From Ancylobacter sp. IITR112 (GTDB lineage: Bacteria; Pseudomonadota; Alphaproteobacteria; Rhizobiales; Xanthobacteraceae), in assembly GCF_041415945.1 (NCBI RefSeq), contig NZ_JBGCUS010000001.1, positions 3,534,001-3,598,000 on the forward strand: 64,000 nucleotides of DNA, in the 5' to 3' direction. The first letter of the stretch is position 1; every line of letters starts with the position of its first letter. The position numbers and the translations under genes were made by a program. Under the pieces are notes generated by a model. It saw nothing but the letters and a program-made list of their open reading frames with translations. It was not told where the DNA came from and did no database searches. Shown here one piece after another: positions 1 through 64,000 of the stretch.

Positions 1-1001
1 GGCGCGGTAAGCCCGAGCGCCACCGGCACCAGCGCCAGCCGCAGCCCCGCCTCGCGCGCGCTTTCGCCATAGCCATGGGCAAGGCCGAAGGACATGAGGA
101 AGAACACGCCATAGAGCAGCGCATAGCCCAGCACCACACCCAGCACCCCCCAGCGGAAGGCGCTCGCGGTGAACAGGCGCGGGTCGATCAGCGGCGCGGC
201 GGTGTGCGCTTCGCGCCGCCGCAGCGCCCAGAGCAGCAGCGCCGCGACGCAAAGGCTCGCCAGCGTCAGCGGCGAGGCGAGCCCCCAACTGGAGACATGG
301 TTGAGCGTCGCCACGAGGAGGATCAGCGCCGGGCCGATCAGCAGCGCCCCACCCCAGTCGAAGGCGGGTTTTTCTCCGCCCACCGCCCCACGCGGCAGAG
401 CGAGCCAGCCGGCGAGAATGGCCAAGACGCCGAAGGGCACGGTGAGGCCGAAAATCCAGCGCCAGCCCAGCGCCTCGACGATGAAGCCGCCCAGCGCCGG
501 GCCGGCGCTCATGCCCACCGCCTGCGCCGCCGCGAAATAGCCCAGCGCCCGGCCGCGCGCCGCCTCCGGCACCGCCTGCACCAGAATGGCGATGCTGTTG
601 GCACCGAGCAGCGCCCCGCCCATACCTTGCAGGAAGCGGAAGGCGACGAGCTGGCCGAAACTCTCGGCCAGAGCGCACAGCGCGCTGGCACTGATGAAAA
701 GTGAATAGCCGGCAATATACAGCGTCTTGCGGCCATGGATCTCGCACAGCCGGCCGAAGATCGGCAGAAAGGACGCGAAGGCGAGGAGATAGGACAGCGC
801 CACCCAGCTCACCTGCTGCAGCGGCGCGCCGAAGGCCCGCCCCAGAGCGGGGAGCGCCAGTTGCACGATGGTGGCGTCGAGCTGGCCGACAAAGGCGCCG
901 ATAGAGACGAGGCCGACCACGAGCCAGGGATGCCAGCTCTGGCGCTCCAGTGCGGCGAGCGGCGCCGGCTCCTGAAGAAGCCGGTTCAGGGAGAATACCA
1001 T
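1..1001 (-). CDS. MFS transporter, DHA2 (EmrB/QacA-like) family, C-terminus cut by window edge
   Basis: Probable proton-driven multidrug or small-molecule exporter of the inner membrane. The minus-strand frame opens with an ATG at 1001 and runs to the window edge without a stop, so about 333 residues are seen and the C-terminus is missing. The first membrane helix carries GQLDATIVQLALP, the motif-D1-like sequence of the 14-helix DHA2 group. It is followed by a motif-A loop (FGRLCEIHGRK) and a motif-C-like GPALGG in helix 5. The substrate cannot be told from sequence. It lies downstream of, and in the same direction as, proA-nadD. No strong ribosome binding site is visible before the ATG, and no earlier in-frame start was found. 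Confidence 0.85.
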   Translation of the reverse strand, partial: MVFSLNRLLQEPAPLAALERQSWHPWLVVGLVSIGAFVGQLDATIVQLALPALGRAFGAPLQQVSWVALSYLLAFASFLPIFGRLCEIHGRKTLYIAGYSLFISASALCALAESFGQLVAFRFLQGMGGALLGANSIAILVQAVPEAARGRALGYFAAAQAVGMSAGPALGGFIVEALGWRWIFGLTVPFGVLAILAGWLALPRGAVGGEKPAFDWGGALLIGPALILLVATLNHVSSWGLASPLTLASLCVAALLLWALRRREAHTAAPLIDPRLFTASAFRWGVLGVVLGYALLYGVFFLMSFGLAHGYGESAREAGLRLALVPVALGLTA

Positions 1002-1102
1002 CGGGCACCGCGAGGCATGGCTGGGGGAACGGTTGAGGGAGGAACGGAGCACCAGTCTGGCACGCCCCGCTGCCCCTCGCCAGATCACCGTCCGCCGCGC
1101 GC

Positions 1103-1267
1103 CTACGCTTGCGCGCGCAGCTGGGTCGAGGACAGCGGCGATTTCAGCCCGTGCAGGAACACCCAGGCCGGCGGGCGCAGCAGCGGCAGCGCGGCGGCCT
1201 CGCTTTCCCGCACGTGCCAGCGCGCCTGCGCCGCCGGGCTCGCCATGGCGGGGAAGGTGCAGCCGGG
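1103..1267 (-). pseudogene. Duplicated 3' fragment of nadD
   Basis: This stretch encodes a second copy of the C-terminus of the NadD protein that starts at 2185. Positions 1115-1267 correspond to nadD positions 1589-1747. By hand alignment 41 of 51 residues are identical, including [17 protein letters not shown], with one two-codon gap. The frame is still open and ends AQA-stop at 1103, but the nucleotide-binding N-terminal half is absent, so it cannot be an active enzyme. It lies directly downstream of the small MORN gene, so nadD 3' sequence flanks that gene on both sides. A relic left by duplication or by single-crossover insertion is the likeliest reading. Confidence 0.8.
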
Positions 1268-1271
1268 TGCG

Positions 1272-1511
1272 CTAGAGGCGGCCCGAGCCACTCTCTTTCA
1301 TCCGGGTGACCTTGTAGACGTTCCCCTCTCGGTCGTAGGTGGTCCACTCTCCCACCTGCCGGCCCTTGTCGAACGTACCGGAGCGCAGCCGCGTGCCATC
1401 CTTGCGGAACCACTCCCATTCGCCGACGGGAACGCCGTCAACGGTTTGCCCGCGCGACCACAGGCTGCCGTCGCGGTGGGTCTTGGCAAAAGGCACGGGA
1501 GGCGAGGTCAT
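1272..1511 (-). CDS. MORN-repeat protein (YwqK-like), 79 aa
   Basis: Small soluble protein of 79 residues built of MORN-type repeats. The repeat pattern is visible as [20 protein letters not shown] followed by [17 protein letters not shown] (G-x-W-x-x-Y/F-x-x-x-G spacing). Databases name similar proteins YwqK-family antitoxins, but nothing here shows a toxin partner, so no function is claimed. Its ATG overlaps the nadD stop codon by four bases (ATGA), so it should be translated with nadD. In related bacteria the gene after nadD is usually rsfS, so its position is unusual. A degraded nadD 3' copy follows immediately. Confidence 0.75.
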
Positions 1512-2185
1512 GAGCGGCTCTCCTGTGCTTTACGGGCAGGGATGCAAGCATACTCCGGCGGGGGCTCGGCCGAAGCCTCACCCCCCTCCCGTATCCGTGT
1601 CGAGGACAACGGCGATTTCAGCCCGTGCAGGAATACCCAGGCCGGCGGCGGCAGGGTGGCGAGCGCGGCGGCCTCGCTTTCCGGCACCCGCCAGCGGGCC
1701 AGCGCGGTGGCGGCGGGGCTGGCCATGGCGCGGAAGGTCGAGCCCGGCCGGTCGATGACGGCGATCGGCACACGCGCCGCGATGTCCCGCCAATGCTGCC
1801 AGCGGTGGAAGCTGGCGAGATTGTCCGCCCCCATCAGCCAGACGAAACGCACACCGGGAAAGCGCCGCACCAGCGCCGCCACCGTGTCAAAGCTGAAGCG
1901 GGTGTCGAGCCCCGCTTCCAGCCCGGTCGGCACCAGCGCCGGATGGTCGGCCATGAGGCGCGCCTGTTCCAGCCGCTGGCCAAGCGGCGGCAAGGCGCTG
2001 TTGTCCTTCAGGGGGTTGCCGGGCGTCACCAGCCACCACACGCGGTCGAGCCGCAGCCGCTTCAGCGCCAGCAGGCTGGCGGCGCGGTGCGCCTCATGCG
2101 CCGGGTTGAAGCTGCCGCCATACAGCCCGACCCGCATCCCCGGCGCCAGTGGCGGAATGCGGGCGAAGGGCGGCGGCGGGGTCAC
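1508..2185 (-). CDS. nadD: Nicotinate-nucleotide adenylyltransferase
   Basis: Transfers AMP from ATP to nicotinic acid mononucleotide to form deamido-NAD, the penultimate step of NAD synthesis. The protein has 225 residues. The nucleotidyltransferase signature [14 protein letters not shown] lies at residues 20-33, with H30 and H33 forming the HxxH-type ATP motif, and the C-terminal SSTxIR motif is present near residue 197. The GTG at 2185 was chosen because related proteins have a similar proline-rich lead before the Rossmann strand; an ATG at 2137 (residue 17) is possible. It follows proA in the same direction, an arrangement common in alphaproteobacteria. After SSTRIR there is an extra tail of about 26 residues that runs into the MORN gene. 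Confidence 0.93.
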
Positions 2186-2189
2186 GTGA

Positions 2190-2210
2190 CCTCTCCCCGA
2201 TGGGGAGAGG
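2190..2210. repeat. Perfect 9-bp stem-loop between proA and nadD
   Basis: CCTCTCCCC at 2190-2198 pairs with GGGGAGAGG at 2202-2210 around a 3-base loop. There is no T-run, so it is not a classic terminator. The sequence is of the kind found dispersed in many alphaproteobacterial genomes. It could trim or stabilise the proA-nadD transcript. It lies just upstream of the nadD GTG start. Confidence 0.6.
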
Positions 2211-2242
2211 GAGCATCCGCGCGGCCGGTCAGCGCGGGCATG

Positions 2243-3583
2243 TCACGGCCGGATCTGGCCGGTGCCGCGCACGCGGTATTTGAACGAGGTCAGCTGCTCG
2301 GCGCCCACCGGCCCGCGCGCATGCATGCGCCCGGTGGCGATGCCGATCTCGCCGCCGAAGCCGAATTCGCCGCCATCGGCGAACTGGGTGGAGGCGTTGT
2401 GCACCACAATGGCGGAATCGACCTCATTGAGGAAGCGCTCGGCGGTGGCGGCGTCCTCGGTGAGGATGGCGTCGGTGTGGTGCGAGCCATGCGTCTCGAT
2501 ATGGTCGATCGCCGCCTCCACCCCGTCCACCAGCTTCACCGAGATGACGGCGTCGAGATATTCGGTGCGCCAGTCCTCGTCGCTGGCCTCGGTCACGCGC
2601 GGGTCCACCGCCCGGGTGGCGTCGTCGCCCCGCACGGCGCAGCCTTCCTCCAGCAGCATGGTGACGAGCGGGGCGAGCAGGCGGGAGGCGTCCGCCCGGT
2701 CCACCAGCAGCGTCTCCGCCGCCCCGCACACACTGGTGCGGCGCAGCTTGGCGTTCTTGACGATGGCGAGCGATTTTTCCAGATCGGCGGCCTTGTCGAC
2801 ATAGACATGCACCAGCCCTTCGAGATGGGCGAACACCGGCACGCGGGCCTCCGCCTGCACCCGGGCGACGAGGCTCTTGCCGCCGCGCGGCACGATCACG
2901 TCGAGGTTGCCGCCGAGCCCGGCCAGCATCTCGCCCACCGCCGCGCGGTCGCGGGTCGGCACCAGCTGGATCGCGTCGGCGGGCAGGCCGACGCTGGTGA
3001 GCCCTTCCACCAGCGCGGCATGGATGGCGCGGGAGGAATGGAAACTGTCCGAGCCCCCGCGCAGGATCACCGCATTGCCGGCCTTCAGGCACAGGCTGCC
3101 GGCATCCGCCGTCACATTGGGCCGGCTCTCATAGATCACGCCGATGACGCCGAGGGGCGTGCGCACGCGCTCCAGCCGCAGCCCGTTGGGCCGCTCCCAG
3201 CTTTCCGTCACCTGCCCCACCGGGTCGGGCAGCGCGGCGATCTCCTCCACCGCGCGGGCGATGGCATCGAGCCGAGCCTCGTTCAGCACCAGCCGGTCCT
3301 GCAGCGCGGCGCTCATCCCCGCCGCGCGGGCGGCGGCGAGGTCCTGTTCATTGGCGGCGAGAATGGCGGGCGCCTGGTCGCGGATCGCCTGGGCGGCGGC
3401 GCGTAGCCCCGCCTCCTTCACCGCGGCGGAAGCCAGCGCCAGCGTGCGGGCGGCGGCGCGGGCGCGCGCGCCGATCGCCGCCATCACCGCCGCCACATCC
3501 TCGCCCTCCGGCCCGCGCGGCGCCGGCGCGCCGGCAACGGACGCGGAGACGGTGGCGGGGCGCAGGGCGGAGGAGGCGGTCAT
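2243..3583 (-). CDS. proA: Glutamate-5-semialdehyde dehydrogenase (gamma-glutamyl phosphate reductase)
   Basis: Reduces gamma-glutamyl phosphate to glutamate semialdehyde with NADPH, the second step of proline synthesis. The 446-residue protein belongs to the aldehyde dehydrogenase superfamily. Visible signatures are [19 protein letters not shown] and [13 protein letters not shown] in the middle, the catalytic cysteine in [12 protein letters not shown], and the C-terminal [17 protein letters not shown]. It is somewhat longer than the usual 415-430 residues because of an alanine-rich N-terminal stretch of about 30 residues, so the true start may lie further in. It is transcribed toward nadD; proB, its usual partner, is not in the window. 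A strong hairpin lies in its leader (3604-3630). Confidence 0.96.
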
Positions 3584-3603
3584 GATGTCACCCGTTCGAG
3601 TTC

Positions 3604-3630
3604 AGAGGGCGCTAAAAGCGGGCGCCCTCT
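3604..3630 (-). promoter_or_regulatory. Hairpin in the proA leader
   Basis: AGAGGGCGC at 3604-3612 is perfectly complementary to GCGCCCTCT at 3622-3630, leaving a 9-base A-rich loop. It sits about 20-45 bases upstream of the proA start on the minus strand. It may be a leader structure or a protein-binding dyad; the sequence alone does not decide. No T-run follows in either direction. Confidence 0.4.
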
Positions 3631-3745
3631 CTACCACGAAGCGGCGGCGGGGCGCCAAAAGCAATTGGCCATCGTTGCGGCTCTTTACCATATCGCACCC
3701 GCGAGGCTTGCCATTTGCGCGCCGGCATCCGATGTCACGGCGCAG

Positions 3746-4621
3746 ATGCCTGCCCTGCCGGACGCATCCGCGAGGAGACCGTCGCCTTTGTTCCGCGCCT
3801 TCGACATCGCACTGGACGCCTTCTGGCGCTTCGTCGAGGATGACGGCTGGGCGATCGCCAGCCACATCGCGCTGTCGGCGCTGATGTCGCTGTTCCCGTT
3901 CCTCATCTTCGTGACCGCGCTCGCCGCCTTCTTCGATTTCAAGAATCTGGCGGATGAGACCGTTCAATTGATGCTGGAAGCCTGGCCCTCGCAGGTGGCG
4001 GACCCGATCGGCCGCGAGATCCGCAACGTGCTCACCCAGGTGCGTACCGACGTACTGACCATCGGTGTGGTGCTGGCGATCTATTTCTCCTCCAACGGCA
4101 TTGAGAGCCTGCGCATCGGGCTGAACCGCGCCTATGGCATGCGCGAGGCCCGCGCCTGGTACTGGCTGCGCCTCGAATCCATCGGCTATGTCGTGGTCGG
4201 CGCCGCCGGCCTGCTGGCGCTGTCCTTCCTCGTGGTGCTCGGCCCGGTACTGTGGCTGGCGGCGGTGCGCTATGTGCCGGCGCTGGAGCCCTTCGGCTGG
4301 GTCATCACCTTCCTGCGCTACGCCGCCACCTCGGTGATCCTGATCGTGGCGCTGGTGGTGGCGCATATGTGGCTGCCGGCGGGGCGGCGCAGTCTGTCGC
4401 AGGTGCTGCCGGGCATATTGGTGACGCTCGCTTTGTGGCTCGCCGCCGGTGCCGCCTTCGGCCGCTATCTCGCGGAATTCGCCGGCAATTACGTCACCAC
4501 CTATGCCGGCCTCGCCTCGGTGATGATCGCGCTGGTGTTCCTCTACACCACCGCCTCGATCTTCGTGTATGGCGGCGAACTCAACGCCGCCATCCGCCGC
4601 GCCCGCGAGGGCCGGCTCTAG
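3746..4621 (+). CDS. YihY/UPF0761 (BrkB-like) family inner-membrane protein
   Basis: Integral membrane protein of 291 residues from the ATG at 3746. The first helix region, SHIALSALMSLFPFLIFVTA, carries the family hallmark of a small-residue helix followed by a phenylalanine-rich stretch. Further helices follow near YVVVGAAGLLALSFLVVLGP, TSVILIVALVVAHMWLPAG and the C-terminal AGLASVMIALVFLYTTASIF. The FVYGGELNAAI end is typical of the family. Function is not established: the historical RNase BN label is wrong and BrkB refers to serum resistance in Bordetella. A TTG at 3665 would add 27 residues with no clear ribosome site, so the ATG is preferred. It is divergent from proA. Confidence 0.85.
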   Translation: MPALPDASARRPSPLFRAFDIALDAFWRFVEDDGWAIASHIALSALMSLFPFLIFVTALAAFFDFKNLADETVQLMLEAWPSQVADPIGREIRNVLTQVRTDVLTIGVVLAIYFSSNGIESLRIGLNRAYGMREARAWYWLRLESIGYVVVGAAGLLALSFLVVLGPVLWLAAVRYVPALEPFGWVITFLRYAATSVILIVALVVAHMWLPAGRRSLSQVLPGILVTLALWLAAGAAFGRYLAEFAGNYVTTYAGLASVMIALVFLYTTASIFVYGGELNAAIRRAREGRL

Positions 4622-4728
4622 AGTGCGATCCGATCAGATTGAATCAAGCTGATCGGTAAATCGCCCTCTAACTCCAAGGTAGAGAGTGCGATCCGATCAG
4701 ATTGAATCAAGCTGATCGGCGCGTGCTC
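4621..4728. repeat. Two direct copies of a 36-bp palindromic element
   Basis: A 36-bp sequence at 4621-4656 recurs without mismatch at 4684-4719, so the copies are 63 bp apart. Each contains GATCAG and CTGATC arms around an AT-rich centre. The second copy continues to 4728 as a longer imperfect inverted repeat (GAGTGCG... to ...CGCGTGCTC). The first copy starts at the stop codon of the YihY gene. This looks like a dispersed intergenic palindrome that has been tandemly duplicated. Its role may be transcript 3'-end formation, but none is shown. Confidence 0.85.
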
Positions 4729-4840
4729 TGACGCGAACAGCGGAACCTCCCCGCCCTCCCGCCGCTTGACCAAGGTCAAGGCCCCCGGCCCTGCCAGGGT
4801 GCCCAATGGCCCGGTGAGTTGCGAAGGGAAGGAGGCTCGA

Positions 4841-5299
4841 ATGAGCACCAGCTACGACAAGATCAGGATCGAACAGGGCGCGTGGGTCGTCGTCTGCGAC
4901 GGGCGCAAGGCGCTGATCCTGTGCAACAAGGGAGACGCCACCTTCCCCAATCTGCGCACCCATGAAGTGCACGAGCAGGAAAACCCGCCCACCCGCGAAC
5001 AGGGCACCGACCAGCCCGGCCGGGTGCACCAGTCCGTCGGCTCGGCCCGTTCCTCGGTTGAGCCCACCGACTGGCAGGAGGAGGGCGAGCGCGCCTTCAT
5101 GCGGCAGGTCGCCGCCCGGCTGGAGACGGCGGTGACAGGGGGCGAGGTGAAATCGCTGATCATCGTCGCTGCCCCGCGCGCGCTCGGCGCGCTGCGCCCG
5201 CATTTGTCCAAGGCGGTCGCCGACATCATCGCCGCCGAGGTCGACCGCGACATGGTCAAGCTGCCCGTCTACGAGATCGAGAAGCATCTCGCCGCCTGA
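4841..5299 (+). CDS. Host attachment family protein (AtsE/BaeE-type)
   Basis: Soluble protein of 152 residues. The pattern WVVVCDGRKALILCNKGD at the N-terminus, RQVAARLETAV in the middle and LIIVAAPRALGALRPHLS followed by VDRDMVKLPVYEIEKHL match the family described as required for attachment to host cells (pfam10116 type). The fold resembles the eRF1/peptidyl-tRNA hydrolase-like domains, but the biochemical role is unknown. The start at 4841 is set by a clear AAGGAGG at 4829-4835; an open frame continues upstream but has no comparable site. It stands alone, followed by a strong terminator at 5359-5389. Confidence 0.87.
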   Translation: MSTSYDKIRIEQGAWVVVCDGRKALILCNKGDATFPNLRTHEVHEQENPPTREQGTDQPGRVHQSVGSARSSVEPTDWQEEGERAFMRQVAARLETAVTGGEVKSLIIVAAPRALGALRPHLSKAVADIIAAEVDRDMVKLPVYEIEKHLAA

Positions 5300-5358
5300 G
5301 CCTCATCGGGCTCCGCCGCGCCCCGGTTTCGCCCGGCGCGCGAACAGGTTTACCCTTG

Positions 5359-5389
5359 CCCCGCCGCCGGCCCCCGGCGGCGGGGTTTT
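5359..5389 (+). terminator. Rho-independent terminator after the host attachment gene
   Basis: A perfect 12-bp GC stem (CCCCGCCGCCGG at 5359-5370, complement at 5374-5385) with a 3-base loop is followed by TTTT at 5386-5389. It lies 60 bases after the stop at 5299 and ends the monocistronic attachment gene before tspO. Confidence 0.85.
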
Positions 5390-5502
5390 GCGTCGGTGGC
5401 CGCGACGCCTTGAGGCTGTCGCCGGTGAACCTGCGCCGCGCCTCGCCCGTATTGCCGCCGGACTGGCCCGCCCGCCGACCACGAGCCTGTGAAGGAATCC
5501 TG

Positions 5503-5979
5503 ATGAAAACCCTCTCCTTCTTCCGCCTCGTCCTCGCTGTCGGCCTGTGCCTCGGCGTCGGCGCGCTCGGCTCGCTCACCACCACGCCGAAGATTCCCAC
5601 CTGGTATGCCGGGCTGGTGAAGCCGTCCTGGACCCCGCCCGACTGGGCCTTCCCCATCGCCTGGACCACGCTCTATGTGCTGATGGCGGTCGCGCTGTGG
5701 CGGCTGTGGCAGTTGCACGCGCCCACCCCGGAGCGGCGCCGCGCCATCGGCCTGTGGCTGCTGCAACTGGCGCTGAACGCCGCGTGGTCGCCGATCTTCT
5801 TCGGGCTGGAAGCGCCGGGCGCGGCGCTCATCGTGGTGCTGGCGCTGTGGCTCGCCATCGCCGCCACGATCGGGGCCTGCCTGCGGATCGACCGCATCGC
5901 CGCATGGCTGCTGGTTCCCTATCTTGCCTGGGTGTCCTATGCCACCTCGCTGAACGCGGCCATCGTGGCCCTGAACTGA
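5503..5979 (+). CDS. tspO: TspO/MBR family tryptophan-rich sensory protein
   Basis: Membrane protein of 158 residues with five predicted helices, the usual size of the family. Diagnostic sequences are PSWTPPDW at residues 41-48, LNAAWSPIFFGLEAPG, and the C-terminal LVPYLAWVSYATSLNAAI. Bacterial TspO binds porphyrins and in Rhodobacter modulates tetrapyrrole and photosynthesis gene expression; here the role can only be assumed to be porphyrin or stress related. The ATG at 5503 is preceded by GAAGGA at 5491-5496. It is followed closely by the HIG1 gene and the cobalamin adenosyltransferase, another tetrapyrrole link, and may be co-transcribed with them. Confidence 0.93.
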   Translation: MKTLSFFRLVLAVGLCLGVGALGSLTTTPKIPTWYAGLVKPSWTPPDWAFPIAWTTLYVLMAVALWRLWQLHAPTPERRRAIGLWLLQLALNAAWSPIFFGLEAPGAALIVVLALWLAIAATIGACLRIDRIAAWLLVPYLAWVSYATSLNAAIVALN

Positions 5980-6009
5980 GCGCCCCGCCGGCGCTCCCGG
6001 AGACTCTCG

Positions 6010-6213
6010 ATGGATCTCGTCACCATCGCCAAATTCATCGTCCTGCCCATCGCCCTCGGCGCGGTGGCGGTGGTGCTGCTGCTCGGCCTCGCCAATATGG
6101 CGCGCGGCGGCTCGCCGCAGCGCTCGCAGAAGCTCATGCAATGGCGCGTGCTGCTGCAGGCGGTGGCGCTGTGCTTCGTGCTCATCACCATCCTGCTGAT
6201 GCATCAGAGCTGA
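6010..6213 (+). CDS. HIG1-domain twin transmembrane protein
   Basis: Small inner-membrane protein of 67 residues with two hydrophobic helices (FIVLPIALGAVAVVLLLGLA and VLLQAVALCFVLITILLMH) joined by a basic loop containing QRSQKLMQWRVLLQ. That loop is the HIG1/hypoxia-induced-protein signature. Bacterial members are thought to associate with respiratory complexes, as the mitochondrial Rcf1 proteins do; this is by analogy. It lies between tspO and the corrinoid adenosyltransferase with gaps of 30 and 9 bases, so an operon is likely. Confidence 0.85.
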   Translation: MDLVTIAKFIVLPIALGAVAVVLLLGLANMARGGSPQRSQKLMQWRVLLQAVALCFVLITILLMHQS

Positions 6214-6222
6214 GAAGGTTTC

Positions 6223-6843
6223 ATGGTCGTCCTCAACCGCATCTACACCCGCACCGGCGACGACGGCACCACCGCGCTCGGCACTGGCGAGCGCCGGCCG
6301 AAATATGATCTGCGCGTCGCCGCCTATGGCACGGTGGACGAGACCAATGCGGTGATCGGCGTCGCCCGGCTGCACACCGGGGCCGACCCCGCTCTGGCCG
6401 ATATCGACGCGGCGCTGGCGCGCATCCAGAACGACCTGTTCGATCTCGGCGCCGATCTCGCCACGCCCGAGACCGGGGAAGACCTCGGCTACACCCCGCT
6501 GCGCATTGTCGCCGCGCAGGTCGACAAGCTGGAGCGCGACATCGACACGCTGAATGCGGGCCTCAAACCGCTGCGCTCCTTCGTTCTGCCGGCCGGCACC
6601 CCGGCGGCGGCGCATCTGCATGTCGCCCGCACCGTCTGCCGCCGGGCGGAGCGCATGGCGGTGGAGCTTTCCGCCACGCTGGGCGAATTCGTCGCGCCGG
6701 AAGCGGTGAAATATCTCAACCGCCTGTCCGACCTGCTCTTCGTCATGAGCCGCCTCGCCAATGCCCGCGCCGCCGGCGAGGGTGAGGCGGGCCAGGAAAA
6801 CGCTGGTGACGTGCTGTGGGTGCCGGCGGCGGGGCGGGAGTGA
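6223..6843 (+). CDS. Cob(I)yrinic acid a,c-diamide adenosyltransferase, PduO type
   Basis: Transfers the adenosyl group of ATP to cob(I)alamin, making coenzyme B12. The 206-residue protein shows the PduO/MMAB nucleotide-binding N-terminus TRTGDDGTTALGTGERRPK, the AAYGTVDETNAVIGVAR segment, the trimer-core arginine region ARTVCRRAERMAVEL, and the C-terminal GDVLWVP. PduO-type enzymes are unrelated in fold to CobA/BtuR, so the gene symbol is left open. It follows the HIG1 gene by nine bases, and its stop overlaps the GTG of the GST gene. No cobalamin riboswitch is visible upstream. Confidence 0.93.
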   Translation: MVVLNRIYTRTGDDGTTALGTGERRPKYDLRVAAYGTVDETNAVIGVARLHTGADPALADIDAALARIQNDLFDLGADLATPETGEDLGYTPLRIVAAQVDKLERDIDTLNAGLKPLRSFVLPAGTPAAAHLHVARTVCRRAERMAVELSATLGEFVAPEAVKYLNRLSDLLFVMSRLANARAAGEGEAGQENAGDVLWVPAAGRE

Positions 6844-7505
6844 GCGGCCCGGCGGAGGCGACCGATGCGCGGCCCCGCGTGTTCGGCACGGCGGACAGCG
6901 TCTATGTCCGCATCGTCCGCCTGGCGCTGATCGAGAAGGGCGTCGACCACACGCTGGTGAGCGTCGATCCTTTCGCGCCGGAAGGCCTGCCGCCCGCCTA
7001 TCGCGCGCGCCACCCCTTCGGCCGGATTCCCGCCTTCGAGAATGACGGCTTCCACCTCTACGAGACCGGCGCCATCACCCGCTACATCGACGAAGCCTTC
7101 GCCGGCCCGCCGCTGATGCCGGACGAGGTGCGGCTGCGGGCGCGCGCCAGCCAGATCATCAGCCTCGCCGATGCCTACGCTTATCGGCCGCTGGTCTGGG
7201 GGGTCTATGTCGAGCGGATGGAAAAGCCCGCGCAGGGCGAGCAAACGGATGAGGCCCGCCTCGCCGCCGCGCTCACTGAGGCCGACACCTGCCTTGCCGC
7301 CCTCATCGCGCTCATGGAGGGCGGGCCGTTCCTCGCCGGCGTGCGGCTGAGCCTTGCCGATCTCCATCTCGCGCCGATGGTCTCCTATTTCCAGCAGGCA
7401 CCCGAAGGCGCGGCCCGGCTCGCCGCCCATCCCGGCCTTGCGGCGTGGTGGGCGCGCATGATTGCCCGCCCCTCGCTGCGGCAGCTCGGCCTTTCCGCCG
7501 GCTGA
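6840..7505 (+). CDS. Glutathione S-transferase family protein
   Basis: Soluble protein of 221 residues with a thioredoxin-like N-terminal domain (VFGTADSVYVRIVRLALIEK, then HPFGRIPAFENDGFHLYETG with the cis-proline and the E-T/S glutathione-binding pair). The all-helical C-terminal domain includes the N-capping motif SLADLHLAPM. It is a typical bacterial GST; substrate unknown. The GTG at 6840 overlaps the stop of the adenosyltransferase gene by four bases (GTGA), which supports this start over an upstream GTG at 6816. Confidence 0.9.
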   Translation: MSGPAEATDARPRVFGTADSVYVRIVRLALIEKGVDHTLVSVDPFAPEGLPPAYRARHPFGRIPAFENDGFHLYETGAITRYIDEAFAGPPLMPDEVRLRARASQIISLADAYAYRPLVWGVYVERMEKPAQGEQTDEARLAAALTEADTCLAALIALMEGGPFLAGVRLSLADLHLAPMVSYFQQAPEGAARLAAHPGLAAWWARMIARPSLRQLGLSAG

Positions 7506-7604
7506 GCGGTCCCTTCGGCCCCCGATGGCGTTTTCGCCCGTGAAGCGGCAATGTGGTGCCGCGTCGCGCCCGCGCCGCCTTCCGCGATTCGCTGTGCCCG
7601 CGCC

Positions 7605-8324
7605 ATGCTCATTCCCTTCAACGACGACAACCCGCTGGAAGGCATCACCCACGCCTATGTCACCTGGGCGCTGATCGCGGTGAACGTGCTGGTCTTCGTG
7701 CTGGTGCAGCATGGCTACCGGGCCGAGCTCGACATTCCCTCCGCCTTCGGCTTCGGCGCCATACCCGCCGTCGTGACGCATGCCGCCGTATTGCCGGAGG
7801 AATATGTGCGCCTGCCGGCCGAACTCACCCTCGTCACCTACATGTTCCTGCATGGCGGCTGGCTGCATCTGGCCGGCAACATGGCCTTCCTCTGGGTGTT
7901 CGGCGACAATGTCGAGGACGCGCTCGGCCATGCCCGCTTCCTGCTGTTCTATGTGCTGTGCGGGGTGGCCGGCGGGCTCGCCCATTCCCTCGCCGTGCCT
8001 GATTCGGCCTCGCCGCTGGTCGGCGCCTCGGCGGGAATATCCGGGCTGGTCGGCGCCTATCTGATGCTGCACCCCAATGTCCGCATCTGGGTCTTGATGT
8101 TCCTGCGCGTGCCGCTGCGTGTGCCGGCCATCTGGCCGCTCGGCGCCTGGATCGCCTTCCAGCTGTGGAGCCTGTTCCAGTCCGGCGACGAGGAAACCGC
8201 GTGGTGGGCGCATATTGCCGGCCTCGCCGCCGGGGCGGTGCTCATCGTCTTCCTGCGCCGGCCGGGCGTGCCGCTGTGGGTGATGACGCGCGACGGCACG
8301 CCGGACGGGCGCCCGCCGGTGTAA
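7605..8324 (+). CDS. Rhomboid-family intramembrane serine protease
   Basis: Polytopic membrane protease of 239 residues. The catalytic serine lies in GASAGISG, and the partner histidine in AHIAGLAAGAVL two helices later. The conserved HGGWLHLAGNMAFLWVFGDN segment forms the loop-1 and helix-2 region. Rhomboids cleave membrane proteins near the outer face of a helix; the substrate here is unknown. The ATG at 7605 was chosen because the upstream frame is GC-rich and shows no homology-like features; no strong ribosome site is visible. It may be read from the upstream GST transcript, 99 bases away. Confidence 0.92.
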   Translation: MLIPFNDDNPLEGITHAYVTWALIAVNVLVFVLVQHGYRAELDIPSAFGFGAIPAVVTHAAVLPEEYVRLPAELTLVTYMFLHGGWLHLAGNMAFLWVFGDNVEDALGHARFLLFYVLCGVAGGLAHSLAVPDSASPLVGASAGISGLVGAYLMLHPNVRIWVLMFLRVPLRVPAIWPLGAWIAFQLWSLFQSGDEETAWWAHIAGLAAGAVLIVFLRRPGVPLWVMTRDGTPDGRPPV

Positions 8325-8352
8325 TCGTCACCCGCGCACGCCGCGCGCGGCG

Positions 8353-8381
8353 TTGACAGTGCGGGGGCCGAATCCTAGGTT
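8353..8381 (+). promoter_or_regulatory. Candidate sigma-70 promoter for etfB-etfA-hbd
   Basis: A perfect -35 hexamer TTGACA at 8353-8358 is followed after 16-17 bases by CTAGGT/TAGGTT at 8375-8381 as a weak -10. It stands about 150 bases upstream of etfB, in the only sizeable gap before that operon. The long leader between them is GC-rich. No start site can be proved from sequence. Confidence 0.5.
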
Positions 8382-8531
8382 GCCGGCGCTTTTCGCAGGC
8401 CGCTCCCGCCCCCCAGGCTCCCGCTCCCAAGTGCCCTCTTACGGCTCCTTGCGCGGCCCTGGCAGGCGGCGCCGCCTGCCCCAACGGCTGCCAGAGGCGG
8501 GGTCGCTCCCCTCGCCCGGGGGAGACAGGTG

Positions 8532-9281
8532 ATGAAGATCCTCGTGCCCGTGAAGCGGGTGGTCGACTACAACGTCAAGATCCGCGTCAAGGCCGACGGT
8601 TCCGGCGTCGAACTGACCAACATCAAGATGTCGATGAACCCGTTCGACGAGATCGCCGTCGAGGAGGCGCTGCGCCTCAAGGAGGCGGGCAAGGCGACCG
8701 AGGTGGTCGCCGTCTCCATCGGCCCGGTGAAGACCGACGAGACCATCCGCACCGCGCTGGCCATGGGCGCGGATCGCGGCATCTGGGTGAAGACCGACGA
8801 GGCCGGCATCGAGCCGCTCACCGTCGCCAAGCTGCTGAAAGCGCTCGTCGCCAGCGAGGGCCCGTCCCTCGTCATTCTCGGCAAGCAGGCGATCGACGAC
8901 GACTGCAACCAGACCGGCCAGATGCTCGCCGCCCTGCTCGGCTGGCCGCAGGCGACCTTCGCCTCCAAGGTCGTCGTCGGCGACGGCACGGTTGATGTCA
9001 CCCGCGAGATCGACGGCGGGCTGCAGACGCTGCGCCTCGCTTTGCCGGCGGTGCTGACCACCGATCTGCGGCTCAACGAGCCGCGCTACGCCTCGCTGCC
9101 CAACATCATGAAGGCGAAGAAGAAGCCGATCGAGGAAAAGACCGCCGCCGAACTCGGCGTCGACCTCGCCCCCCGGCTGGAAATCCTCGCCACCACCGAG
9201 CCCGCCGGCCGCACCGGCGGCATCAAGGTGGCCTCCGCGGCCGAGCTGGTCGGCCATCTCAAGCAGGCCGGAGTACTCTGA
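8532..9281 (+). CDS. etfB: Electron transfer flavoprotein subunit beta
   Basis: Small subunit (249 residues) of the soluble ETF heterodimer, which takes electrons from acyl-CoA and other flavin dehydrogenases and passes them to ETF:quinone oxidoreductase. It starts [20 protein letters not shown], the canonical N-terminus. It contains the AMP-binding region [20 protein letters not shown] and the ETF-beta signature near [21 protein letters not shown]. The ATG at 8532 follows a GGGGGAGACAGG ribosome site; a GTG one codon earlier is ignored. It is followed after two bases by etfA and then by hbd. Confidence 0.97.
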
Positions 9282-9283
9282 CC

Positions 9284-10228
9284 ATGGCCACCCTGCTCTT
9301 TGCCGAACATGACGACGCCAGCCTGAACCCCGTCACCGCGCGCGCGCTCACCGCCGCGCTGGCGCTCGGCGCCCCGGTGCATGTGCTGGTGGCCGGCGCC
9401 AATGCCCGCCCCGCCGCCGAAGCCGCCGCCAAGCTCGCCGGCGTCGCCGAGGTGCTGCTGGCGGATGATCCCGCTTATGCCCATCGCCTCGCCGAGCCGG
9501 TGGCGGCGCTGGGCGTATCGCTCGCCAAGGACTATGGCGCGCTGGTCGCCCCCTCCACCGCCTTCGGCAAGAGCGTGATGCCGCGCATCGCCGCGCTGAT
9601 CGACGTGATGCAGGTCTCCGACGTGATCGCCGTCGTGGCGCCCGACACGTTCGACCGGCCGATCTATGCCGGCAACGCCATCCAGCGCGTGCGCGCAACC
9701 GATGCCACCAAGGTGCTCACCATCCGCACCGCCTCCTTCGCCGCCGCCGGCGAGGGCAATGCCGCGCCGATCCGGGTGATCGAGGGCGGCGCCACCGCCG
9801 CCGGCGCCAGCTTCCTCGCCGAGGAAATCGCCGCCAGCGCCCGGCCGGAACTCACCGCTGCCCGCATCATCGTCTCCGGCGGCCGGGCGCTCGGCTCGGC
9901 CGAGCAGTTCCACGCCATCGTCGAGCCGCTGGCCGACGAGCTCGGCGCGGCGGTCGGCGCCTCGCGCGCCGCGGTCGATGCCGGCTACGCGCCGAATGAC
10001 TGGCAGGTCGGCCAGACCGGCAAGGTGGTGGCGCCCGATCTCTATGTCGCGCTCGGCATATCAGGCGCCATCCAGCATCTCGCCGGCATGAAGGATTCCA
10101 AGGTCATCGTCGCCGTCAACAAGGATGAGGACGCGCCGATCTTCCAGGTGGCGGATTACGGGCTGGTCGGCGATCTGTTCGAGATCGTCCCCCAGCTCAA
10201 GTCCGAAATAGCTAAGGCAAAAGCCTGA
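9284..10228 (+). CDS. etfA: Electron transfer flavoprotein subunit alpha
   Basis: Large subunit (314 residues) of ETF, which carries FAD in its C-terminal domain. The FAD-binding signature is clear: [11 protein letters not shown], then [20 protein letters not shown] followed by [20 protein letters not shown]. It sits two bases after etfB and 46 bases before hbd, so the three are very likely one transcript joining fatty acid or hydroxybutyryl-CoA oxidation to the respiratory chain. The length is normal for housekeeping ETF and lacks the extended N-terminus of FixB. Confidence 0.97.
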
Positions 10229-10274
10229 CGGGACATTATACTGCCGGCTCCGCAGGGGCAGAACGGACGCAGCA

Positions 10275-11156
10275 ATGGCTTTCGAGATCAAGCGTATCGG
10301 CATTATCGGCGCCGGCCAGATGGGCAACGGCATCGCGCATGTGTGCGCGCTCGCCGGCTATGATGTCGTGCTGAACGACCTTGAGGCCGACCGCATCAAG
10401 TCCGGCCTCGCCACCATCAATGGCAACATGTCGCGCCAGGTGGCCAAGGGCCTCTATGGCGAGGACGAGAAGAAGGCGGCGCTGAACCGCATCCACGGCA
10501 CCGATCAGGCTGCCGACCTCGCCGAGGTCGACCTCGTCATCGAGGCGGCGGTGGAGAAGGAAGAGATCAAGCGCCGCATCTTCGCCTCCATCTGCCCGTT
10601 CCTGAAGCCGGAGGCGATCCTCGCCACCAACACCTCCTCCATCTCCATCACCCGGCTGGCCGCCTCCACCGACCGGCCGGAGCGCTTCATCGGCATTCAC
10701 TTCATGAATCCGGTGCCGCTGATGCAACTCGTCGAGCTGGTGCGCGGCATCGCCACCGAGGACGAGACCTTCGAACTCTCCAAGGCGTTCATCACAAGGC
10801 TGGGCAAGACCTATGCGGTGGCGGAGGATTTCCCCGCCTTCATGGTCAACCGCATCCTGCTGCCGATGATCAACGAGGCGATCTACACGCTCTATGAGGG
10901 CGTCGGCTCGGTGGACGCCATCGACACCGCCATGCGCTTAGGTGCCAACCACCCGATGGGCCCGCTGCAGCTCGCCGATTTCATCGGGCTGGATACGTGC
11001 CTCTCCATCATGCAAGTGCTGCATGAGGGGCTGGCCGATTCGAAATACCGCCCCTGCCCGCTGCTGGTGAAATATGTCGAAGCCGGCTGGCTGGGCCGCA
11101 AGACCCAGCGCGGCTTCTACGACTATCGCGGCGAAAAGCCGGTGCCGACGCGGTAG
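10275..11156 (+). CDS. hbd: 3-hydroxybutyryl-CoA dehydrogenase
   Basis: Oxidises (S)-3-hydroxybutyryl-CoA to acetoacetyl-CoA with NAD(P). The 293-residue protein opens with the Rossmann motif G12-A-G-Q-M-G17. It also has the [15 protein letters not shown] segment, the catalytic histidine-glutamate region [17 protein letters not shown], and the C-terminal [19 protein letters not shown]. It is a single-domain enzyme, without the hydratase fusion of FadB, and fits short-chain fatty acid or polyhydroxybutyrate turnover. Its position after etfBA supports an oxidative role. A long palindrome and a terminator follow. Confidence 0.95.
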
Positions 11157-11258
11157 AGCATTTCCCGCAAAAGTGCATAGCGGTTTTGCGATAGGAATTG
11201 CGTATAATCAGAGAGTTAGAGCATTTGCGGTGAACGTGAATTCACCGCAAATGCTCTA
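11157..11258. repeat. Dispersed palindromic element with 18-bp stem
   Basis: An AT-richer block follows the hbd stop. Its right part is a near-perfect hairpin: TAGAGCATTTGCGGTGAA at 11217-11234 and its exact complement at 11241-11258, with a 6-base loop. The left part (from TAGAGCATTTCCCGC at 11156) repeats the TAGAGCATTT start. Elements of this kind, with AGAGCATTT ends, are common between genes in Rhizobiales. It could act as a bidirectional transcript end. Confidence 0.85.
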
Positions 11259-11262
11259 GAGG

Positions 11263-11649
11263 CTAAGGTAGCGAGCCAAGCAAATTCATTGCCTCAACAA
11301 CGGTTGAGGCTTTTATCGGAAACAGCGCAGCATGGCTTAGCTCCGGCACGCTCTTGAGATTGGAGTGCCTCCCGTACCGACTGGGATCAGAAGTATCGGG
11401 AAAAGCATGGCTGACAACCGGAACCTGAATTCCCATTCTTTCTGCCGTAGCCTTCACGACCTGCGTCGCGGGTAGCCATAAGGTAATATGCTTCGTGGTG
11501 CAGCGTTCGATGGCAAACACAGAGCCGCCGGCTCGCGTACGATACACGCATAAATAGTGACGATCGGGATGATGCTTTTCAAAGCGAGCGTCGTCTTCGA
11601 CGGCCGCCTGAATCTCGGTGCCGAGTTTGCTGTGAACACGCTTAGCCAA
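11263..11649 (-). CDS. Hypothetical protein, 128 aa, atypical base composition
   Basis: I do not recognise this protein. It is a basic soluble protein of 128 residues with no signal peptide or membrane helix. Features are a K/H-rich N-terminus, a central YLCVYRTRAGGSVFAIERC strand-like segment, and a polar motif PSRYGRHSNLKSVPELSHA. The TTG at 11649 is preceded by a GGAAGGGG site and overlaps the stop of the DMT transporter gene by eight bases. By eye the gene is visibly less GC-rich than its neighbours and has different codon use, suggesting recent acquisition. A plus-strand terminator (11291-11314) lies inside its 3' end, and a long palindrome lies just beyond its stop. Confidence 0.6.
   Translation of the reverse strand: MAKRVHSKLGTEIQAAVEDDARFEKHHPDRHYLCVYRTRAGGSVFAIERCTTKHITLWLPATQVVKATAERMGIQVPVVSHAFPDTSDPSRYGRHSNLKSVPELSHAALFPIKASTVVEAMNLLGSLP
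11291..11314 (+). terminator. Rho-independent terminator for plus-strand hbd transcripts
   Basis: GCCTCAAC at 11291-11298 pairs with GTTGAGGC at 11303-11310 around an AACG tetraloop, followed by TTTT at 11311-11314. It would end plus-strand transcripts from etfB-etfA-hbd. It lies within the last codons of the opposing minus-strand hypothetical gene, so that gene's 3' end doubles as a terminator. Confidence 0.65.
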
Positions 11650-12613
11650 TTGAACGCCCCTTCCCCGTTATCCACCGCGCCGGCCGCCCGTCAATCGCCG
11701 CCAGTCCCAGCGCGATGATGGCGAAGCCGGCGAATTCGCGCGGCTCCAACGCCTCGCCCAGCACCAGCGCGCCGAGCAATATGGCGCTCACCGGCACCAG
11801 GAAGGTCACCAGCGAAATATTGGTGGCGCCATTGCGGGCGACGATGCGGAAATACAGGATATAGGCGAGGCCGGTAGAGAGCACGCCGAGCCCAAGCAGC
11901 GCGCCGATCACCGGCAGCGAGGGCACCGGCAGGTTCCACGGCCGGTCCAGCAGCGCCACGATCGGCAGCAGCAGCAGGCTGGAGGTGGCGAGCTGCGCCA
12001 TGGCGACGCCGAGCGGCGGCAAATGGCGGAAGCGCCGGGAATAGACCGCCGCGAAACCATAGGACACGGTGGCGCCGATGGCGGCGAGCTGCGCGGGCAG
12101 ATGATGCCCGCCGAGCTGACCGAGCAGCGCCGGCCCCATCATCACAGCGACGCCGAGAAAGCCGAGGCTCACCCCCATCAGCTTGCCGAGGGTGAATTTC
12201 TCGTCATGGGTGAAGGCCTGCGCCACCAGCACGGTGAACAGCGGCGTCGCCGCGTTGAGGATGGAGGAGAGCCCGCTCGGCAGATGCTGCTGCGACCAGG
12301 CGATGAGCCCGAAGGGGATGAGATTGGCGATCACCGCCAGCAGCAGGAACTCCCCGGCCAGCCGCCGGTTCAGCGGCAGGTGCACGCCGCGCGCCCGGGC
12401 GATGAGCCACAGCGCCAGCGCGCCGATGGCGACGCGGGTCAGCACCATGGTGAGCGGCGGAATCTCGGCGATCGCCACCTTGCCGAAGAAGAACGAGCCG
12501 CCCCAGATCAGCGCCAGCAGCGCCAGCGCCGCCCAATCGGCCGGCGCCATCGGCAGCGGGCCGGCAACCGAAGTGGCGAGCCCGGTGCGGTGGACGGGGC
12601 TCGACGCGGACAT
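11642..12613 (-). CDS. DMT superfamily transporter with two EamA domains
   Basis: Inner-membrane exporter of 323 residues with about ten helices in two EamA repeats. The first repeat begins ALLALIWGGSFFFGKVAIAE and the second ALLGLGVLSTGLAYILYFRI; both end in the family pattern LGALVLGEALE. Substrates of this family range from amino acids to metabolites, so none is assigned. The ATG at 12613 is fixed by AGGAG eight bases upstream in the mRNA; a longer reading from 12721 would add a non-homologous lead. It lies downstream of tlpA, and its stop overlaps the start of the orphan 128-residue gene. Confidence 0.9.
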   Translation of the reverse strand: MSASSPVHRTGLATSVAGPLPMAPADWAALALLALIWGGSFFFGKVAIAEIPPLTMVLTRVAIGALALWLIARARGVHLPLNRRLAGEFLLLAVIANLIPFGLIAWSQQHLPSGLSSILNAATPLFTVLVAQAFTHDEKFTLGKLMGVSLGFLGVAVMMGPALLGQLGGHHLPAQLAAIGATVSYGFAAVYSRRFRHLPPLGVAMAQLATSSLLLLPIVALLDRPWNLPVPSLPVIGALLGLGVLSTGLAYILYFRIVARNGATNISLVTFLVPVSAILLGALVLGEALEPREFAGFAIIALGLAAIDGRPARWITGKGRSIG

Positions 12614-12742
12614 GGCACGCTCCTGCAAGGGGATGCGGCCTTTTAGCGCTTCCCCGGGCGGCGCGCCACCCGCTTTCGGCGCGAAGATGGCCGACCGGTG
12701 CGGCCGGCACCTCAGCACCAAGGAGCCTGCGGCGAACGCTCC

Positions 12743-13522
12743 CTATGGCGCCTTGCCGGTCTCCGCCAGCGCGGCTTTCACCAGCGCCACCGCGTCCGGG
12801 CTCGCCCATTCCGCCGGGCCGGCGATGTGGCCGAGCTCGCAGCCCTTGGCGTCGATCAGCATGGTGGTGGGCAGGCCGAAGCCGCGGCCGACCACCCGCA
12901 GATCCTGGAAGGCCTGCGCCTTCGGGTCGGTGTAGAGGACAAGCTGCTTCAGCCCCGTCTCTTCGAAGAAAGCCTTCGGCTTGGAAGCGTCTCGTGTGTC
13001 GATATTCACCGTGATGACCTCGAAGCCCGGCTGGCCGGCGCCGCCCTTGGAGCCGAGCGCAGCCTGCAGCGCGTCGAGCGCCGGCATCTCCTTGCGGCAG
13101 GGCACGCACCAGGTGGCCCAGATGTTGACGAGCTTCAGCCCGTCGCCGCCCACTTGCGACAGCCGGGTCGGCTTCCCCTCGGCGTCGAGGAAGGCGAGAT
13201 CGGGGATGCGGGTCGGCTTCTCCGTCGGGGCGAAGGCGGCGAGCTCGCCGGTGGCCAAGGCGGCGAGCCTTTTGCCGGCCGCACTGGCCACACTGCACTC
13301 ACTGTCCACCTCACCGGCCTCATCGGCCACGGCGATCGGCGCCGGCGCGGCCGGCCCGGTGGCAACGGCGTTGCGTGCCCCGCCCCCAATCCCGTATACG
13401 CCTGCCAGCCCGATAATGGCGCCCAGCACCAGCGCGGCCGCCAGCACGAGGGCGAAGCGGCCCGTGCGGCGCGGCGGAACCCCGCCCGCCGGTGCGGCTG
13501 CGTCCTCAGGTCGTTCGGTCAT
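12743..13522 (-). CDS. tlpA: TlpA-family thiol:disulfide interchange protein
   Basis: Membrane-anchored periplasmic thioredoxin of 259 residues. One N-terminal helix (about residues 23-43) anchors it, followed by a flexible linker with a cysteine near residue 76. The thioredoxin domain carries the active site W-C139-V-P-C142 in [19 protein letters not shown]. TlpA proteins reduce periplasmic thiols, notably for copper delivery to cytochrome oxidase (ScoI, CoxB) in Bradyrhizobium; that role is by analogy. It is divergent from argH with only 26 bases between the two starts, an arrangement often seen in Rhizobiales. Confidence 0.92.
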
Positions 13523-13548
13523 GGCCGTCCTCGCGGAGAAAAGTGAGC

Positions 13549-14931
13549 ATGAGCAACAAGATGTGGGGCGGCCGGTTCGAAACTGGCCCCGACGCGATCA
13601 TGGAGGAGATAAACGCCTCCATCGGTTTCGACCAGCGCCTGTACGCGCAGGACATTGCGGGTTCGAAGGCGCATGCCTCGATGCTGGCGGCCCAGGGGAT
13701 CATCGACAAGGCTGATGCCGAAAAGATCGCGGCGGGTCTAGACACGATCCTGTCAGAGATCGAAGCCGGCGATTTCATCTTCCAGCGGGCGCTGGAAGAC
13801 ATTCATATGAATGTGGAATCCCGCCTCGCCACCCTGATCGGCGCCCCTGCCGGCCGCCTCCACACCGCCCGCTCGCGCAACGACCAGGTGGCGACCGATT
13901 TCCGGCTTTATGTGCGCGACACGATCGACACGCTGGACGGACAGATTCGCGATCTCCAGCAGGCACTTGCGGAGAAGGCGCTGATCCATTCCGCCACTGT
14001 CATGCCCGGCTTCACCCATTTGCAGACCGCCCAGCCGGTGACCTTCGGCCATCATCTGCTCGCCTATGTCGAGATGCTCGGGCGTGATCGCGGCCGCTTG
14101 CGCGACGCCCGTACCCGGCTCAATGAGTGCCCGCTCGGCGCCGCCGCGCTGGCCGGCACCTCCTTCCCCATCGACCGCTTCGCCACGGCGGCCGCCCTCG
14201 GTTTCGACCGCCCGACGGCGAATTCGCTCGATTCCGTCTCCGACCGCGACTTCGTGCTGGAGACGCTGGCGGCAGCGTCGATCTGCGCCATGCACCTCTC
14301 CCGCTTCGCCGAGGAGATCGTGATCTGGACCTCGCCGCTGGTCGGGCTGATGAAGCTCTCCGACCGCTTCACCTCCGGCTCCTCCATCATGCCGCAGAAG
14401 CGCAACCCGGACGCGGCCGAGCTGGTGCGCGCCAAGATCGGGCGAATCGCCGGTGCTTTCAATGGCTTGCTGATGGTGATGAAGGGCCTCGCCTTGGCCT
14501 ATGCCAAGGATATGCAGGAGGACAAGGAAGGCGCCTTCGACGCGCTCTCCACCCTGTCGCTGATGATCGCCGCCACGTCAGGAATGGTGCGCGACATGGT
14601 GCCGGATGAGAAGCGGATGAAGGCGGCGGCCGGTTCGGGCTATTCCACCGCCACCGACCTCGCCGACTGGCTGGTGCGCGTGCTCGGCCTGCCCTTCCGC
14701 GAGGCGCACCATGTCACCGGCCGCATCGTCGCCCTCGCCTCTGCCAAGGACGCCCCGCTGCACAAGCTGACGCTGGCGGAAATGCAGAGCGTGGAGCCGC
14801 GCATCACCCGCGAGGTGTTCGGCGTGCTCTCGGTGGCGAAATCGGTGGCGAGCCGCGTCTCCTATGGCGGCACGGCGCCGAAGAATGTCCGCACCCAGGC
14901 CAAGCGCTGGCTGAAGCAACTGGCGAAGTAG
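13549..14931 (+). CDS. argH: Argininosuccinate lyase
   Basis: Splits argininosuccinate into arginine and fumarate, the last step of arginine synthesis. The 460-residue protein starts [20 protein letters not shown], and has the [20 protein letters not shown] segment and the fumarase/aspartase signature [20 protein letters not shown] with the catalytic serine. The ATG at 13549 gives the standard family length. Its promoter must lie within or very near the start of the divergent tlpA, since only 26 bases separate the genes. A dispersed palindrome follows the stop. Confidence 0.98.
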
Positions 14932-14944
14932 GCCGGCGGCCTGC

Positions 14945-15042
14945 CGTCATGGCCGGGCCTGGCCCGGCCATCCACACCTTGCCGTGTTCCCGGATCAAGG
15001 CCATGGATCCCCAGGGCCAAGCCCGGGGATGACGCGGCATTC
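14945..15042. repeat. REP-like dispersed element between argH and zntA
   Basis: The gap between the convergent argH and zntA genes is filled by short inverted repeats (GTCATGGCCGGGC...GCCCGGCCATC, then ATGGATCCCC...GGGGATGAC). The GTCATCCC/GGGATGAC ends recur at 43731-43825 and 50249-50338. This is the common alphaproteobacterial intergenic palindrome type, likely forming stable mRNA 3' ends for both genes. Confidence 0.7.
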
Positions 15043-15053
15043 TTGAACCGGCG

Positions 15054-17327
15054 TTACGCCTTCCGCCCCAGCAATCGCAAGGCGTTGGCCGTCACCAGCA
15101 CAGTCGCGCCGGTGTCGGCGAGAATGGCGGGCCACAGGCCGGTAAGGCCGATCAGCGTGGTGACGACGAACACCGCCTTCAGCCCCAGCGCCAGGGTGAT
15201 GTTCTGGTGGATGTTGCGCATGGTCGCGCGCGACAGAGCGATCATCGCCGCGACATCGCCCACCCGCCCATGCAGCACGGCGGCATCCGCCGTCTCCAGC
15301 GCCACATCCGTGCCACCGCCCATGGCGATGCCGACCGTGGCGGCGGCGAGCGCCGGCGCGTCATTGATACCGTCGCCCACCTTGGCGACCCTCAGCCCCT
15401 CGCGCTGCAACTCACTGACGATGCGCTGCTTGTCGGCCGGCATCAGGCCGGCGCGGACCTCGATGCCGAGAGCGGTGCCAATGGCCTGCGCGGTGCGCTC
15501 ATTGTCGCCGGTCAGCATCAGCGTGCGGATGCCCTCGGCCTTAAGCGCGTCAAGTCCGGCGCGCGCATCGGCGCGCGGCTCGTCGCGCAGCGCAATCAGC
15601 CCCTGTGGATGGCCGTCCGCCAGCAGCACCGCCACGGTCTTGCCGGCTTCGTTAAGGGTACCGATCATCGCCTCCTGGTCGGCGCTCAGCGTCGCCCGCG
15701 CCGCCGCCGCCTTGGGCGAGCCGAGGAACAGCGCCGCGCCCTCGACCGTCCCGCTCACCCCCTCGCCACCGAGCGCCGCCGCCTCGCGCACCGGCGGAAT
15801 GGCGAGACCGCGCGCTTCCGCCGCCGCCAGAATGGCGTTGGCGAGCGGATGGGTGGAGCCGGATTCGAGCGCCGCCGCCCATGCCAGCAGGCCGGCCTCG
15901 TCCCCGGTGAAGGCCACGAGATCGGTGATGGCCGGCTTGCCCTCAGTGAGCGTGCCGGTCTTGTCGAAGGCAACGGCATCAACGGTGCGCAGCGCCTCCA
16001 GCACCGCGCCGCCCTTGATGAGCAACCCGCGCCGCGCGCCCACCGCCAGCCCGGCGGCGATGGCGGCGGGGGTGGAAATGACCAGCGCACAGGGGCAGCC
16101 GATCAGCAGCAGGGCAAGGCCCTTGTAGATCCATTCGTCCCAGGCCGCGCCGAAGACAAGCGGCGGCACCACGGCGACGAGCGCGGCGACGACGACGACC
16201 AGCGGCGTGTACCAGCGAGCGAAACGGTCGATGAAGCGTTCGGTCGGCGCTTTGCTCTCCTGCGCTTCCTCGACCAGGCGCACCACGCGGGCAATGGTGT
16301 TGTCGGAAGGGGCGGTGGTCGCGCGCAGTGTGAGCGCGGCCTCGCCATTCACCGTGCCGGCGAAGACGGCGTCACCGGCCTGTTTGACCACCGGCACACT
16401 CTCTCCCGTCACCGGCGCCTCGTTGACCGAGCCGGTACCCTCCAGCACTTCGCCATCGGCGGGCAGGCGCTCGCCGGGCCGAACGAAGATGATATCGCCG
16501 ATACCAAGGCTTTCGGCCGGCACCTCCCGGGTCGTCCCGTTCTCGACCAGGCGCGCTGTCTTCGGCACCAGAGCGGTGAGCGCGCGGATGGAACTGCGGG
16601 CGCGGCCGGCGGCGACGCCTTCCAGCAATTCGCCAACCAGGAACAGGAACACCACCGCCGCTGCCTCCTCCGACGCACCGATGATGACAGCGCCGAGGGC
16701 GGCGATGGTCATCAGCGTCTCGATGGAGAAGGGCGTGCCGGAAAGCCCGGCCATGAGCGCCCGGCGGGCGATCGGCACCAGGCCGATCAGCAGCGCGGCG
16801 ATGAAAATCCAGGGGTCGAGGCGTGGGAAAAAGTGGCCGATTCCGTAAGCCGCCGCCAGCGCCGCGCCGCAAAGAAGCGTGAGCCGCGCCTTGCCGCTCT
16901 TCCACCAAGGTCCATCCAGCGCCAGATGCGCATGGTCGTGGCCGCCCGCCTCCGGCTGGGCGGCCACGCTGCCGGCGGGGCGCGGAGGCGCGGCATGGGC
17001 GGCGTGGTCATGTTCATGTTCATGGTCATGGTCATGGTCATGCGCGTGGTCGTGATCGCGGCCGGGCCCGTGCGTGTGCGCATGAGCGTGACCGGAAGGC
17101 GCCGCCGCCGCGGCCGCCAGGGGCGCGATGCCGTAGCCGAGCCCCGTCACGCGCCGCTCCACCAGCGGCAGGTCGGCCCCGGCATGTTCAACCGTCATGG
17201 TTCCGGCCGTCACCGAGACCGCCACTTCCGCCACGCCATCGACGCGGCGCACCGCCGTCTCGATCTTCATCGCGCAGGACGCGCAGTCCATGCCCTCGAT
17301 ACGGTAGCGGGTCTTGATAGCCGACAT
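15054..17327 (-). CDS. zntA: Zn/Cd/Pb-translocating P-type ATPase with His-rich linker
   Basis: Inner-membrane P1B-type ATPase of 757 residues that exports soft divalent metals. The N-terminal heavy-metal domain has GMDCASC with C15 and C18. A very histidine-rich linker at about residues 80-134 probably binds or senses zinc. The core has the transmembrane CPC motif (IGCPCALVISTP), the phosphorylated aspartate in FDKTGTLTEG, SGSTHPLANAIL (HP motif) and VGDGINDAPALA. These features fit the ZntA/CadA group rather than copper ATPases. It is divergently paired with a MerR-family regulator across a shared operator with 19-bp promoter spacing. Confidence 0.93.
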   Translation of the reverse strand: MSAIKTRYRIEGMDCASCAMKIETAVRRVDGVAEVAVSVTAGTMTVEHAGADLPLVERRVTGLGYGIAPLAAAAAAPSGHAHAHTHGPGRDHDHAHDHDHDHEHEHDHAAHAAPPRPAGSVAAQPEAGGHDHAHLALDGPWWKSGKARLTLLCGAALAAAYGIGHFFPRLDPWIFIAALLIGLVPIARRALMAGLSGTPFSIETLMTIAALGAVIIGASEEAAAVVFLFLVGELLEGVAAGRARSSIRALTALVPKTARLVENGTTREVPAESLGIGDIIFVRPGERLPADGEVLEGTGSVNEAPVTGESVPVVKQAGDAVFAGTVNGEAALTLRATTAPSDNTIARVVRLVEEAQESKAPTERFIDRFARWYTPLVVVVAALVAVVPPLVFGAAWDEWIYKGLALLLIGCPCALVISTPAAIAAGLAVGARRGLLIKGGAVLEALRTVDAVAFDKTGTLTEGKPAITDLVAFTGDEAGLLAWAAALESGSTHPLANAILAAAEARGLAIPPVREAAALGGEGVSGTVEGAALFLGSPKAAAARATLSADQEAMIGTLNEAGKTVAVLLADGHPQGLIALRDEPRADARAGLDALKAEGIRTLMLTGDNERTAQAIGTALGIEVRAGLMPADKQRIVSELQREGLRVAKVGDGINDAPALAAATVGIAMGGGTDVALETADAAVLHGRVGDVAAMIALSRATMRNIHQNITLALGLKAVFVVTTLIGLTGLWPAILADTGATVLVTANALRLLGRKA

Positions 17328-17370
17328 AGCGTCTCTCCTTCGCCTGCTTGCCCCGGCGACGAGGAGACCC

Positions 17371-17397
17371 TACTTCCTCTAGCGACTAGAGGAGCAA
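17371..17397 (-). promoter_or_regulatory. MerR-type zntA promoter and operator dyad
   Basis: On the minus strand TTGCTC (17397-17392) and TAGGGT (17372-17367) form -35 and -10 boxes with a 19-base spacer. The spacer is centred on a perfect 8-3-8 dyad, TCCTCTAG at 17375-17382 and CTAGAGGA at 17386-17393. An over-long 19-20 base spacer containing the dyad is the hallmark of promoters that MerR proteins activate by DNA distortion. It serves zntA and lies just upstream of the regulator's own start. Confidence 0.75.
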
Positions 17398-17405
17398 GCG
17401 GGAAA

Positions 17406-17840
17406 ATGAGCGCGAACCTCACCATTGGCGATGCCGCCCGGGCAAGCGGCGTCAAGGTACCGACCATCCGGTATTATGAAGAGATCGCCCTGCTGCCCGC
17501 CCCGCCGCGTACCGAAGGTGGCCGCCGTGCCTATGGCGAGACGCAACTCCGCCGGCTCGCCTTCATCCGCCATGCGCGGGAACTCGGCTTCGAGATCGAC
17601 GCCATTCGTACGCTGCTGCAGCTACAGGACGCGCCGGACCAGTCCTGCGCCGCCGCCGATGCCATTGCCCGCGATCATCTCGCCAGCGTGGAACGCCGGA
17701 TCGCCAGCCTCACCGCGCTGCGGGCGGAACTCCAGCGCATGGTCGAAGGCTGCGCCCATGGGCATGTCGCCACCTGCCGGGTGATCGAGATACTGGCCGA
17801 CCACGGCGCCTGCGCCCACCACCAGCGCGCCGAAGGCTGA
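17406..17840 (+). CDS. MerR-family metal-responsive regulator (ZntR/CadR type)
   Basis: Dimeric DNA-binding protein of 144 residues. The winged-helix N-terminus (LTIGDAARASGVKVPTIRYYEEIALLP) and dimer helix end in a metal-binding loop. C-A-H-G-H-V-A-T-C matches the C-x7-C loop of zinc and cadmium MerR proteins, and another cysteine lies in DQSCAAAD at the start of the dimer helix. A further GACAHH tail could add ligands. It is divergent from the zinc ATPase gene and should activate it when metal binds. The ATG at 17406 is the only start that leaves the HTH motif in the normal place. Confidence 0.92.
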   Translation: MSANLTIGDAARASGVKVPTIRYYEEIALLPAPPRTEGGRRAYGETQLRRLAFIRHARELGFEIDAIRTLLQLQDAPDQSCAAADAIARDHLASVERRIASLTALRAELQRMVEGCAHGHVATCRVIEILADHGACAHHQRAEG

Positions 17841-17847
17841 GCGCCGC

Positions 17848-18747
17848 TCACGCCTCCGCCGGCTCCCGCGTGAAACCTGCCCGCGCCTCACGCACCGCGC
17901 TGGCGATGAAATCCTCCACCGTGCGGATACGGCGGAGATCGCGGATATCCGCATGGGTCACCAGCCAGTAGGACCGGCGGAAAGTGAGCTCGGGCAGCAG
18001 CCGCACCAGTTCGGGATGCGCCAGCGCGGCATAGTCATGCAGGATGCCGATGCCGCTGCCCGCCCGCACCGCTTCCATCTGCCCCACCACGCTGGCGCAT
18101 TCCATCCGTCGCGCCTCGACCTCGCGGAACACCTCGAAATAGTCGAGCGCCGGCGAATAGACGAGATCGGAGACATAGGTGACCAGCAGCCGCCCGGTCA
18201 CGTCGCGCAGGGCCGCCACCGGGCCGGTGCGGGTAAGATAATCCCGGGACGCATAGACGCCGAGCGAGTAGTCGGTGAGCTTGCGCGCCACCAGCCGCCC
18301 TTCGCTCGGCCTTTGCAGCGTCACCGCGATATCCACTTCGCGCTTGGGCAGCGAGAAGCTGCGCGGCAGCGGCGCGAGCTGGATCGACAGGCCCGGATGC
18401 TCTTCCGCCAGCCGTCCGAGGCGTGGGGCGAGGAAATAGGTGCCGAAGCCGTCCGGCGCGCCGATCCGCACCGTCCCGGCGAGAGCGAGGTCGACATTGC
18501 CCAGCGCCGCCTGCGCCTGCAGCATCTCGGTCTCGATCCGCTCCGCATGCGCCAGCAGCCGCTCGCCGGCGGGGGTGAGTTCGCTCCCCGTGGTGCGCCG
18601 CTCCAAGAGCTTGGAGCCGAGGCTCGCTTCCAGCGCCCCCAGCCGGCGGCCAACGGTGGCGTGGTCAAGGCCGAGCTGGCGCGCGGCCGCTAGCATCTGG
18701 CCGGCACGCGCCACGGCGAGAAAAATACGCAGATGGTCCCAATCCAT
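17848..18747 (-). CDS. LysR-family transcriptional regulator
   Basis: Protein of 299 residues with an N-terminal winged HTH (MDWDHLRIFLAVARAGQMLA then LGLDHATVGRRLGALEASLG) and a C-terminal periplasmic-binding-like effector domain. It is divergent from mmsA, separated by 115 bases that contain two dyads, so mmsA and the regulator itself are the likely targets. Effector unknown; a valine or propionate catabolite would fit the neighbour. It converges on the MerR gene with only seven bases between stops. Confidence 0.92.
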   Translation of the reverse strand: MDWDHLRIFLAVARAGQMLAAARQLGLDHATVGRRLGALEASLGSKLLERRTTGSELTPAGERLLAHAERIETEMLQAQAALGNVDLALAGTVRIGAPDGFGTYFLAPRLGRLAEEHPGLSIQLAPLPRSFSLPKREVDIAVTLQRPSEGRLVARKLTDYSLGVYASRDYLTRTGPVAALRDVTGRLLVTYVSDLVYSPALDYFEVFREVEARRMECASVVGQMEAVRAGSGIGILHDYAALAHPELVRLLPELTFRRSYWLVTHADIRDLRRIRTVEDFIASAVREARAGFTREPAEA

Positions 18748-18765
18748 GCCAATGGCCTAGCGCAA

Positions 18766-18822
18766 TGTGCGCTTCCGCACAACGGATGCGAAAACATCGT
18801 CGTTGAAGTGACGACTTTCAAC
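18766..18822. promoter_or_regulatory. Two dyads in the LysR/mmsA divergent promoter
   Basis: TGTGCG at 18766-18771 and CGCACA at 18776-18781 form a 6-4-6 dyad. GTTGAA at 18802-18807 and TTCAAC at 18817-18822 form a 6-9-6 dyad with T-N11-A character. LysR proteins usually bind a recognition dyad and a weaker activation site 20-30 bases apart, as here. Function is inferred from position and symmetry only. Confidence 0.4.
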
Positions 18823-18862
18823 AAGCAAAACCGCAGACAGGAAAACCAGAGGAGAGATCGCC

Positions 18863-20353
18863 ATGGCGGTCATCGGGCATTACATCGGCGGCAAGGTGGT
18901 GAACACGGCGGGGCGGACCTCTCCGGTGTTCGATCCTTCCACCGGCGCGCAGACCGGCGAAGCGCTGCTCGCCTCCGTCGCCACGGTGGGCGAGGCGGTG
19001 GCCGCCGCCGCCCGCGCCTTCCCCGCCTGGGCCGACACGCCGCCGCTGACCCGCGCGCGCATCATGTTCAAGTTCAAGGCGCTGCTTGAGCGCGACATCG
19101 ACGCGCTGGCCGAGGCCATCACCCGCGAGCATGGCAAGACCTTCGAGGACGCCAAGGGCGAAGTCACCCGCGGCATCGAGGTGGTGGAATTCGCCTGCGG
19201 CATCCCGCATCTGATGCGCGGCGATTTCACCGAGCAGGTGGCGCGCGGCGTCGACGTGTTCTCCGCCCGCCATCCCGTCGGCGTGGTCGCCGGCATCACC
19301 CCGTTCAACTTCCCCGTCATGGTGCCGATGTGGATGTTCCCGGTGGCGCTGGCCTGCGGCAACGCCTTCGTGCTCAAGCCCTCTGAAAAGGACCCGACTC
19401 CCTCGCTGATGCTGGCGGAACTGCTGGCCGAGGCCGGCCTGCCGGCCGGCGTGTTCAACGTCGTGCAGGGCGACAAGGAGGCGGTCGACGCCCTCCTCAC
19501 CCACCCGGATGTCGCGGCGGTGAGCTTTGTCGGCTCCACCGCCATCGGCGAATATGTCTACAAGACCGCCGCCGCGCACGGTAAGCGGGCGCAGGCGCTC
19601 TGCGGCGCCAAGAACCACCTGGTGGTGATGCCGGACGCCAATCTCGACAAGACCGTCGACGCGCTGATGGGCGCGGGCTACGGCTCGGCCGGCGAGCGCT
19701 GCATGGCGGTGTCGGTCGCGGTCGCGGTTGGCGGCGTCGGCGACGCGCTGATGGAGAAGCTGGTGCCGAAGGTGCGCGCCCTCAAGGTCGGCCCCGGCCT
19801 CGACCGCGAAAGCGAGATGGGTCCGCTCGTCACCAAGGAACACCTCGCCAAGGTGTCCGGCTATGTCGACGACGGTGTCGCCGCCGGCGCCGAGCTGGTG
19901 GTCGACGGGCGCGGCCTCAAGCTGCAGGGCTATGAGAACGGCTATTTCATCGGCGGCTGCCTGTTCGACAAGGTCACCCCGGACATGAAGATCTACAAGG
20001 AAGAGATCTTCGGCCCGGTGCTCTCCGTGGTGCGCGTCGACCGCTATGACGAGGCGCTCAAGCTGGTGAACGACCACGAATATGGCAATGGCGCCGCCAT
20101 CTTCACCCGCGACGGCGATGCCGCCCGCGCCTTCGACCGCGACGCCAAGGCCGGCATGATCGGCATCAACGTGCCGATCCCGGTACCGGTGGCGTTCCAT
20201 TCCTTTGGCGGCTGGAAGCGCTCCGTGTTCGGTGACCGCAACGTCTATGGCATGGAAGGCGTCGGCTTCTACACCAAGATGAAGACCACCACGGCCCGCT
20301 GGCCGACCGGCATCCGCGAGGGCGCCCAGTTCGTCATGCCGACCAGCGGCTGA
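18863..20353 (+). CDS. mmsA: CoA-acylating methylmalonate-semialdehyde dehydrogenase
   Basis: Converts methylmalonate semialdehyde to propionyl-CoA (and malonate semialdehyde to acetyl-CoA) with NAD and CoA, in valine, inositol or beta-alanine breakdown. The 496-residue protein is a CoA-dependent aldehyde dehydrogenase. Signatures are [20 protein letters not shown], the NAD-binding [20 protein letters not shown], the catalytic cysteine in [14 protein letters not shown], and [14 protein letters not shown]. The IFGPV and [16 protein letters not shown] segments are typical of MmsA. The ATG at 18863 follows CAGAGGAGAGA. It is likely controlled by the divergent LysR gene. Confidence 0.95.
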
Positions 20354-20366
20354 CGCGCGCGGAAAG

Positions 20367-20408
20367 GCAGCCTGCGCAAGCGGCCGAAAGGCGCGGAACG
20401 CAGGCTGC
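20367..20408 (+). terminator. Hairpin after mmsA, possible terminator
   Basis: GCAGCCTGCG at 20367-20376 is perfectly complementary to CGCAGGCTGC at 20399-20408, with a 22-base loop. It begins 14 bases after the mmsA stop. Only a short pyrimidine stretch (CCCTTAT) follows, so termination may be weak or Rho-assisted. Confidence 0.4.
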
Positions 20409-20429
20409 TGCCCTTATCCAACGGCGGCG

Positions 20430-20440
20430 ATTGGCAGTAG
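20430..20440 (+). promoter_or_regulatory. ATTGGCAGTAG motif before the WYL regulator
   Basis: The 11-base sequence ATTGGCAGTAG lies ten bases before the regulator start and recurs exactly at 21163-21173, upstream of the VOC gene. It is a candidate operator or start-region element for autoregulation. The two copies are also followed by a similar CGCCGC stretch. Confidence 0.4.
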
Positions 20441-20449
20441 GATCGCCGC

Positions 20450-21157
20450 ATGTCCCGTTCCGAACGTCTGTTCGATCTGCTGCAGGTCCTGCGCCGCCAC
20501 CGCCGCCCGGTGAGCGGGCGCGTGCTCGCCGACGAGATCGGCGTGAGCCTGCGCACCCTGTACCGCGACATTGCCGCGCTGCAGGCGCAAGGCGCGACCA
20601 TCGAGGGCGAGGCCGGGATCGGCTATGTGCTGCGCCCCGGCTTTCTGCTGCCACCAATGATGTTCCCGGCCGAAGAGATCGAGGCGCTGGTCCTCGGCTC
20701 GCGCTGGGTGGCCGAGCGCGGCGACCGCCGGCTCGCCGAGGCGGCGCTGTCGGCGCTGGCGCGCATCGGCGCCGTCCTGCCGGCCGAGTTGCGGGCGGAA
20801 ATGGACGCCGCAGCCCTGTTCGTGGCCCCCGGCGCCCCTATTCCCGTCGACACGATTGATGCGGCGGTGCTGCGCAAGGCGATCCGCACCGAGCGCAAGC
20901 TTGCCCTCGCCTATCAAGACGCCGGCGGGGCGGCGAGCGAACGGGTGATCTGGCCGTTCGCCCTCGCCTTCTTCGATCAGGTGCGGCTGCTGATCGGCTG
21001 GTGCGAATTGCGCGGCGACTTCCGCAGCTTCCGCACCGATCGCATCGCGCGCGCTGAACTGATGGAGGCCCGCTATCCCAGCCGGCGGGCGGAACTCATC
21101 CGGCAATGGAAGCAGACGAAGCACGCCGCCGGCCCGCCCAGGGCCGAAGCATGCTGA
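20450..21157 (+). CDS. YafY-type regulator, HTH plus WYL domain
   Basis: Transcription factor of 235 residues. The N-terminal HTH (RSERLFDLLQVLRRHRRPVS, then ISLRTLYRDIAALQAQG-like DeoR/HTH_11 motif) is followed by a WYL domain whose core reads RKLALAYQDAGGAASERVIW and continues to LIGWCELRGDFRSFRTDRI. WYL domains sense nucleotides or other small ligands in several bacteria; the ligand here is unknown. YafY-type regulators are often paired with VOC or DinB proteins, and a VOC gene follows 57 bases later. A shared 11-base motif before both starts suggests a common operator. Confidence 0.9.
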   Translation: MSRSERLFDLLQVLRRHRRPVSGRVLADEIGVSLRTLYRDIAALQAQGATIEGEAGIGYVLRPGFLLPPMMFPAEEIEALVLGSRWVAERGDRRLAEAALSALARIGAVLPAELRAEMDAAALFVAPGAPIPVDTIDAAVLRKAIRTERKLALAYQDAGGAASERVIWPFALAFFDQVRLLIGWCELRGDFRSFRTDRIARAELMEARYPSRRAELIRQWKQTKHAAGPPRAEAC

Positions 21158-21162
21158 CATAA

Positions 21163-21173
21163 ATTGGCAGTAG
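21163..21173 (+). promoter_or_regulatory. ATTGGCAGTAG motif before the VOC gene
   Basis: This is an exact second copy of the 11-base motif found before the WYL regulator. Here it also forms the right half of an imperfect dyad (CTGACA-N5-TGGCAG at 21154-21170) that overlaps the regulator's stop codon. It lies about 42 bases before the VOC start, a normal place for an operator. Confidence 0.45.
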
Positions 21174-21214
21174 CGCCGCCTATTCTTCTCCCATCCAGTC
21201 GACGGGGGGCCGCC

Positions 21215-21589
21215 ATGGGCGACGCAAGCAATATTCTTCTCTACGTCAATGATGCGCAGGCAAGCGCGCGCTTTTATGGCACGCTGCTGGAGCGCGAACC
21301 GGTGGAACAGAGCGCGACCTTCGCCCTGCTGCCGCTGGCCCCGGGCATGATGCTCGGCCTGTGGCAGCGCGACGGGGTAACGCCTCGGCCGCATCTGCGG
21401 GCCGGAGGCAACGAGATCGGCTTCAAGGTCGCCGATCCCGCCGCCGTCGACGCCGCCTATGAGAAATGGGCGACGAAGGGGGTCCCGATCGCCCTGCCGC
21501 CGACCGATCTCAAATTCGGCCGCAGCTTCGTCGCCCTCGATCCCGACGGCCACCGCCTGCGCGTCTATGCGCCGACTGCGACGATCTAG
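21215..21589 (+). CDS. VOC (glyoxalase/bleomycin resistance) family protein
   Basis: Protein of 124 residues with the paired beta-alpha-beta-beta-beta units of the vicinal oxygen chelate fold. It opens ILLYVNDAQASARFYGTLLE and closes with GRSFVALDPDGHRLRVYAP, the family-typical end with D-P-D-G-H. Metal ligands of true glyoxalases are only partly visible, so no reaction is assigned. The ATG at 21215 follows a run of six G. It is downstream of the WYL regulator in the same direction, a frequent pairing, and converges on tyrC. Confidence 0.87.
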   Translation: MGDASNILLYVNDAQASARFYGTLLEREPVEQSATFALLPLAPGMMLGLWQRDGVTPRPHLRAGGNEIGFKVADPAAVDAAYEKWATKGVPIALPPTDLKFGRSFVALDPDGHRLRVYAPTATI

Positions 21590-21609
21590 GCGCCGACCGC
21601 ACCCCGCCC

Positions 21610-22545
21610 CTATTCGTGCGAACGCCCGAAATCGGGCGCCGCCGTCTCCTGGCCGATTTCGATGATCGAGCGGCGTATGGCGCGGGTGCGGGTGAACAGG
21701 TCGAACAGCTTGTCGCCCTCCGCCCAGCGTATCGCCCGCTGCAACGCGATCAGGTCCTCGGTGAAGCGGCCCAGCACCTCGATCACCGCCTCGCGATTAT
21801 TGAGGAACACGTCGCGCCACATGGTCGGGTCGGAAGCGGCAATGCGGGTGAAGTCACGGAAGCCGCCGGCCGAATATTTGATCACCTCGGACTGCGTCAC
21901 CGCCTCCAAATCCGCCGCCGTGCCGACAATGTTGTAGGCGATGAGATGCGGCACATGCGAGGTGATGGCTAGGACCAGGTCATGATGCTCCGGCGTCATC
22001 GTCTCGACATTGGCGCCCATCGCCGTCCACAGCCCTGCCAGTGTCGCCACGGCGGCGGGGTCGGTGCCCTCGGGCGGGGTGAGGATCGACCACCGGTTCT
22101 TGAACAGGGTGGCGAAGCCGGCATCGGGGCCGGAATACTCCGTACCCGCCACGGGATGGCCGGGCACGATGTGGACATTGGCCGGCAGATGCGCGCGCAG
22201 TGCGCTCACCACCGCGCCCTTGACCGAGCCGACATCGGAGACGATGGCGCCGGGCTTGAGATGCGGGGCGATGGCCTCCGCCACCGCGCCCATGGCGCCC
22301 ACCGGCACACAGAGGATGACGATATCGGACCCCGTCACCGCCTGCGCCGGCGTGGTGGCGACAAGATCAGCGATGCCCAGATCGAGAACGCGATCGCGTA
22401 CGGCCTCCGCTCCATCATAGGCCACCAGCGTGCCGGCGAGCCCGCGCGCCTTGACCGCGCGCAGGATGGACGAGCCGATCAGGCCGATGCCGATGACGGT
22501 CAGCCGGCCGATGAGCGGATGCGCCAGCGGCGGGTCAAGCACCAT
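21610..22545 (-). CDS. tyrC: Prephenate/arogenate dehydrogenase
   Basis: Oxidative decarboxylation of prephenate or arogenate with NAD(P), for tyrosine synthesis. The 311-residue protein has the Rossmann motif [20 protein letters not shown] near residue 17. The prephenate dehydrogenase signatures [20 protein letters not shown] and [20 protein letters not shown] supply the catalytic histidine. It overlaps the 3' end of hisC by 11 bases, so the two are translationally linked. The hisC-tyrC order is common in alphaproteobacteria, where the aminotransferase may also act on aromatic keto acids. NAD or NADP preference and substrate cannot be settled here. Confidence 0.93.
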
Positions 22546-23659
22546 GGCCCGCCTCCCCGCCCATGAACGCCTTCAGCGCCTCCACCAGCAGGCGGTTGGC
22601 CTCCTCGGTGCCGATGGTGACGCGCAGAGCGTCCGGCAGGCCATAGGAATCCACCCGCCGCAGAATCAGGCCGCGCTGGCTGAGGAAGGCGTCCGCCTCC
22701 TTCGCCGTGCGGCCGGGCGTGGACGGGAAATGCACCAGCAGGAAATTGGTGACGCTCGGCGTCACGGTCAGCCCGAGCGCGGTGAGCTCCTGCGCCAGCC
22801 AGGGCAGCCAGGTCTCGTTATGCGCCACGGCGGTCTCGACATGCGCGGTGTCCTCGATTGCCGCGACGGCGGCGGCGAGGCCGGGGGCGGAGACGTTGAA
22901 CGCCCCGCGAATGCGGTTGATAGCGTCCGCCACCTCGGCCGGCCCGTAGAGCCAGCCGACGCGCAGCGCCGCGAGCCCGTAGATCTTGGAGAAGGTACGC
23001 AGCATGACGACGTTCGAGCAGGTCGCCACCAGCTCGATGCCCGCCTCATAGTCGTTGCGGCGGACATATTCGGCATAGGCGGCATCGAGCGCCAGCAGCA
23101 CATGCGGCGGCAGGCCGCGCTGCAGCCGCTTCACTTCGTCGAACGGGATATAGGTGCCGGTCGGGTTGTTGGGGTTGGCGAGAAAGACCACACGGGTCTT
23201 CTCGGTCACCGCCGCCAGCAGCGCGTCGACATCGGTAGTGTGGTTCTTCTCCGGCGCCACCACCGGCGTCGCCCCCGCCGCGAGAGCGGCGATGCGGTAG
23301 ACGAGGAAGCCGTGCTGCGAATACAGCACCTCGTCGCCCGGCCCGGCAAAGGCGGCGGCGGTGAGCATCAGCAGTTCGTCCGAGCCGGTGCCGCAGACGA
23401 TGCGCGCGGGATCGAGCCCATATTGCGCGGCAATGGCCTCGCGCAGCTTGGTCGACGAGCCGTCGGGATAAAGCTCCAGCGCATTCGCCGACTGGAAGGC
23501 GGCAATGGCCTTCGGGCTGGGGCCGAGCGGATTCTCGTTCGCCGAGAGCTTATGCACCTTCACCCCCGGGCCGCCCTGCGACTTGCCCGGCACATAGGCC
23601 TCGATCGCCAGAACGCCGGAGCGCGGGACGGGACGGGTGGGGCGGGGGGCGGTCGACAT
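22535..23659 (-). CDS. hisC: Histidinol-phosphate aminotransferase
   Basis: PLP enzyme of 374 residues that transaminates imidazole acetol phosphate in histidine synthesis and, in this family, often aromatic keto acids. Landmarks are [15 protein letters not shown] near the N-terminus, [15 protein letters not shown], the aspartate of [13 protein letters not shown], and the PLP lysine in [18 protein letters not shown]. The ATG at 23659 ([15 protein letters not shown]) was chosen over an upstream one at 23776 because the extra 39 residues show no family similarity and would run into the chorismate mutase stop region. It is followed by tyrC with an 11-base overlap. Confidence 0.94.
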
Positions 23660-23726
23660 GACGGGGCTCCGGGGGAGGCGGTCGTGGGAGAAGGCGGTCG
23701 CGAGGAAAGACGGAAAGGCGTCGGCG

Positions 23727-24644
23727 TCAAGCCTTAGCGGCGTGGAGCGCGGGCGCATGGGTATAGCGGCTGGCATGGCTGCCGACGAGCGCCGCCGCGC
23801 GCACAGACGCTCCGCTCTCGCGCAGCGTCGCCAGCACCGTGTCGAGGCTGATCGCCCCGCCGAGCGGGATCGAGGCGAGCAGCGCCGCGCCGTCGAGCCC
23901 GCGATCGGGCACGGCGATCACATCGGCCAGCGGGGCGAGCGCCCGCGCCGCCTGCGCGTTCCAGCCGGAGACGTGCAGGCTCCACGCCTCCACCTCGGTC
24001 ACCGCGCCGTCCGTCACCGGGTGCGCGATGCAGAACACCGGCAGGCCGGCGGGGTGGTCGGCGCGCTCGACGAAGGGCAGACGGGCGATGATCTTCGGCG
24101 CCTGGGCGCTTTCCAGCGCCGTCCACCACGCGCCGGCCGAGGGCGAGGCGAAGGCCGGCACCAGGCCGAGATCGCCACGCGAGCGCGCCACCGCCGCCAC
24201 CACGCCGGCCGCGCCCATATGGCCGATGAACGGCACGGTGAAGCCGAAATGGAACCGCGAGGCATCGCGCATCGCCGCCTCGCCCGAAGCGAGGTCGGCA
24301 TGCACCGCGTAAGGAGCCTGCACATAGGTGAAGGTGGAAATGATGACCCGCCAGATGCCCTCGACGGTGTCGAGCGGGAGAATGCCGCGATGGCGGTCGA
24401 CCAACCGGCGCATCATCGAGGCCTCGCGCGCCGGGCGGAAGGCCGAGCCGCTCTCCGTCCCCTGCGCCCGCTTCACCGCCACCAGCCGGTCGATGATCTG
24501 GCTGCGCTCGATCAAAAGCGCGTGCATCTGGCCGTCGATGCGGTCGATCTCGGCGCGCAGGCTGCCAAGGTCCGGCGCGGGCGCGTCGGAGGGCGGGGAA
24601 AGGGCAGTTTGCGGCGCGTTGGGCGTGGGGGCCTTCATGTCCAT
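23727..24644 (-). CDS. Chorismate mutase, AroQ domain with C-terminal extension
   Basis: Rearranges chorismate to prephenate, feeding phenylalanine and tyrosine synthesis. The 305-residue protein has an AroQ-type helical domain at about residues 25-115 ([20 protein letters not shown], then VAVKRAQG and the [12 protein letters not shown] segment). The roughly 190-residue C-terminal part has no motif I recognise and may be regulatory. It sits upstream of hisC-tyrC on the same strand, so the three form an aromatic amino acid cluster. The ATG at 24644 gives MDMKAP; the second ATG two codons later is equally possible. It is divergent from metX. Confidence 0.9.
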
Positions 24645-24735
24645 GGCGGCTTGTCGTAAACCTCGCGCGGGCCGCGCGCAAAGCAAAATCTGACGTGGCG
24701 ATCTATTGACAAGTGCCGGCTGTGGGATCATCGCA

Positions 24736-24771
24736 TCGTCCGGTATAACGAACTCTTCGTCCGGTATGACG
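24736..24771 (+). repeat. Direct repeat of 15 bp upstream of metX
   Basis: TCGTCCGGTATAACG at 24736-24750 recurs with one change at 24757-24771, a 21-base period or two helical turns. The second copy overlaps the first possible metX start codon. It may be a tandem regulator site over the start region, or a chance duplication; no known methionine-regulator consensus fits. A TTGACA at 24706-24711 lies just upstream, without a convincing -10. Confidence 0.45.
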
Positions 24772-24777
24772 GTTCCC

Positions 24778-25980
24778 ATGTCCGACCCCACGGCTCTGCG
24801 CGATGTTGCGGCCCGCGATCTCCCCTCCTCCGACGCCGCCCGCGGCGAAGCGGACAACCCGCATTCGGCCGTGGTGCGCTTCGGCGCCGACAAGCCGCTC
24901 GCCCTCGATGCCGGCGGCGTGCTCACCCCCTTCCAGATCGCCTATCAGACCTATGGCACGCTGAACGCGGCGCGCTCCAACGCCATCCTGCTGTGCCACG
25001 CGCTGTCGGGCGACCAGCACGCGGCCAATGTCCATCCCGTCACCGGCAAGCCGGGCTGGTGGGAGACGCTGGTCGGCCCGGGCAAGCCGATCGACACCGA
25101 GCGCTTCTTCGTCATCGCCTCGAATGTGCTCGGCGGCTGTCTCGGCACCACCGGCCCCTCCTCCACCAATCCGGCCACCGGCCAGCCCTATGGGCTCGAC
25201 CTGCCGGTGGTGACCATTCGTGACATGGTTCGGGCGCAGGCCATGCTGATCGACCATCTCGGCATCGAGAAGCTGCTCGCCGTGGTCGGCGGCTCCATGG
25301 GCGGCATGCAGGTGCTGCAATGGGCGGCGAGCTATCCCGAGCGCGTCTTCGCCGCCATGCCCATCGCCACCGCCGCGCGCCATTCGGCACAGAACATCGC
25401 CTTCCATGAGGTCGGCCGTCAGGCGGTGATGGCGGATCCGGAATGGCGCGGCGGGCGCTATCTGACCGAGGGCACCAGCCCGCGCCGTGGCCTCGCGGTC
25501 GCGCGGATGGCCGCGCACATCACCTATATGTCGGATTCCTCGCTGCACCGGAAATTCGGCCGCCGGCTGCAGGACCGCGACGGGCACACCTTTTCCTTCG
25601 ACGCCGATTTCCAGGTGGAAAGCTATCTGCGCCACCAGGGCGAGGCCTTCGTCGACCGTTTCGACGCCAATTCCTATCTCTACGTGACCCGTGCGATGGA
25701 TTATTTCGACCTTGCCGGGGAGTATGGCGGCGTTCTGGCCAATGCCTTCCGGGGCACCACGACCCGCTTCTGCCTGGTCTCCTTCACCTCGGACTGGCTG
25801 TTCACCACGGCGGACTCGCGCGCCATCGTCCACGCGCTCAACGCTGCGGGGGCGCAGGTGTCCTTCGCCGAGATCGAGAGCGACAAGGGGCACGATTCCT
25901 TCCTGCTCGACGAGCCGGAATTCTTCGCCATCACCCGCGGCTTCATTGATGCCGCCGCCCGCACGGTCGGAGTGAAATAA
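24778..25980 (+). CDS. metX: Homoserine O-acetyltransferase
   Basis: Acylates homoserine with acetyl-CoA (or succinyl-CoA in some members) in methionine synthesis. It is an alpha/beta-hydrolase of about 400 residues. The nucleophile serine lies in [20 protein letters not shown], the acid in FTSDWLF and the histidine in [15 protein letters not shown]. The early [13 protein letters not shown] segment is also diagnostic. Two ATG codons are possible, 24766 and 24778; the second is chosen because the first overlaps the direct repeat and neither has a strong ribosome site. It overlaps metW by one base, the typical alphaproteobacterial metX-metW pair. I looked for a SAM-II riboswitch and did not find one. 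Confidence 0.94.
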
Positions 25981-26633
25981 TGGCCGCGCGCGACCTTACC
26001 ATGCGCGAAGCCGCGCGGGCCGAATCCGGCAAGCGCGTCGACCTGCTGCTGATCGCCGATATGGTCCGCCCCGGCTCGCGCGTGCTCGATGTCGGCTCGG
26101 GCGACGGCGAGTTGCTGGAACTGCTCGCCACCACGCGCGGCTGCGACGCGCGTGGCATTGAACTCTCGCGCGAGGGGGTGAATGCCGGCGTGGCGCGCGG
26201 GCTTCCCATCATCCAGGGCGACGCCGATGTCGACCTCGCCGACTACCCCGACAATTCCTTCGACTATGTGATCCTGTCACAGACCATCCAGGCGACGCGC
26301 CGGCCGAAATGGGTACTGGAGCAGATGCTGCGCGTGGGCAGCCACGCCATCGTCTCCTTCCCCAATTTCGGCTTCTGGCGCATGCGGCTCGACCTGTTGC
26401 TGAACGGGCGGATGCCGAGCACGGAAAACCTGCCCTATAGCTGGCACGACACGCCGAACATCCATTTCTGCACCATCCGCGATTTCGTCGCGCTGGTGGA
26501 GGAAGTGGGCGCCCGCATCGACCGCGCCGCCGCGCTCAACGGCTATGGCCACCCGGTGCGCTTCAACCTGCCCTGGTCGGTGTGGAACCTGCTGGGCGAA
26601 CAGGCGGTGTTCCTGCTCTCGCGCAAGGGGTGA
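25980..26633 (+). CDS. metW: Methionine biosynthesis protein MetW
   Basis: Methyltransferase-like partner of MetX, 217 residues. It has a SAM-binding motif I (VLDVGSGDGELLELLATTRG), the family signatures FDYVILSQTIQATRRPKWVL and SFPNFGFWRMRLDLLLNGRMP, and the conserved end YSWHDTPNIHFCTIRDF. In other bacteria MetW is needed for or stimulates MetX activity, though its exact reaction is not settled. The start overlaps the metX stop by one base (TAATG), so expression is coupled. It converges with the next gene, with only six bases between stops. Confidence 0.95.
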   Translation: MAARDLTMREAARAESGKRVDLLLIADMVRPGSRVLDVGSGDGELLELLATTRGCDARGIELSREGVNAGVARGLPIIQGDADVDLADYPDNSFDYVILSQTIQATRRPKWVLEQMLRVGSHAIVSFPNFGFWRMRLDLLLNGRMPSTENLPYSWHDTPNIHFCTIRDFVALVEEVGARIDRAAALNGYGHPVRFNLPWSVWNLLGEQAVFLLSRKG

Positions 26634-26639
26634 GGGCCG

Positions 26640-27368
26640 TCAGCCCCCCATGGGCTGCGGCGCCAGCACCGGCTCGAACACGGGCAGGCGGGCGCGGCGC
26701 TTGCTGGGGACCGGCTTGTAGACCTGCTTGGTCGCCTCGACGATATGCACGCCAGCGAAGGGCAGCGCCAGCGTGGCGCCCACGCGCTCCCACGCGACGG
26801 CCGATCGCAGGAACCAGTTGCGCGGCACCGGCGGCATATACAGCGCCTCGTCCCAGCCGACGGGCGTGAACAGCGCGCCGCGCAGGAGATCGGTGATCTG
26901 CGTGCGCGAGAACGGGCGTCCATGGCCGAACGGGTTGTTCTCGGTGCGGGCCCAGATGCCGCGCCGGCTCGGCACCACGCAGATGAGACGCCCGCCCGGC
27001 GCCAGCACCCGCCACACCTCACGCAGCACCTCGCCGGCATCGGGCGTCATCTCCAGCAGATGCACGGCGATGACGCGGTCGATCATGCCGTTGCGCAGCG
27101 GCAGTTCGGTCTCATCCACCAGGGCGGCGAGCGTCGGGGCCGCCGAGGGCCAGCGCGTCACTCCCTGCGCGCCCGGCATGAAGGCGAGGGCCCGCTCGCA
27201 CTCCTCGCGAAAAATGCCGAGATAGGGCGTCGCATAGCCCATGCCGAGGACGGAAAGCCCGCGCATATTGCCGGCGCGGGCGCGAATGGCGCGGCCGACA
27301 AGCCGGCGCGTCACCACGCCGATGGGCTGGGCATAGAAGCTGCGAAGGCCGACAACGTCCGGATACAT
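26640..27368 (-). CDS. Class I SAM-dependent methyltransferase
   Basis: Protein of 242 residues with a degenerate motif I (LSVLGMGYATPYLGIF), a motif-IV-like MIDRVIAVHLLEMTPDAGEV and LREVWRVLAPGGRLICVVPS, which is the typical post-core strand of class I methyltransferases. The substrate is unknown. The C-terminal third is basic and proline-rich (VYKPVPSKRRARLPVF). It is convergent with metW and divergent from the helicase gene, so it is probably monocistronic. Confidence 0.87.
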   Translation of the reverse strand: MYPDVVGLRSFYAQPIGVVTRRLVGRAIRARAGNMRGLSVLGMGYATPYLGIFREECERALAFMPGAQGVTRWPSAAPTLAALVDETELPLRNGMIDRVIAVHLLEMTPDAGEVLREVWRVLAPGGRLICVVPSRRGIWARTENNPFGHGRPFSRTQITDLLRGALFTPVGWDEALYMPPVPRNWFLRSAVAWERVGATLALPFAGVHIVEATKQVYKPVPSKRRARLPVFEPVLAPQPMGG

Positions 27369-27399
27369 GACCCAAGCTTATAGCCCGAGCGATGACGCC

Positions 27400-27430
27400 T
27401 TGAAATCACCACCCTTTTGCGCCACATAGG
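27400..27430 (+). promoter_or_regulatory. Candidate promoter for the DEAD-box helicase
   Basis: TTGAAA at 27400-27405 is followed by CACATA at 27423-27428 with a 17-base spacer. The wider CTTGAAA...CCACATAGG also resembles a heat-shock (RpoH) promoter loosely. The 294-base gap 27369-27662 holds nothing else gene-like apart from the leader hairpin below. Confidence 0.3.
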
Positions 27431-27597
27431 CGAGGTGTGCGGGCGCTTCGTCCGCAGCGGGGCCGCGTCGCTCGATGTCCGCTTCGGCTGGGAGCCGGAT
27501 CCGGTCAGGTTTTCCTGGCCGCTTCTTCGCCTCCACTTCTGAGCCGCGGCAGTCTTCGGCCCCTCATCATCGGAAAGCGCCGACGTCCCAGGCCACG

Positions 27598-27617
27598 CGG
27601 GGTGTCTCAACACCCCG
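27598..27617 (+). promoter_or_regulatory. Leader hairpin 46 bases before the helicase start
   Basis: CGGGGTGT at 27598-27605 pairs perfectly with ACACCCCG at 27610-27617 around a CTCA tetraloop. The leader of the RNA helicase gene is long (over 200 bases if the upstream promoter is right). Such leaders often carry autoregulation or cold-shock control in helicase genes. No T-run follows, so it is not a terminator. Confidence 0.45.
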
Positions 27618-27662
27618 TGATTCGCGGTTCGTGCTGCTCAAGGCGCGCGGACGCAATCGCCC

Positions 27663-29096
27663 ATGAAAGAACGCTACTTGACCACTTTTAACGAACTCGG
27701 CCTTGCCGAGCCGATCCTGAAAGCCCTCGCGGAAGCGAACCACACCACCCCGACCCCGATCCAGATTCAGGCCGTGCCGCAGGTTCTGGCGGGCCGCGAT
27801 CTCATCGGCATCGCCCAGACCGGCACCGGCAAGACCGCCGCCTTCGCGCTGCCCATCCTCCAGCATCTCGTCACCAACCGCTTCCGCCCGGAGCGCCGCT
27901 CCGCCCGCGCGCTGGTGCTGAGCCCGACCCGTGAACTCTCCGGCCAGATTCTTGAGAGCTTCCGGCTCTACGGCAAGCATGTGCGCCCCTCCACCGCGCT
28001 CGCCATTGGCGGCGTGCCGATCGGCCGTCAGGCTCGCGCGCTGGCCGGCGGTGTCGATGTGCTCGTCGCCACGCCCGGCCGCCTCGTCGACCTCCTGGAG
28101 AACAACGCCGTCCGACTCGACATGGTCGAGGTGCTGGTGCTCGACGAAGCCGACCAGATGCTCGACATGGGCTTCATCCATGCCATCCGCGCCATCTGCG
28201 CCCGCCTGCCGGCCAAGCGCCGCAACCTGTTCTTCTCCGCCACCATGCCGCGCGAGATCGAGAAGCTGGCGGATTCACTGCTGACCGATCCGGTGCGCGT
28301 CGCGGTGACGCCGGTCGCCAAGACCGCCGACCGCATCGAGCAGAAGGTGTTCTTCACCGACCGCGCCGGCAAGCCGAACCTGCTGGTCGAAGTGCTGTCC
28401 GAGCCGGATCTCGACCGCGCGCTCGTCTTCTCCCGCACCAAACACGGCGCTGACCGCGTGGTGAAGGGCCTCGCCGGGGCGGGCATTGCCGCCGAGGCGA
28501 TCCACGGCAACAAGTCGCAGCCCCAGCGCGAGCGGGCACTGGCCGCCTTCCGCCAGGGCGTCGTCAAGGTGCTGGTGGCGACCGACATCGCCGCCCGCGG
28601 CATCGACGTGCCGGGCGTCAGCCATGTGATCAATTACGATCTGCCCAACGTGCCGGAAAGCTATGTCCACCGCATCGGCCGCACCGCCCGCGCCGGTCGC
28701 GAGGGCATCGCCATCTCGCTGTGCGATGGCGAGGAGCGCGCCTTCCTGCGCGACATCGAGCGGCTGATCAAGATCACCATCCCCTCGGTCGACCGTCGCG
28801 GCGAGAGCCGCCGCGAGGGCGCGCCGCGCCTCGAAGGCTTCCGCTCCGATGGTCCGCGCCCGGCGCGCGAGGAGCGCGGGCCCCGTGGCCCGCGCAGCGA
28901 CGCCCCGCGCGGCGCCCGCCCGTTCAATCGTGGGCCCCGTCCTGAGGGCGAGGCCCGCAAGGACGGTCCCCGCCATGATCGGCCGCATCACGACGGCCCG
29001 CGCCACGAAGGCCGCACTGACGGCATCCGCCGTGATGGCCCGCCCCGTGAGGGCCGTCGCCCGCCGCGCCGCAAGGCCTATAACGCGGCCCCGTGA
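27663..29096 (+). CDS. DEAD-box ATP-dependent RNA helicase (RhlE-like)
   Basis: Unwinds RNA duplexes in ribosome assembly, mRNA decay or cold adaptation. The 477-residue protein has the full motif set in order: AQTGTGKTAAF (I), PTRELSGQI (Ia), TPGRLVD (Ib), DEADQMLDMGF (II), SATMP (III), VATDIAARGIDV (V) and HRIGRTARAGR (VI). The last 100 residues are a low-complexity basic tail rich in R, G, P, H and D, typical of RhlE-type enzymes that bind RNA non-specifically. The Q motif (ELGLAEPILKAL... TPIQIQAVPQ) is present. The next gene is infA, so the two may form a translation-related unit. Confidence 0.95.
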   Translation: MKERYLTTFNELGLAEPILKALAEANHTTPTPIQIQAVPQVLAGRDLIGIAQTGTGKTAAFALPILQHLVTNRFRPERRSARALVLSPTRELSGQILESFRLYGKHVRPSTALAIGGVPIGRQARALAGGVDVLVATPGRLVDLLENNAVRLDMVEVLVLDEADQMLDMGFIHAIRAICARLPAKRRNLFFSATMPREIEKLADSLLTDPVRVAVTPVAKTADRIEQKVFFTDRAGKPNLLVEVLSEPDLDRALVFSRTKHGADRVVKGLAGAGIAAEAIHGNKSQPQRERALAAFRQGVVKVLVATDIAARGIDVPGVSHVINYDLPNVPESYVHRIGRTARAGREGIAISLCDGEERAFLRDIERLIKITIPSVDRRGESRREGAPRLEGFRSDGPRPAREERGPRGPRSDAPRGARPFNRGPRPEGEARKDGPRHDRPHHDGPRHEGRTDGIRRDGPPREGRRPPRRKAYNAAP

Positions 29097-29107
29097 CCGC
29101 CTGATCC

Positions 29108-29144
29108 GATGCCCCGCGCCACCCGAACGGGCGCGTGGGGCATC
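29108..29144 (+). terminator. Strong hairpin after the helicase gene
   Basis: GATGCCCCGCGC at 29108-29119 pairs with GCGTGGGGCATC at 29133-29144 (one G-U pair), with a further CCC/GGG stem inside the loop. It begins 11 bases after the helicase stop. No T-run follows, so it may be a Rho-assisted end or a processing barrier before infA. Confidence 0.45.
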
Positions 29145-29257
29145 GCTGAGGCTGGCGTGGACGCCATCCTCGCATTATCAGGACAAGACAAATGCCTGCC
29201 GCCGGGGTATTGGCCTTGCGGCAAGGGCAGCAGCAGCCCGTATGAGGAGAGCCATTA

Positions 29258-29539
29258 ATGGCGAAAGAGGAACTGCTCGAGTTCGACGGCACCGTGACGG
29301 AAGTTCTGCCCGACGGCAATTTCCGCGTCGTGCTCGACAATGAACACGAGATACTCGCCTATGCGGCGGGCAAGATGAAGAAGAACCGCATCCGCACCAT
29401 CGTCGGCGACCGCGTCGTCGTCGAGATGTCGCCCTATGACCTCGAGCGTGGGCGCATCAATTTCCGCCACAAGACCGGTGGACCGACCCCGCCGATCGGC
29501 AGCGGCCAGCGCCGCCCGCCTCCGGGTCGTCGCCGCTGA
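29258..29539 (+). CDS. infA: Translation initiation factor IF-1 with C-terminal tail
   Basis: Single OB-fold protein (93 residues) that binds the 30S A site. The core [20 protein letters not shown] through [24 protein letters not shown] matches IF-1 closely. The normal protein ends at about 72 residues; here it continues with a proline- and arginine-rich tail ([20 protein letters not shown]). The ATG at 29258 follows GAGGAGA. Some alphaproteobacteria have more than one infA copy; whether this is the only one cannot be told. Confidence 0.93.
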
Positions 29540-29542
29540 GGC

Positions 29543-29561
29543 GCCGGGCGTTTCGCCCGGC
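29543..29561. terminator. Hairpin between convergent infA and tenA
   Basis: GCCGGGCG at 29543-29550 and CGCCCGGC at 29554-29561 form a perfect 8-bp stem with a TTT loop, three bases after the infA stop. There is no T-run on either side. It could protect both convergent mRNA 3' ends. Confidence 0.4.
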
Positions 29562-29603
29562 CGCCCGCGCCGCCCCTCGCCCGCGCCGCCCCTCGCCCGC
29601 CGC

Positions 29604-30281
29604 TCAAACCGGCCAGTCGGCGAGGCGCCAGGCTGAATCCCAGAACATCCATTCGAGTTCCGTGGCCCGCTTATAGGCCGCGTGCATATGCGCGAGCACA
29701 GCCGGCGAGGCGCCCCGCGCGGCATGGTCGGTGGTGGCGATCACCGCCCGGACCGCCTCGTGAAACTCGTCCCCGGCATAGGTGTCGATCCAGGCGTCAT
29801 AGGGGTTCGGCCGCACGGCCCGCCCGAGAATGTCGCGCCCGACTTCGGCATAGATCCAGAAGCAGGGCAGCAGCGCCGCCAGTACCACCGGATAGGGTTC
29901 GGCATAGGCGGTAGCGATCAGGAAGCTGGAATAATGGTGGCACACCGGCGACATCGGCGTGCGCGCGAACTCGTCGGCATCCACTCCGAAGGTCTGGAAG
30001 AAATCGGTGTGCAGCGAGCGCTCGACCACGACAGCGACCTTGGCCGCCTCGGCGAACTGGACCAGCCCGTCCGGGTCCTCGGCCTTGGCCGCCGCCACGG
30101 CGAGCGCGCGGCCGAAGGCGATGAGGTAATGCGCATCCTGGATCATGTAATGCCGGAAACGCTCGGAGGAGAGCGTGCCGTCCGCGAGCGCCATATTGAA
30201 CGGCATGGTGCGGATCGCCTCATAGGTCGGCAGGTTGCGACCCCAGGCATGGGCACTGAAGGAATGGGCGCCGTCGCTCAT
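29604..30281 (-). CDS. tenA: TenA family protein (aminopyrimidine aminohydrolase/thiaminase II)
   Basis: Salvages the pyrimidine part of thiamine by hydrolysing aminopyrimidines. The all-helical protein has 225 residues. Family features are MPFNMALADGTLSSERFRHY near the N-terminus, FRHYMIQDAHYLIAFGRAL with an active-site aspartate, and LLPCFWIYAEVGRDIL with the conserved cysteine. The ATG at 30281 is preceded by AGGAG (in TCAGGAGCAACGCTC) and is preferred to one six codons earlier. No TPP riboswitch is visible upstream; the gene starts 20 bases beyond the terminator of the ATP synthase operon. Confidence 0.93.
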   Translation of the reverse strand: MSDGAHSFSAHAWGRNLPTYEAIRTMPFNMALADGTLSSERFRHYMIQDAHYLIAFGRALAVAAAKAEDPDGLVQFAEAAKVAVVVERSLHTDFFQTFGVDADEFARTPMSPVCHHYSSFLIATAYAEPYPVVLAALLPCFWIYAEVGRDILGRAVRPNPYDAWIDTYAGDEFHEAVRAVIATTDHAARGASPAVLAHMHAAYKRATELEWMFWDSAWRLADWPV

Positions 30282-30300
30282 GAGCGTTGCTCCTGACATG

Positions 30301-30326
30301 AAAAGGGCCGCTGGTGACAGCGGCCC
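30301..30326 (-). terminator. Rho-independent terminator of the atp operon
   Basis: On the minus strand GGGCCGCTG pairs with CAGCGGCCC (plus positions 30318-30326 and 30305-30313) around a 4-base loop, followed by TTTT. It lies about 46 bases after the atpC stop and ends atpHAGDC just before the tenA leader. Confidence 0.85.
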
Positions 30327-30371
30327 GGATCATAGGTGTATCGGCTCGGCCTGCAAACCGCCGCCGTGCCG

Positions 30372-30788
30372 TCAATGCGGGCTGCGCGCATCCGCCTCGA
30401 TAGCGGCGGCGGCGGACTTCAACTGTTCCAGGAACTGCTGGCGGCTGGCACGGATGCCCTCGTCGCGGGCGTCCTCGACATCTTCCTGGGCGTCGCGGAT
30501 CATCTGCGCGAGATTGTCGGCGCGCAGCTCGGCCAGCGGGATGGCGGTTTCTGCCAGCACGGTCAGCCCGGCCGGGTTGGCCTCGGCGAAGCCGCCGCGC
30601 ACGAACAGCTTCTTGGCGGGGCCGTCGCCCTTGATCGTCAGCACGCCGGGCTTCAGCGTCGACACGAAGGGCGCATGGCCGGCGAGAATGCCAAACTCGC
30701 CTTCAGCGCCGGGGACGATCACCTCGGTCACTGCGCCGGAATAGACGAGACGCTCGGGCGAGACGAGTTCAAACGGGAAGGTGGCCAT
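30372..30788 (-). CDS. atpC: F1F0 ATP synthase subunit epsilon
   Basis: Epsilon subunit (138 residues) of the F1 central stalk, which couples rotation and inhibits ATP hydrolysis. It begins MATFPFELVSPERLVYSGAV, followed by VIVPGAEGEFGILAGHAPFV, both diagnostic of the N-terminal beta-sandwich; the C-terminal helical hairpin is alanine-rich. It is the last gene of the atpHAGDC operon and is followed by a clear terminator. Confidence 0.97.
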   Translation of the reverse strand: MATFPFELVSPERLVYSGAVTEVIVPGAEGEFGILAGHAPFVSTLKPGVLTIKGDGPAKKLFVRGGFAEANPAGLTVLAETAIPLAELRADNLAQMIRDAQEDVEDARDEGIRASRQQFLEQLKSAAAAIEADARSPH

Positions 30789-30856
30789 GGATCCTCCAGG
30801 GGATGCGTCAGCGTCAATGATCGACGCCCCGTACCGTCACGGCCGGGGCGCTGGGA

Positions 30857-33194
<2,338 letters not shown>

Positions 33195-33218
33195 CTACCC
33201 GATGCTCCGCTCTGCCGA

Positions 33219-35656
<2,438 letters not shown>

Positions 35657-36328
35657 TCAGTCGCGCGCCACCCGCAGCGCCGCCGCCGCCGCCACCGGGC
35701 CGAGCACCAGCGCCCCAAGCGACAGGCCGAGCAGGATGCGGAACGGCGTGCCGAACGGCACCGTGCCCCCCAGCGCAGTTGCGGTGGCCGCCACCGCGAA
35801 GATCAGCACCGGGATGGTCAGCGGCATCACCAGCACCGCCACCAGCAGCCCGCCGCGCCGGAACACGGCGGCGAAGGCGGCGCCGATCAGGCCGAGAAAG
35901 GTGATGGCGGGCGTGCCGACCAGCAGGGTCAGCGTCAGCGCGCCGATCGACGCCGGGGCGAGGTTGAGCAGCAGCGCCAGCACCGGCGCGGCCACCACCA
36001 GCGGCAGGCCGGTGGCGATCCAGTGCGCCAGCCCCTTCGCCGCCGCCACCAGTTCCAGCGGCAGCGGCGCCATGGCGAGCACATCGAGCGCACCGTCTTC
36101 CGCATCTGCCGCGAACAGCCGGTCGAGGCCGATCAGCGAGGCGAGCAGCGCGCCGATCCACAGGATGGCCGGACCGATGCGGGCGAGCAAAGCGAGGTCC
36201 GGGCCGATGGCGAAGGGCGTCACCACCACCACGGCCAGGAAGAACACGACGCCGAGCCCCGCCCCGCCGCCGGCGCGCAAAGCGAGGCGCAGATCGCGGG
36301 CGAGCAGCGCGAGAAAGGCGCGGCTCAT
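35657..36328 (-). CDS. ccmB: Heme exporter protein CcmB
   Basis: Membrane subunit (223 residues, about six helices) of the CcmABC heme-handling ABC complex in cytochrome c maturation system I. Family features are the N-terminal LLARDLRLALRAGGGAGLGV-VFFLAVVVVTPFAIGPD and LLASLIGLDRLFAADAEDGA with the D/E-rich turn. It overlaps ccmA by four bases (ATGA). The usual next gene, ccmC, is not here; the next gene on this strand is atpH. Confidence 0.94.
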   Translation of the reverse strand: MSRAFLALLARDLRLALRAGGGAGLGVVFFLAVVVVTPFAIGPDLALLARIGPAILWIGALLASLIGLDRLFAADAEDGALDVLAMAPLPLELVAAAKGLAHWIATGLPLVVAAPVLALLLNLAPASIGALTLTLLVGTPAITFLGLIGAAFAAVFRRGGLLVAVLVMPLTIPVLIFAVAATATALGGTVPFGTPFRILLGLSLGALVLGPVAAAAALRVARD

Positions 36329-36963
36329 GCCTCCACCTCCGCCAGCAGCGGCCGCGCCGGCCGCCAGGCGCCGAGGTCGAGCGCCTCGGACGGGCCGAAA
36401 TCAAGCGGCGCATGGGTCGCGGCAACGATCAGCCCGCCCGCCGCCACATGCGCCCGCGCCAGTTCGCCGAAGCGCGCCTGCGCCGCCACGTCGAGCGCCG
36501 TGGTCGGCTCGTCCAGCAGCCACAGCGGGCGCCGCGCCACCAGCAGCCGCGCCAGCGCCAGGCGCCGCTTCTGCCCGGCCGAGAGCACCGCCACCGGCAG
36601 CCGCTCCAGCCCGCCGAGCCCGACCGCCTCCATCGCGTCGCCGACGGAAAGCGCCGGGCGGCCGAGCATGGCGCGCCAGAAGGCGAGATTCTCCTGCGCG
36701 CTCAGGCTCGCCTTATGCGCGTCGAGATGGCCGAGATAGTGCGTCTCCTCGGTGAAATCCTCGGGCTCCGGCGCGCCTTCCAGCCGCAGCACGCCCGCCT
36801 CCGGCCGCGCCAGCCCGGCCAGCAGGCGCAGCAGCGAGGATTTGCCGGTGCCGTTCGGCCCGGTGACGATGAGCGAACGGCCGGCCTCCAGCGTGAATCC
36901 CAGCCGCTCGAACAGCAGACGCACCCCGCGCCGGCACGCCAGATCGCTCACCACCAGCCGCAT
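36325..36963 (-). CDS. ccmA: Heme exporter ATP-binding protein CcmA
   Basis: ABC ATPase (212 residues) that powers release of holo-CcmE in cytochrome c maturation. Walker A is VTGPNGTGKSSLLRLLAGL, the signature is VAVLSAGQKRRLALARLLVA and Walker B is PLWLLDEPTTALD. The ATG at 36963 gives the family-sized protein; an upstream start would add 16 residues without homology. It is divergent from acnA and is followed by ccmB with overlap. Confidence 0.94.
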   Translation of the reverse strand: MRLVVSDLACRRGVRLLFERLGFTLEAGRSLIVTGPNGTGKSSLLRLLAGLARPEAGVLRLEGAPEPEDFTEETHYLGHLDAHKASLSAQENLAFWRAMLGRPALSVGDAMEAVGLGGLERLPVAVLSAGQKRRLALARLLVARRPLWLLDEPTTALDVAAQARFGELARAHVAAGGLIVAATHAPLDFGPSEALDLGAWRPARPLLAEVEA

Positions 36964-37183
36964 GACCGGCCCCGTGCCGGAGCGCCGCCGACGCGCCGCA
37001 CAAATTTCCAATGCATCGCGTCATGCCCTCTAGGATCGGAGTTTGAAATGGCTCTATATAGAAAACTGAACGATGCGCCCGGCGCCCTGCCATGGCCCGC
37101 CCGAGCTGAGCTATAGCCCGCGAGCCCGCTTCTCTCCAAGGCCCAGCGCATCCTGTCACTTTGTTAGCGGGGACCTGCCAGCC

Positions 37184-39868
<2,685 letters not shown>

Positions 39869-39892
39869 ACCGACGGGACTTCTTGACAAGGA

Positions 39893-39925
39893 GCCGGCAC
39901 GGGATACCTCCTGTGCCGGCCTTTT
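39893..39925 (+). terminator. Rho-independent terminator of acnA
   Basis: GCCGGCAC at 39893-39900 pairs with GTGCCGGC at 39913-39920, extended inward by a mismatch and GG/CC, and is followed by CTTTT. It starts 25 bases after the acnA stop. Confidence 0.85.
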
Positions 39926-40147
39926 CATGTTCATCCCGCCGCGCCGTCGCCCCCCGCCCCGTCACGCCGGCGTCAACGGCGACACCCGAATGTGACTGGT
40001 GGCGCGCCGTGCGTCGTCCTATTGCCTTGGAGGCGGGCCGGCCGGAGACCCCGGCCATGGCCCGCGCCGAACCCTGCGAGGGCGGCCCTCTGCCGGGCCT
40101 GCCCGCTGCGTGCCCTGAGTCCCCGCGCCCAAGGACAAGCGCCCGAG

Positions 40148-40966
40148 ATGTCCCTGACCGACGCTTCCGCTTTCGGCCCGCGCGTCCGCGCCTCCCACGC
40201 CGCCCGCGCGCTGCTCCCGGGCCTTGCCCTCGCCCTGATCGGCCTGCTGTCCGCCCCGGCCGGGGCCCGCGCCGAAGAACTGCCGGTCAAGGCCGAGCCG
40301 GTGAAGCCGATCACGGCGCCGAAGGCGGTGATCGAGTTGTTCACCAGCCAGGGCTGTTCCTCCTGCCCGCCCGCCGACAAGCTCATGGGCGAACTCGCCG
40401 CCCGCTCCGATGTGCTCGCCCTCACTTTGGCGGTGGATTACTGGGACTATCTCGGCTGGAAGGACACGCTGGCCAAGCACGGCCATTCGCTGCGGCAAAA
40501 GGCCTATGCGCATATGCGCGGCGACGGCAAGATGTTTACCCCGCAAGCCGTGGTGAACGGCCGCGTCATGACCATCGGTTCGGACCGGGTGGCGCTGGAA
40601 CGCGCCCTCGAATCCAGCCCGTCGCCGGCTCTGCCGGTCTCCGTGGCCACCCGCGGCGACCGGGTGACGGTGGACATCGGCGCCATGCCCGGCGCGGCCA
40701 AGGCCGAGGTCTGGCTCTGCCCGGTGGCAAGCCGCATGGGTGTCGAGATCGGCCGGGGCGAGAATGAAGGCGCCCGTGTCGTCTACCACAATGTGGTGCG
40801 TGGCTGGGTTAAGCTCGGCACCTTCGAGGGGACGCCGGTGCGCTTCGAGGCGCCGGTGCACCGCGCGCCGGGCGAGGGCATCGACGCGGTGGCGGTGTTC
40901 GTCCAGACGGGCTCCTCGACGGAGCCGGGCGCCGTGCTCGGCGCGGCGCTGCAGCCGCTGGACTGA
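40148..40966 (+). CDS. DUF1223 domain protein, exported, thioredoxin-like
   Basis: Protein of 272 residues with an N-terminal signal-like helix (ALLPGLALALIGLLSAPAGA, then RAEE as a likely cleavage region). The mature part opens with AVIELFTSQGCSSCPPADKL, a CxxC motif in a thioredoxin-like fold, and DYWDYLGWKDTLAKHGHSLR, both hallmarks of DUF1223. The family is widespread in alphaproteobacteria with no proved function; an envelope redox role is a guess. The ATG at 40148 places the signal peptide correctly. It stands alone between acnA and the 41 kb region. Confidence 0.9.
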   Translation: MSLTDASAFGPRVRASHAARALLPGLALALIGLLSAPAGARAEELPVKAEPVKPITAPKAVIELFTSQGCSSCPPADKLMGELAARSDVLALTLAVDYWDYLGWKDTLAKHGHSLRQKAYAHMRGDGKMFTPQAVVNGRVMTIGSDRVALERALESSPSPALPVSVATRGDRVTVDIGAMPGAAKAEVWLCPVASRMGVEIGRGENEGARVVYHNVVRGWVKLGTFEGTPVRFEAPVHRAPGEGIDAVAVFVQTGSSTEPGAVLGAALQPLD

Positions 40967-41340
40967 TACATTCAGCCACCGGAATCACGCTCTCGTTAAC
41001 GGAAAACACAAGGCTGCCCGAATTCGGCCCTTGCCATGCCCCGCCCGCCCTCCATCGTTGCTTTCATAGCGTTGGGCCGGTTCGCGAGCGCATCGGTTTC
41101 CCAGCCCCCCAGCCCCCCGCGGCGTTTGTGGGCCGGCCTGACGTTATCTAGGTTCAATCCCCGAATTGCTCCCTTGAGGGCTGGCCAGGCGCCGGCCCTT
41201 TTTTCGTTCCGGGCCCGCCCGCCGGGTCGGCGGCTGCGAGGGGCTTGAAGCGGCGCCCTGCCCGGTGGATCATGACGGCGACATGACACGGTTCCGCCCA
41301 CCGGCCCCCGCCCGTGGGCCACAGAGACCGGAGGCGCCGC
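40967..41340 (+). other. Gene-poor region with a strong terminator
   Basis: I see no protein-coding gene here. The left part (40990-41180) is less GC-rich than its surroundings in places and contains GTTAACGG and TTATCTAGG stretches. It ends in a textbook terminator at 41178-41204. The terminator is over 200 bases past the DUF1223 stop, so the stretch could be a long 3' UTR or a small RNA gene of up to about 150 bases. The rest to 41340 is the leader of the DUF2794 gene. Confidence 0.5.
41178..41204 (+). terminator. Rho-independent terminator with T6 run
   Basis: GGGCTGGC at 41178-41185 pairs with GCCGGCCC at 41191-41198 (one G-U pair), loop CAGGC, followed by TTTTTT. It is one of the best terminators in the window but lies 212 bases after the nearest upstream gene. 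Confidence 0.85.
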
Positions 41341-41682
41341 TTGGCGGACATCGACCCCATAGCCCTGCCGGTCGGCGCCCGCGTCGACCGCGTCGCCTTC
41401 GACCGGCGCGAGCTCGACCGGATTTTCGATCTCTATGGCCGCATGGTCGCGCTCGGCGAGTGGCGCGACTACGCCATCGACTTCACCCGCGACAAGGCGG
41501 TGTTCTCGATTTTCCGCCGCGCCACCGAGGTGCCGATCTACCGCATCGAGAAGGACCCGCGACTCGCCCGCCGCCAAGGTGCCTACACTGTGGTGTCGCA
41601 GACCGGGCTCATCCTCAAGCGCGGGCATGAGCTTGCGCGCGTCATCGCGGTGTTGGAAAAGCCGTTGCGCGCCGTCAACTGA
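41341..41682 (+). CDS. DUF2794 family protein
   Basis: Small soluble protein of 113 residues. The conserved core is FDRRELDRIFDLYGRMVALG, EWRDYAIDFTRDKAVFSIFR, YRIEKDPRLARRQGAYTVVS and ILKRGHELARVIAVLEKPL, which together match the alphaproteobacterial DUF2794 family. Function unknown. The TTG at 41341 is chosen because GGAGG at 41330-41334 is ideally spaced; a GTG at 41314 would add nine residues. It precedes aguB by 29 bases and could be co-transcribed with it. Confidence 0.85.
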   Translation: MADIDPIALPVGARVDRVAFDRRELDRIFDLYGRMVALGEWRDYAIDFTRDKAVFSIFRRATEVPIYRIEKDPRLARRQGAYTVVSQTGLILKRGHELARVIAVLEKPLRAVN

Positions 41683-41711
41683 CCAGACCCACCGGCCATT
41701 CGGAGAATGAA

Positions 41712-42602
41712 ATGCGCAGCCTGACTGTCGCCGCCACCCAGATGCGCTGCGACTGGGATATCGACGGCAATATCGCCCGCGCCGACGCCCTGGTGCGCGA
41801 GGCCGCCGGGCGCGGGGCGCGGCTCATCCTGCTGCAGGAGCTGTTCGAGACCCCCTATTTCTGCCAGGACCAGTTGCACGAATTCCTCGACCTCGCCCGG
41901 CCCTTGGAGGGCAACCGGCTGATCGGCCATTTCGCCCGCCTCGCCCGCGAACTGGGCGTTGTGCTGCCGGTCTCCTTCTTCGAACGTGCCGGCCAGGCCA
42001 CCTTCAACAGCCTCGCCATGGTCGACGCCGATGGCGAGGTGCTCGGCCTCTACCGGAAAAGCCACATTCCCGATGGGCCAGGCTATACGGAGAAGTTCTA
42101 TTTCTCCCCCGGCGACACCGGCTTCCGGGTGTGGGACACGGCGGTGGGGCGCGTCGGCGTCGGCATCTGCTGGGACCAGTGGTTCCCGGAATGCGCCCGC
42201 GCCATGGCGCTGCTCGGCGCCGAGGTGCTGCTCTATCCCACCGCCATCGGTTCCGAGCCGCAGGATCCGAGCCTTGATTCGGCCGCTCACTGGCAGCGTG
42301 TGATGCAGGGCCATGCGGGCGCCAATCTCACGCCGCTCGTCGCCTCCAATCGTATCGGCACCGAGCCTGGGCGCAACGGGACGCAGATCACCTTCTACGG
42401 CTCTTCCTTCATCGCCGGCCCCACCGGCGAGAAGGTCGCCGAAGCCGGGCGCACGGAAGAAGCCGTGCTCACCGCCACTTTCGATCTCGACGGCATCGCC
42501 CGCCAGCGCCAGAGCTGGGGCGTGTTCCGCGACCGCCGGCCGGAGCTCTACGCTCCCCTGCTCTCGCTCGACGGGCGGGCGCCCACCCGGCCGATCGGCT
42601 GA
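41712..42602 (+). CDS. aguB: N-carbamoylputrescine amidase
   Basis: Hydrolyses N-carbamoylputrescine to putrescine, CO2 and ammonia. The 296-residue nitrilase-family enzyme has the Glu-Lys-Cys triad: glutamate in LILLQELFETPYF, lysine in GLYRKSHIPDGPGYTEKFYF, cysteine in GVGICWDQWFPECAR. The LFETPYFCQ and DPSLDSAAHWQRVMQGHAGAN segments are typical of AguB. It lies 15 bases before aguA in the same direction, giving the two-step agmatine-to-putrescine pathway. A polyamine-type ABC transporter lies further along the window. Confidence 0.96.
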   Translation: MRSLTVAATQMRCDWDIDGNIARADALVREAAGRGARLILLQELFETPYFCQDQLHEFLDLARPLEGNRLIGHFARLARELGVVLPVSFFERAGQATFNSLAMVDADGEVLGLYRKSHIPDGPGYTEKFYFSPGDTGFRVWDTAVGRVGVGICWDQWFPECARAMALLGAEVLLYPTAIGSEPQDPSLDSAAHWQRVMQGHAGANLTPLVASNRIGTEPGRNGTQITFYGSSFIAGPTGEKVAEAGRTEEAVLTATFDLDGIARQRQSWGVFRDRRPELYAPLLSLDGRAPTRPIG

Positions 42603-42617
42603 AGGCAGGCGGGCACG

Positions 42618-43709
42618 ATGAGCGAGACCCTTGCCACCCTCCCCGCCGCCGACGGCTTCCGCATGCCGGCGGAATGGGAGCCGCATGCCGGCACCTGGAT
42701 GATCTGGCCGGAGCGCCCGGACAATTGGCGCGCCGATGCCGGGCCGGCACAGGCCGCCTTCGTCGATGTCGCCAGCGCCATCGCCCGCTTCGAGCCGGTC
42801 ACCATGCTGGCCAGCCCACGGCAATGGCGCCATGCCCGCGCCGCCCTGCCGCCCTCGGTGCGCGTGGTGGAAGCCACCTCCGACGATGCCTGGTGTCGCG
42901 ACTGCGGCGCCAGCTTCGTCACCGATACGCGCGGTCGGCTGCGCGGGGTGGACTGGGGCTTCAACGCCTGGGGCGGGCTCTACACGCCCTGCGACCAGGA
43001 TGAGCTGATCGCCGCCAAGATGCTGGAGATCGAGCGTGCCCCGCGCTACGCCGCGCCGCTCATCCTCGAAGGCGGCTCGATCCATGTCGACGGCGAAGGC
43101 ACGGTGCTGACCACAGAGGAATGCCTGCTCAACCCGAACCGCAATCCCGACCTGACGCGCGAGGAGATCGAGCAGCATCTCAAGGACTATCTCGGCGTCT
43201 CCAAGGTGCTCTGGCTCGGCGCCGGCCTCGTCGACGACGAAACCTCGGGCCATATCGACAATCTCGCCTGCTTCGTCCGCCCCGGCGTGGTGGCGCTCAC
43301 CGGCTGCGACGACCCGCTCGACCCGCAATACGCCATCTCCAAGGACGCGCGCGAGCGGCTGTCGGCAATGACGGACGCACGCGGGCGCGCCCTTGAGATC
43401 GTCACATTGCCCCTACCGGGGCCGCTGTTCCGCACGGCGGAGGAGGCGCTGGACCTCGGCACCGAGCCCGGCACCATGTCGCGCCGTCCCGGAGAGCGGC
43501 TCGGCGCCTCCTACGCCAATTTCTATCTCGGCAATGGCTTCGTGCTGATGCCGCTGCTCGACCCGGCGCAGGACGAGAAGGCGCAGGCGATCCTTTCGCG
43601 CCTGTTCCCGGACCGCGCGGTGGTGGGCGTGCCGACGCATGAGATCATTCTGGGCGGCGGCAATATCCACTGCATCACCCAGCAGCAGCCGCTGGGCTCG
43701 CCGGGCTGA
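42618..43709 (+). CDS. aguA: Agmatine deiminase
   Basis: Converts agmatine to N-carbamoylputrescine and ammonia. The 363-residue pentein-fold enzyme has MPAEWEPHAGTWMIWPERPD at the N-terminus, DAWCRDCGASFVTDTRG, the EGGSIHVDGEGTVLTTEECL catalytic region, HIDNLACFVRPG with the active-site histidine, and the C-terminal catalytic cysteine in GGGNIHCITQQQP. It follows aguB by 15 bases. A dispersed palindrome separates it from the convergent reductase gene. Confidence 0.97.
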   Translation: MSETLATLPAADGFRMPAEWEPHAGTWMIWPERPDNWRADAGPAQAAFVDVASAIARFEPVTMLASPRQWRHARAALPPSVRVVEATSDDAWCRDCGASFVTDTRGRLRGVDWGFNAWGGLYTPCDQDELIAAKMLEIERAPRYAAPLILEGGSIHVDGEGTVLTTEECLLNPNRNPDLTREEIEQHLKDYLGVSKVLWLGAGLVDDETSGHIDNLACFVRPGVVALTGCDDPLDPQYAISKDARERLSAMTDARGRALEIVTLPLPGPLFRTAEEALDLGTEPGTMSRRPGERLGASYANFYLGNGFVLMPLLDPAQDEKAQAILSRLFPDRAVVGVPTHEIILGGGNIHCITQQQPLGSPG

Positions 43710-43730
43710 CCGTCATCTCCTCCCGCTGAC

Positions 43731-43825
43731 CGTCATCCCCGACGACCCGCAGGGTCGATCCGGGATCGCACGCAGCATTGCGAACGATCCCGGCTCTCCG
43801 CTGCGCTACGGCCGGGATGACGACG
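43731..43825. repeat. REP-like dispersed element between aguA and the reductase
   Basis: Inverted repeats CGTCATCCC...GGGATGACG bracket inner GATCCGGGATCG/CGATCCCGG arms in the gap between convergent genes. The same ends and core occur at 14945-15042 and 50249-50338. It likely forms the common 3' end of both transcripts. Confidence 0.75.
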
Positions 43826-43863
43826 AACGGCGAGGCGGCACGACCGTGCGCCGAAGAAAAACG

Positions 43864-44895
43864 TCAGCCCTTCACCATCCCCAGCCGGATCAGGCTCTCG
43901 GCCGTCGCGAGGATCGCCTCCTCGGCCGGACGCGGCGCCCAGCCGAGCGTCTCCCGGGCCTTGGCGGAGGTGGCACTGCGGCGGATGCCGAGCCGGGGGA
44001 CGGCGAGCCGCGCCGTCGGCAGCACCAGCGCGGCGAGGCGCACCGCGATATCCGGCAGCTCAAAGCGCGGCACGCGCCGCGCCGCCGGGCCGAGCCCTTG
44101 CCGCAGCGTGCGGGCGATCTCGCCGAGCGACAGCGCCTCGCCGCTTGTCGCCAGAAAGCGCTCGCCCGCCGCTTCGGGCGCCGTCATCGCCCTGAGGTGC
44201 AGCGCGGCGACATCGCGCACGTCGACCAGCCCGAGATAAATCCGGGGCAAGGCGGGCACCGCCCCGTCAAGCAGCGCGCGGACGAGATCGAGCGAGGCCG
44301 ACATGTCCGGTCCCAGCGCCGGGCCAAGCACCACCACCGGGTTGACGGTGGCCAGTTCCATTCCCGCCCCCTCGCCGGCGATGAACGCCCACGCCGCCCG
44401 CTCCGCCAGCGTCTTGGAGCGGGTATAGGCGTCGACATCCACCGCGTCCGGCTCGGTCCAGTCGCGCTCGTCATAGGGCGCGGCGCGCAGCGGCGTGCCA
44501 TAGCCCACCGCCGCGAAGGAGGACGTGACGACTACCCGCCGCACGCCGGCCGCCCGCGCCGCCTTCAGCACCCTGAGCGTGCCCTCGCGGGCGACACGGA
44601 TCAGAGCCGCGGGATCGCCCGCCGCCGCGGCTCCCGGCACGGGAGAGGCCACATGCAGGGCATAGTCGCAGCCGGCCATGGCGGCGTCCCAGCCCGCATC
44701 CTCCAGCAGATCGGCGGCATGGAAGCTCAGCGGCGCCTCCACCGGCGCCCCTCCCACCTCGAGTTGGGCGCGCGCCGAGGCTTCCCGCCGCGTGTCGCGC
44801 AGCGTGGCCCTCACTTCATGCCCCGCGCGCAGCAAAGCGAGGATCACATGGGCGGCGATGAAGCCGGAGCCGCCGGTGACGAGAACCCGCGCCAT
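43864..44895 (-). CDS. NAD(P)-dependent epimerase/dehydratase-family reductase
   Basis: Extended short-chain dehydrogenase of 343 residues. The N-terminal MARVLVTGGSGFIAAHVILA binds the dinucleotide, DYALHVASPVPGAAAAGDPA resembles the dihydroflavonol/cinnamoyl-CoA reductase group, and YTRSK is the catalytic YxxxK. The substrate is not known. Its ATG at 44895 shares one base with the larB stop (TGATG), so it is the last gene of the lar cluster and probably read from the same transcript. Its link to nickel-pincer chemistry is not known and may be only positional. Confidence 0.88.
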   Translation of the reverse strand: MARVLVTGGSGFIAAHVILALLRAGHEVRATLRDTRREASARAQLEVGGAPVEAPLSFHAADLLEDAGWDAAMAGCDYALHVASPVPGAAAAGDPAALIRVAREGTLRVLKAARAAGVRRVVVTSSFAAVGYGTPLRAAPYDERDWTEPDAVDVDAYTRSKTLAERAAWAFIAGEGAGMELATVNPVVVLGPALGPDMSASLDLVRALLDGAVPALPRIYLGLVDVRDVAALHLRAMTAPEAAGERFLATSGEALSLGEIARTLRQGLGPAARRVPRFELPDIAVRLAALVLPTARLAVPRLGIRRSATSAKARETLGWAPRPAEEAILATAESLIRLGMVKG

Positions 44896-45554
44896 CAGCC
44901 GTTCTCCGACGCGCCGGCGCCCAGTATCTTCAACGCGGCACAGGCGGCGCCGAAGCCATTGTCGATGTTCACCGTCACCACGCCCGGCGCGCAGCTCGCC
45001 AGTGCCGAGCTCAGCGCCGCGCGGCCGCCCTCGGCGACGCCATAGCCGACCGAGGTCGGCACGGCGATGACGGGCGCGGCGACCAGACCACCGAGCACGC
45101 TGAACAGCGCCCCCTCCATGCCCGCGACCGCGATCACCACCCGGCAGGCGCGGATCTCCTCGATCCGCTCCATCAGCCGCCACAGCCCGGCCACGCCGAC
45201 ATCGGCCACAAGCCGCGCCCCATGCCCGCAAAAGGCGAGCGTGCGCTCAGCCTCGCGCGCCACCGGCAGGTCCGAGGTGCCGGCCGCCACCACCGCGACG
45301 CGCGCCGCCGCCAGCGCGACCTCCCCGCCCAGCACGGCGCTGCGCGAGAGCGGATCATAATCGAGCCCCGCCCGCGCGGCCGCGCCCAGCGCCGCGAAAC
45401 CCGCCGGCTCCAGCCGGGTCAGCAGCAGCCGCGCATTGCGCTCGCGCGCGGCGGCGAGGATTTCCGCGAGCTGCGCCGGCGACTTGGCACTGCACAGCAC
45501 CGCCTCGGGAAGACCCGTGCGTTTGGCGCGGCCCCAGTCAAAGGTGAAATCCAT
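44895..45554 (-). CDS. larB: Nickel pincer cofactor biosynthesis protein LarB
   Basis: Carboxylates and hydrolyses nicotinic acid adenine dinucleotide to pyridinium-3,5-biscarboxylic acid mononucleotide, the first step of nickel-pincer cofactor synthesis. The 219-residue protein has a PurE-like C-terminal domain: VAVVAAGTSDLPVAREAERT, DVGVAGLWRL, VIAVAGMEGALFSVLGGLVA and PVIAVPTSVGYG. It sits after larE in the operon larA-larC-larE-larB. The stop shares a base with the downstream reductase start. Confidence 0.95.
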   Translation of the reverse strand: MDFTFDWGRAKRTGLPEAVLCSAKSPAQLAEILAAARERNARLLLTRLEPAGFAALGAAARAGLDYDPLSRSAVLGGEVALAAARVAVVAAGTSDLPVAREAERTLAFCGHGARLVADVGVAGLWRLMERIEEIRACRVVIAVAGMEGALFSVLGGLVAAPVIAVPTSVGYGVAEGGRAALSSALASCAPGVVTVNIDNGFGAACAALKILGAGASENG

Positions 45555-45557
45555 GGC

Positions 45558-46364
45558 TCAGGTTTCCATGGCCGGCGCGCCGACAAACATGGCGCCGCGC
45601 CGATAGGGCCGGCTGCCGGCATAGGCTCGCCCGGCCTTCGCGCAGAGCCCCGCCATCAGCGCGTCGACGGCACTCGCCTGCGCCATCGCCGCCGCGTCCA
45701 GCTCCACCGCCACGCCGGCATGGGTGATGCGGCAGCGCAGCGTGCCGGCACCGGTCAGCGCGGCGAGGCGCTGCTCGGCCTGTTCGACAAAGGCGAGGTC
45801 GTCGGCGTCGATGGCGATGCCGGTCTCGACCCGGCTGGCGAGGCAAGGCTGCGCCGGCAATTCCGCCACGCTACCGAGACCCAGCGCCCTCGCCAGCGCG
45901 CGCACCTGCGCCTTGCTTATCGCCGCCTCGATGAAGGGATGCACCACCCGCCGTTCGGCAGCGGCGATAAGGCCGGGGCGATAATCGCCGAGATCGTCGA
46001 GATTGGCGCCGGAGGCGATCGGCCGGTCGGTCAGCCCGGCGATGCGGTCATAGAGATTGGTCTTGCAGAAATAGCAGCGGTCCACCGGATTGTCGCGGTA
46101 GCGCGGATCGTCAAATTCGCCGGTGCCGGTGACGATCAGTTCCCAGCCCCGCGCTGCCGCGAGATGCCGCACCCGCGCCGTCGCCGTGGCCGGCACCGCC
46201 GGGGACACGGCATGGATCACGGTCAGCGGCACGCCGTGGCGCTGCGCAAAACTGGCGAGGGTGAGTGAATCCACTCCGCCGCTCACCGCCACCGCCAGCG
46301 CTTCGAAACGCCCGAGCACGCAGGCCAGCCGCTCGGCCGGCGGCAACGCCGGTTCCTCACTCAT
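45558..46364 (-). CDS. larE: Sacrificial sulfur transferase LarE
   Basis: ATP-dependent sulfur insertase that donates sulfur to the pincer precursor, using its own cysteine (or a 4Fe-4S cluster in some members). The 268-residue protein has a PP-loop AVSGGVDSLTLASFAQRHGV near the N-terminus, YFCKTNLYDRIA, and the AQPCLASRVETGI segment with a conserved cysteine. Which cysteine serves as donor is inferred from the family. It overlaps larC by eight bases at its start and is followed by larB after three bases. Confidence 0.95.
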   Translation of the reverse strand: MSEEPALPPAERLACVLGRFEALAVAVSGGVDSLTLASFAQRHGVPLTVIHAVSPAVPATATARVRHLAAARGWELIVTGTGEFDDPRYRDNPVDRCYFCKTNLYDRIAGLTDRPIASGANLDDLGDYRPGLIAAAERRVVHPFIEAAISKAQVRALARALGLGSVAELPAQPCLASRVETGIAIDADDLAFVEQAEQRLAALTGAGTLRCRITHAGVAVELDAAAMAQASAVDALMAGLCAKAGRAYAGSRPYRRGAMFVGAPAMET

Positions 46365-47730
46365 CGCCGCGCTCCGCCCGCCGCTTCACCGCCCGCCGCG
46401 CGGCGAGGGTGTCGCCGGCGAGCGCGTCGCTCTCCGCCTTCACCGTGTCGCCGCCGGGGCGGGCGGCCCGCTTGATCGCCACGCCGTCGACCTCGCCCGC
46501 CGCCCGCTTCAGGATCAGCCGACGCTCCTCGCGCAGCCGCAGCCCCAGCGTCGAAGTCTGGGCGAAGCACGCCTGCGCCACCGTCCCGACCCGCTCCGGC
46601 CGGGCCAGCAGCCGCAGCGCCACCACGGGCCGGCCCTTCTTGCCGAACCGCTGACCGAGGCTGACATCGAGCACACCGTCCTCATGGCGCAGGCGCTCGG
46701 TAGCGGTGCCGATCTCCTCGCCGGTCATGTCGTCGATCTCGCATTCGATCACGGTAACGCTGTCGCCCTCACACGCGCTTTCAGCCGCGCCCTCGCTCGG
46801 CGCCTCCTCGAACACCAGCGCCCGCAGCACATTGGGCAGGCCAGGGAGGTCCCGCGTGCCCGCCCCTGTGCCGGAGGCGACCAGCCGCCCGCCGGAGGGC
46901 CGCCCGGACCGAGCCAGATGCTTGAGGATCGCCGCCCCGGTTGGGGTTACACGCTCGCCGGCAACGCCATCGTCCCACCAGTCGAAGCCGTGCAGGATGG
47001 CGGCGGTGGCAGGCGCCGGCACGGGCAGCAGCCCGTGCTGGGTTTTCACCAGCCCGCCGCCGAGCGGCAGGGGAGAAACGGTCCACTCCGCGCCCTCCAG
47101 CGCCGCCGCGAGGCTGCCGGCGGCGACCACGTCGAGCAGCGAATCCCAATCGGCGATCTCGTGGAAGTGCACCTCGTCCACCTTCACGCGGTGAATGGCG
47201 GCTTCCGCCCGGGCGATGTGGCCGAGGATCGCCGCCGCGTGACGGGCGGTGTCCGCGCTCAGCTCTGCCGCCTCGATCCGCGCGACCATGTCGCGATAGG
47301 TGCCGGCACCGTAAGTGCGGGGATGATGATAAGCCGGCCTATTACTTCCGTGCACTTCCTCATCCCCGGGCCTGCCCCGGGGACCCAGCCCTTCCGACGC
47401 GCTGGCACTCGAATGTTCATGGGCGTGGGAATGCGCGGGTCCGTGGGCGTGAGGATAGGCTTGATCATGGGCATGAGAATGGGCGTGGAGCGCGTCCGTG
47501 GCCCCTTCCAGCCCGAAGCGCCTCACCGCGAGACCCCCACTCAGCCCTTCGCGCAGAAATGGCTCCCCCACACCTTCCGGCAACACGGCGCCGGCATCGG
47601 CGAGCACGCGCGCGGTCAGGTGCGGAAAAGCGTCCAGCAAAGCGGCCACAAACATGTCGCCCGCCACCCCGCCTACCGCATCGAGATGGATGTGCCGCAC
47701 CGGGCCGGCGCCGAGATCCCCGGCAGTCAC
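46357..47730 (-). CDS. larC: Nickel insertion protein LarC with His-rich linker
   Basis: CTP-dependent nickel insertase (cyclometallase) of 457 residues that completes the pincer cofactor. It begins HIHLDAVGGVAGDMFVAALL, has DEVHFHEIADWDSLLDVVAA, and the C-terminal IECEIDDMTGEEIGTATERL. A histidine-rich stretch at about residues 82-106 probably binds nickel, as in other LarC proteins. The GTG at 47730 overlaps the larA stop by four bases (GTGA), which fixes the start. Some LarC genes are split in two by a programmed frameshift; here the frame is continuous. Confidence 0.95.
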   Translation of the reverse strand: MTAGDLGAGPVRHIHLDAVGGVAGDMFVAALLDAFPHLTARVLADAGAVLPEGVGEPFLREGLSGGLAVRRFGLEGATDALHAHSHAHDQAYPHAHGPAHSHAHEHSSASASEGLGPRGRPGDEEVHGSNRPAYHHPRTYGAGTYRDMVARIEAAELSADTARHAAAILGHIARAEAAIHRVKVDEVHFHEIADWDSLLDVVAAGSLAAALEGAEWTVSPLPLGGGLVKTQHGLLPVPAPATAAILHGFDWWDDGVAGERVTPTGAAILKHLARSGRPSGGRLVASGTGAGTRDLPGLPNVLRALVFEEAPSEGAAESACEGDSVTVIECEIDDMTGEEIGTATERLRHEDGVLDVSLGQRFGKKGRPVVALRLLARPERVGTVAQACFAQTSTLGLRLREERRLILKRAAGEVDGVAIKRAARPGGDTVKAESDALAGDTLAARRAVKRRAERGDE

Positions 47731-49034
47731 GCCGCCGCCTGCGTCGGCCGGCAGACCGGGATCACATAGGGCCCCTCGGGAATGATGGCGAGCGCGTTGT
47801 CGCCGGAGCGCTTCAGGCTCGCCGCGATCGCGGCATCGAGGTCGGGCACGATCTCCACCGCGGTGATGCGCCGTTCCTCCTCGCTCAGACCGGTCGTGTA
47901 AAGCTGGATGCGCCCGACCCGCATGGGCTTGAGCTGCATCTCGGTCTGCCATTCATCGACATCGGCCAGCGTCTTGGCGGTGAGGGTAGCGAGGAAGCGC
48001 TCCGGGCCCAGTTCCACAAGCCGCGCCTGCGCGGCGCGGAATTCCTCGCTGCCGAAACCTTCCGAACATTCCGAGGCGATGATCAGCGTGCCGCCGGGCT
48101 CAAGGATATCGAGCGGCGTCACCATGCCCTTGACTGTCTGATAATAGGTCTTGTCGAGTGGATAGCCGGCTGAAGACGTTACCACCGTCGCATAGCGGCG
48201 CGGCGCCTCGATGATGGTGGCGCCCTCGACAAAGTCCACCGCTGCGAGGTGGCTGGCGATGATCTCGCCGAAGGAGACGAAGACCAGATCGCGCGTCTCG
48301 TCCAGCACGGTGTTCAGCGCATAGACATCGCCGAGCTTGCGGACGATCTCCAATTGCTCCTCATGCAGCGGGTTGCCAATGAGATTGCACTGCACCGCCA
48401 GCGGGTCTTCCATGAAGCGGGCGGAATGGAAGGTGCGGATGGTCTGGTGCCCGGCGACGCCCGGCGCCACGACCTTGCGCCCGCCGGACCAGCCGGCCAT
48501 GAAATGCGGCTCCACCAGCCCGGTGGCGATGCGCAGCTCCGCCTCGACAAAGCGCCGGTCGATGAACACGGGCGTGCCGCGCGTCGGCGTCGGGCCAAGG
48601 TCAACATGGGCCGCCTCATCGCGGGCGAAATGATTCTTCACCCGCACATGTTCCAGCACCCAGGGGTCGCCGACCAGTTCCGCCAGTTCTTCCCCCTCAT
48701 TGGGACGGTGCAGGCCGGTCGCGACAAGCACGGTGATGGCCCCGGCCGGAATGCCGGCGGCGATCAGCGTCTCGATCATCGGCCGCAGGAACAGCCGGTT
48801 CGGCACCGGGCGGGTGATGTCGCAGATGAGGATGCAGGCGCTGTTGCGCCCCTTGGCGAGGTCCGCCAGTGGCGCGGCATCGACGGGATGGGCGAGGGCA
48901 TGGCGGATCGCCGCCGCATTGTCCGGCAGCTTGGGCAGCGTCGCCTTGCGCAACAGGGTGGGCTTTGCCTCCGGCGGCAGAGTGAGGCGCAGCGCGCCGC
49001 GCCCGAAGGCGAGTTCGAGACCCGTGTGAGACAT
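47727..49034 (-). CDS. larA: LarA-family (lactate racemase-like) enzyme
   Basis: Nickel-pincer-dependent racemase or epimerase of 435 residues. It shows the family signatures ITRPVPNRLFLRPMIETLIA, VLVATGLHRPNEGEELAELV, EPHFMAGWSGGRKVVAPGVA (containing the lysine that carries the cofactor in lactate racemase) and IIASECSEGFGS. LarA homologues act on several 2-hydroxy acids, so lactate is not certain. The ATG at 49034 is used; another two turns upstream at 49049 is possible. It heads larA-larC-larE-larB and follows selD by about 130 bases on the same strand. Confidence 0.93.
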   Translation of the reverse strand: MSHTGLELAFGRGALRLTLPPEAKPTLLRKATLPKLPDNAAAIRHALAHPVDAAPLADLAKGRNSACILICDITRPVPNRLFLRPMIETLIAAGIPAGAITVLVATGLHRPNEGEELAELVGDPWVLEHVRVKNHFARDEAAHVDLGPTPTRGTPVFIDRRFVEAELRIATGLVEPHFMAGWSGGRKVVAPGVAGHQTIRTFHSARFMEDPLAVQCNLIGNPLHEEQLEIVRKLGDVYALNTVLDETRDLVFVSFGEIIASHLAAVDFVEGATIIEAPRRYATVVTSSAGYPLDKTYYQTVKGMVTPLDILEPGGTLIIASECSEGFGSEEFRAAQARLVELGPERFLATLTAKTLADVDEWQTEMQLKPMRVGRIQLYTTGLSEEERRITAVEIVPDLDAAIAASLKRSGDNALAIIPEGPYVIPVCRPTQAAA

Positions 49035-49167
49035 ACCCAATCCCTGCATCTGGCGCGGGCGAAGCCCCCTCGCCCGCCGCGTCGCCGCGAAGATAGACCG
49101 CGACGGCCCGCGCATAAACCCGCCTTCCCGGGCGAGAGAAGCAGCGGGCGGCGATACGCGCCGGCTC

Positions 49168-50235
49168 TCACACCACCGTGACGGCCGGCGCCCCCGCCAC
49201 CGCCCGGCCGATCCGCGCGGCACGGGGGAAACCGGCAGCGCGGATTTCGGAAAGCACCCGCTCCGCCGCCTCCGGCGCCACCGCCACCAGGAGCCCGCCG
49301 GAGGTCTGCGGGTCGGTGAGCAGGTGGCGCTCCGCCTCCGCCATCCCCTCCGGCAGCCGCACGCCCTCGCCATAGCTCGCCCAGTTGCGGTGCGAGGCGC
49401 CGGTGACAAAGCCGGCCTGCGCCAGCGCCCGCGCCTCGGTGAGCACGGGCAGCGCCGCCGCCTCGATCTCCAATCCGAGCCCCGAGCCCCGCGCCACTTC
49501 GAGGCCATGGCCGAGAATGCCGAAGCCGGTCACGTCGGTCACCGCATGCACCGCCGCCTCCCGCCCGAGCGCGTTGCCGATGCGGTTGAGCGTCGTCATC
49601 GCGGCGACCATCTCGTCATAGGCGGCGGGTGGGAGCTTCTCCTTCTTGAACGCGGCGGAATAGATGCCGACGCCGAGCGGCTTGGTGAGGATCAGCACGT
49701 CGCCGGCACGCGCGGTGCTGTTCCTGCGGATCTCATCGGGCCGTGCGGTGCCGATCACAGCGAGCCCGTAGATCGGCTCCGGCGCGTCGATGGAATGGCC
49801 GCCGGCCACCGGAATGCCGGCCTCGGCGGCGATGGAGGCGCCGCCTTTCAGGATCTCGCGCACGATGGCCGGCTCCAGCCGGCCGAGCGGCATGCCGAGA
49901 ATGGCGAGCGCCAGCAGCGGCGTGCCGCCCATCGCATAGACATCGGAAATCGCGTTGGTGGCGGCGATGCGGCCGAACACATAGGGATCGTCCACCATCG
50001 GCATGAAAAAGTCGGTGGTGGCGATCAGGCAGGTGTCGTCGTTCAACTGGTAGACCGCCGCGTCGTCACCGGTCTCGGTGCCGACCAGCAGCCGCGTGAA
50101 GCCGGCGCTGGCCGGCTGTTCCGCCAGCAATTCGCGCAGCACCGCGGGCGCCAGCTTGCAGCCGCAGCCGCCGCCATGGGCGAGGCTGGTGAGGCGGAAC
50201 GGGACGGCTGGGGTTGGGGTGTCGAGCATGGACAT
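49168..50235 (-). CDS. selD: Selenide, water dikinase
   Basis: Makes selenophosphate from selenide and ATP, the selenium donor for Sec-tRNA. The 355-residue protein has [13 protein letters not shown] with C24 and K27, corresponding to the essential cysteine and lysine of the Escherichia coli enzyme. [26 protein letters not shown] and the [19 protein letters not shown] signature bind metal and ATP. The catalytic residue is cysteine, not selenocysteine, so the gene needs no UGA decoding. It lies just upstream of larA on the same strand and 2 kb from the selenoprotein formate dehydrogenase genes, with which it must cooperate. Confidence 0.97.
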
Positions 50236-50248
50236 GGCCTCTGTCGCG

Positions 50249-50338
50249 CGTCATCCCGGACGGCCGCAAGGCCGAGCCGGGATCGCGTCGTGGCGGGAGG
50301 ACGATCCCGGCGCGCGCTGCGCGCGGCCGGGAGGACGA
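50249..50338. repeat. REP-like dispersed element between selD and the transglutaminase gene
   Basis: Inverted repeats starting GTCATCCCGGACGG and containing GAGCCGGGATCG...CGATCCCGGC fill the gap upstream of selD. The core matches the elements at 14945 and 43731. Being between co-directional genes it may form the 3' end of the transglutaminase transcript. Confidence 0.7.
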
Positions 50339-50349
50339 TCATGGGTCGT

Positions 50350-51480
50350 TCACGCGCTCACTTCGCTCGCCTTGATGACATAGGTGAAGGCGTCGGGATC
50401 GAGGCAGTCATGGCGCAGGCTCGCCACTTCGGCCTGCGGGTACATGAGGAAGCCGAGCTTCGGCCCGTTCGAGCCCGGCAGGGCGATGTCGTGGCCGTCA
50501 TTATAGGCGAGCCAGTTGCCCTCCCAGGAACCGAACAGCGCCGCGCGCGCCGCCACCACCTTGGCGTCGTCCAGCGCGTTCTTGCCCGGCGGCTCCTCCA
50601 GCACCACCTTGCGCACATCGGCCGGATCGGTCGCCACCCAGCCAAAGCCGTCGAGCCACACCTCGGCGCGGCAGTGCTGCGCCTTGGAAATGGTCGGCGA
50701 ATTGGCGCCCAGGCTCTTATAGCCGAAGGCGGAGGGGGCCACGCGGATGCCGTAGAGGTCGCGCGCGGGAATGCCGGCGGCGCGGTTCAGCCCGACGAAA
50801 AGCGCGTTGAGATCCGCACATTTGCCGCCGAGATTGCCGCTCGCCAGCAGCGAGCCGACATCGCCGGTGCCGCAGCCGCGCGTCGCCGCGTTACGATAGG
50901 TGTTCTCAACCACCCATTCATAGATCGCGCGGGACTTCTCAAGGTCCGAGGTCTTGCCGGCGGTTATCTTGTCGGCGGTGGCCTTGACGATGCCGTCGGT
51001 GGGGATGAGGTCCGTGGGGGCGAGGAACAGCGCCCGCTCCTCGGCCGACAGCGCCGCCACCTTGCCCGGCGCGGCAAAATCGGTGGCGCGGTCGCGGGTG
51101 GAAAAGCGCGAGGTGATCTCGACACGGGGCTTTTCCTCGCCCGGCGCCCAGGTCAGATGCAGCATCTGCGCTCCATAATGCGCGTCTTTCACCACCTCGG
51201 CGGTGGCGGCGTTGGTCTTCCAGGTGCTCTCCCCCGGCTTCATCCAGTCGCTGGCGGTATAGGAGGGGAGCGGTACCCACGCCTGCGCCGGGCCGGTCTG
51301 GCCCTCCACCGGCTTCACGTCGAGCACGGTGACCACCTCGAAATCGCGCCATTTGCCCGGTTTCGGCGCGAAAGCGGCGGCAGCGGCCGGGCCGGCGGCC
51401 TGGGCGAGGGCGGCGTGCGGGGCGGCAGCGACGGCGGCGAGGGCGACGCCGGTCTTGAGGAAGTCACGGCGAGTGGTCAT
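50350..51480 (-). CDS. Transglutaminase-like exported protein with Tat-type signal
   Basis: Protein of 376 residues. The N-terminus MTTRRDFLKTGVALAAVAAA is a twin-arginine type signal. The C-terminal half has a papain/transglutaminase triad: cysteine in LGGKCADLNALFVGLNRAAG, histidine in QHCRAEVWLDGFGWV, aspartate in ATDPADV. It likely acts in the periplasm as a peptidase or cross-linking enzyme; the substrate is unknown. Its ATG overlaps the stop of the upstream thioredoxin gene (ATGA), so the two form a coupled pair, divergent from the formate dehydrogenase operon. Confidence 0.88.
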   Translation of the reverse strand: MTTRRDFLKTGVALAAVAAAPHAALAQAAGPAAAAAFAPKPGKWRDFEVVTVLDVKPVEGQTGPAQAWVPLPSYTASDWMKPGESTWKTNAATAEVVKDAHYGAQMLHLTWAPGEEKPRVEITSRFSTRDRATDFAAPGKVAALSAEERALFLAPTDLIPTDGIVKATADKITAGKTSDLEKSRAIYEWVVENTYRNAATRGCGTGDVGSLLASGNLGGKCADLNALFVGLNRAAGIPARDLYGIRVAPSAFGYKSLGANSPTISKAQHCRAEVWLDGFGWVATDPADVRKVVLEEPPGKNALDDAKVVAARAALFGSWEGNWLAYNDGHDIALPGSNGPKLGFLMYPQAEVASLRHDCLDPDAFTYVIKASEVSA

Positions 51481-52163
51481 GGCGCATTCTCCCGGGTCGT
51501 TTCATTGAGGTGGAGCGGAGGCAGCGCGGCCCCGAGGGGCACGCCCGCCGGATCGGACAGCGTGTCGAGCAGGCGGTCGGCGGCAGGGTCGTCCCAGTCC
51601 ACCGGCCCATCGGCGACGATGCGCAGGGCATGGGAAGCATCGAGCACGAAGGTGGCAGGCAGGCCGGGGACCTTCCACGCCTTGAGCGCGGCGCGGTCCT
51701 CGTCCAGCAGCACGGGAAAGGGCACTGGCTGGGCGGCGAAGAAGCGGCGCACCCGCACCGGCACCTCGCCGACATCCACCACCAGGAGGGCGAGCGGTCC
51801 CGCCGCCCGTCGCGACGCAAGCCGTGTCAGTCCGGCCATCTCGTCGCGGCAGGGCGCGCACCAGGTCGCGAAGAAGTGAACCAGCACCGGACGCCCGGCG
51901 AGCGCCGCGAGCGTCTGCGGGCCATGGTCGAGCGAGGCAAGCTCCAGCTCAGGCGGCACGGTGCCCGGTTGCAGCGGCGCGCCGGCACGCGCCGGCCCGG
52001 CTCCCGCCAGCGCCAATGACGCAAGGGAAGCAACGGCCGTCAGCAGGATGAGGTTCTTTTCGCCCCGACACGCGGGAGCCGCCCAGGCGCGCACGGCAAG
52101 GATGCTGCGCCGGACCCGGGGAATCGTCAATCGCCTGTCGGGCAAAACCCGCGACGGTTGCAT
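51477..52163 (-). CDS. Exported TlpA/thioredoxin-like protein
   Basis: Periplasmic thioredoxin-fold protein of about 228 residues. The active site is CAPC in HFFATWCAPCRDEMAGLTRL, followed by the cis-proline region in WKVPGLPATFVLDASHALRI. A hydrophobic signal (NLILLTAVASLASLALAGAG) precedes the domain. The start is uncertain: the ATG at 52163 is used, but a GTG at 52094 would give a more usual signal peptide, and neither has a good ribosome site. It overlaps the downstream transglutaminase-like gene by four bases. Divergent from fdnG, it might be co-regulated with formate oxidation. Confidence 0.8.
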   Translation of the reverse strand: MQPSRVLPDRRLTIPRVRRSILAVRAWAAPACRGEKNLILLTAVASLASLALAGAGPARAGAPLQPGTVPPELELASLDHGPQTLAALAGRPVLVHFFATWCAPCRDEMAGLTRLASRRAAGPLALLVVDVGEVPVRVRRFFAAQPVPFPVLLDEDRAALKAWKVPGLPATFVLDASHALRIVADGPVDWDDPAADRLLDTLSDPAGVPLGAALPPLHLNETTRENAP

Positions 52164-52247
52164 CGCAACATTTCGAGATCGCACGGCAACATCGGGAAGA
52201 GCCTGACTCTACACGGGTTTTTGTCCCAGCCTGGACTTCGAGACTGT

Positions 52248-52276
52248 TTGACATTGGAGAAGCTAAAAAATAGCCT
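52248..52276 (+). promoter_or_regulatory. Candidate sigma-70 promoter of the fdn-sel operon
   Basis: A perfect TTGACA at 52248-52253 is separated by 17 bases from TAGCCT (TAnnnT) at 52271-52276. The surroundings are the most AT-rich stretch of the region. It lies about 60 bases before fdnG and points the right way. No clear FNR or NarL-type dyad was seen near it. Confidence 0.55.
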
Positions 52277-52336
52277 TGTGATTGGAAAAGCCTATCGGCC
52301 GATGGGCTTTCAGGAGAGATCACGGGGAGGGCCACG

Positions 52337-55300
52337 ATGAATATGGAGCTCTCGCGCCGTACGTTCCTCAAAACGTCGGGGGCCGGCCTTGCCGGTACCA
52401 CGTTGGGTGCCTTCGGCTTCAGCGAGGCGGAGGCGGCCGTCGCCGCTGCCGTGAAGCCGTTCCACCTGGTGAACACCACGGAAGCGCGAAACACCTGCAC
52501 CTACTGCTCGGTCGCCTGCGGCATCATCATCTATTCCAAGGGTGACCTGAAGAAAGGCGAGAAGGCCGACATCGTCCATATCGAGGGCGACGCCGACCAT
52601 CCGACCAATCGCGGCACGCTCTGCCCCAAGGGCGCGGCGCTGCGCGACATCGTGAAGTCGCCGACGCGCCTGACCCAGCCGATGATCCGCAAGGCGGGCG
52701 CCGACAGCTTCGAGCCGATCTCCTGGGACGCGGCGCTCGACAAGATCGCCCGCGCGATGAAGGACGACCGCGACGCCAATTTCGTCGCGACAAACCAGGA
52801 CGGCGTGACCGTCAATCGCTGGCTCACCGCCGGCTTCCTCGCGGCCTCCGCGACCACCAACGAGACGGCGTTCGCGACCTACAAGGTCGTGCGCTCGACC
52901 GGCATATTGGCGTTCGATAACCAAGCGCGTGTCTGACACGGCCCGACGGTGGCGAGTCTCGCCCCAACTTTTGGCCGTGGAGCAATGACCAACGCCTGGA
53001 CGGACATCAAGAACACCGACCTCGTGGTCATCATGGGCGGCAATGCCGCCGAAGCACATCCGTGCGGATTCAAATGGGTCACCGAGGCGAAAGCCAACCG
53101 TGGCGCCAAGCTCATCGTCGTCGACCCGCGCTACAACCGCTCGGCCTCGGTGGCGGATTTCTATGCGCCGATCCGCCAGGGGTCGGACATCGTCTTCCTC
53201 ATGGCCCTGATCAATTACTGCATCAGCAATGACAAGGTGCAGTGGGACTATGTGAAGCCCTTCACCAATGCCAGCTTCGTCGTGCGCGAGGGCTATGGCT
53301 ACCAGGACGGGCTGTTCACCGGCTATGACGAGGAAAAGCGCGACTATAACCGCGACACATGGGAATATGAGATCGGCCCGGACGGCTATGCCGTGGTCGA
53401 CGACACGCTGCAGAATCCGCGCTGCGTGTGGAATCTGCTGAAGCAGCACGTCGCCATTTACACGCCTGAGATGGTGGAGCGCGTCTGCGGCACACCGAAG
53501 GACGCCTTCCTCAAGGTGGCCGAGATGGTGGCGGAATGCTCGACGCCGACCAAGACCATGACGAGCATGTACGCGCTCGGCTGGACCCAGCATTCCAAGG
53601 GCGCGCAGAATATTCGCGGCATGGCGATGCTGCAGCTCGTGCTCGGCAATATCGGCGTGCGCGGCGGCGGCATGAACGCTCTGCGCGGGCATTCCAACAT
53701 CCAGGGGCTGACCGATCTCGGGCTGATGAGCAACCTCATCCCCGGCTATCTCAACATCCCCACCCAGAAGGAACCGGACTTCACCACCTATATGTCGACG
53801 CGGGCCTTCAAGCCGCTGCGGCCGAACCAGACGAGCTACTGGCAGAACTACCGCAAGTTCTTCGTCAGCTTCATGAAGTCCATGTACGGCCCGGCCGCAA
53901 CGGCGGAGAATGACTGGGCCTATAACTACCTGCCCAAGCTCGATGTCGCCAGCTACGACGTGCTGCGCATCTTCGAGATGATGAAGCAGGGCAAGGTGAA
54001 CCTCTATTTCTGCCAGGGGTTCAACCCGCTGCAGGCCTTCCCTGACAAGGGCAAGCTCGCCGCCGGCCTCGCCAAGCTGAAGCTGCTGGTCATCATGGAC
54101 CCGCTTGAGACCGAGACCGCCCGTTTCTGGGAGGATCACGGCACCTTCAACAAGGTGAGCCCGGCGGACATCAAGACCGAGGTGATCCAGCTTCCCACCA
54201 CCTGCTTCGCCGAAGACGAAGGCTCGCTGGTCAATTCCGGCCGCTGGCTGCAATGGCACTGGCCCGGCGGCTCGCCTCCGGGCGAGGCGAAGACCGACAC
54301 CTGGATCATGGCGCAGATTCATCTGCGGCTGAAGGCGCTGTACCAGAAGGAAGGCGGCGCCTTCCCCGATCCGATCGTCAACCTCAACTGGTCCTACAAG
54401 GACCCGGGCGAGCCGACGCCGGAAGAACTGGCGAAGGAGATGAACGGGTCGGTGCTGGTCGATGTCTTCGACCCCGCCGATCCGACCAAGAAGATCCTGG
54501 AGGCCGGCAAGCAGCTTTCCGGCTTCGGCCAGATGCGCGACGACGGCACCACGGCGGGCGGCTGCTGGATCTTCTCCGGCTGCTGGACCGAGGCCGGCAA
54601 CATGATGGCGCGGCGGGACAATTCCGATCCCGGCGACGCCGGCATGTTCCTCAAATGGTCCTATTCCTGGCCGGCCAACCGGCGCGTGCTCTACAACCGC
54701 GCCTCCTGCGACCTCGACGGCAAGCCGTGGGACCCCTCGCGCAAGCTGATCGAGTGGGACGGCGCCAAATGGACCGGCTACGACGTGCCGGACATCGCCC
54801 CCACCGCCAAGCCGAGGGATGTCGGCCCCTTCATCATGAACCCCGAGGGCACCTCGCGGCTCTGGGTGCGCAAGATGATGCGGGACGGACCGTTCCCGGT
54901 GCATTACGAGCCGTTCGAAAGCCCGGTCGCCAATGTCATCGCGCCGAAGATCCGCGGCAACCCGGTGGCGCGCGTGTTCAAGGACGATTGGAAGAGCTTC
55001 GCCGACATTGGCGATCCCAACTTCCCCTATGCCGGCACCTCCTACCGTCTCACCGAGCATTTCCACTACTGGACCAAGAACAACCATGTGAACTCGGTCC
55101 TGCAGCCGGAACAGTTCGTGGAGATTTCCGAGGAACTGGCGAAGGAAAAGGGCATCGCGCTCGGCGGCTGGGTGCGGGTGTGGTCGAAGCGCGGCGAGCT
55201 CTACGCCAAGGCGGTCGTCACCAAGCGCATCAAGCCGATGACCATTGACGGCAAGACGGTGCACATCGTCGGCGTGCCGATCCACTGGGGTTTCGTCGGC

Positions 55301-55426
55301 TCGGCCCGCAAGGGCTTCCCCGCCAACACGCTCACCCCCTTCGTCGGGGACGCGAATATCGAGACCCCGGAGTTCAAGGCGTTCATGGTCAACATCGAGC
55401 CCTCCACCGGGCCGGTGGTGGCATAG
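52337..55426 (+). CDS. fdnG: Formate dehydrogenase-N/O alpha subunit, selenocysteine-containing
   Basis: Catalytic subunit (1029 residues including selenocysteine) of the membrane-bound formate dehydrogenase, which oxidises formate to CO2 with a bis-MGD molybdenum or tungsten cofactor. The N-terminus has a Tat signal (SRRTFLK). C54, C57, C61 and C96 bind a 4Fe-4S cluster. At residue 200 an in-frame UGA (52934-52936) stands in QARV-U-HGPTVASLAP, the exact context of selenocysteine in Escherichia coli FdnG. A hairpin follows it (52937-52979). The sequence continues in the same frame to the stop at 55426, so this is decoding, not a frameshift. GGGGAGGG precedes the ATG. Beta and gamma genes follow. 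Confidence 0.97.
52934..52980 (+). promoter_or_regulatory. Bacterial SECIS hairpin and Sec UGA codon in fdnG
   Basis: The UGA at 52934-52936 is followed at once by CACGGCC (52937-52943), which pairs with GGCCGTG at 52973-52979. In the upper part, GGTGGCGAGTCTCGCCCC (52948-52965) gives a short stem with a loop containing GTCT, like the SelB-binding loop of the Escherichia coli fdnG/fdhF elements. The element lies within the coding sequence, as in all bacterial SECIS. Confidence 0.88.
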
Positions 55427-55438
55427 GGAGGCGGCATC

Positions 55439-56431
55439 ATGTTTCCTGCGATCCCCAATCCCAACGTCGCCACCGACGCCGCCACTCCGCGCTTCGGCGA
55501 GAAGGACATTCTCCGCCGCAGCGCTTCCACGGTCACGCCGCCCGCTGAGCGGCTGACCGAGGTGGCCAAGCTGATCGATGTCTCCAAATGCATCGGCTGC
55601 AAGGCCTGCCAGGCCGCGTGCCTGGAATGGAACAACCTCACCGAGGAGATCGGCTTCAACCACGGGATCTACACCAATCCCATGGACCTGACGCCGGACA
55701 CCTTCACGCTGATGCGCTTTACCGAATGGGTGAACCCCGAGACGGACAATCTCGAATGGCTCATCCGCAAGGATGGCTGCATGCATTGCGAGGATCCGGG
55801 CTGCCTCAAGGCCTGCCCGGCTCCCGGCGCCATCGTGCAGTATTCCAACGGCATCGTGGACTTCCAGCACGACAACTGCATTGGCTGCGGCTACTGCATC
55901 AAGGGCTGCCCGTTCAACATCCCGCGCATCTCCAAGGTCGACCACACTGCCTATAAATGCACGCTCTGCTCCGACCGTGTCGCCGTCGGCCAGGGCCCGG
56001 CCTGCCAGAAGGCATGCCCGACCCAGGCCATCGTCTTCGGCACCAAGGACGAGATGAAGGAGTGGGCCGACTTCCGCATCAAGGACCTGAAGTCGCGCGG
56101 CTTCGAGAACGCCGGCCTCTACGATCCGCCGGGCGTGGGCGGCACCCATGTGATGTATGTGCTGCACCATGCCGACACGCCGTCCATCTATGCCGGCCTG
56201 CCGGACAATCCGCGCATCTCGCCCATTGTCGATGCGTGGAAGGGCGTGACCAAATATGTCGGCCTCGCCGTGATGGGCTTCGCCGCCGCCGCCGGCTTCC
56301 TGCATTATGTCGTCGCCGGGCCGAACAAGGTGTCGGAAGAGGATGAGGAGAATGCCGAGCGGCTCGCCGACGGCACCCCGCCGCCGCCGACCGCCGCCTC
56401 GGCCGGCCACAGCGAGGGGAGGACGCCATGA
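55439..56431 (+). CDS. fdnH: Formate dehydrogenase beta subunit (4Fe-4S ferredoxin type)
   Basis: Electron-transfer subunit (330 residues) carrying four 4Fe-4S clusters from the catalytic site to the membrane cytochrome. The four cysteine groups are [14 protein letters not shown] (from C51), [36 protein letters not shown], and [21 protein letters not shown] single C-terminal helix ([20 protein letters not shown]) anchors it, and the tail is acidic. It is preceded by GGAGG and overlaps the gamma subunit gene by four bases (ATGA). Confidence 0.96.
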
Positions 56432-57159
56432 GCGCCAGCAACCTCAAGACCCCGCAGGCGGGCCACCTGCCGGACGATGTGGAACCGGGCGACGCCGTTC
56501 GCCCGGGCCACCCGGTCCAGGTGTCGCGCTACACCGTCGGCGCGCGCATCAACCACTGGATCACGGCGCTGAGCCTGATCCTGCTGGCGCTGTCGGGCCT
56601 CGCCCTGTTCACGCCGAGCCTGTTCTTCCTCACCGGCCTGTTCGGCGGCGGGCAATGGACGCGGGCGATCCATCCCTGGATCGGCGTGGTGCTGTTCTTC
56701 TCCTTCGCGGGGCTGTTCCTGCGCTTCTGGAAGGCCAATCTTCCCGCGCGCGAGGATGGCACCTGGCTCGCCCGCATCAGTGACGTGCTGCGCGGGCGGG
56801 AGGAGCGGCTGCCGGAAATCGGCAAGTACAATGCCGGTCAGAAATTCGTCTTCTGGGGTATGTCGGCCCTCATCGTCATCCTCATCGCCAGCGGCGTGGT
56901 GATGTGGGACCAGTATTTCTACCCCTACACCAGCATCGAGCAGAAGCGCGTCGCCATCCTCGTTCATTCCATTGCGGCGGTGGCGATCATCTGCGTGTGG
57001 ATCATCCATGTCTATGCCGCCATCTGGGTCAAGGGCACCATTGGCGCCATGACCCGGGGCAAGGTCACCGGCGGCTGGGCGTGGCGCCACCACCGCAAAT
57101 GGCTGCGTGAACTGGTCGGCACCCGGCCGGGCAAGCGCCCGCCGACGCCGGCGGAATAG
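56428..57159 (+). CDS. fdnI: Formate dehydrogenase gamma subunit (cytochrome b556)
   Basis: Membrane diheme cytochrome b (243 residues) that passes electrons from the beta subunit to the quinone pool. It has four predicted helices: the first contains [20 protein letters not shown] with a heme histidine, later ones contain [40 protein letters not shown] and [20 protein letters not shown] with further histidines. It has an N-terminal extension of about 25 residues before the first helix. It overlaps fdnH by four bases. A strong hairpin follows its stop. Confidence 0.95.
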
Positions 57160-57174
57160 CGCGCTCGCTGTCGT

Positions 57175-57208
57175 CCCCGTCCCGGACGCCTGCCTGTCCG
57201 GGGCGGGG
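57175..57208 (+). terminator. Intercistronic hairpin between fdnI and fdhE
   Basis: CCCCGTCCCGGAC at 57175-57187 pairs with GTCCGGGGCGGGG at 57196-57208 (13 bp with one T-G pair) around an 8-base loop. No T-run follows. It may attenuate read-through or stabilise the upstream message, so that the structural subunits are made in excess over FdhE, SelA and SelB. Confidence 0.45.
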
Positions 57209-57251
57209 CCCTTCCGTTCCACGTGGCCCGTGCGGTTCGTGAGGTTGAGTG

Positions 57252-58163
57252 ATGTCGCAGAACCTTCAGCCCGATCCCAGCGTGATCGGCACCGTCTCCA
57301 CCCCGCCCTTCGCGGTGCTGCCCGACCCCGCGCATCTGTTCGGTGTGCGGGCGAAGCGGCTGCGCACTTATGCGGCGGTGAGCCCGCTCAAGCCCTATCT
57401 CGATTTCGTCGCCGGCCTTATCGAGGCGCAGCAGGCCATCGTGCCGTCCCTGCCGCCGGTGGAGGCGCCCGACCCGGAGAAGCTGGAGCAGGCCCGCGCC
57501 TTCGAAATGCCAGCGCTGGAGCGCGCCGCCACCCGGCTCGACGACACGCTGGAGTCCACGCTCGACCAGTTGTTCGACGCCGCTGCCGGCGTGAGCATGC
57601 CGGAAGAAGCCGGGCAGGCGCTCACCCGCGTGCGCCTCGCCGATGGCGCCGTGCGGGCGCAGATGGTGCGCGACGTGCTGGCGCATGATCTGCCGGTGGA
57701 GCGCCTCGCCGAGCATGTCTATGTCGCCGCCGGGCTTCAGGTGCATTTCGCCCGTCTTGCCGCGACGCTCGACGCGAAAAAGCTGGTGCCGGTGGGCGAT
57801 GGCGTGTGCCCGGCCTGCGGCGGGCCGCCGGTGGCCTCGCTCATCGTCGAATGGCCGAACGCCCATGGCAACCGCTTCTGCGCCTGCTCGCTCTGTTCGA
57901 CGCTGTGGAACTATGTCCGCATCCGCTGCTGCGCCTGTGGCACCACCAAGGGCATCGGCTATCAGGAAATCGACGGCAGCCCCGGCACGGTGAAGGCGGA
58001 AACCTGCGACGAGTGCCGCACCTATGTGAAGGTGATGTACCAGAACAAGGATGTCACCATCGAGCCGGTGGCGGACGATATCGGCACGCTGGGGCTCGAT
58101 CTGATGATGCGGCAGGGGCCCTATCGCCGCGCCGCCTTCAATCCCTTCCTGCTCGGCTATTGA
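57252..58163 (+). CDS. fdhE: Formate dehydrogenase accessory protein FdhE
   Basis: Rubredoxin-like accessory protein (303 residues) that interacts with the catalytic subunits of respiratory formate dehydrogenases before export. It shows four CxxC-type pairs: CPACGGPP, FCACSLCSTLWNYVR, CCACGTTKGIGY and CDECRTYVKVMYQNKD, in the spacing of the family, and ends RRAAFNPFLLGY. The ATG at 57252 is used in preference to an overlapping GTG. It follows fdnI after a hairpin and precedes selA by ten bases. The sulfur transferase FdhD, also needed, is not in the window. Confidence 0.95.
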   Translation: MSQNLQPDPSVIGTVSTPPFAVLPDPAHLFGVRAKRLRTYAAVSPLKPYLDFVAGLIEAQQAIVPSLPPVEAPDPEKLEQARAFEMPALERAATRLDDTLESTLDQLFDAAAGVSMPEEAGQALTRVRLADGAVRAQMVRDVLAHDLPVERLAEHVYVAAGLQVHFARLAATLDAKKLVPVGDGVCPACGGPPVASLIVEWPNAHGNRFCACSLCSTLWNYVRIRCCACGTTKGIGYQEIDGSPGTVKAETCDECRTYVKVMYQNKDVTIEPVADDIGTLGLDLMMRQGPYRRAAFNPFLLGY

Positions 58164-58173
58164 GGGCGTGGCC

Positions 58174-59595
58174 ATGGACGCGCCCTCCCGTCCCGCCTCC
58201 CCCAGCCCGCGCGACCTGCCCTCGGTCGACCGCGTGCTCGCCACGCCCGCCGGCCAGAGCGCGGTGGAGATGTTCGGCCGCGCCCCGGCCACCTCGGCCA
58301 TCCGCGCCGCGCTGCAGGAACTGCGCGCCTGCCTGTTGGCGGGCCGGCTCGCGGCCCTGCCCTCGGCCGACCATGTCGCTCTCGCCGCCACCGAGGCGCT
58401 GGAGCGTGGCGCCCGCTCGCGCCTGCGCCCGGTCTACAATCTCACCGGCACGGTGCTGCACACCAATCTCGGCCGCGCCGTGCTGTCGGAAGAAGCGGTG
58501 GAAGCAGCGACGCAGGCCATGCGCGCCGCCGTGGCGCTGGAATATGACCTCGCCACCGGCAAGCGCGGCGAGCGCGACGACCATGTGCGCGACCTGCTGA
58601 TCGACCTCACCGGGGCGGAAGACGCCACCGTGGTCAATAACAACGCCGCCGCCGTGCTTCTCGTGCTGAACACGCTGGGCCTCGGACGCGAGGCCATCGT
58701 CTCGCGCGGCGAACTGATCGAGATCGGCGGCGCCTTCCGCATGCCTGACATCATGGCCCGCGCGGGGGTGAAGCTCGTCGAGGTCGGGACCACCAACCGC
58801 ACGCACTCCCGGGACTATGCCGGCGCGCTGAACGAGGCGACCGGGCTGGTGCTGAAGGTGCACACCTCGAACTACCGCATCGAGGGCTTCACCAAGGAAG
58901 TGCCGGCGCGGGAGCTGGCGGAGATGGCCCGGGCGCGCGGCGTGCCGCTCGTCAATGATCTCGGCTCCGGCACGCTTTTCGATCTCGCCCGCCTCGGCCT
59001 CGCCCATGAACCCACGGTGCGGGAGGCGGTGGCGGAGGGGGCGGACATCGTCACCTTTTCCGGCGACAAGTTGCTCGGCGGGCCGCAGACCGGCTTCATC
59101 GTCGGCCGTGCCGACCTTATCGCCGCCATCAACAGGAACCCGATGAAGCGGGCGCTGCGGGTCGACAAGATCCGCCTCGCCGCGCTGGAAGCGACGTTGA
59201 AGCTCTACCGCGACCCGGAGCGGCTCGCCGCGCGCCTGCCGACGTTGCGGCTGCTGGCGCGCACCCGAGCGGAGATCGCCGCCCGCGCCCATGAACTGGC
59301 CGAGCCGGTCGCCGCGGCACTCGGCGAGGAATTCGACATCGAGATCGTCGACTGCACCAGCCAGATCGGCTCCGGCGCGCTGCCGCTGGAAACCCTGCCC
59401 AGCGCCGGCTTCGCCATCCGCCCGGCGGCGGAAGCTTCCGGCGGGCGGCTCAACGCGCTGGCGGGCGCGCTGCGCGCCCTGCCCGCCCCGGTCATCGGCC
59501 GCATCAGCGAGGGCGCGCTGATTCTCGACCTGCGCTGCCTGGAGGACGAGGCCGGCTTCCTCGCCAGCCTCGCCGGTCTTGAGGTGCCGGCATGA
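58174..59595 (+). CDS. selA: L-seryl-tRNA(Sec) selenium transferase
   Basis: PLP-dependent decameric enzyme that turns Ser-tRNA-Sec into Sec-tRNA-Sec using selenophosphate. The 473-residue protein has [48 protein letters not shown] and the PLP lysine in [18 protein letters not shown]. The ATG at 58174 is preferred to a GTG six bases earlier because TGAGGG is then correctly spaced. It overlaps selB by four bases (ATGA), so the selenocysteine machinery is made as a coupled unit with fdhE. Confidence 0.96.
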
Positions 59596-61709
59596 TCATC
59601 GGCACCGCCGGCCATATCGACCATGGCAAGACCGCGCTGGTCGGCGCGCTGACCGGCACCGACACCGACCGGCTGAAGGAGGAGAAGGCGCGCGGCATCT
59701 CCATCGACCTCGGCTTCGCCTATCTCGCCACCGAGGCCGGCACGCTTGGCTTCATCGACGTGCCCGGCCATGAGAAGTTCATCCACACCATGCTGGCAGG
59801 GGCGAGCGGCATCGACATGGCGCTGCTCGTTGTCGCCGCCGATGACGGGGTGATGCCGCAGACCCGCGAGCATCTCGCGCTCATCGAGCTGCTCGGCATC
59901 TCCCACGGCCTGGTGGCGCTGACCAAGGCCGATCTCGCCGATGCCGACCGCCGCGCCGCGGTGACGGCGGAGATCGCCGCCCTGCTCGACGGCACGGCGC
60001 TGGCGGGCGCGCCGGTTCTCCCCGTCTCCGCCCGCACCGGCGAGGGTATGGAGACGTTGCGCGCGGCACTGATCGACGCCGCCCGCCAGTCCGAGACCCG
60101 CCCGGCGGAGGGACGTTTTCGCCTCGCGGTGGACCGCAGCTTCACCCTCGCCGGTGCCGGAACCGTCGTCACCGGCACCGTGCTGTCCGGCCGGGTCCGC
60201 GTCGGCGATCCGCTCATGGTCAGCCCATCCGGCCTGCCCGCGCGGCTGCGCTCGCTGCACGCGCAGAACCGCAAGGCGGAGGAAGGCCGCGCCGGCGAAC
60301 GCTGCGCGCTCAACCTCGCCGGCGAGGCGATCCGGCCGGAGGCGATCAAGCGCGGCGACATGGTGCTCACCCCCGCGCTGCATGCCCCCACCGAGCGCAT
60401 CGACGCCACGCTCACCGTGCTGGCGAGCGAGCCGAAACCGCTCGGTGCCTGGTTTCCGGTGCGCTTCCACCACGGCGCGAGCGAGATCGGGGGGCGGTTG
60501 GTCCCGCTCTCCGACGACACAATCGCCCCCGGCACGACCGGCCTCGTGCAGATCGTGCTGGAACGGCCCATCGCCGCCGCCGTGGGCGACCGTTATGTCA
60601 TTCGCGACACCTCGGCGCAGCGCAGCATCGGCGGCGGTCGTCTCATCGACCTGCGCGCCCCGGCCCGCAAACGCCGCGCTCCCGCGCGCCTTGCCCAGCT
60701 CGCCGCGCTGCGCGAAGCCGACCCGTACGCTGCGGTGACCGGCCTGCTGGCGGTGCCGCCCCATCATCTCGACCTCGCCGCCTTCGCCCGCGACCGGGCG
60801 CTTGCGGCGCAGGCGCCGGAGGACATCGCCGCGCGGCTCGGCCTCACCGTCCTCGCCAGTGGCGACACGTTGACCGTGCTCTCCCCCGCGCATTGGTTGG
60901 CGTACACGCAAGCGCTGCGCACGGAACTGGCGCAGTTCCACGCGGCCAATTCCGACCTGCCCGGCATCGGCGCGGAAAAGTTGCGCCTCGCCCTCGTCCC
61001 GCGCCTCGTCCGGCCCGTCTTCTCCGAGGCGCTGCACCGGCTCGCCGAGGCCGGCGCGCTGGTGCGCGAGGGGGCCTGGGTGCGGCTTCCCGACCATGAG
61101 GTGCGCCTCACCGATGGCGACGAGGCGCTGTGGGCGCGTATCGCCCCGGCCCTCGGCGGCACTGGCCGCTTCCGCCCCCCGCGCGTACGCGACCTGGCCG
61201 CGCTCACGGGCGAGGCGGAGAGCGAGATCCGCCGGCTGATGAAGTTGCTCGCCCGCATGGGCAAGGTGGACGAAGTGGCGCATGACCATTTCTTCCTCCG
61301 CCCCACCCTGGCGGAGATGGTGGCGCTCGCCGAGGCGCTGGCGCAGGCCGCGCCGGGCCGGGACTTCACCGCCTCCGCCTTCCGCGACCGCATCGAGGCC
61401 GGCGGCCACGCCGTCGGCCGCAAGGTGGCGATCCAGATTCTCGAATGTCTCGACCGCCACGGCGTCACCCTGCGGCGTGGCGATCTGCGCCGCATCAACC
61501 GCCACCGGCTGGACCTGTTCGGGGCGATCGACGACACTGCTACGCCCGCCCCCGCCCGGGGCGCGGACATGCCTTCTGGAAGAGCGTTACCTCCGGTGAG
61601 GTATCCGGACTTCAAATCCGGAAGGGGCCGCGAGACGGTCCCTGGTGGGTTCGACTCCCACTCTCTTCCGCCACCCCCCTCGCCGCCGGGCTCTGGCCCG
61701 AGCCAGTAG
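59592..61709 (+). CDS. selB: Selenocysteine-specific elongation factor SelB, ORF extends through selC
   Basis: GTPase (705 residues) that delivers Sec-tRNA-Sec to UGA codons by binding the SECIS hairpin. The EF-Tu-like half has [19 protein letters not shown] (G1), [20 protein letters not shown] (G3) and TKADLAD (G4). The C-terminal winged-helix region ends at about [12 protein letters not shown] near residue 640. The frame then continues for about 60 residues. Residues 663-694 are encoded by exactly the 96 bases of the tRNA-Sec gene, in phase with its first base, and the stop is 36 bases beyond. No earlier stop exists, so the natural tail either includes tRNA-encoded residues or is lost on tRNA processing. 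Confidence 0.95.
61578..61673 (+). tRNA. selC: tRNA-Sec(UCA), inside the selB reading frame
   Basis: Selenocysteine tRNA of 96 bases with encoded CCA. The acceptor GGAAGAG (61578-61584) pairs with CTCTTCC (61663-61669), followed by G and CCA (61671-61673). The anticodon TCA lies at 61612-61614 in the loop CTTCAAA, with a 6-bp stem TCCGGA/TCCGGA. A long variable arm (GGGGCCGCGAGACGGTCCC) and the T loop GGTTCGACTCC are visible, and the D arm CCTCCGGTGAGG has the extended stem typical of tRNA-Sec. It overlaps selB entirely and is probably co-transcribed with selAB. Confidence 0.97.
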
Positions 61710-61738
61710 AGTTTCGCTGTCCGACCCGGCGGAGGCCC

Positions 61739-62626
61739 TCACCCCATGGCCGGCGTCGGCGCGCCGGTAAGCTCGGCCTCCTCCGCTTCCAGCGCTGCCC
61801 GCTGGCGCCGCGCGGCGGCCGCGTCGGCCCGTCGCTTATAGATCTCATAGGCGATGGCGCCGATCACCGTCACCGCCACGATCACCACCGCCAGCGCGGA
61901 GATGGCGGGCGTCGAGCCCTGCCGCACCCGCCCGGCGAGCACGGTGGTCAGGGTCTTGTCGGAGAGGATGGCAAAGGTGGTGGTGTTGTAGTTCTCGAAA
62001 GAGGAGAGGAAGGCCAGCACCGCCGCCGAGGCCAGCGCCGGCTTGAGGAAGGGCAGCAATATGTGGTGGAACACCTGCGGGTAGCTCGCCCCGAGGTCCA
62101 GCGCCGCCTCTTCCTGCGAGCGGTCGAAGCGCTGCAGCCGGGCGAGGATGATCAGCATGCAATAGGCGGAGATGAAGCTCGCCTGGCCCAGAACGGTCAG
62201 CACCACGCCGTCATAGAGAAAGCGCGTGCCGGTCTGCCCGGTGAACTGACGCCAGAACACCACGGTGGAAATGCCGATGATGATGCCGGGAGTGAGCACC
62301 GGCGAGACGACGACGAGATAATAGAGCGAGCGCACCCGCGGCTGGATCTGCGTCATGATGATGGCGCCGGCGAGCCCGATCGGCACGGAAATGCACACCA
62401 CCAGCAGCCCGATCCACAGGCTCATCCTCAGGCCGGTCATCATGTCCTGGTCGGCGAACAGCGCCGCGAACCAGTCGAGAGTCAGCCCCTCGATCGGCCA
62501 GACCTGCGGGTATTGCGGGGTGTTGAAGGCGGATACCGCCATCACCGCCAACGGCCCCAGCAGATAGAGGAAGAAGATCACCGTGTAGAGCGCGAACATC
62601 ACCCGCTGGAACGGACCCGGAATCAT
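61739..62626 (-). CDS. ABC transporter permease, PotC-like
   Basis: Inner-membrane permease (295 residues, about six helices) of a spermidine/putrescine-type importer. The EAA loop reads QEEAALDLGASYPQVFHHIL with the conserved E-A-A and G residues. An extended hydrophilic C-terminus of about 35 residues is alanine- and glutamate-rich. Substrate by family is a polyamine or related cation, but some members take opines or other compounds. The ATG overlaps the upstream permease stop by four bases. It is the last gene of the operon, convergent with selB/selC. Confidence 0.9.
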   Translation of the reverse strand: MIPGPFQRVMFALYTVIFFLYLLGPLAVMAVSAFNTPQYPQVWPIEGLTLDWFAALFADQDMMTGLRMSLWIGLLVVCISVPIGLAGAIIMTQIQPRVRSLYYLVVVSPVLTPGIIIGISTVVFWRQFTGQTGTRFLYDGVVLTVLGQASFISAYCMLIILARLQRFDRSQEEAALDLGASYPQVFHHILLPFLKPALASAAVLAFLSSFENYNTTTFAILSDKTLTTVLAGRVRQGSTPAISALAVVIVAVTVIGAIAYEIYKRRADAAAARRQRAALEAEEAELTGAPTPAMG

Positions 62627-63633
62627 CGCGTGATTTCTCCAAGGCTGAGCCGGAACGCCTTGAGCACCACCAGCACGAACAGAATGCAGCTCACCAGCAG
62701 GATGAAGGCATAAGCCGCCCCCTGCGGCCAATTGAAGGCCTGGTAGAAGCGATCATAGACGATGGGGGTGAACCACAGCGTGCGCGGCCCGCCCAGCACG
62801 AGGGGCGCCGCCAGCGCCCCGGCGGTGAGCATGAATACCAGCGTGCAGCCCGAGGCGATGCCCGGCTTGGCATGCGGCAGCACGATGAAGGCGTGGATGT
62901 GCCACCACGGCGCCCCGAGATCCCGCGCCGCCTCCACCTGATTCTTGTCCAGGCTTTCAATGGCGTTGTAGAGCGGGAAGATCATCATCAGGAGATAGGC
63001 GTAGGAAAGGCCCATATAGAGCCCGACATCGGCCCCGAGGAAGTCGATCGGCTCGGAGGTGAGGCCCGCGCCCATCAGCATCTGGTTGATGATGCCACCG
63101 GAGGAGAGCAGCACCCGGAAGGCGAAGGCGCGCAGGATCTCGTTCACCCAATAGGGCAAAATCAGCAGCAGCAGCAGGATGCGCAGCCGCGCCGCGCTCG
63201 CCGACTGTGCCATGTGGAAAGCCAGCGGGTAGCAGATGGCGAAATTGATCAGGGTGATGATGATGCTCACCCCGATGGTGAGGAAGAAGGCCTTGATGTG
63301 CAGCCAGTTCCATTCGGCGGTGGAGGTGGTGGAGCCGAACAGGAAGTAGCGGTAATTCTCCAGCGTGTAGAGGTCCTTCGGCCCGCCCATCTGCGAGGGC
63401 GGCAGCTTCGGGCGGAACGACATGTCCACCATGGCGAGCTGCGGCAGCAGGATGATGAAGAAGGCCCAGAAGCCGACAGCGAGAACGAGATAGAGCCCGA
63501 CTGCGAGGCCGTTGCGCTGGAAGAAGCCGGGGCCGGTCGCCACGCCCATGCGCCGCTCATAGGCGCTCAGCGCGAAGAACAGCACAACGACCGCCAGCGG
63601 CAGGCCGAAGACGAAGGCGAGGCTGCCATTCAT
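62623..63633 (-). CDS. ABC transporter permease, PotB-like
   Basis: Inner-membrane permease of 336 residues. It has an EAA-type loop (DKNQVEAARDLGAPWWHIHA) and a helix-rich sequence with an unusual extra N-terminal helix (FVFGLPLAVVVLFFALSAYE) before the classic PotB start, plus a large periplasmic loop (about residues 70-115). It overlaps the PotC-like gene and the ATPase gene by four bases each, so the three are one operon. The substrate is inferred only. Confidence 0.9.
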   Translation of the reverse strand: MNGSLAFVFGLPLAVVVLFFALSAYERRMGVATGPGFFQRNGLAVGLYLVLAVGFWAFFIILLPQLAMVDMSFRPKLPPSQMGGPKDLYTLENYRYFLFGSTTSTAEWNWLHIKAFFLTIGVSIIITLINFAICYPLAFHMAQSASAARLRILLLLLILPYWVNEILRAFAFRVLLSSGGIINQMLMGAGLTSEPIDFLGADVGLYMGLSYAYLLMMIFPLYNAIESLDKNQVEAARDLGAPWWHIHAFIVLPHAKPGIASGCTLVFMLTAGALAAPLVLGGPRTLWFTPIVYDRFYQAFNWPQGAAYAFILLVSCILFVLVVLKAFRLSLGEITR

Positions 63634-64000
63634 CGCGCCTGTCCTTCCCCCAGGGCCAGCACCAGCCCATCCGCGGCGGTGAAGCCGAGCCGCAGTTCTT
63701 CGCCGACGCTGGGCAGCGGCACGCCGGCGCCGACGCTCGCCGTCACCTTCTGCCCGCTCTTCGCCCGCAGCGTGATGTGGGTGACGCTGCCCTCATAGGC
63801 GACATCCAGCGCCTCGCCGGTGAAGCCGGCGGTGCCGCCATTGGCGCGCAGCCGCATTGCTTCCGGCCGCACGAACAGCAGCGCCTCCTGCCCGATACCC
63901 AGCCCCACCGGGTTGCGCCCTTTCAGCGTGCCGAGCGGCGTGTCGAGCGTAGCGAAGCCCTCTTCCACATGGCTCACCCGCCCGCGAATGCGGTTGTTCT
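63630..64000 (-). CDS. ABC transporter ATP-binding protein, PotA-like, C-terminal part
   Basis: Only the C-terminal 123 residues are in the window; the ATPase core lies beyond the right edge. The visible part is a TOBE/MOP-like domain (RIRGRVSHVEEGFATLDTPL, LFVRPEAMRL and AYEGSVTHITLRAKSGQKVT), as found after the nucleotide-binding domain of PotA-type ATPases. Its stop overlaps the PotB-like start by four bases. It cannot be seen where the gene starts. Confidence 0.85.
   Translation of the reverse strand, partial: NNRIRGRVSHVEEGFATLDTPLGTLKGRNPVGLGIGQEALLFVRPEAMRLRANGGTAGFTGEALDVAYEGSVTHITLRAKSGQKVTASVGAGVPLPSVGEELRLGFTAADGLVLALGEGQAR

Follow-up and report, generated by a model that had tools for sequence, protein, structure and literature searches.

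A tRNA-Sec gene nested in phase inside selB of an Ancylobacter genome, and the conservation of the reading phase in its relatives

Known nested selB-selC loci and the locus in Ancylobacter sp. IITR112

Nesting of the tRNA-Sec gene selC inside selB has been described across diverse Alphaproteobacteria (Mukai 2021, PMC8124441). The in-phase tRNAs are mostly 96 or 93 nt long, the selB stop overlaps one of two downstream reading frames, ORF1 or ORF2, in many cases, and losses and remnants are also described. Where a tRNA gene overlaps a protein frame, a single RNA has to be either message or tRNA precursor, and the same study hypothesised that tRNA processing yields a non-stop selB message, with SelB and tRNA-Sec as alternatives. 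Passages of two reviews (PMC13188914 and PMC9312934) repeat this model, citing PMC8124441, and a passage of PMC12685816 cites that study in another context. Neither the arrangement nor the model of competition between excision and a non-stop message is new, both being already in PMC8124441. No experimental test of nested selBC is announced in the titles and abstracts that our search found, and in the searchable literature the phenomenon is known from sequence alone. As far as its citation in PMC8124441 describes it, the tRNA-Lys gene inside cox1 of Armadillidium mitochondria likewise runs in the same direction as the coding region that contains it, but it belongs to a compact animal mitochondrial genome.

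The locus studied here, in a 64,000-nucleotide stretch of the Ancylobacter sp. IITR112 genome (contig NZ_JBGCUS010000001.1, positions 3,534,001 to 3,598,000; hereafter the window, whose own numbering we use), is an instance of the known arrangement and closes an fdoGHI-fdhE-selAB-selC cluster. The selB reading frame occupies 59592-61709 on the + strand (705 codons, 705 aa), with its TAG stop at 61707-61709. ARAGORN places a tRNA-Sec with anticodon TCA at 61578-61673 on the same strand, and the Rfam model RF01852 matches 61578-61669 with 82.1 bits. The first base of selC, 61578, is position 1 of codon 663, and its 96 nt, which begin with GGA and include the encoded CCA, make up 32 codons (663-694) within the open selB frame. 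The entire tRNA gene therefore lies inside the same-strand selB ORF, in phase and in the form given by Mukai 2021 for most, though not all, cases (GGA at the start, a length of 96 or 93 nt); an earlier note on this DNA had claimed such complete, exactly in-phase nesting, and its coordinates, phase and length are confirmed. The minimum-energy fold of selC has the expected acceptor, D, anticodon, variable and T arms (-48.6 kcal/mol, z -3.95). RF01852 matches the genome 14 times, twice above the cut-off (this selC and one tRNA-Ser), and selC is the only tRNA-Sec gene identified in the genome.

SelB matches TIGR00475 over residues 1-635 (404 bits), Pfam SelB-wing_3 reaches residue 634, and the best solved SelB chain, 5lzb (614 aa), which we take to be E. 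coli SelB, aligns up to residue 631. We set the end of the SelB core at residue 644, a cut of our own that is the end of the comparison query, while the domain models stop at 634-635. The extension past this core is 61 aa long and consists of an 18-codon spacer that is open in frame (61524-61577, +, 54 nt), the 32 tRNA codons, and a tail of 11 codons that is followed by the TAG stop (61674-61709, +). This is the organisation reported for Azorhizobium caulinodans and other species, in which a 96-nt tRNA-Sec, running from GGA to CCA, lies in phase inside the selB ORF and the nested loci adjoin fdo and sel genes (PMC8124441). The window differs from those loci in that its selB stop overlaps no start of ORF1/ORF2 or of another ORF downstream, and no ORF of at least 80 aa starts across the selB stop or tail of this locus (L089 in our set). 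Since PMC8124441 claims the ORF overlap for many cases, its absence here is no departure from the kind. The selC of the window is intact, unlike that of Sinorhizobium meliloti pSymA, where selB is accompanied by a remnant selC (PMC8124441).

Upstream on the + strand, an fdoG-like gene (52337-55426; the name is taken from the operon described in PMC8124441) encodes a predicted formate dehydrogenase alpha subunit with molybdopterin oxidoreductase domains (PF00384, PF04879, and PF01568). The sole internal TGA of its frame, at 52934-52936, corresponds to Sec at residue 200, and a SECIS element lies beside it (52931-52989, +; RF01989, SECIS_3; 85.5 bits, gathering score 63); judged from these features, the gene is evidently a client of the Sec system of the window. 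It is followed on the same strand by genes for an fdoH-like subunit (55439-56431; 4Fe-4S domains and the formate dehydrogenase N transmembrane domain PF09163) and an fdoI-like subunit (56428-57159; cytochrome b561, PF01292), by fdhE (57249-58163; TIGR01562, 296.9 bits), and by selA (58168-59595; TIGR00474, 589.9 bits), whose stop overlaps the selB start in the sequence ATGA. selD (49267-50196, - strand; G000:C1:3583267-3584196; TIGR00476, 437.2 bits) lies upstream of fdoG on the opposite strand. The Sec-decoding set in the window is complete (selA, selB, selC, selD, and a UGA/SECIS client), and by the genes present the locus is a predicted Sec-decoding system. Beyond selC, the neighbouring gene (61739-62731, -; PF00528, 49.3 bits) encodes an ABC-transporter permease, runs in the opposite direction, and is outside the selB-selC unit.

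The sequence after selC (61674-61725) folds no better than its shuffles (z 0.39), and the scan found no T-rich terminator there. A promoter of selC's own was considered and rejected on the weak evidence that a sigma-70 consensus scan of 61200-61900 contained no promoter-like site; alphaproteobacterial promoters can differ from that consensus. Release of tRNAs by RNase P and 3' processing, the resulting non-stop fragments, and their rescue by tmRNA belong to general knowledge of tRNA maturation and to the published model. Processing of this kind would release tRNA-Sec from the polycistronic RNA, ribosomes that pass before folding and cleavage would produce a SelB extended by about 61 residues, a tail that presumably has no function of its own, and cleaved selB messages would be non-stop and rescued by tmRNA. 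The genome encodes an alpha-type tmRNA (alpha_tmRNA, RF01849, 308.3 bits); RF00023, also tried as a tmRNA model, gave sub-threshold matches only, and RF01849 fits. The proposal of the earlier note that excision of tRNA-Sec would leave a stop-less selB message follows from the sequence, and the alpha-type tmRNA could rescue the stalled ribosomes.

Reading phase and encoded peptide in related loci

The comparison comprised 233 loci (L009-L241). A SelB search in genome contigs gave the best 80 of 181 matches (L009-L088), and because the query was the full window protein including its extension, this set leans to nesting (72 of 80 nested). In whole-genome draws, each of which includes the window's own genome, SelB-bearing genomes numbered 30/30 in the genus, 26/397 in the order, 53/385 in the class, and 51/398 in the phylum, and nesting was found in 18/30, 8/26, 3/53, and 3/51 of them, respectively (9 of 28 rows in the order draw, where one broken gene is counted twice). 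A same-strand selC lies within 400 nt of the SelB core in 174 loci, 154 of them distinct, which divide into 86 nested, 8 partial, and 60 separate tandems. The SelB tree has 153 rows in FastTree (L114 was dropped, its SelB piece being too short) and 152 in IQ-TREE, from which alone L032 was left out (its contig ends after the stop).

All 86 fully nested loci have one phase (0) and a 96-nt tRNA, and their 21 spacer lengths are all multiples of three; the 60 separate loci scatter over the three phases (22, 21, and 17). On the FastTree tree, nested loci underwent 39 changes of spacer length and no change of phase, compared with 52 and 28 for non-nested loci, and IQ-TREE gives 40 and 0 versus 52 and 27. 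Under random indels, about 54% of the changes in loci that stay nested should alter the phase, so that 0 of 39 corresponds to a p of about 1e-13, a value that rests on a rough null and on changes counted as parsimony minima. Dropout of frameshifted loci through stop codons cannot produce this result, because the two shifted frames of nested loci are often open to the end of the tRNA (99 of 172), and loci that had shifted in frame yet stayed nested would have turned up. Across the loci compared, the phase of selB through selC is preserved beyond chance in relatives, which answers positively the check that the earlier note had proposed, namely whether the open phase is conserved in related genomes.

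Openness of a single locus is less telling. When the spacers of nested loci are shuffled, 65% of draws remain open. Among the 60 separate loci, the tRNA is free of stops in 43, 49, and 39 at the three respective offsets (43/60 when read from the first base), and from these values our own arithmetic gives a single-locus chance of open in-phase nesting of about 16% (65% x 43/60 x one in three). As this chance is not tiny, the evidence against chance is comparative and lies in the 86 of 86 loci with 21 lengths. Cheap open frames are what one would expect if the overlap were purely passive, so that loss of a stop in a GC-rich genome simply allowed selB to run on and the overlap was without effect and never selected; we consider this unlikely, since the 39 length changes of nested loci came without a phase change and the rest show 28 phase changes per 52. 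The idea that a TGA in the D arm always closes one tRNA frame proved wrong: offset 1 is open in 68/86 nested and 49/60 separate loci.

The residues encoded by the spacer tell a different story from its phase. We compared 18 disjoint pairs of nested loci whose spacers are equally long. Sorted by codon position, their differences number 53/57/62 in the spacer versus 48/35/220 in the last 60 SelB codons, which corresponds to position-3 shares of 36% (62/172) and 73%. Spacer pairs were compared ungapped, and since hidden indels would flatten a codon signal, we recounted the 10 of 18 pairs with a spacer identity of 80% or more, with the same outcome (18/16/20 in the spacer versus 16/10/97 in the SelB core). 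Given this lack of codon-position bias, the spacer peptide seems unimportant; as far as can be seen, constraint acts on the phase but not on the spacer residues. An unconstrained spacer peptide also speaks for a purely passive overlap, and it weighs against a tRNA-encoded C-terminal peptide that is a functional part of SelB, which we regard as very improbable. The frame is the same in all 86 nested loci and the peptides are accordingly similar in sequence, but conservation of the tRNA accounts for that similarity, the spacer codons lack a position-3 excess, and non-nested relatives keep both selB and selC. Differences in the tail after selC are 13/7/22 by codon position (p 0.013, small sample), which hints that the tail may be under some constraint.

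ORF1 and ORF2 downstream of selC

ORF2 is a conserved protein, mostly of 142-177 aa, that follows selC in L023-L088 and other loci. It ends in ETPxVDF in three of the four examples compared in full, and three ORF1/ORF2 examples, two of them ORF2, had no Pfam match over the curated cut-off. ORF1/2 was counted as near when the matching-frame start codon nearest the selB stop lies within -60 to +250 nt of the selC end, and the nested clade was defined as the 103 tips that hold all nested tips (FastTree, midpoint root). Clade loci with ORF1/2 near show 27 length changes and 1 phase change, and 46/48 of them are nested; those without show 27 and 8, with 39/55 nested (L032 counts among the 39 only because its contig ends); outside the clade, there are 39 length and 20 phase changes. 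Phase changes are thus rarer with ORF1/2 than without (Fisher p 0.024 on the FastTree counts; 1 per 29 versus 8 per 26, p 0.009, with IQ-TREE), the tests being approximate because they assume independent changes and are made on parsimony minima. Clade loci without ORF1/2 do not differ significantly in phase changes from loci outside the clade (p 0.13).

These sequence comparisons suggest that the phase persists chiefly at loci with a further gene immediately downstream of selC; they set the conserved phase apart from the unconserved spacer peptide and point to coupling with ORF1/ORF2 as a candidate cause. The single phase change per 27 length changes where ORF1/2 follows is a further point against a purely passive overlap, a reading that we disfavour for the whole clade. 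Coupling in the sense that the ORF1/2 start overlaps the selB stop past selC occurs in 41 nested loci; that such loci are nested follows from the definition and is no evidence. A Shine-Dalgarno-like motif precedes ORF1/2 in 22 of these 41 loci and is absent in 19, and the 22 motif-bearing loci may be independent of coupling. Tree-corrected independent pairs gave no significant association between nesting and ORF1/2 (median p 0.625; 7 pairs, about 3 informative): ORF presence differed in the same direction as nesting in 2.6 pairs on average, in the opposite direction in 0.8, and not at all in 3.7. All rows together gave 8 pairs and a median p of 0.375. Also against coupling, ORF1/2 is near in five loci that are not nested, two in the clade (L120 and L108) and three outside it (L105, L110, and L123), and in L099 and L100, also non-nested, ORF2 lies further off. 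The clade loci that lack ORF1/2 are, moreover, still nested for the most part, and the nested ones among them kept their phase through 15 length changes.

We lean slightly towards explaining the overlap as inherited, held elsewhere largely by translational coupling, and in the window probably persisting as a tolerated, decaying remnant. In much of the clade, ribosomes leaving selB would start ORF1/ORF2, whose start overlaps the selB stop beyond selC, and the phase would be kept in this way. We infer that the phase is strictly constrained during coupling and that its loss is followed by relaxed, slow decay. A more specific proposal, which we offer tentatively as a possibility, is that the tRNA gene acts as a translational valve: read-through would be needed for ORF1/ORF2, excision would silence ORF1/2 together with full-length SelB, selection would act on the phase and not on the peptide, and decay would set in after loss of ORF1/2, as apparently in the window's genus.

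Nested and non-nested loci within the genus

Within the genus, the coupling partner is apparently mostly missing. No ORF1/2 was found within 1.3 kb downstream of the window selC, and single-sequence searches of the window's own genome with ORF1 and ORF2 had no match, although such searches could miss remote forms and the ORF1 search was run without a positive control. A second ORF2 query matched 1 of the 30 genus genomes, which is the source of the query and hence a trivial positive control; its locus is nested and coupled. The seven tips nearest to the window in the tree are nested and lack ORF1/2, and their selB stop is TAG in six and TGA in one. Among the 30 genomes, 18 loci are nested, 6 have the selB stop inside selC, 5 have it before a nearby selC, and 1 has an intact selC at a distance of about 1.1 kb; frameshifted partial overlaps or early stops occur in other species of this genus. 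Full nesting is thus absent in 12 of 30 genomes in which selB and selC are still present, so that one genus provides its own natural controls. The genus tree requires at least 5 changes between the nested and the non-nested state, which would also suit a passive overlap.

The earlier note had proposed that the overlap could balance SelB against tRNA-Sec and had named, as a finding that would speak against this, related strains with a stop before selC and the same active SelB. Strains with a stop so placed are represented by five genomes of the genus, alongside the six with a stop inside it and the one with a distant selC, and the activity of SelB in them is putative. Balancing of SelB and tRNA-Sec may occur; as the reason for the overlap it is unsupported, given the 12 of 30 genus genomes that are not nested and the way strict phase tracks the downstream ORF1/ORF2. 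The corresponding model, put forward by Mukai 2021 and, as a possible competition, again in the earlier note, is a homeostatic switch: a given transcript becomes tRNA-Sec or full-length SelB but not both, and the overlap would be under selection since SelB in excess sequesters Sec-tRNA. It would explain why the phase is conserved even in nested clade loci that lack ORF1/2, where the spacer length changed 15 times and the phase never, it agrees with the presence of tmRNA and of one identified tRNA-Sec gene in the genome, and it is the model of PMC8124441 as repeated in the review passages cited above. We find it rather doubtful nonetheless, because many members of the genus do without full nesting and because the phase slips more where ORF1/2 is missing (8 per 27 versus 1 per 27), even though selB and selC remain there.

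An inherited overlap that was once coupled fits the genus better in our judgement. The ORF1/2 partner is mostly absent and probably lost, so the overlap in the window would be an inherited remnant, tolerated and slowly decaying, and this reading can hold whatever small effect excision has on the SelB level.

Several loci in the set have irregular structures or placements. In L199 (genome G1105, from the same genus as the window), selC is split by an insert of about 1 kb after the SelB core, a condition similar to the pSymA remnant: the selB frame retains 47 nt of the selC 5' half, and the far end carries an intact selC whose first 47 nt are identical. No integrase or transposase was recognised by eye in a six-frame reading of this insert. 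In L108 and L158, selB ends inside selC at tRNA nt 46-48, the position reported for Dyella and Luteibacter (PMC8124441). In the SelB tree, L030, titled Mycobacterium sp. KBS0706, falls between two Inquilinus limosus records, and its title may be wrong; L018 (Bosea sp. 117) falls among Ancylobacter rows and L086 (Rhodovulum sp. PH10) beside Rhodoplanes, each of which would reflect either misnaming or gene transfer.
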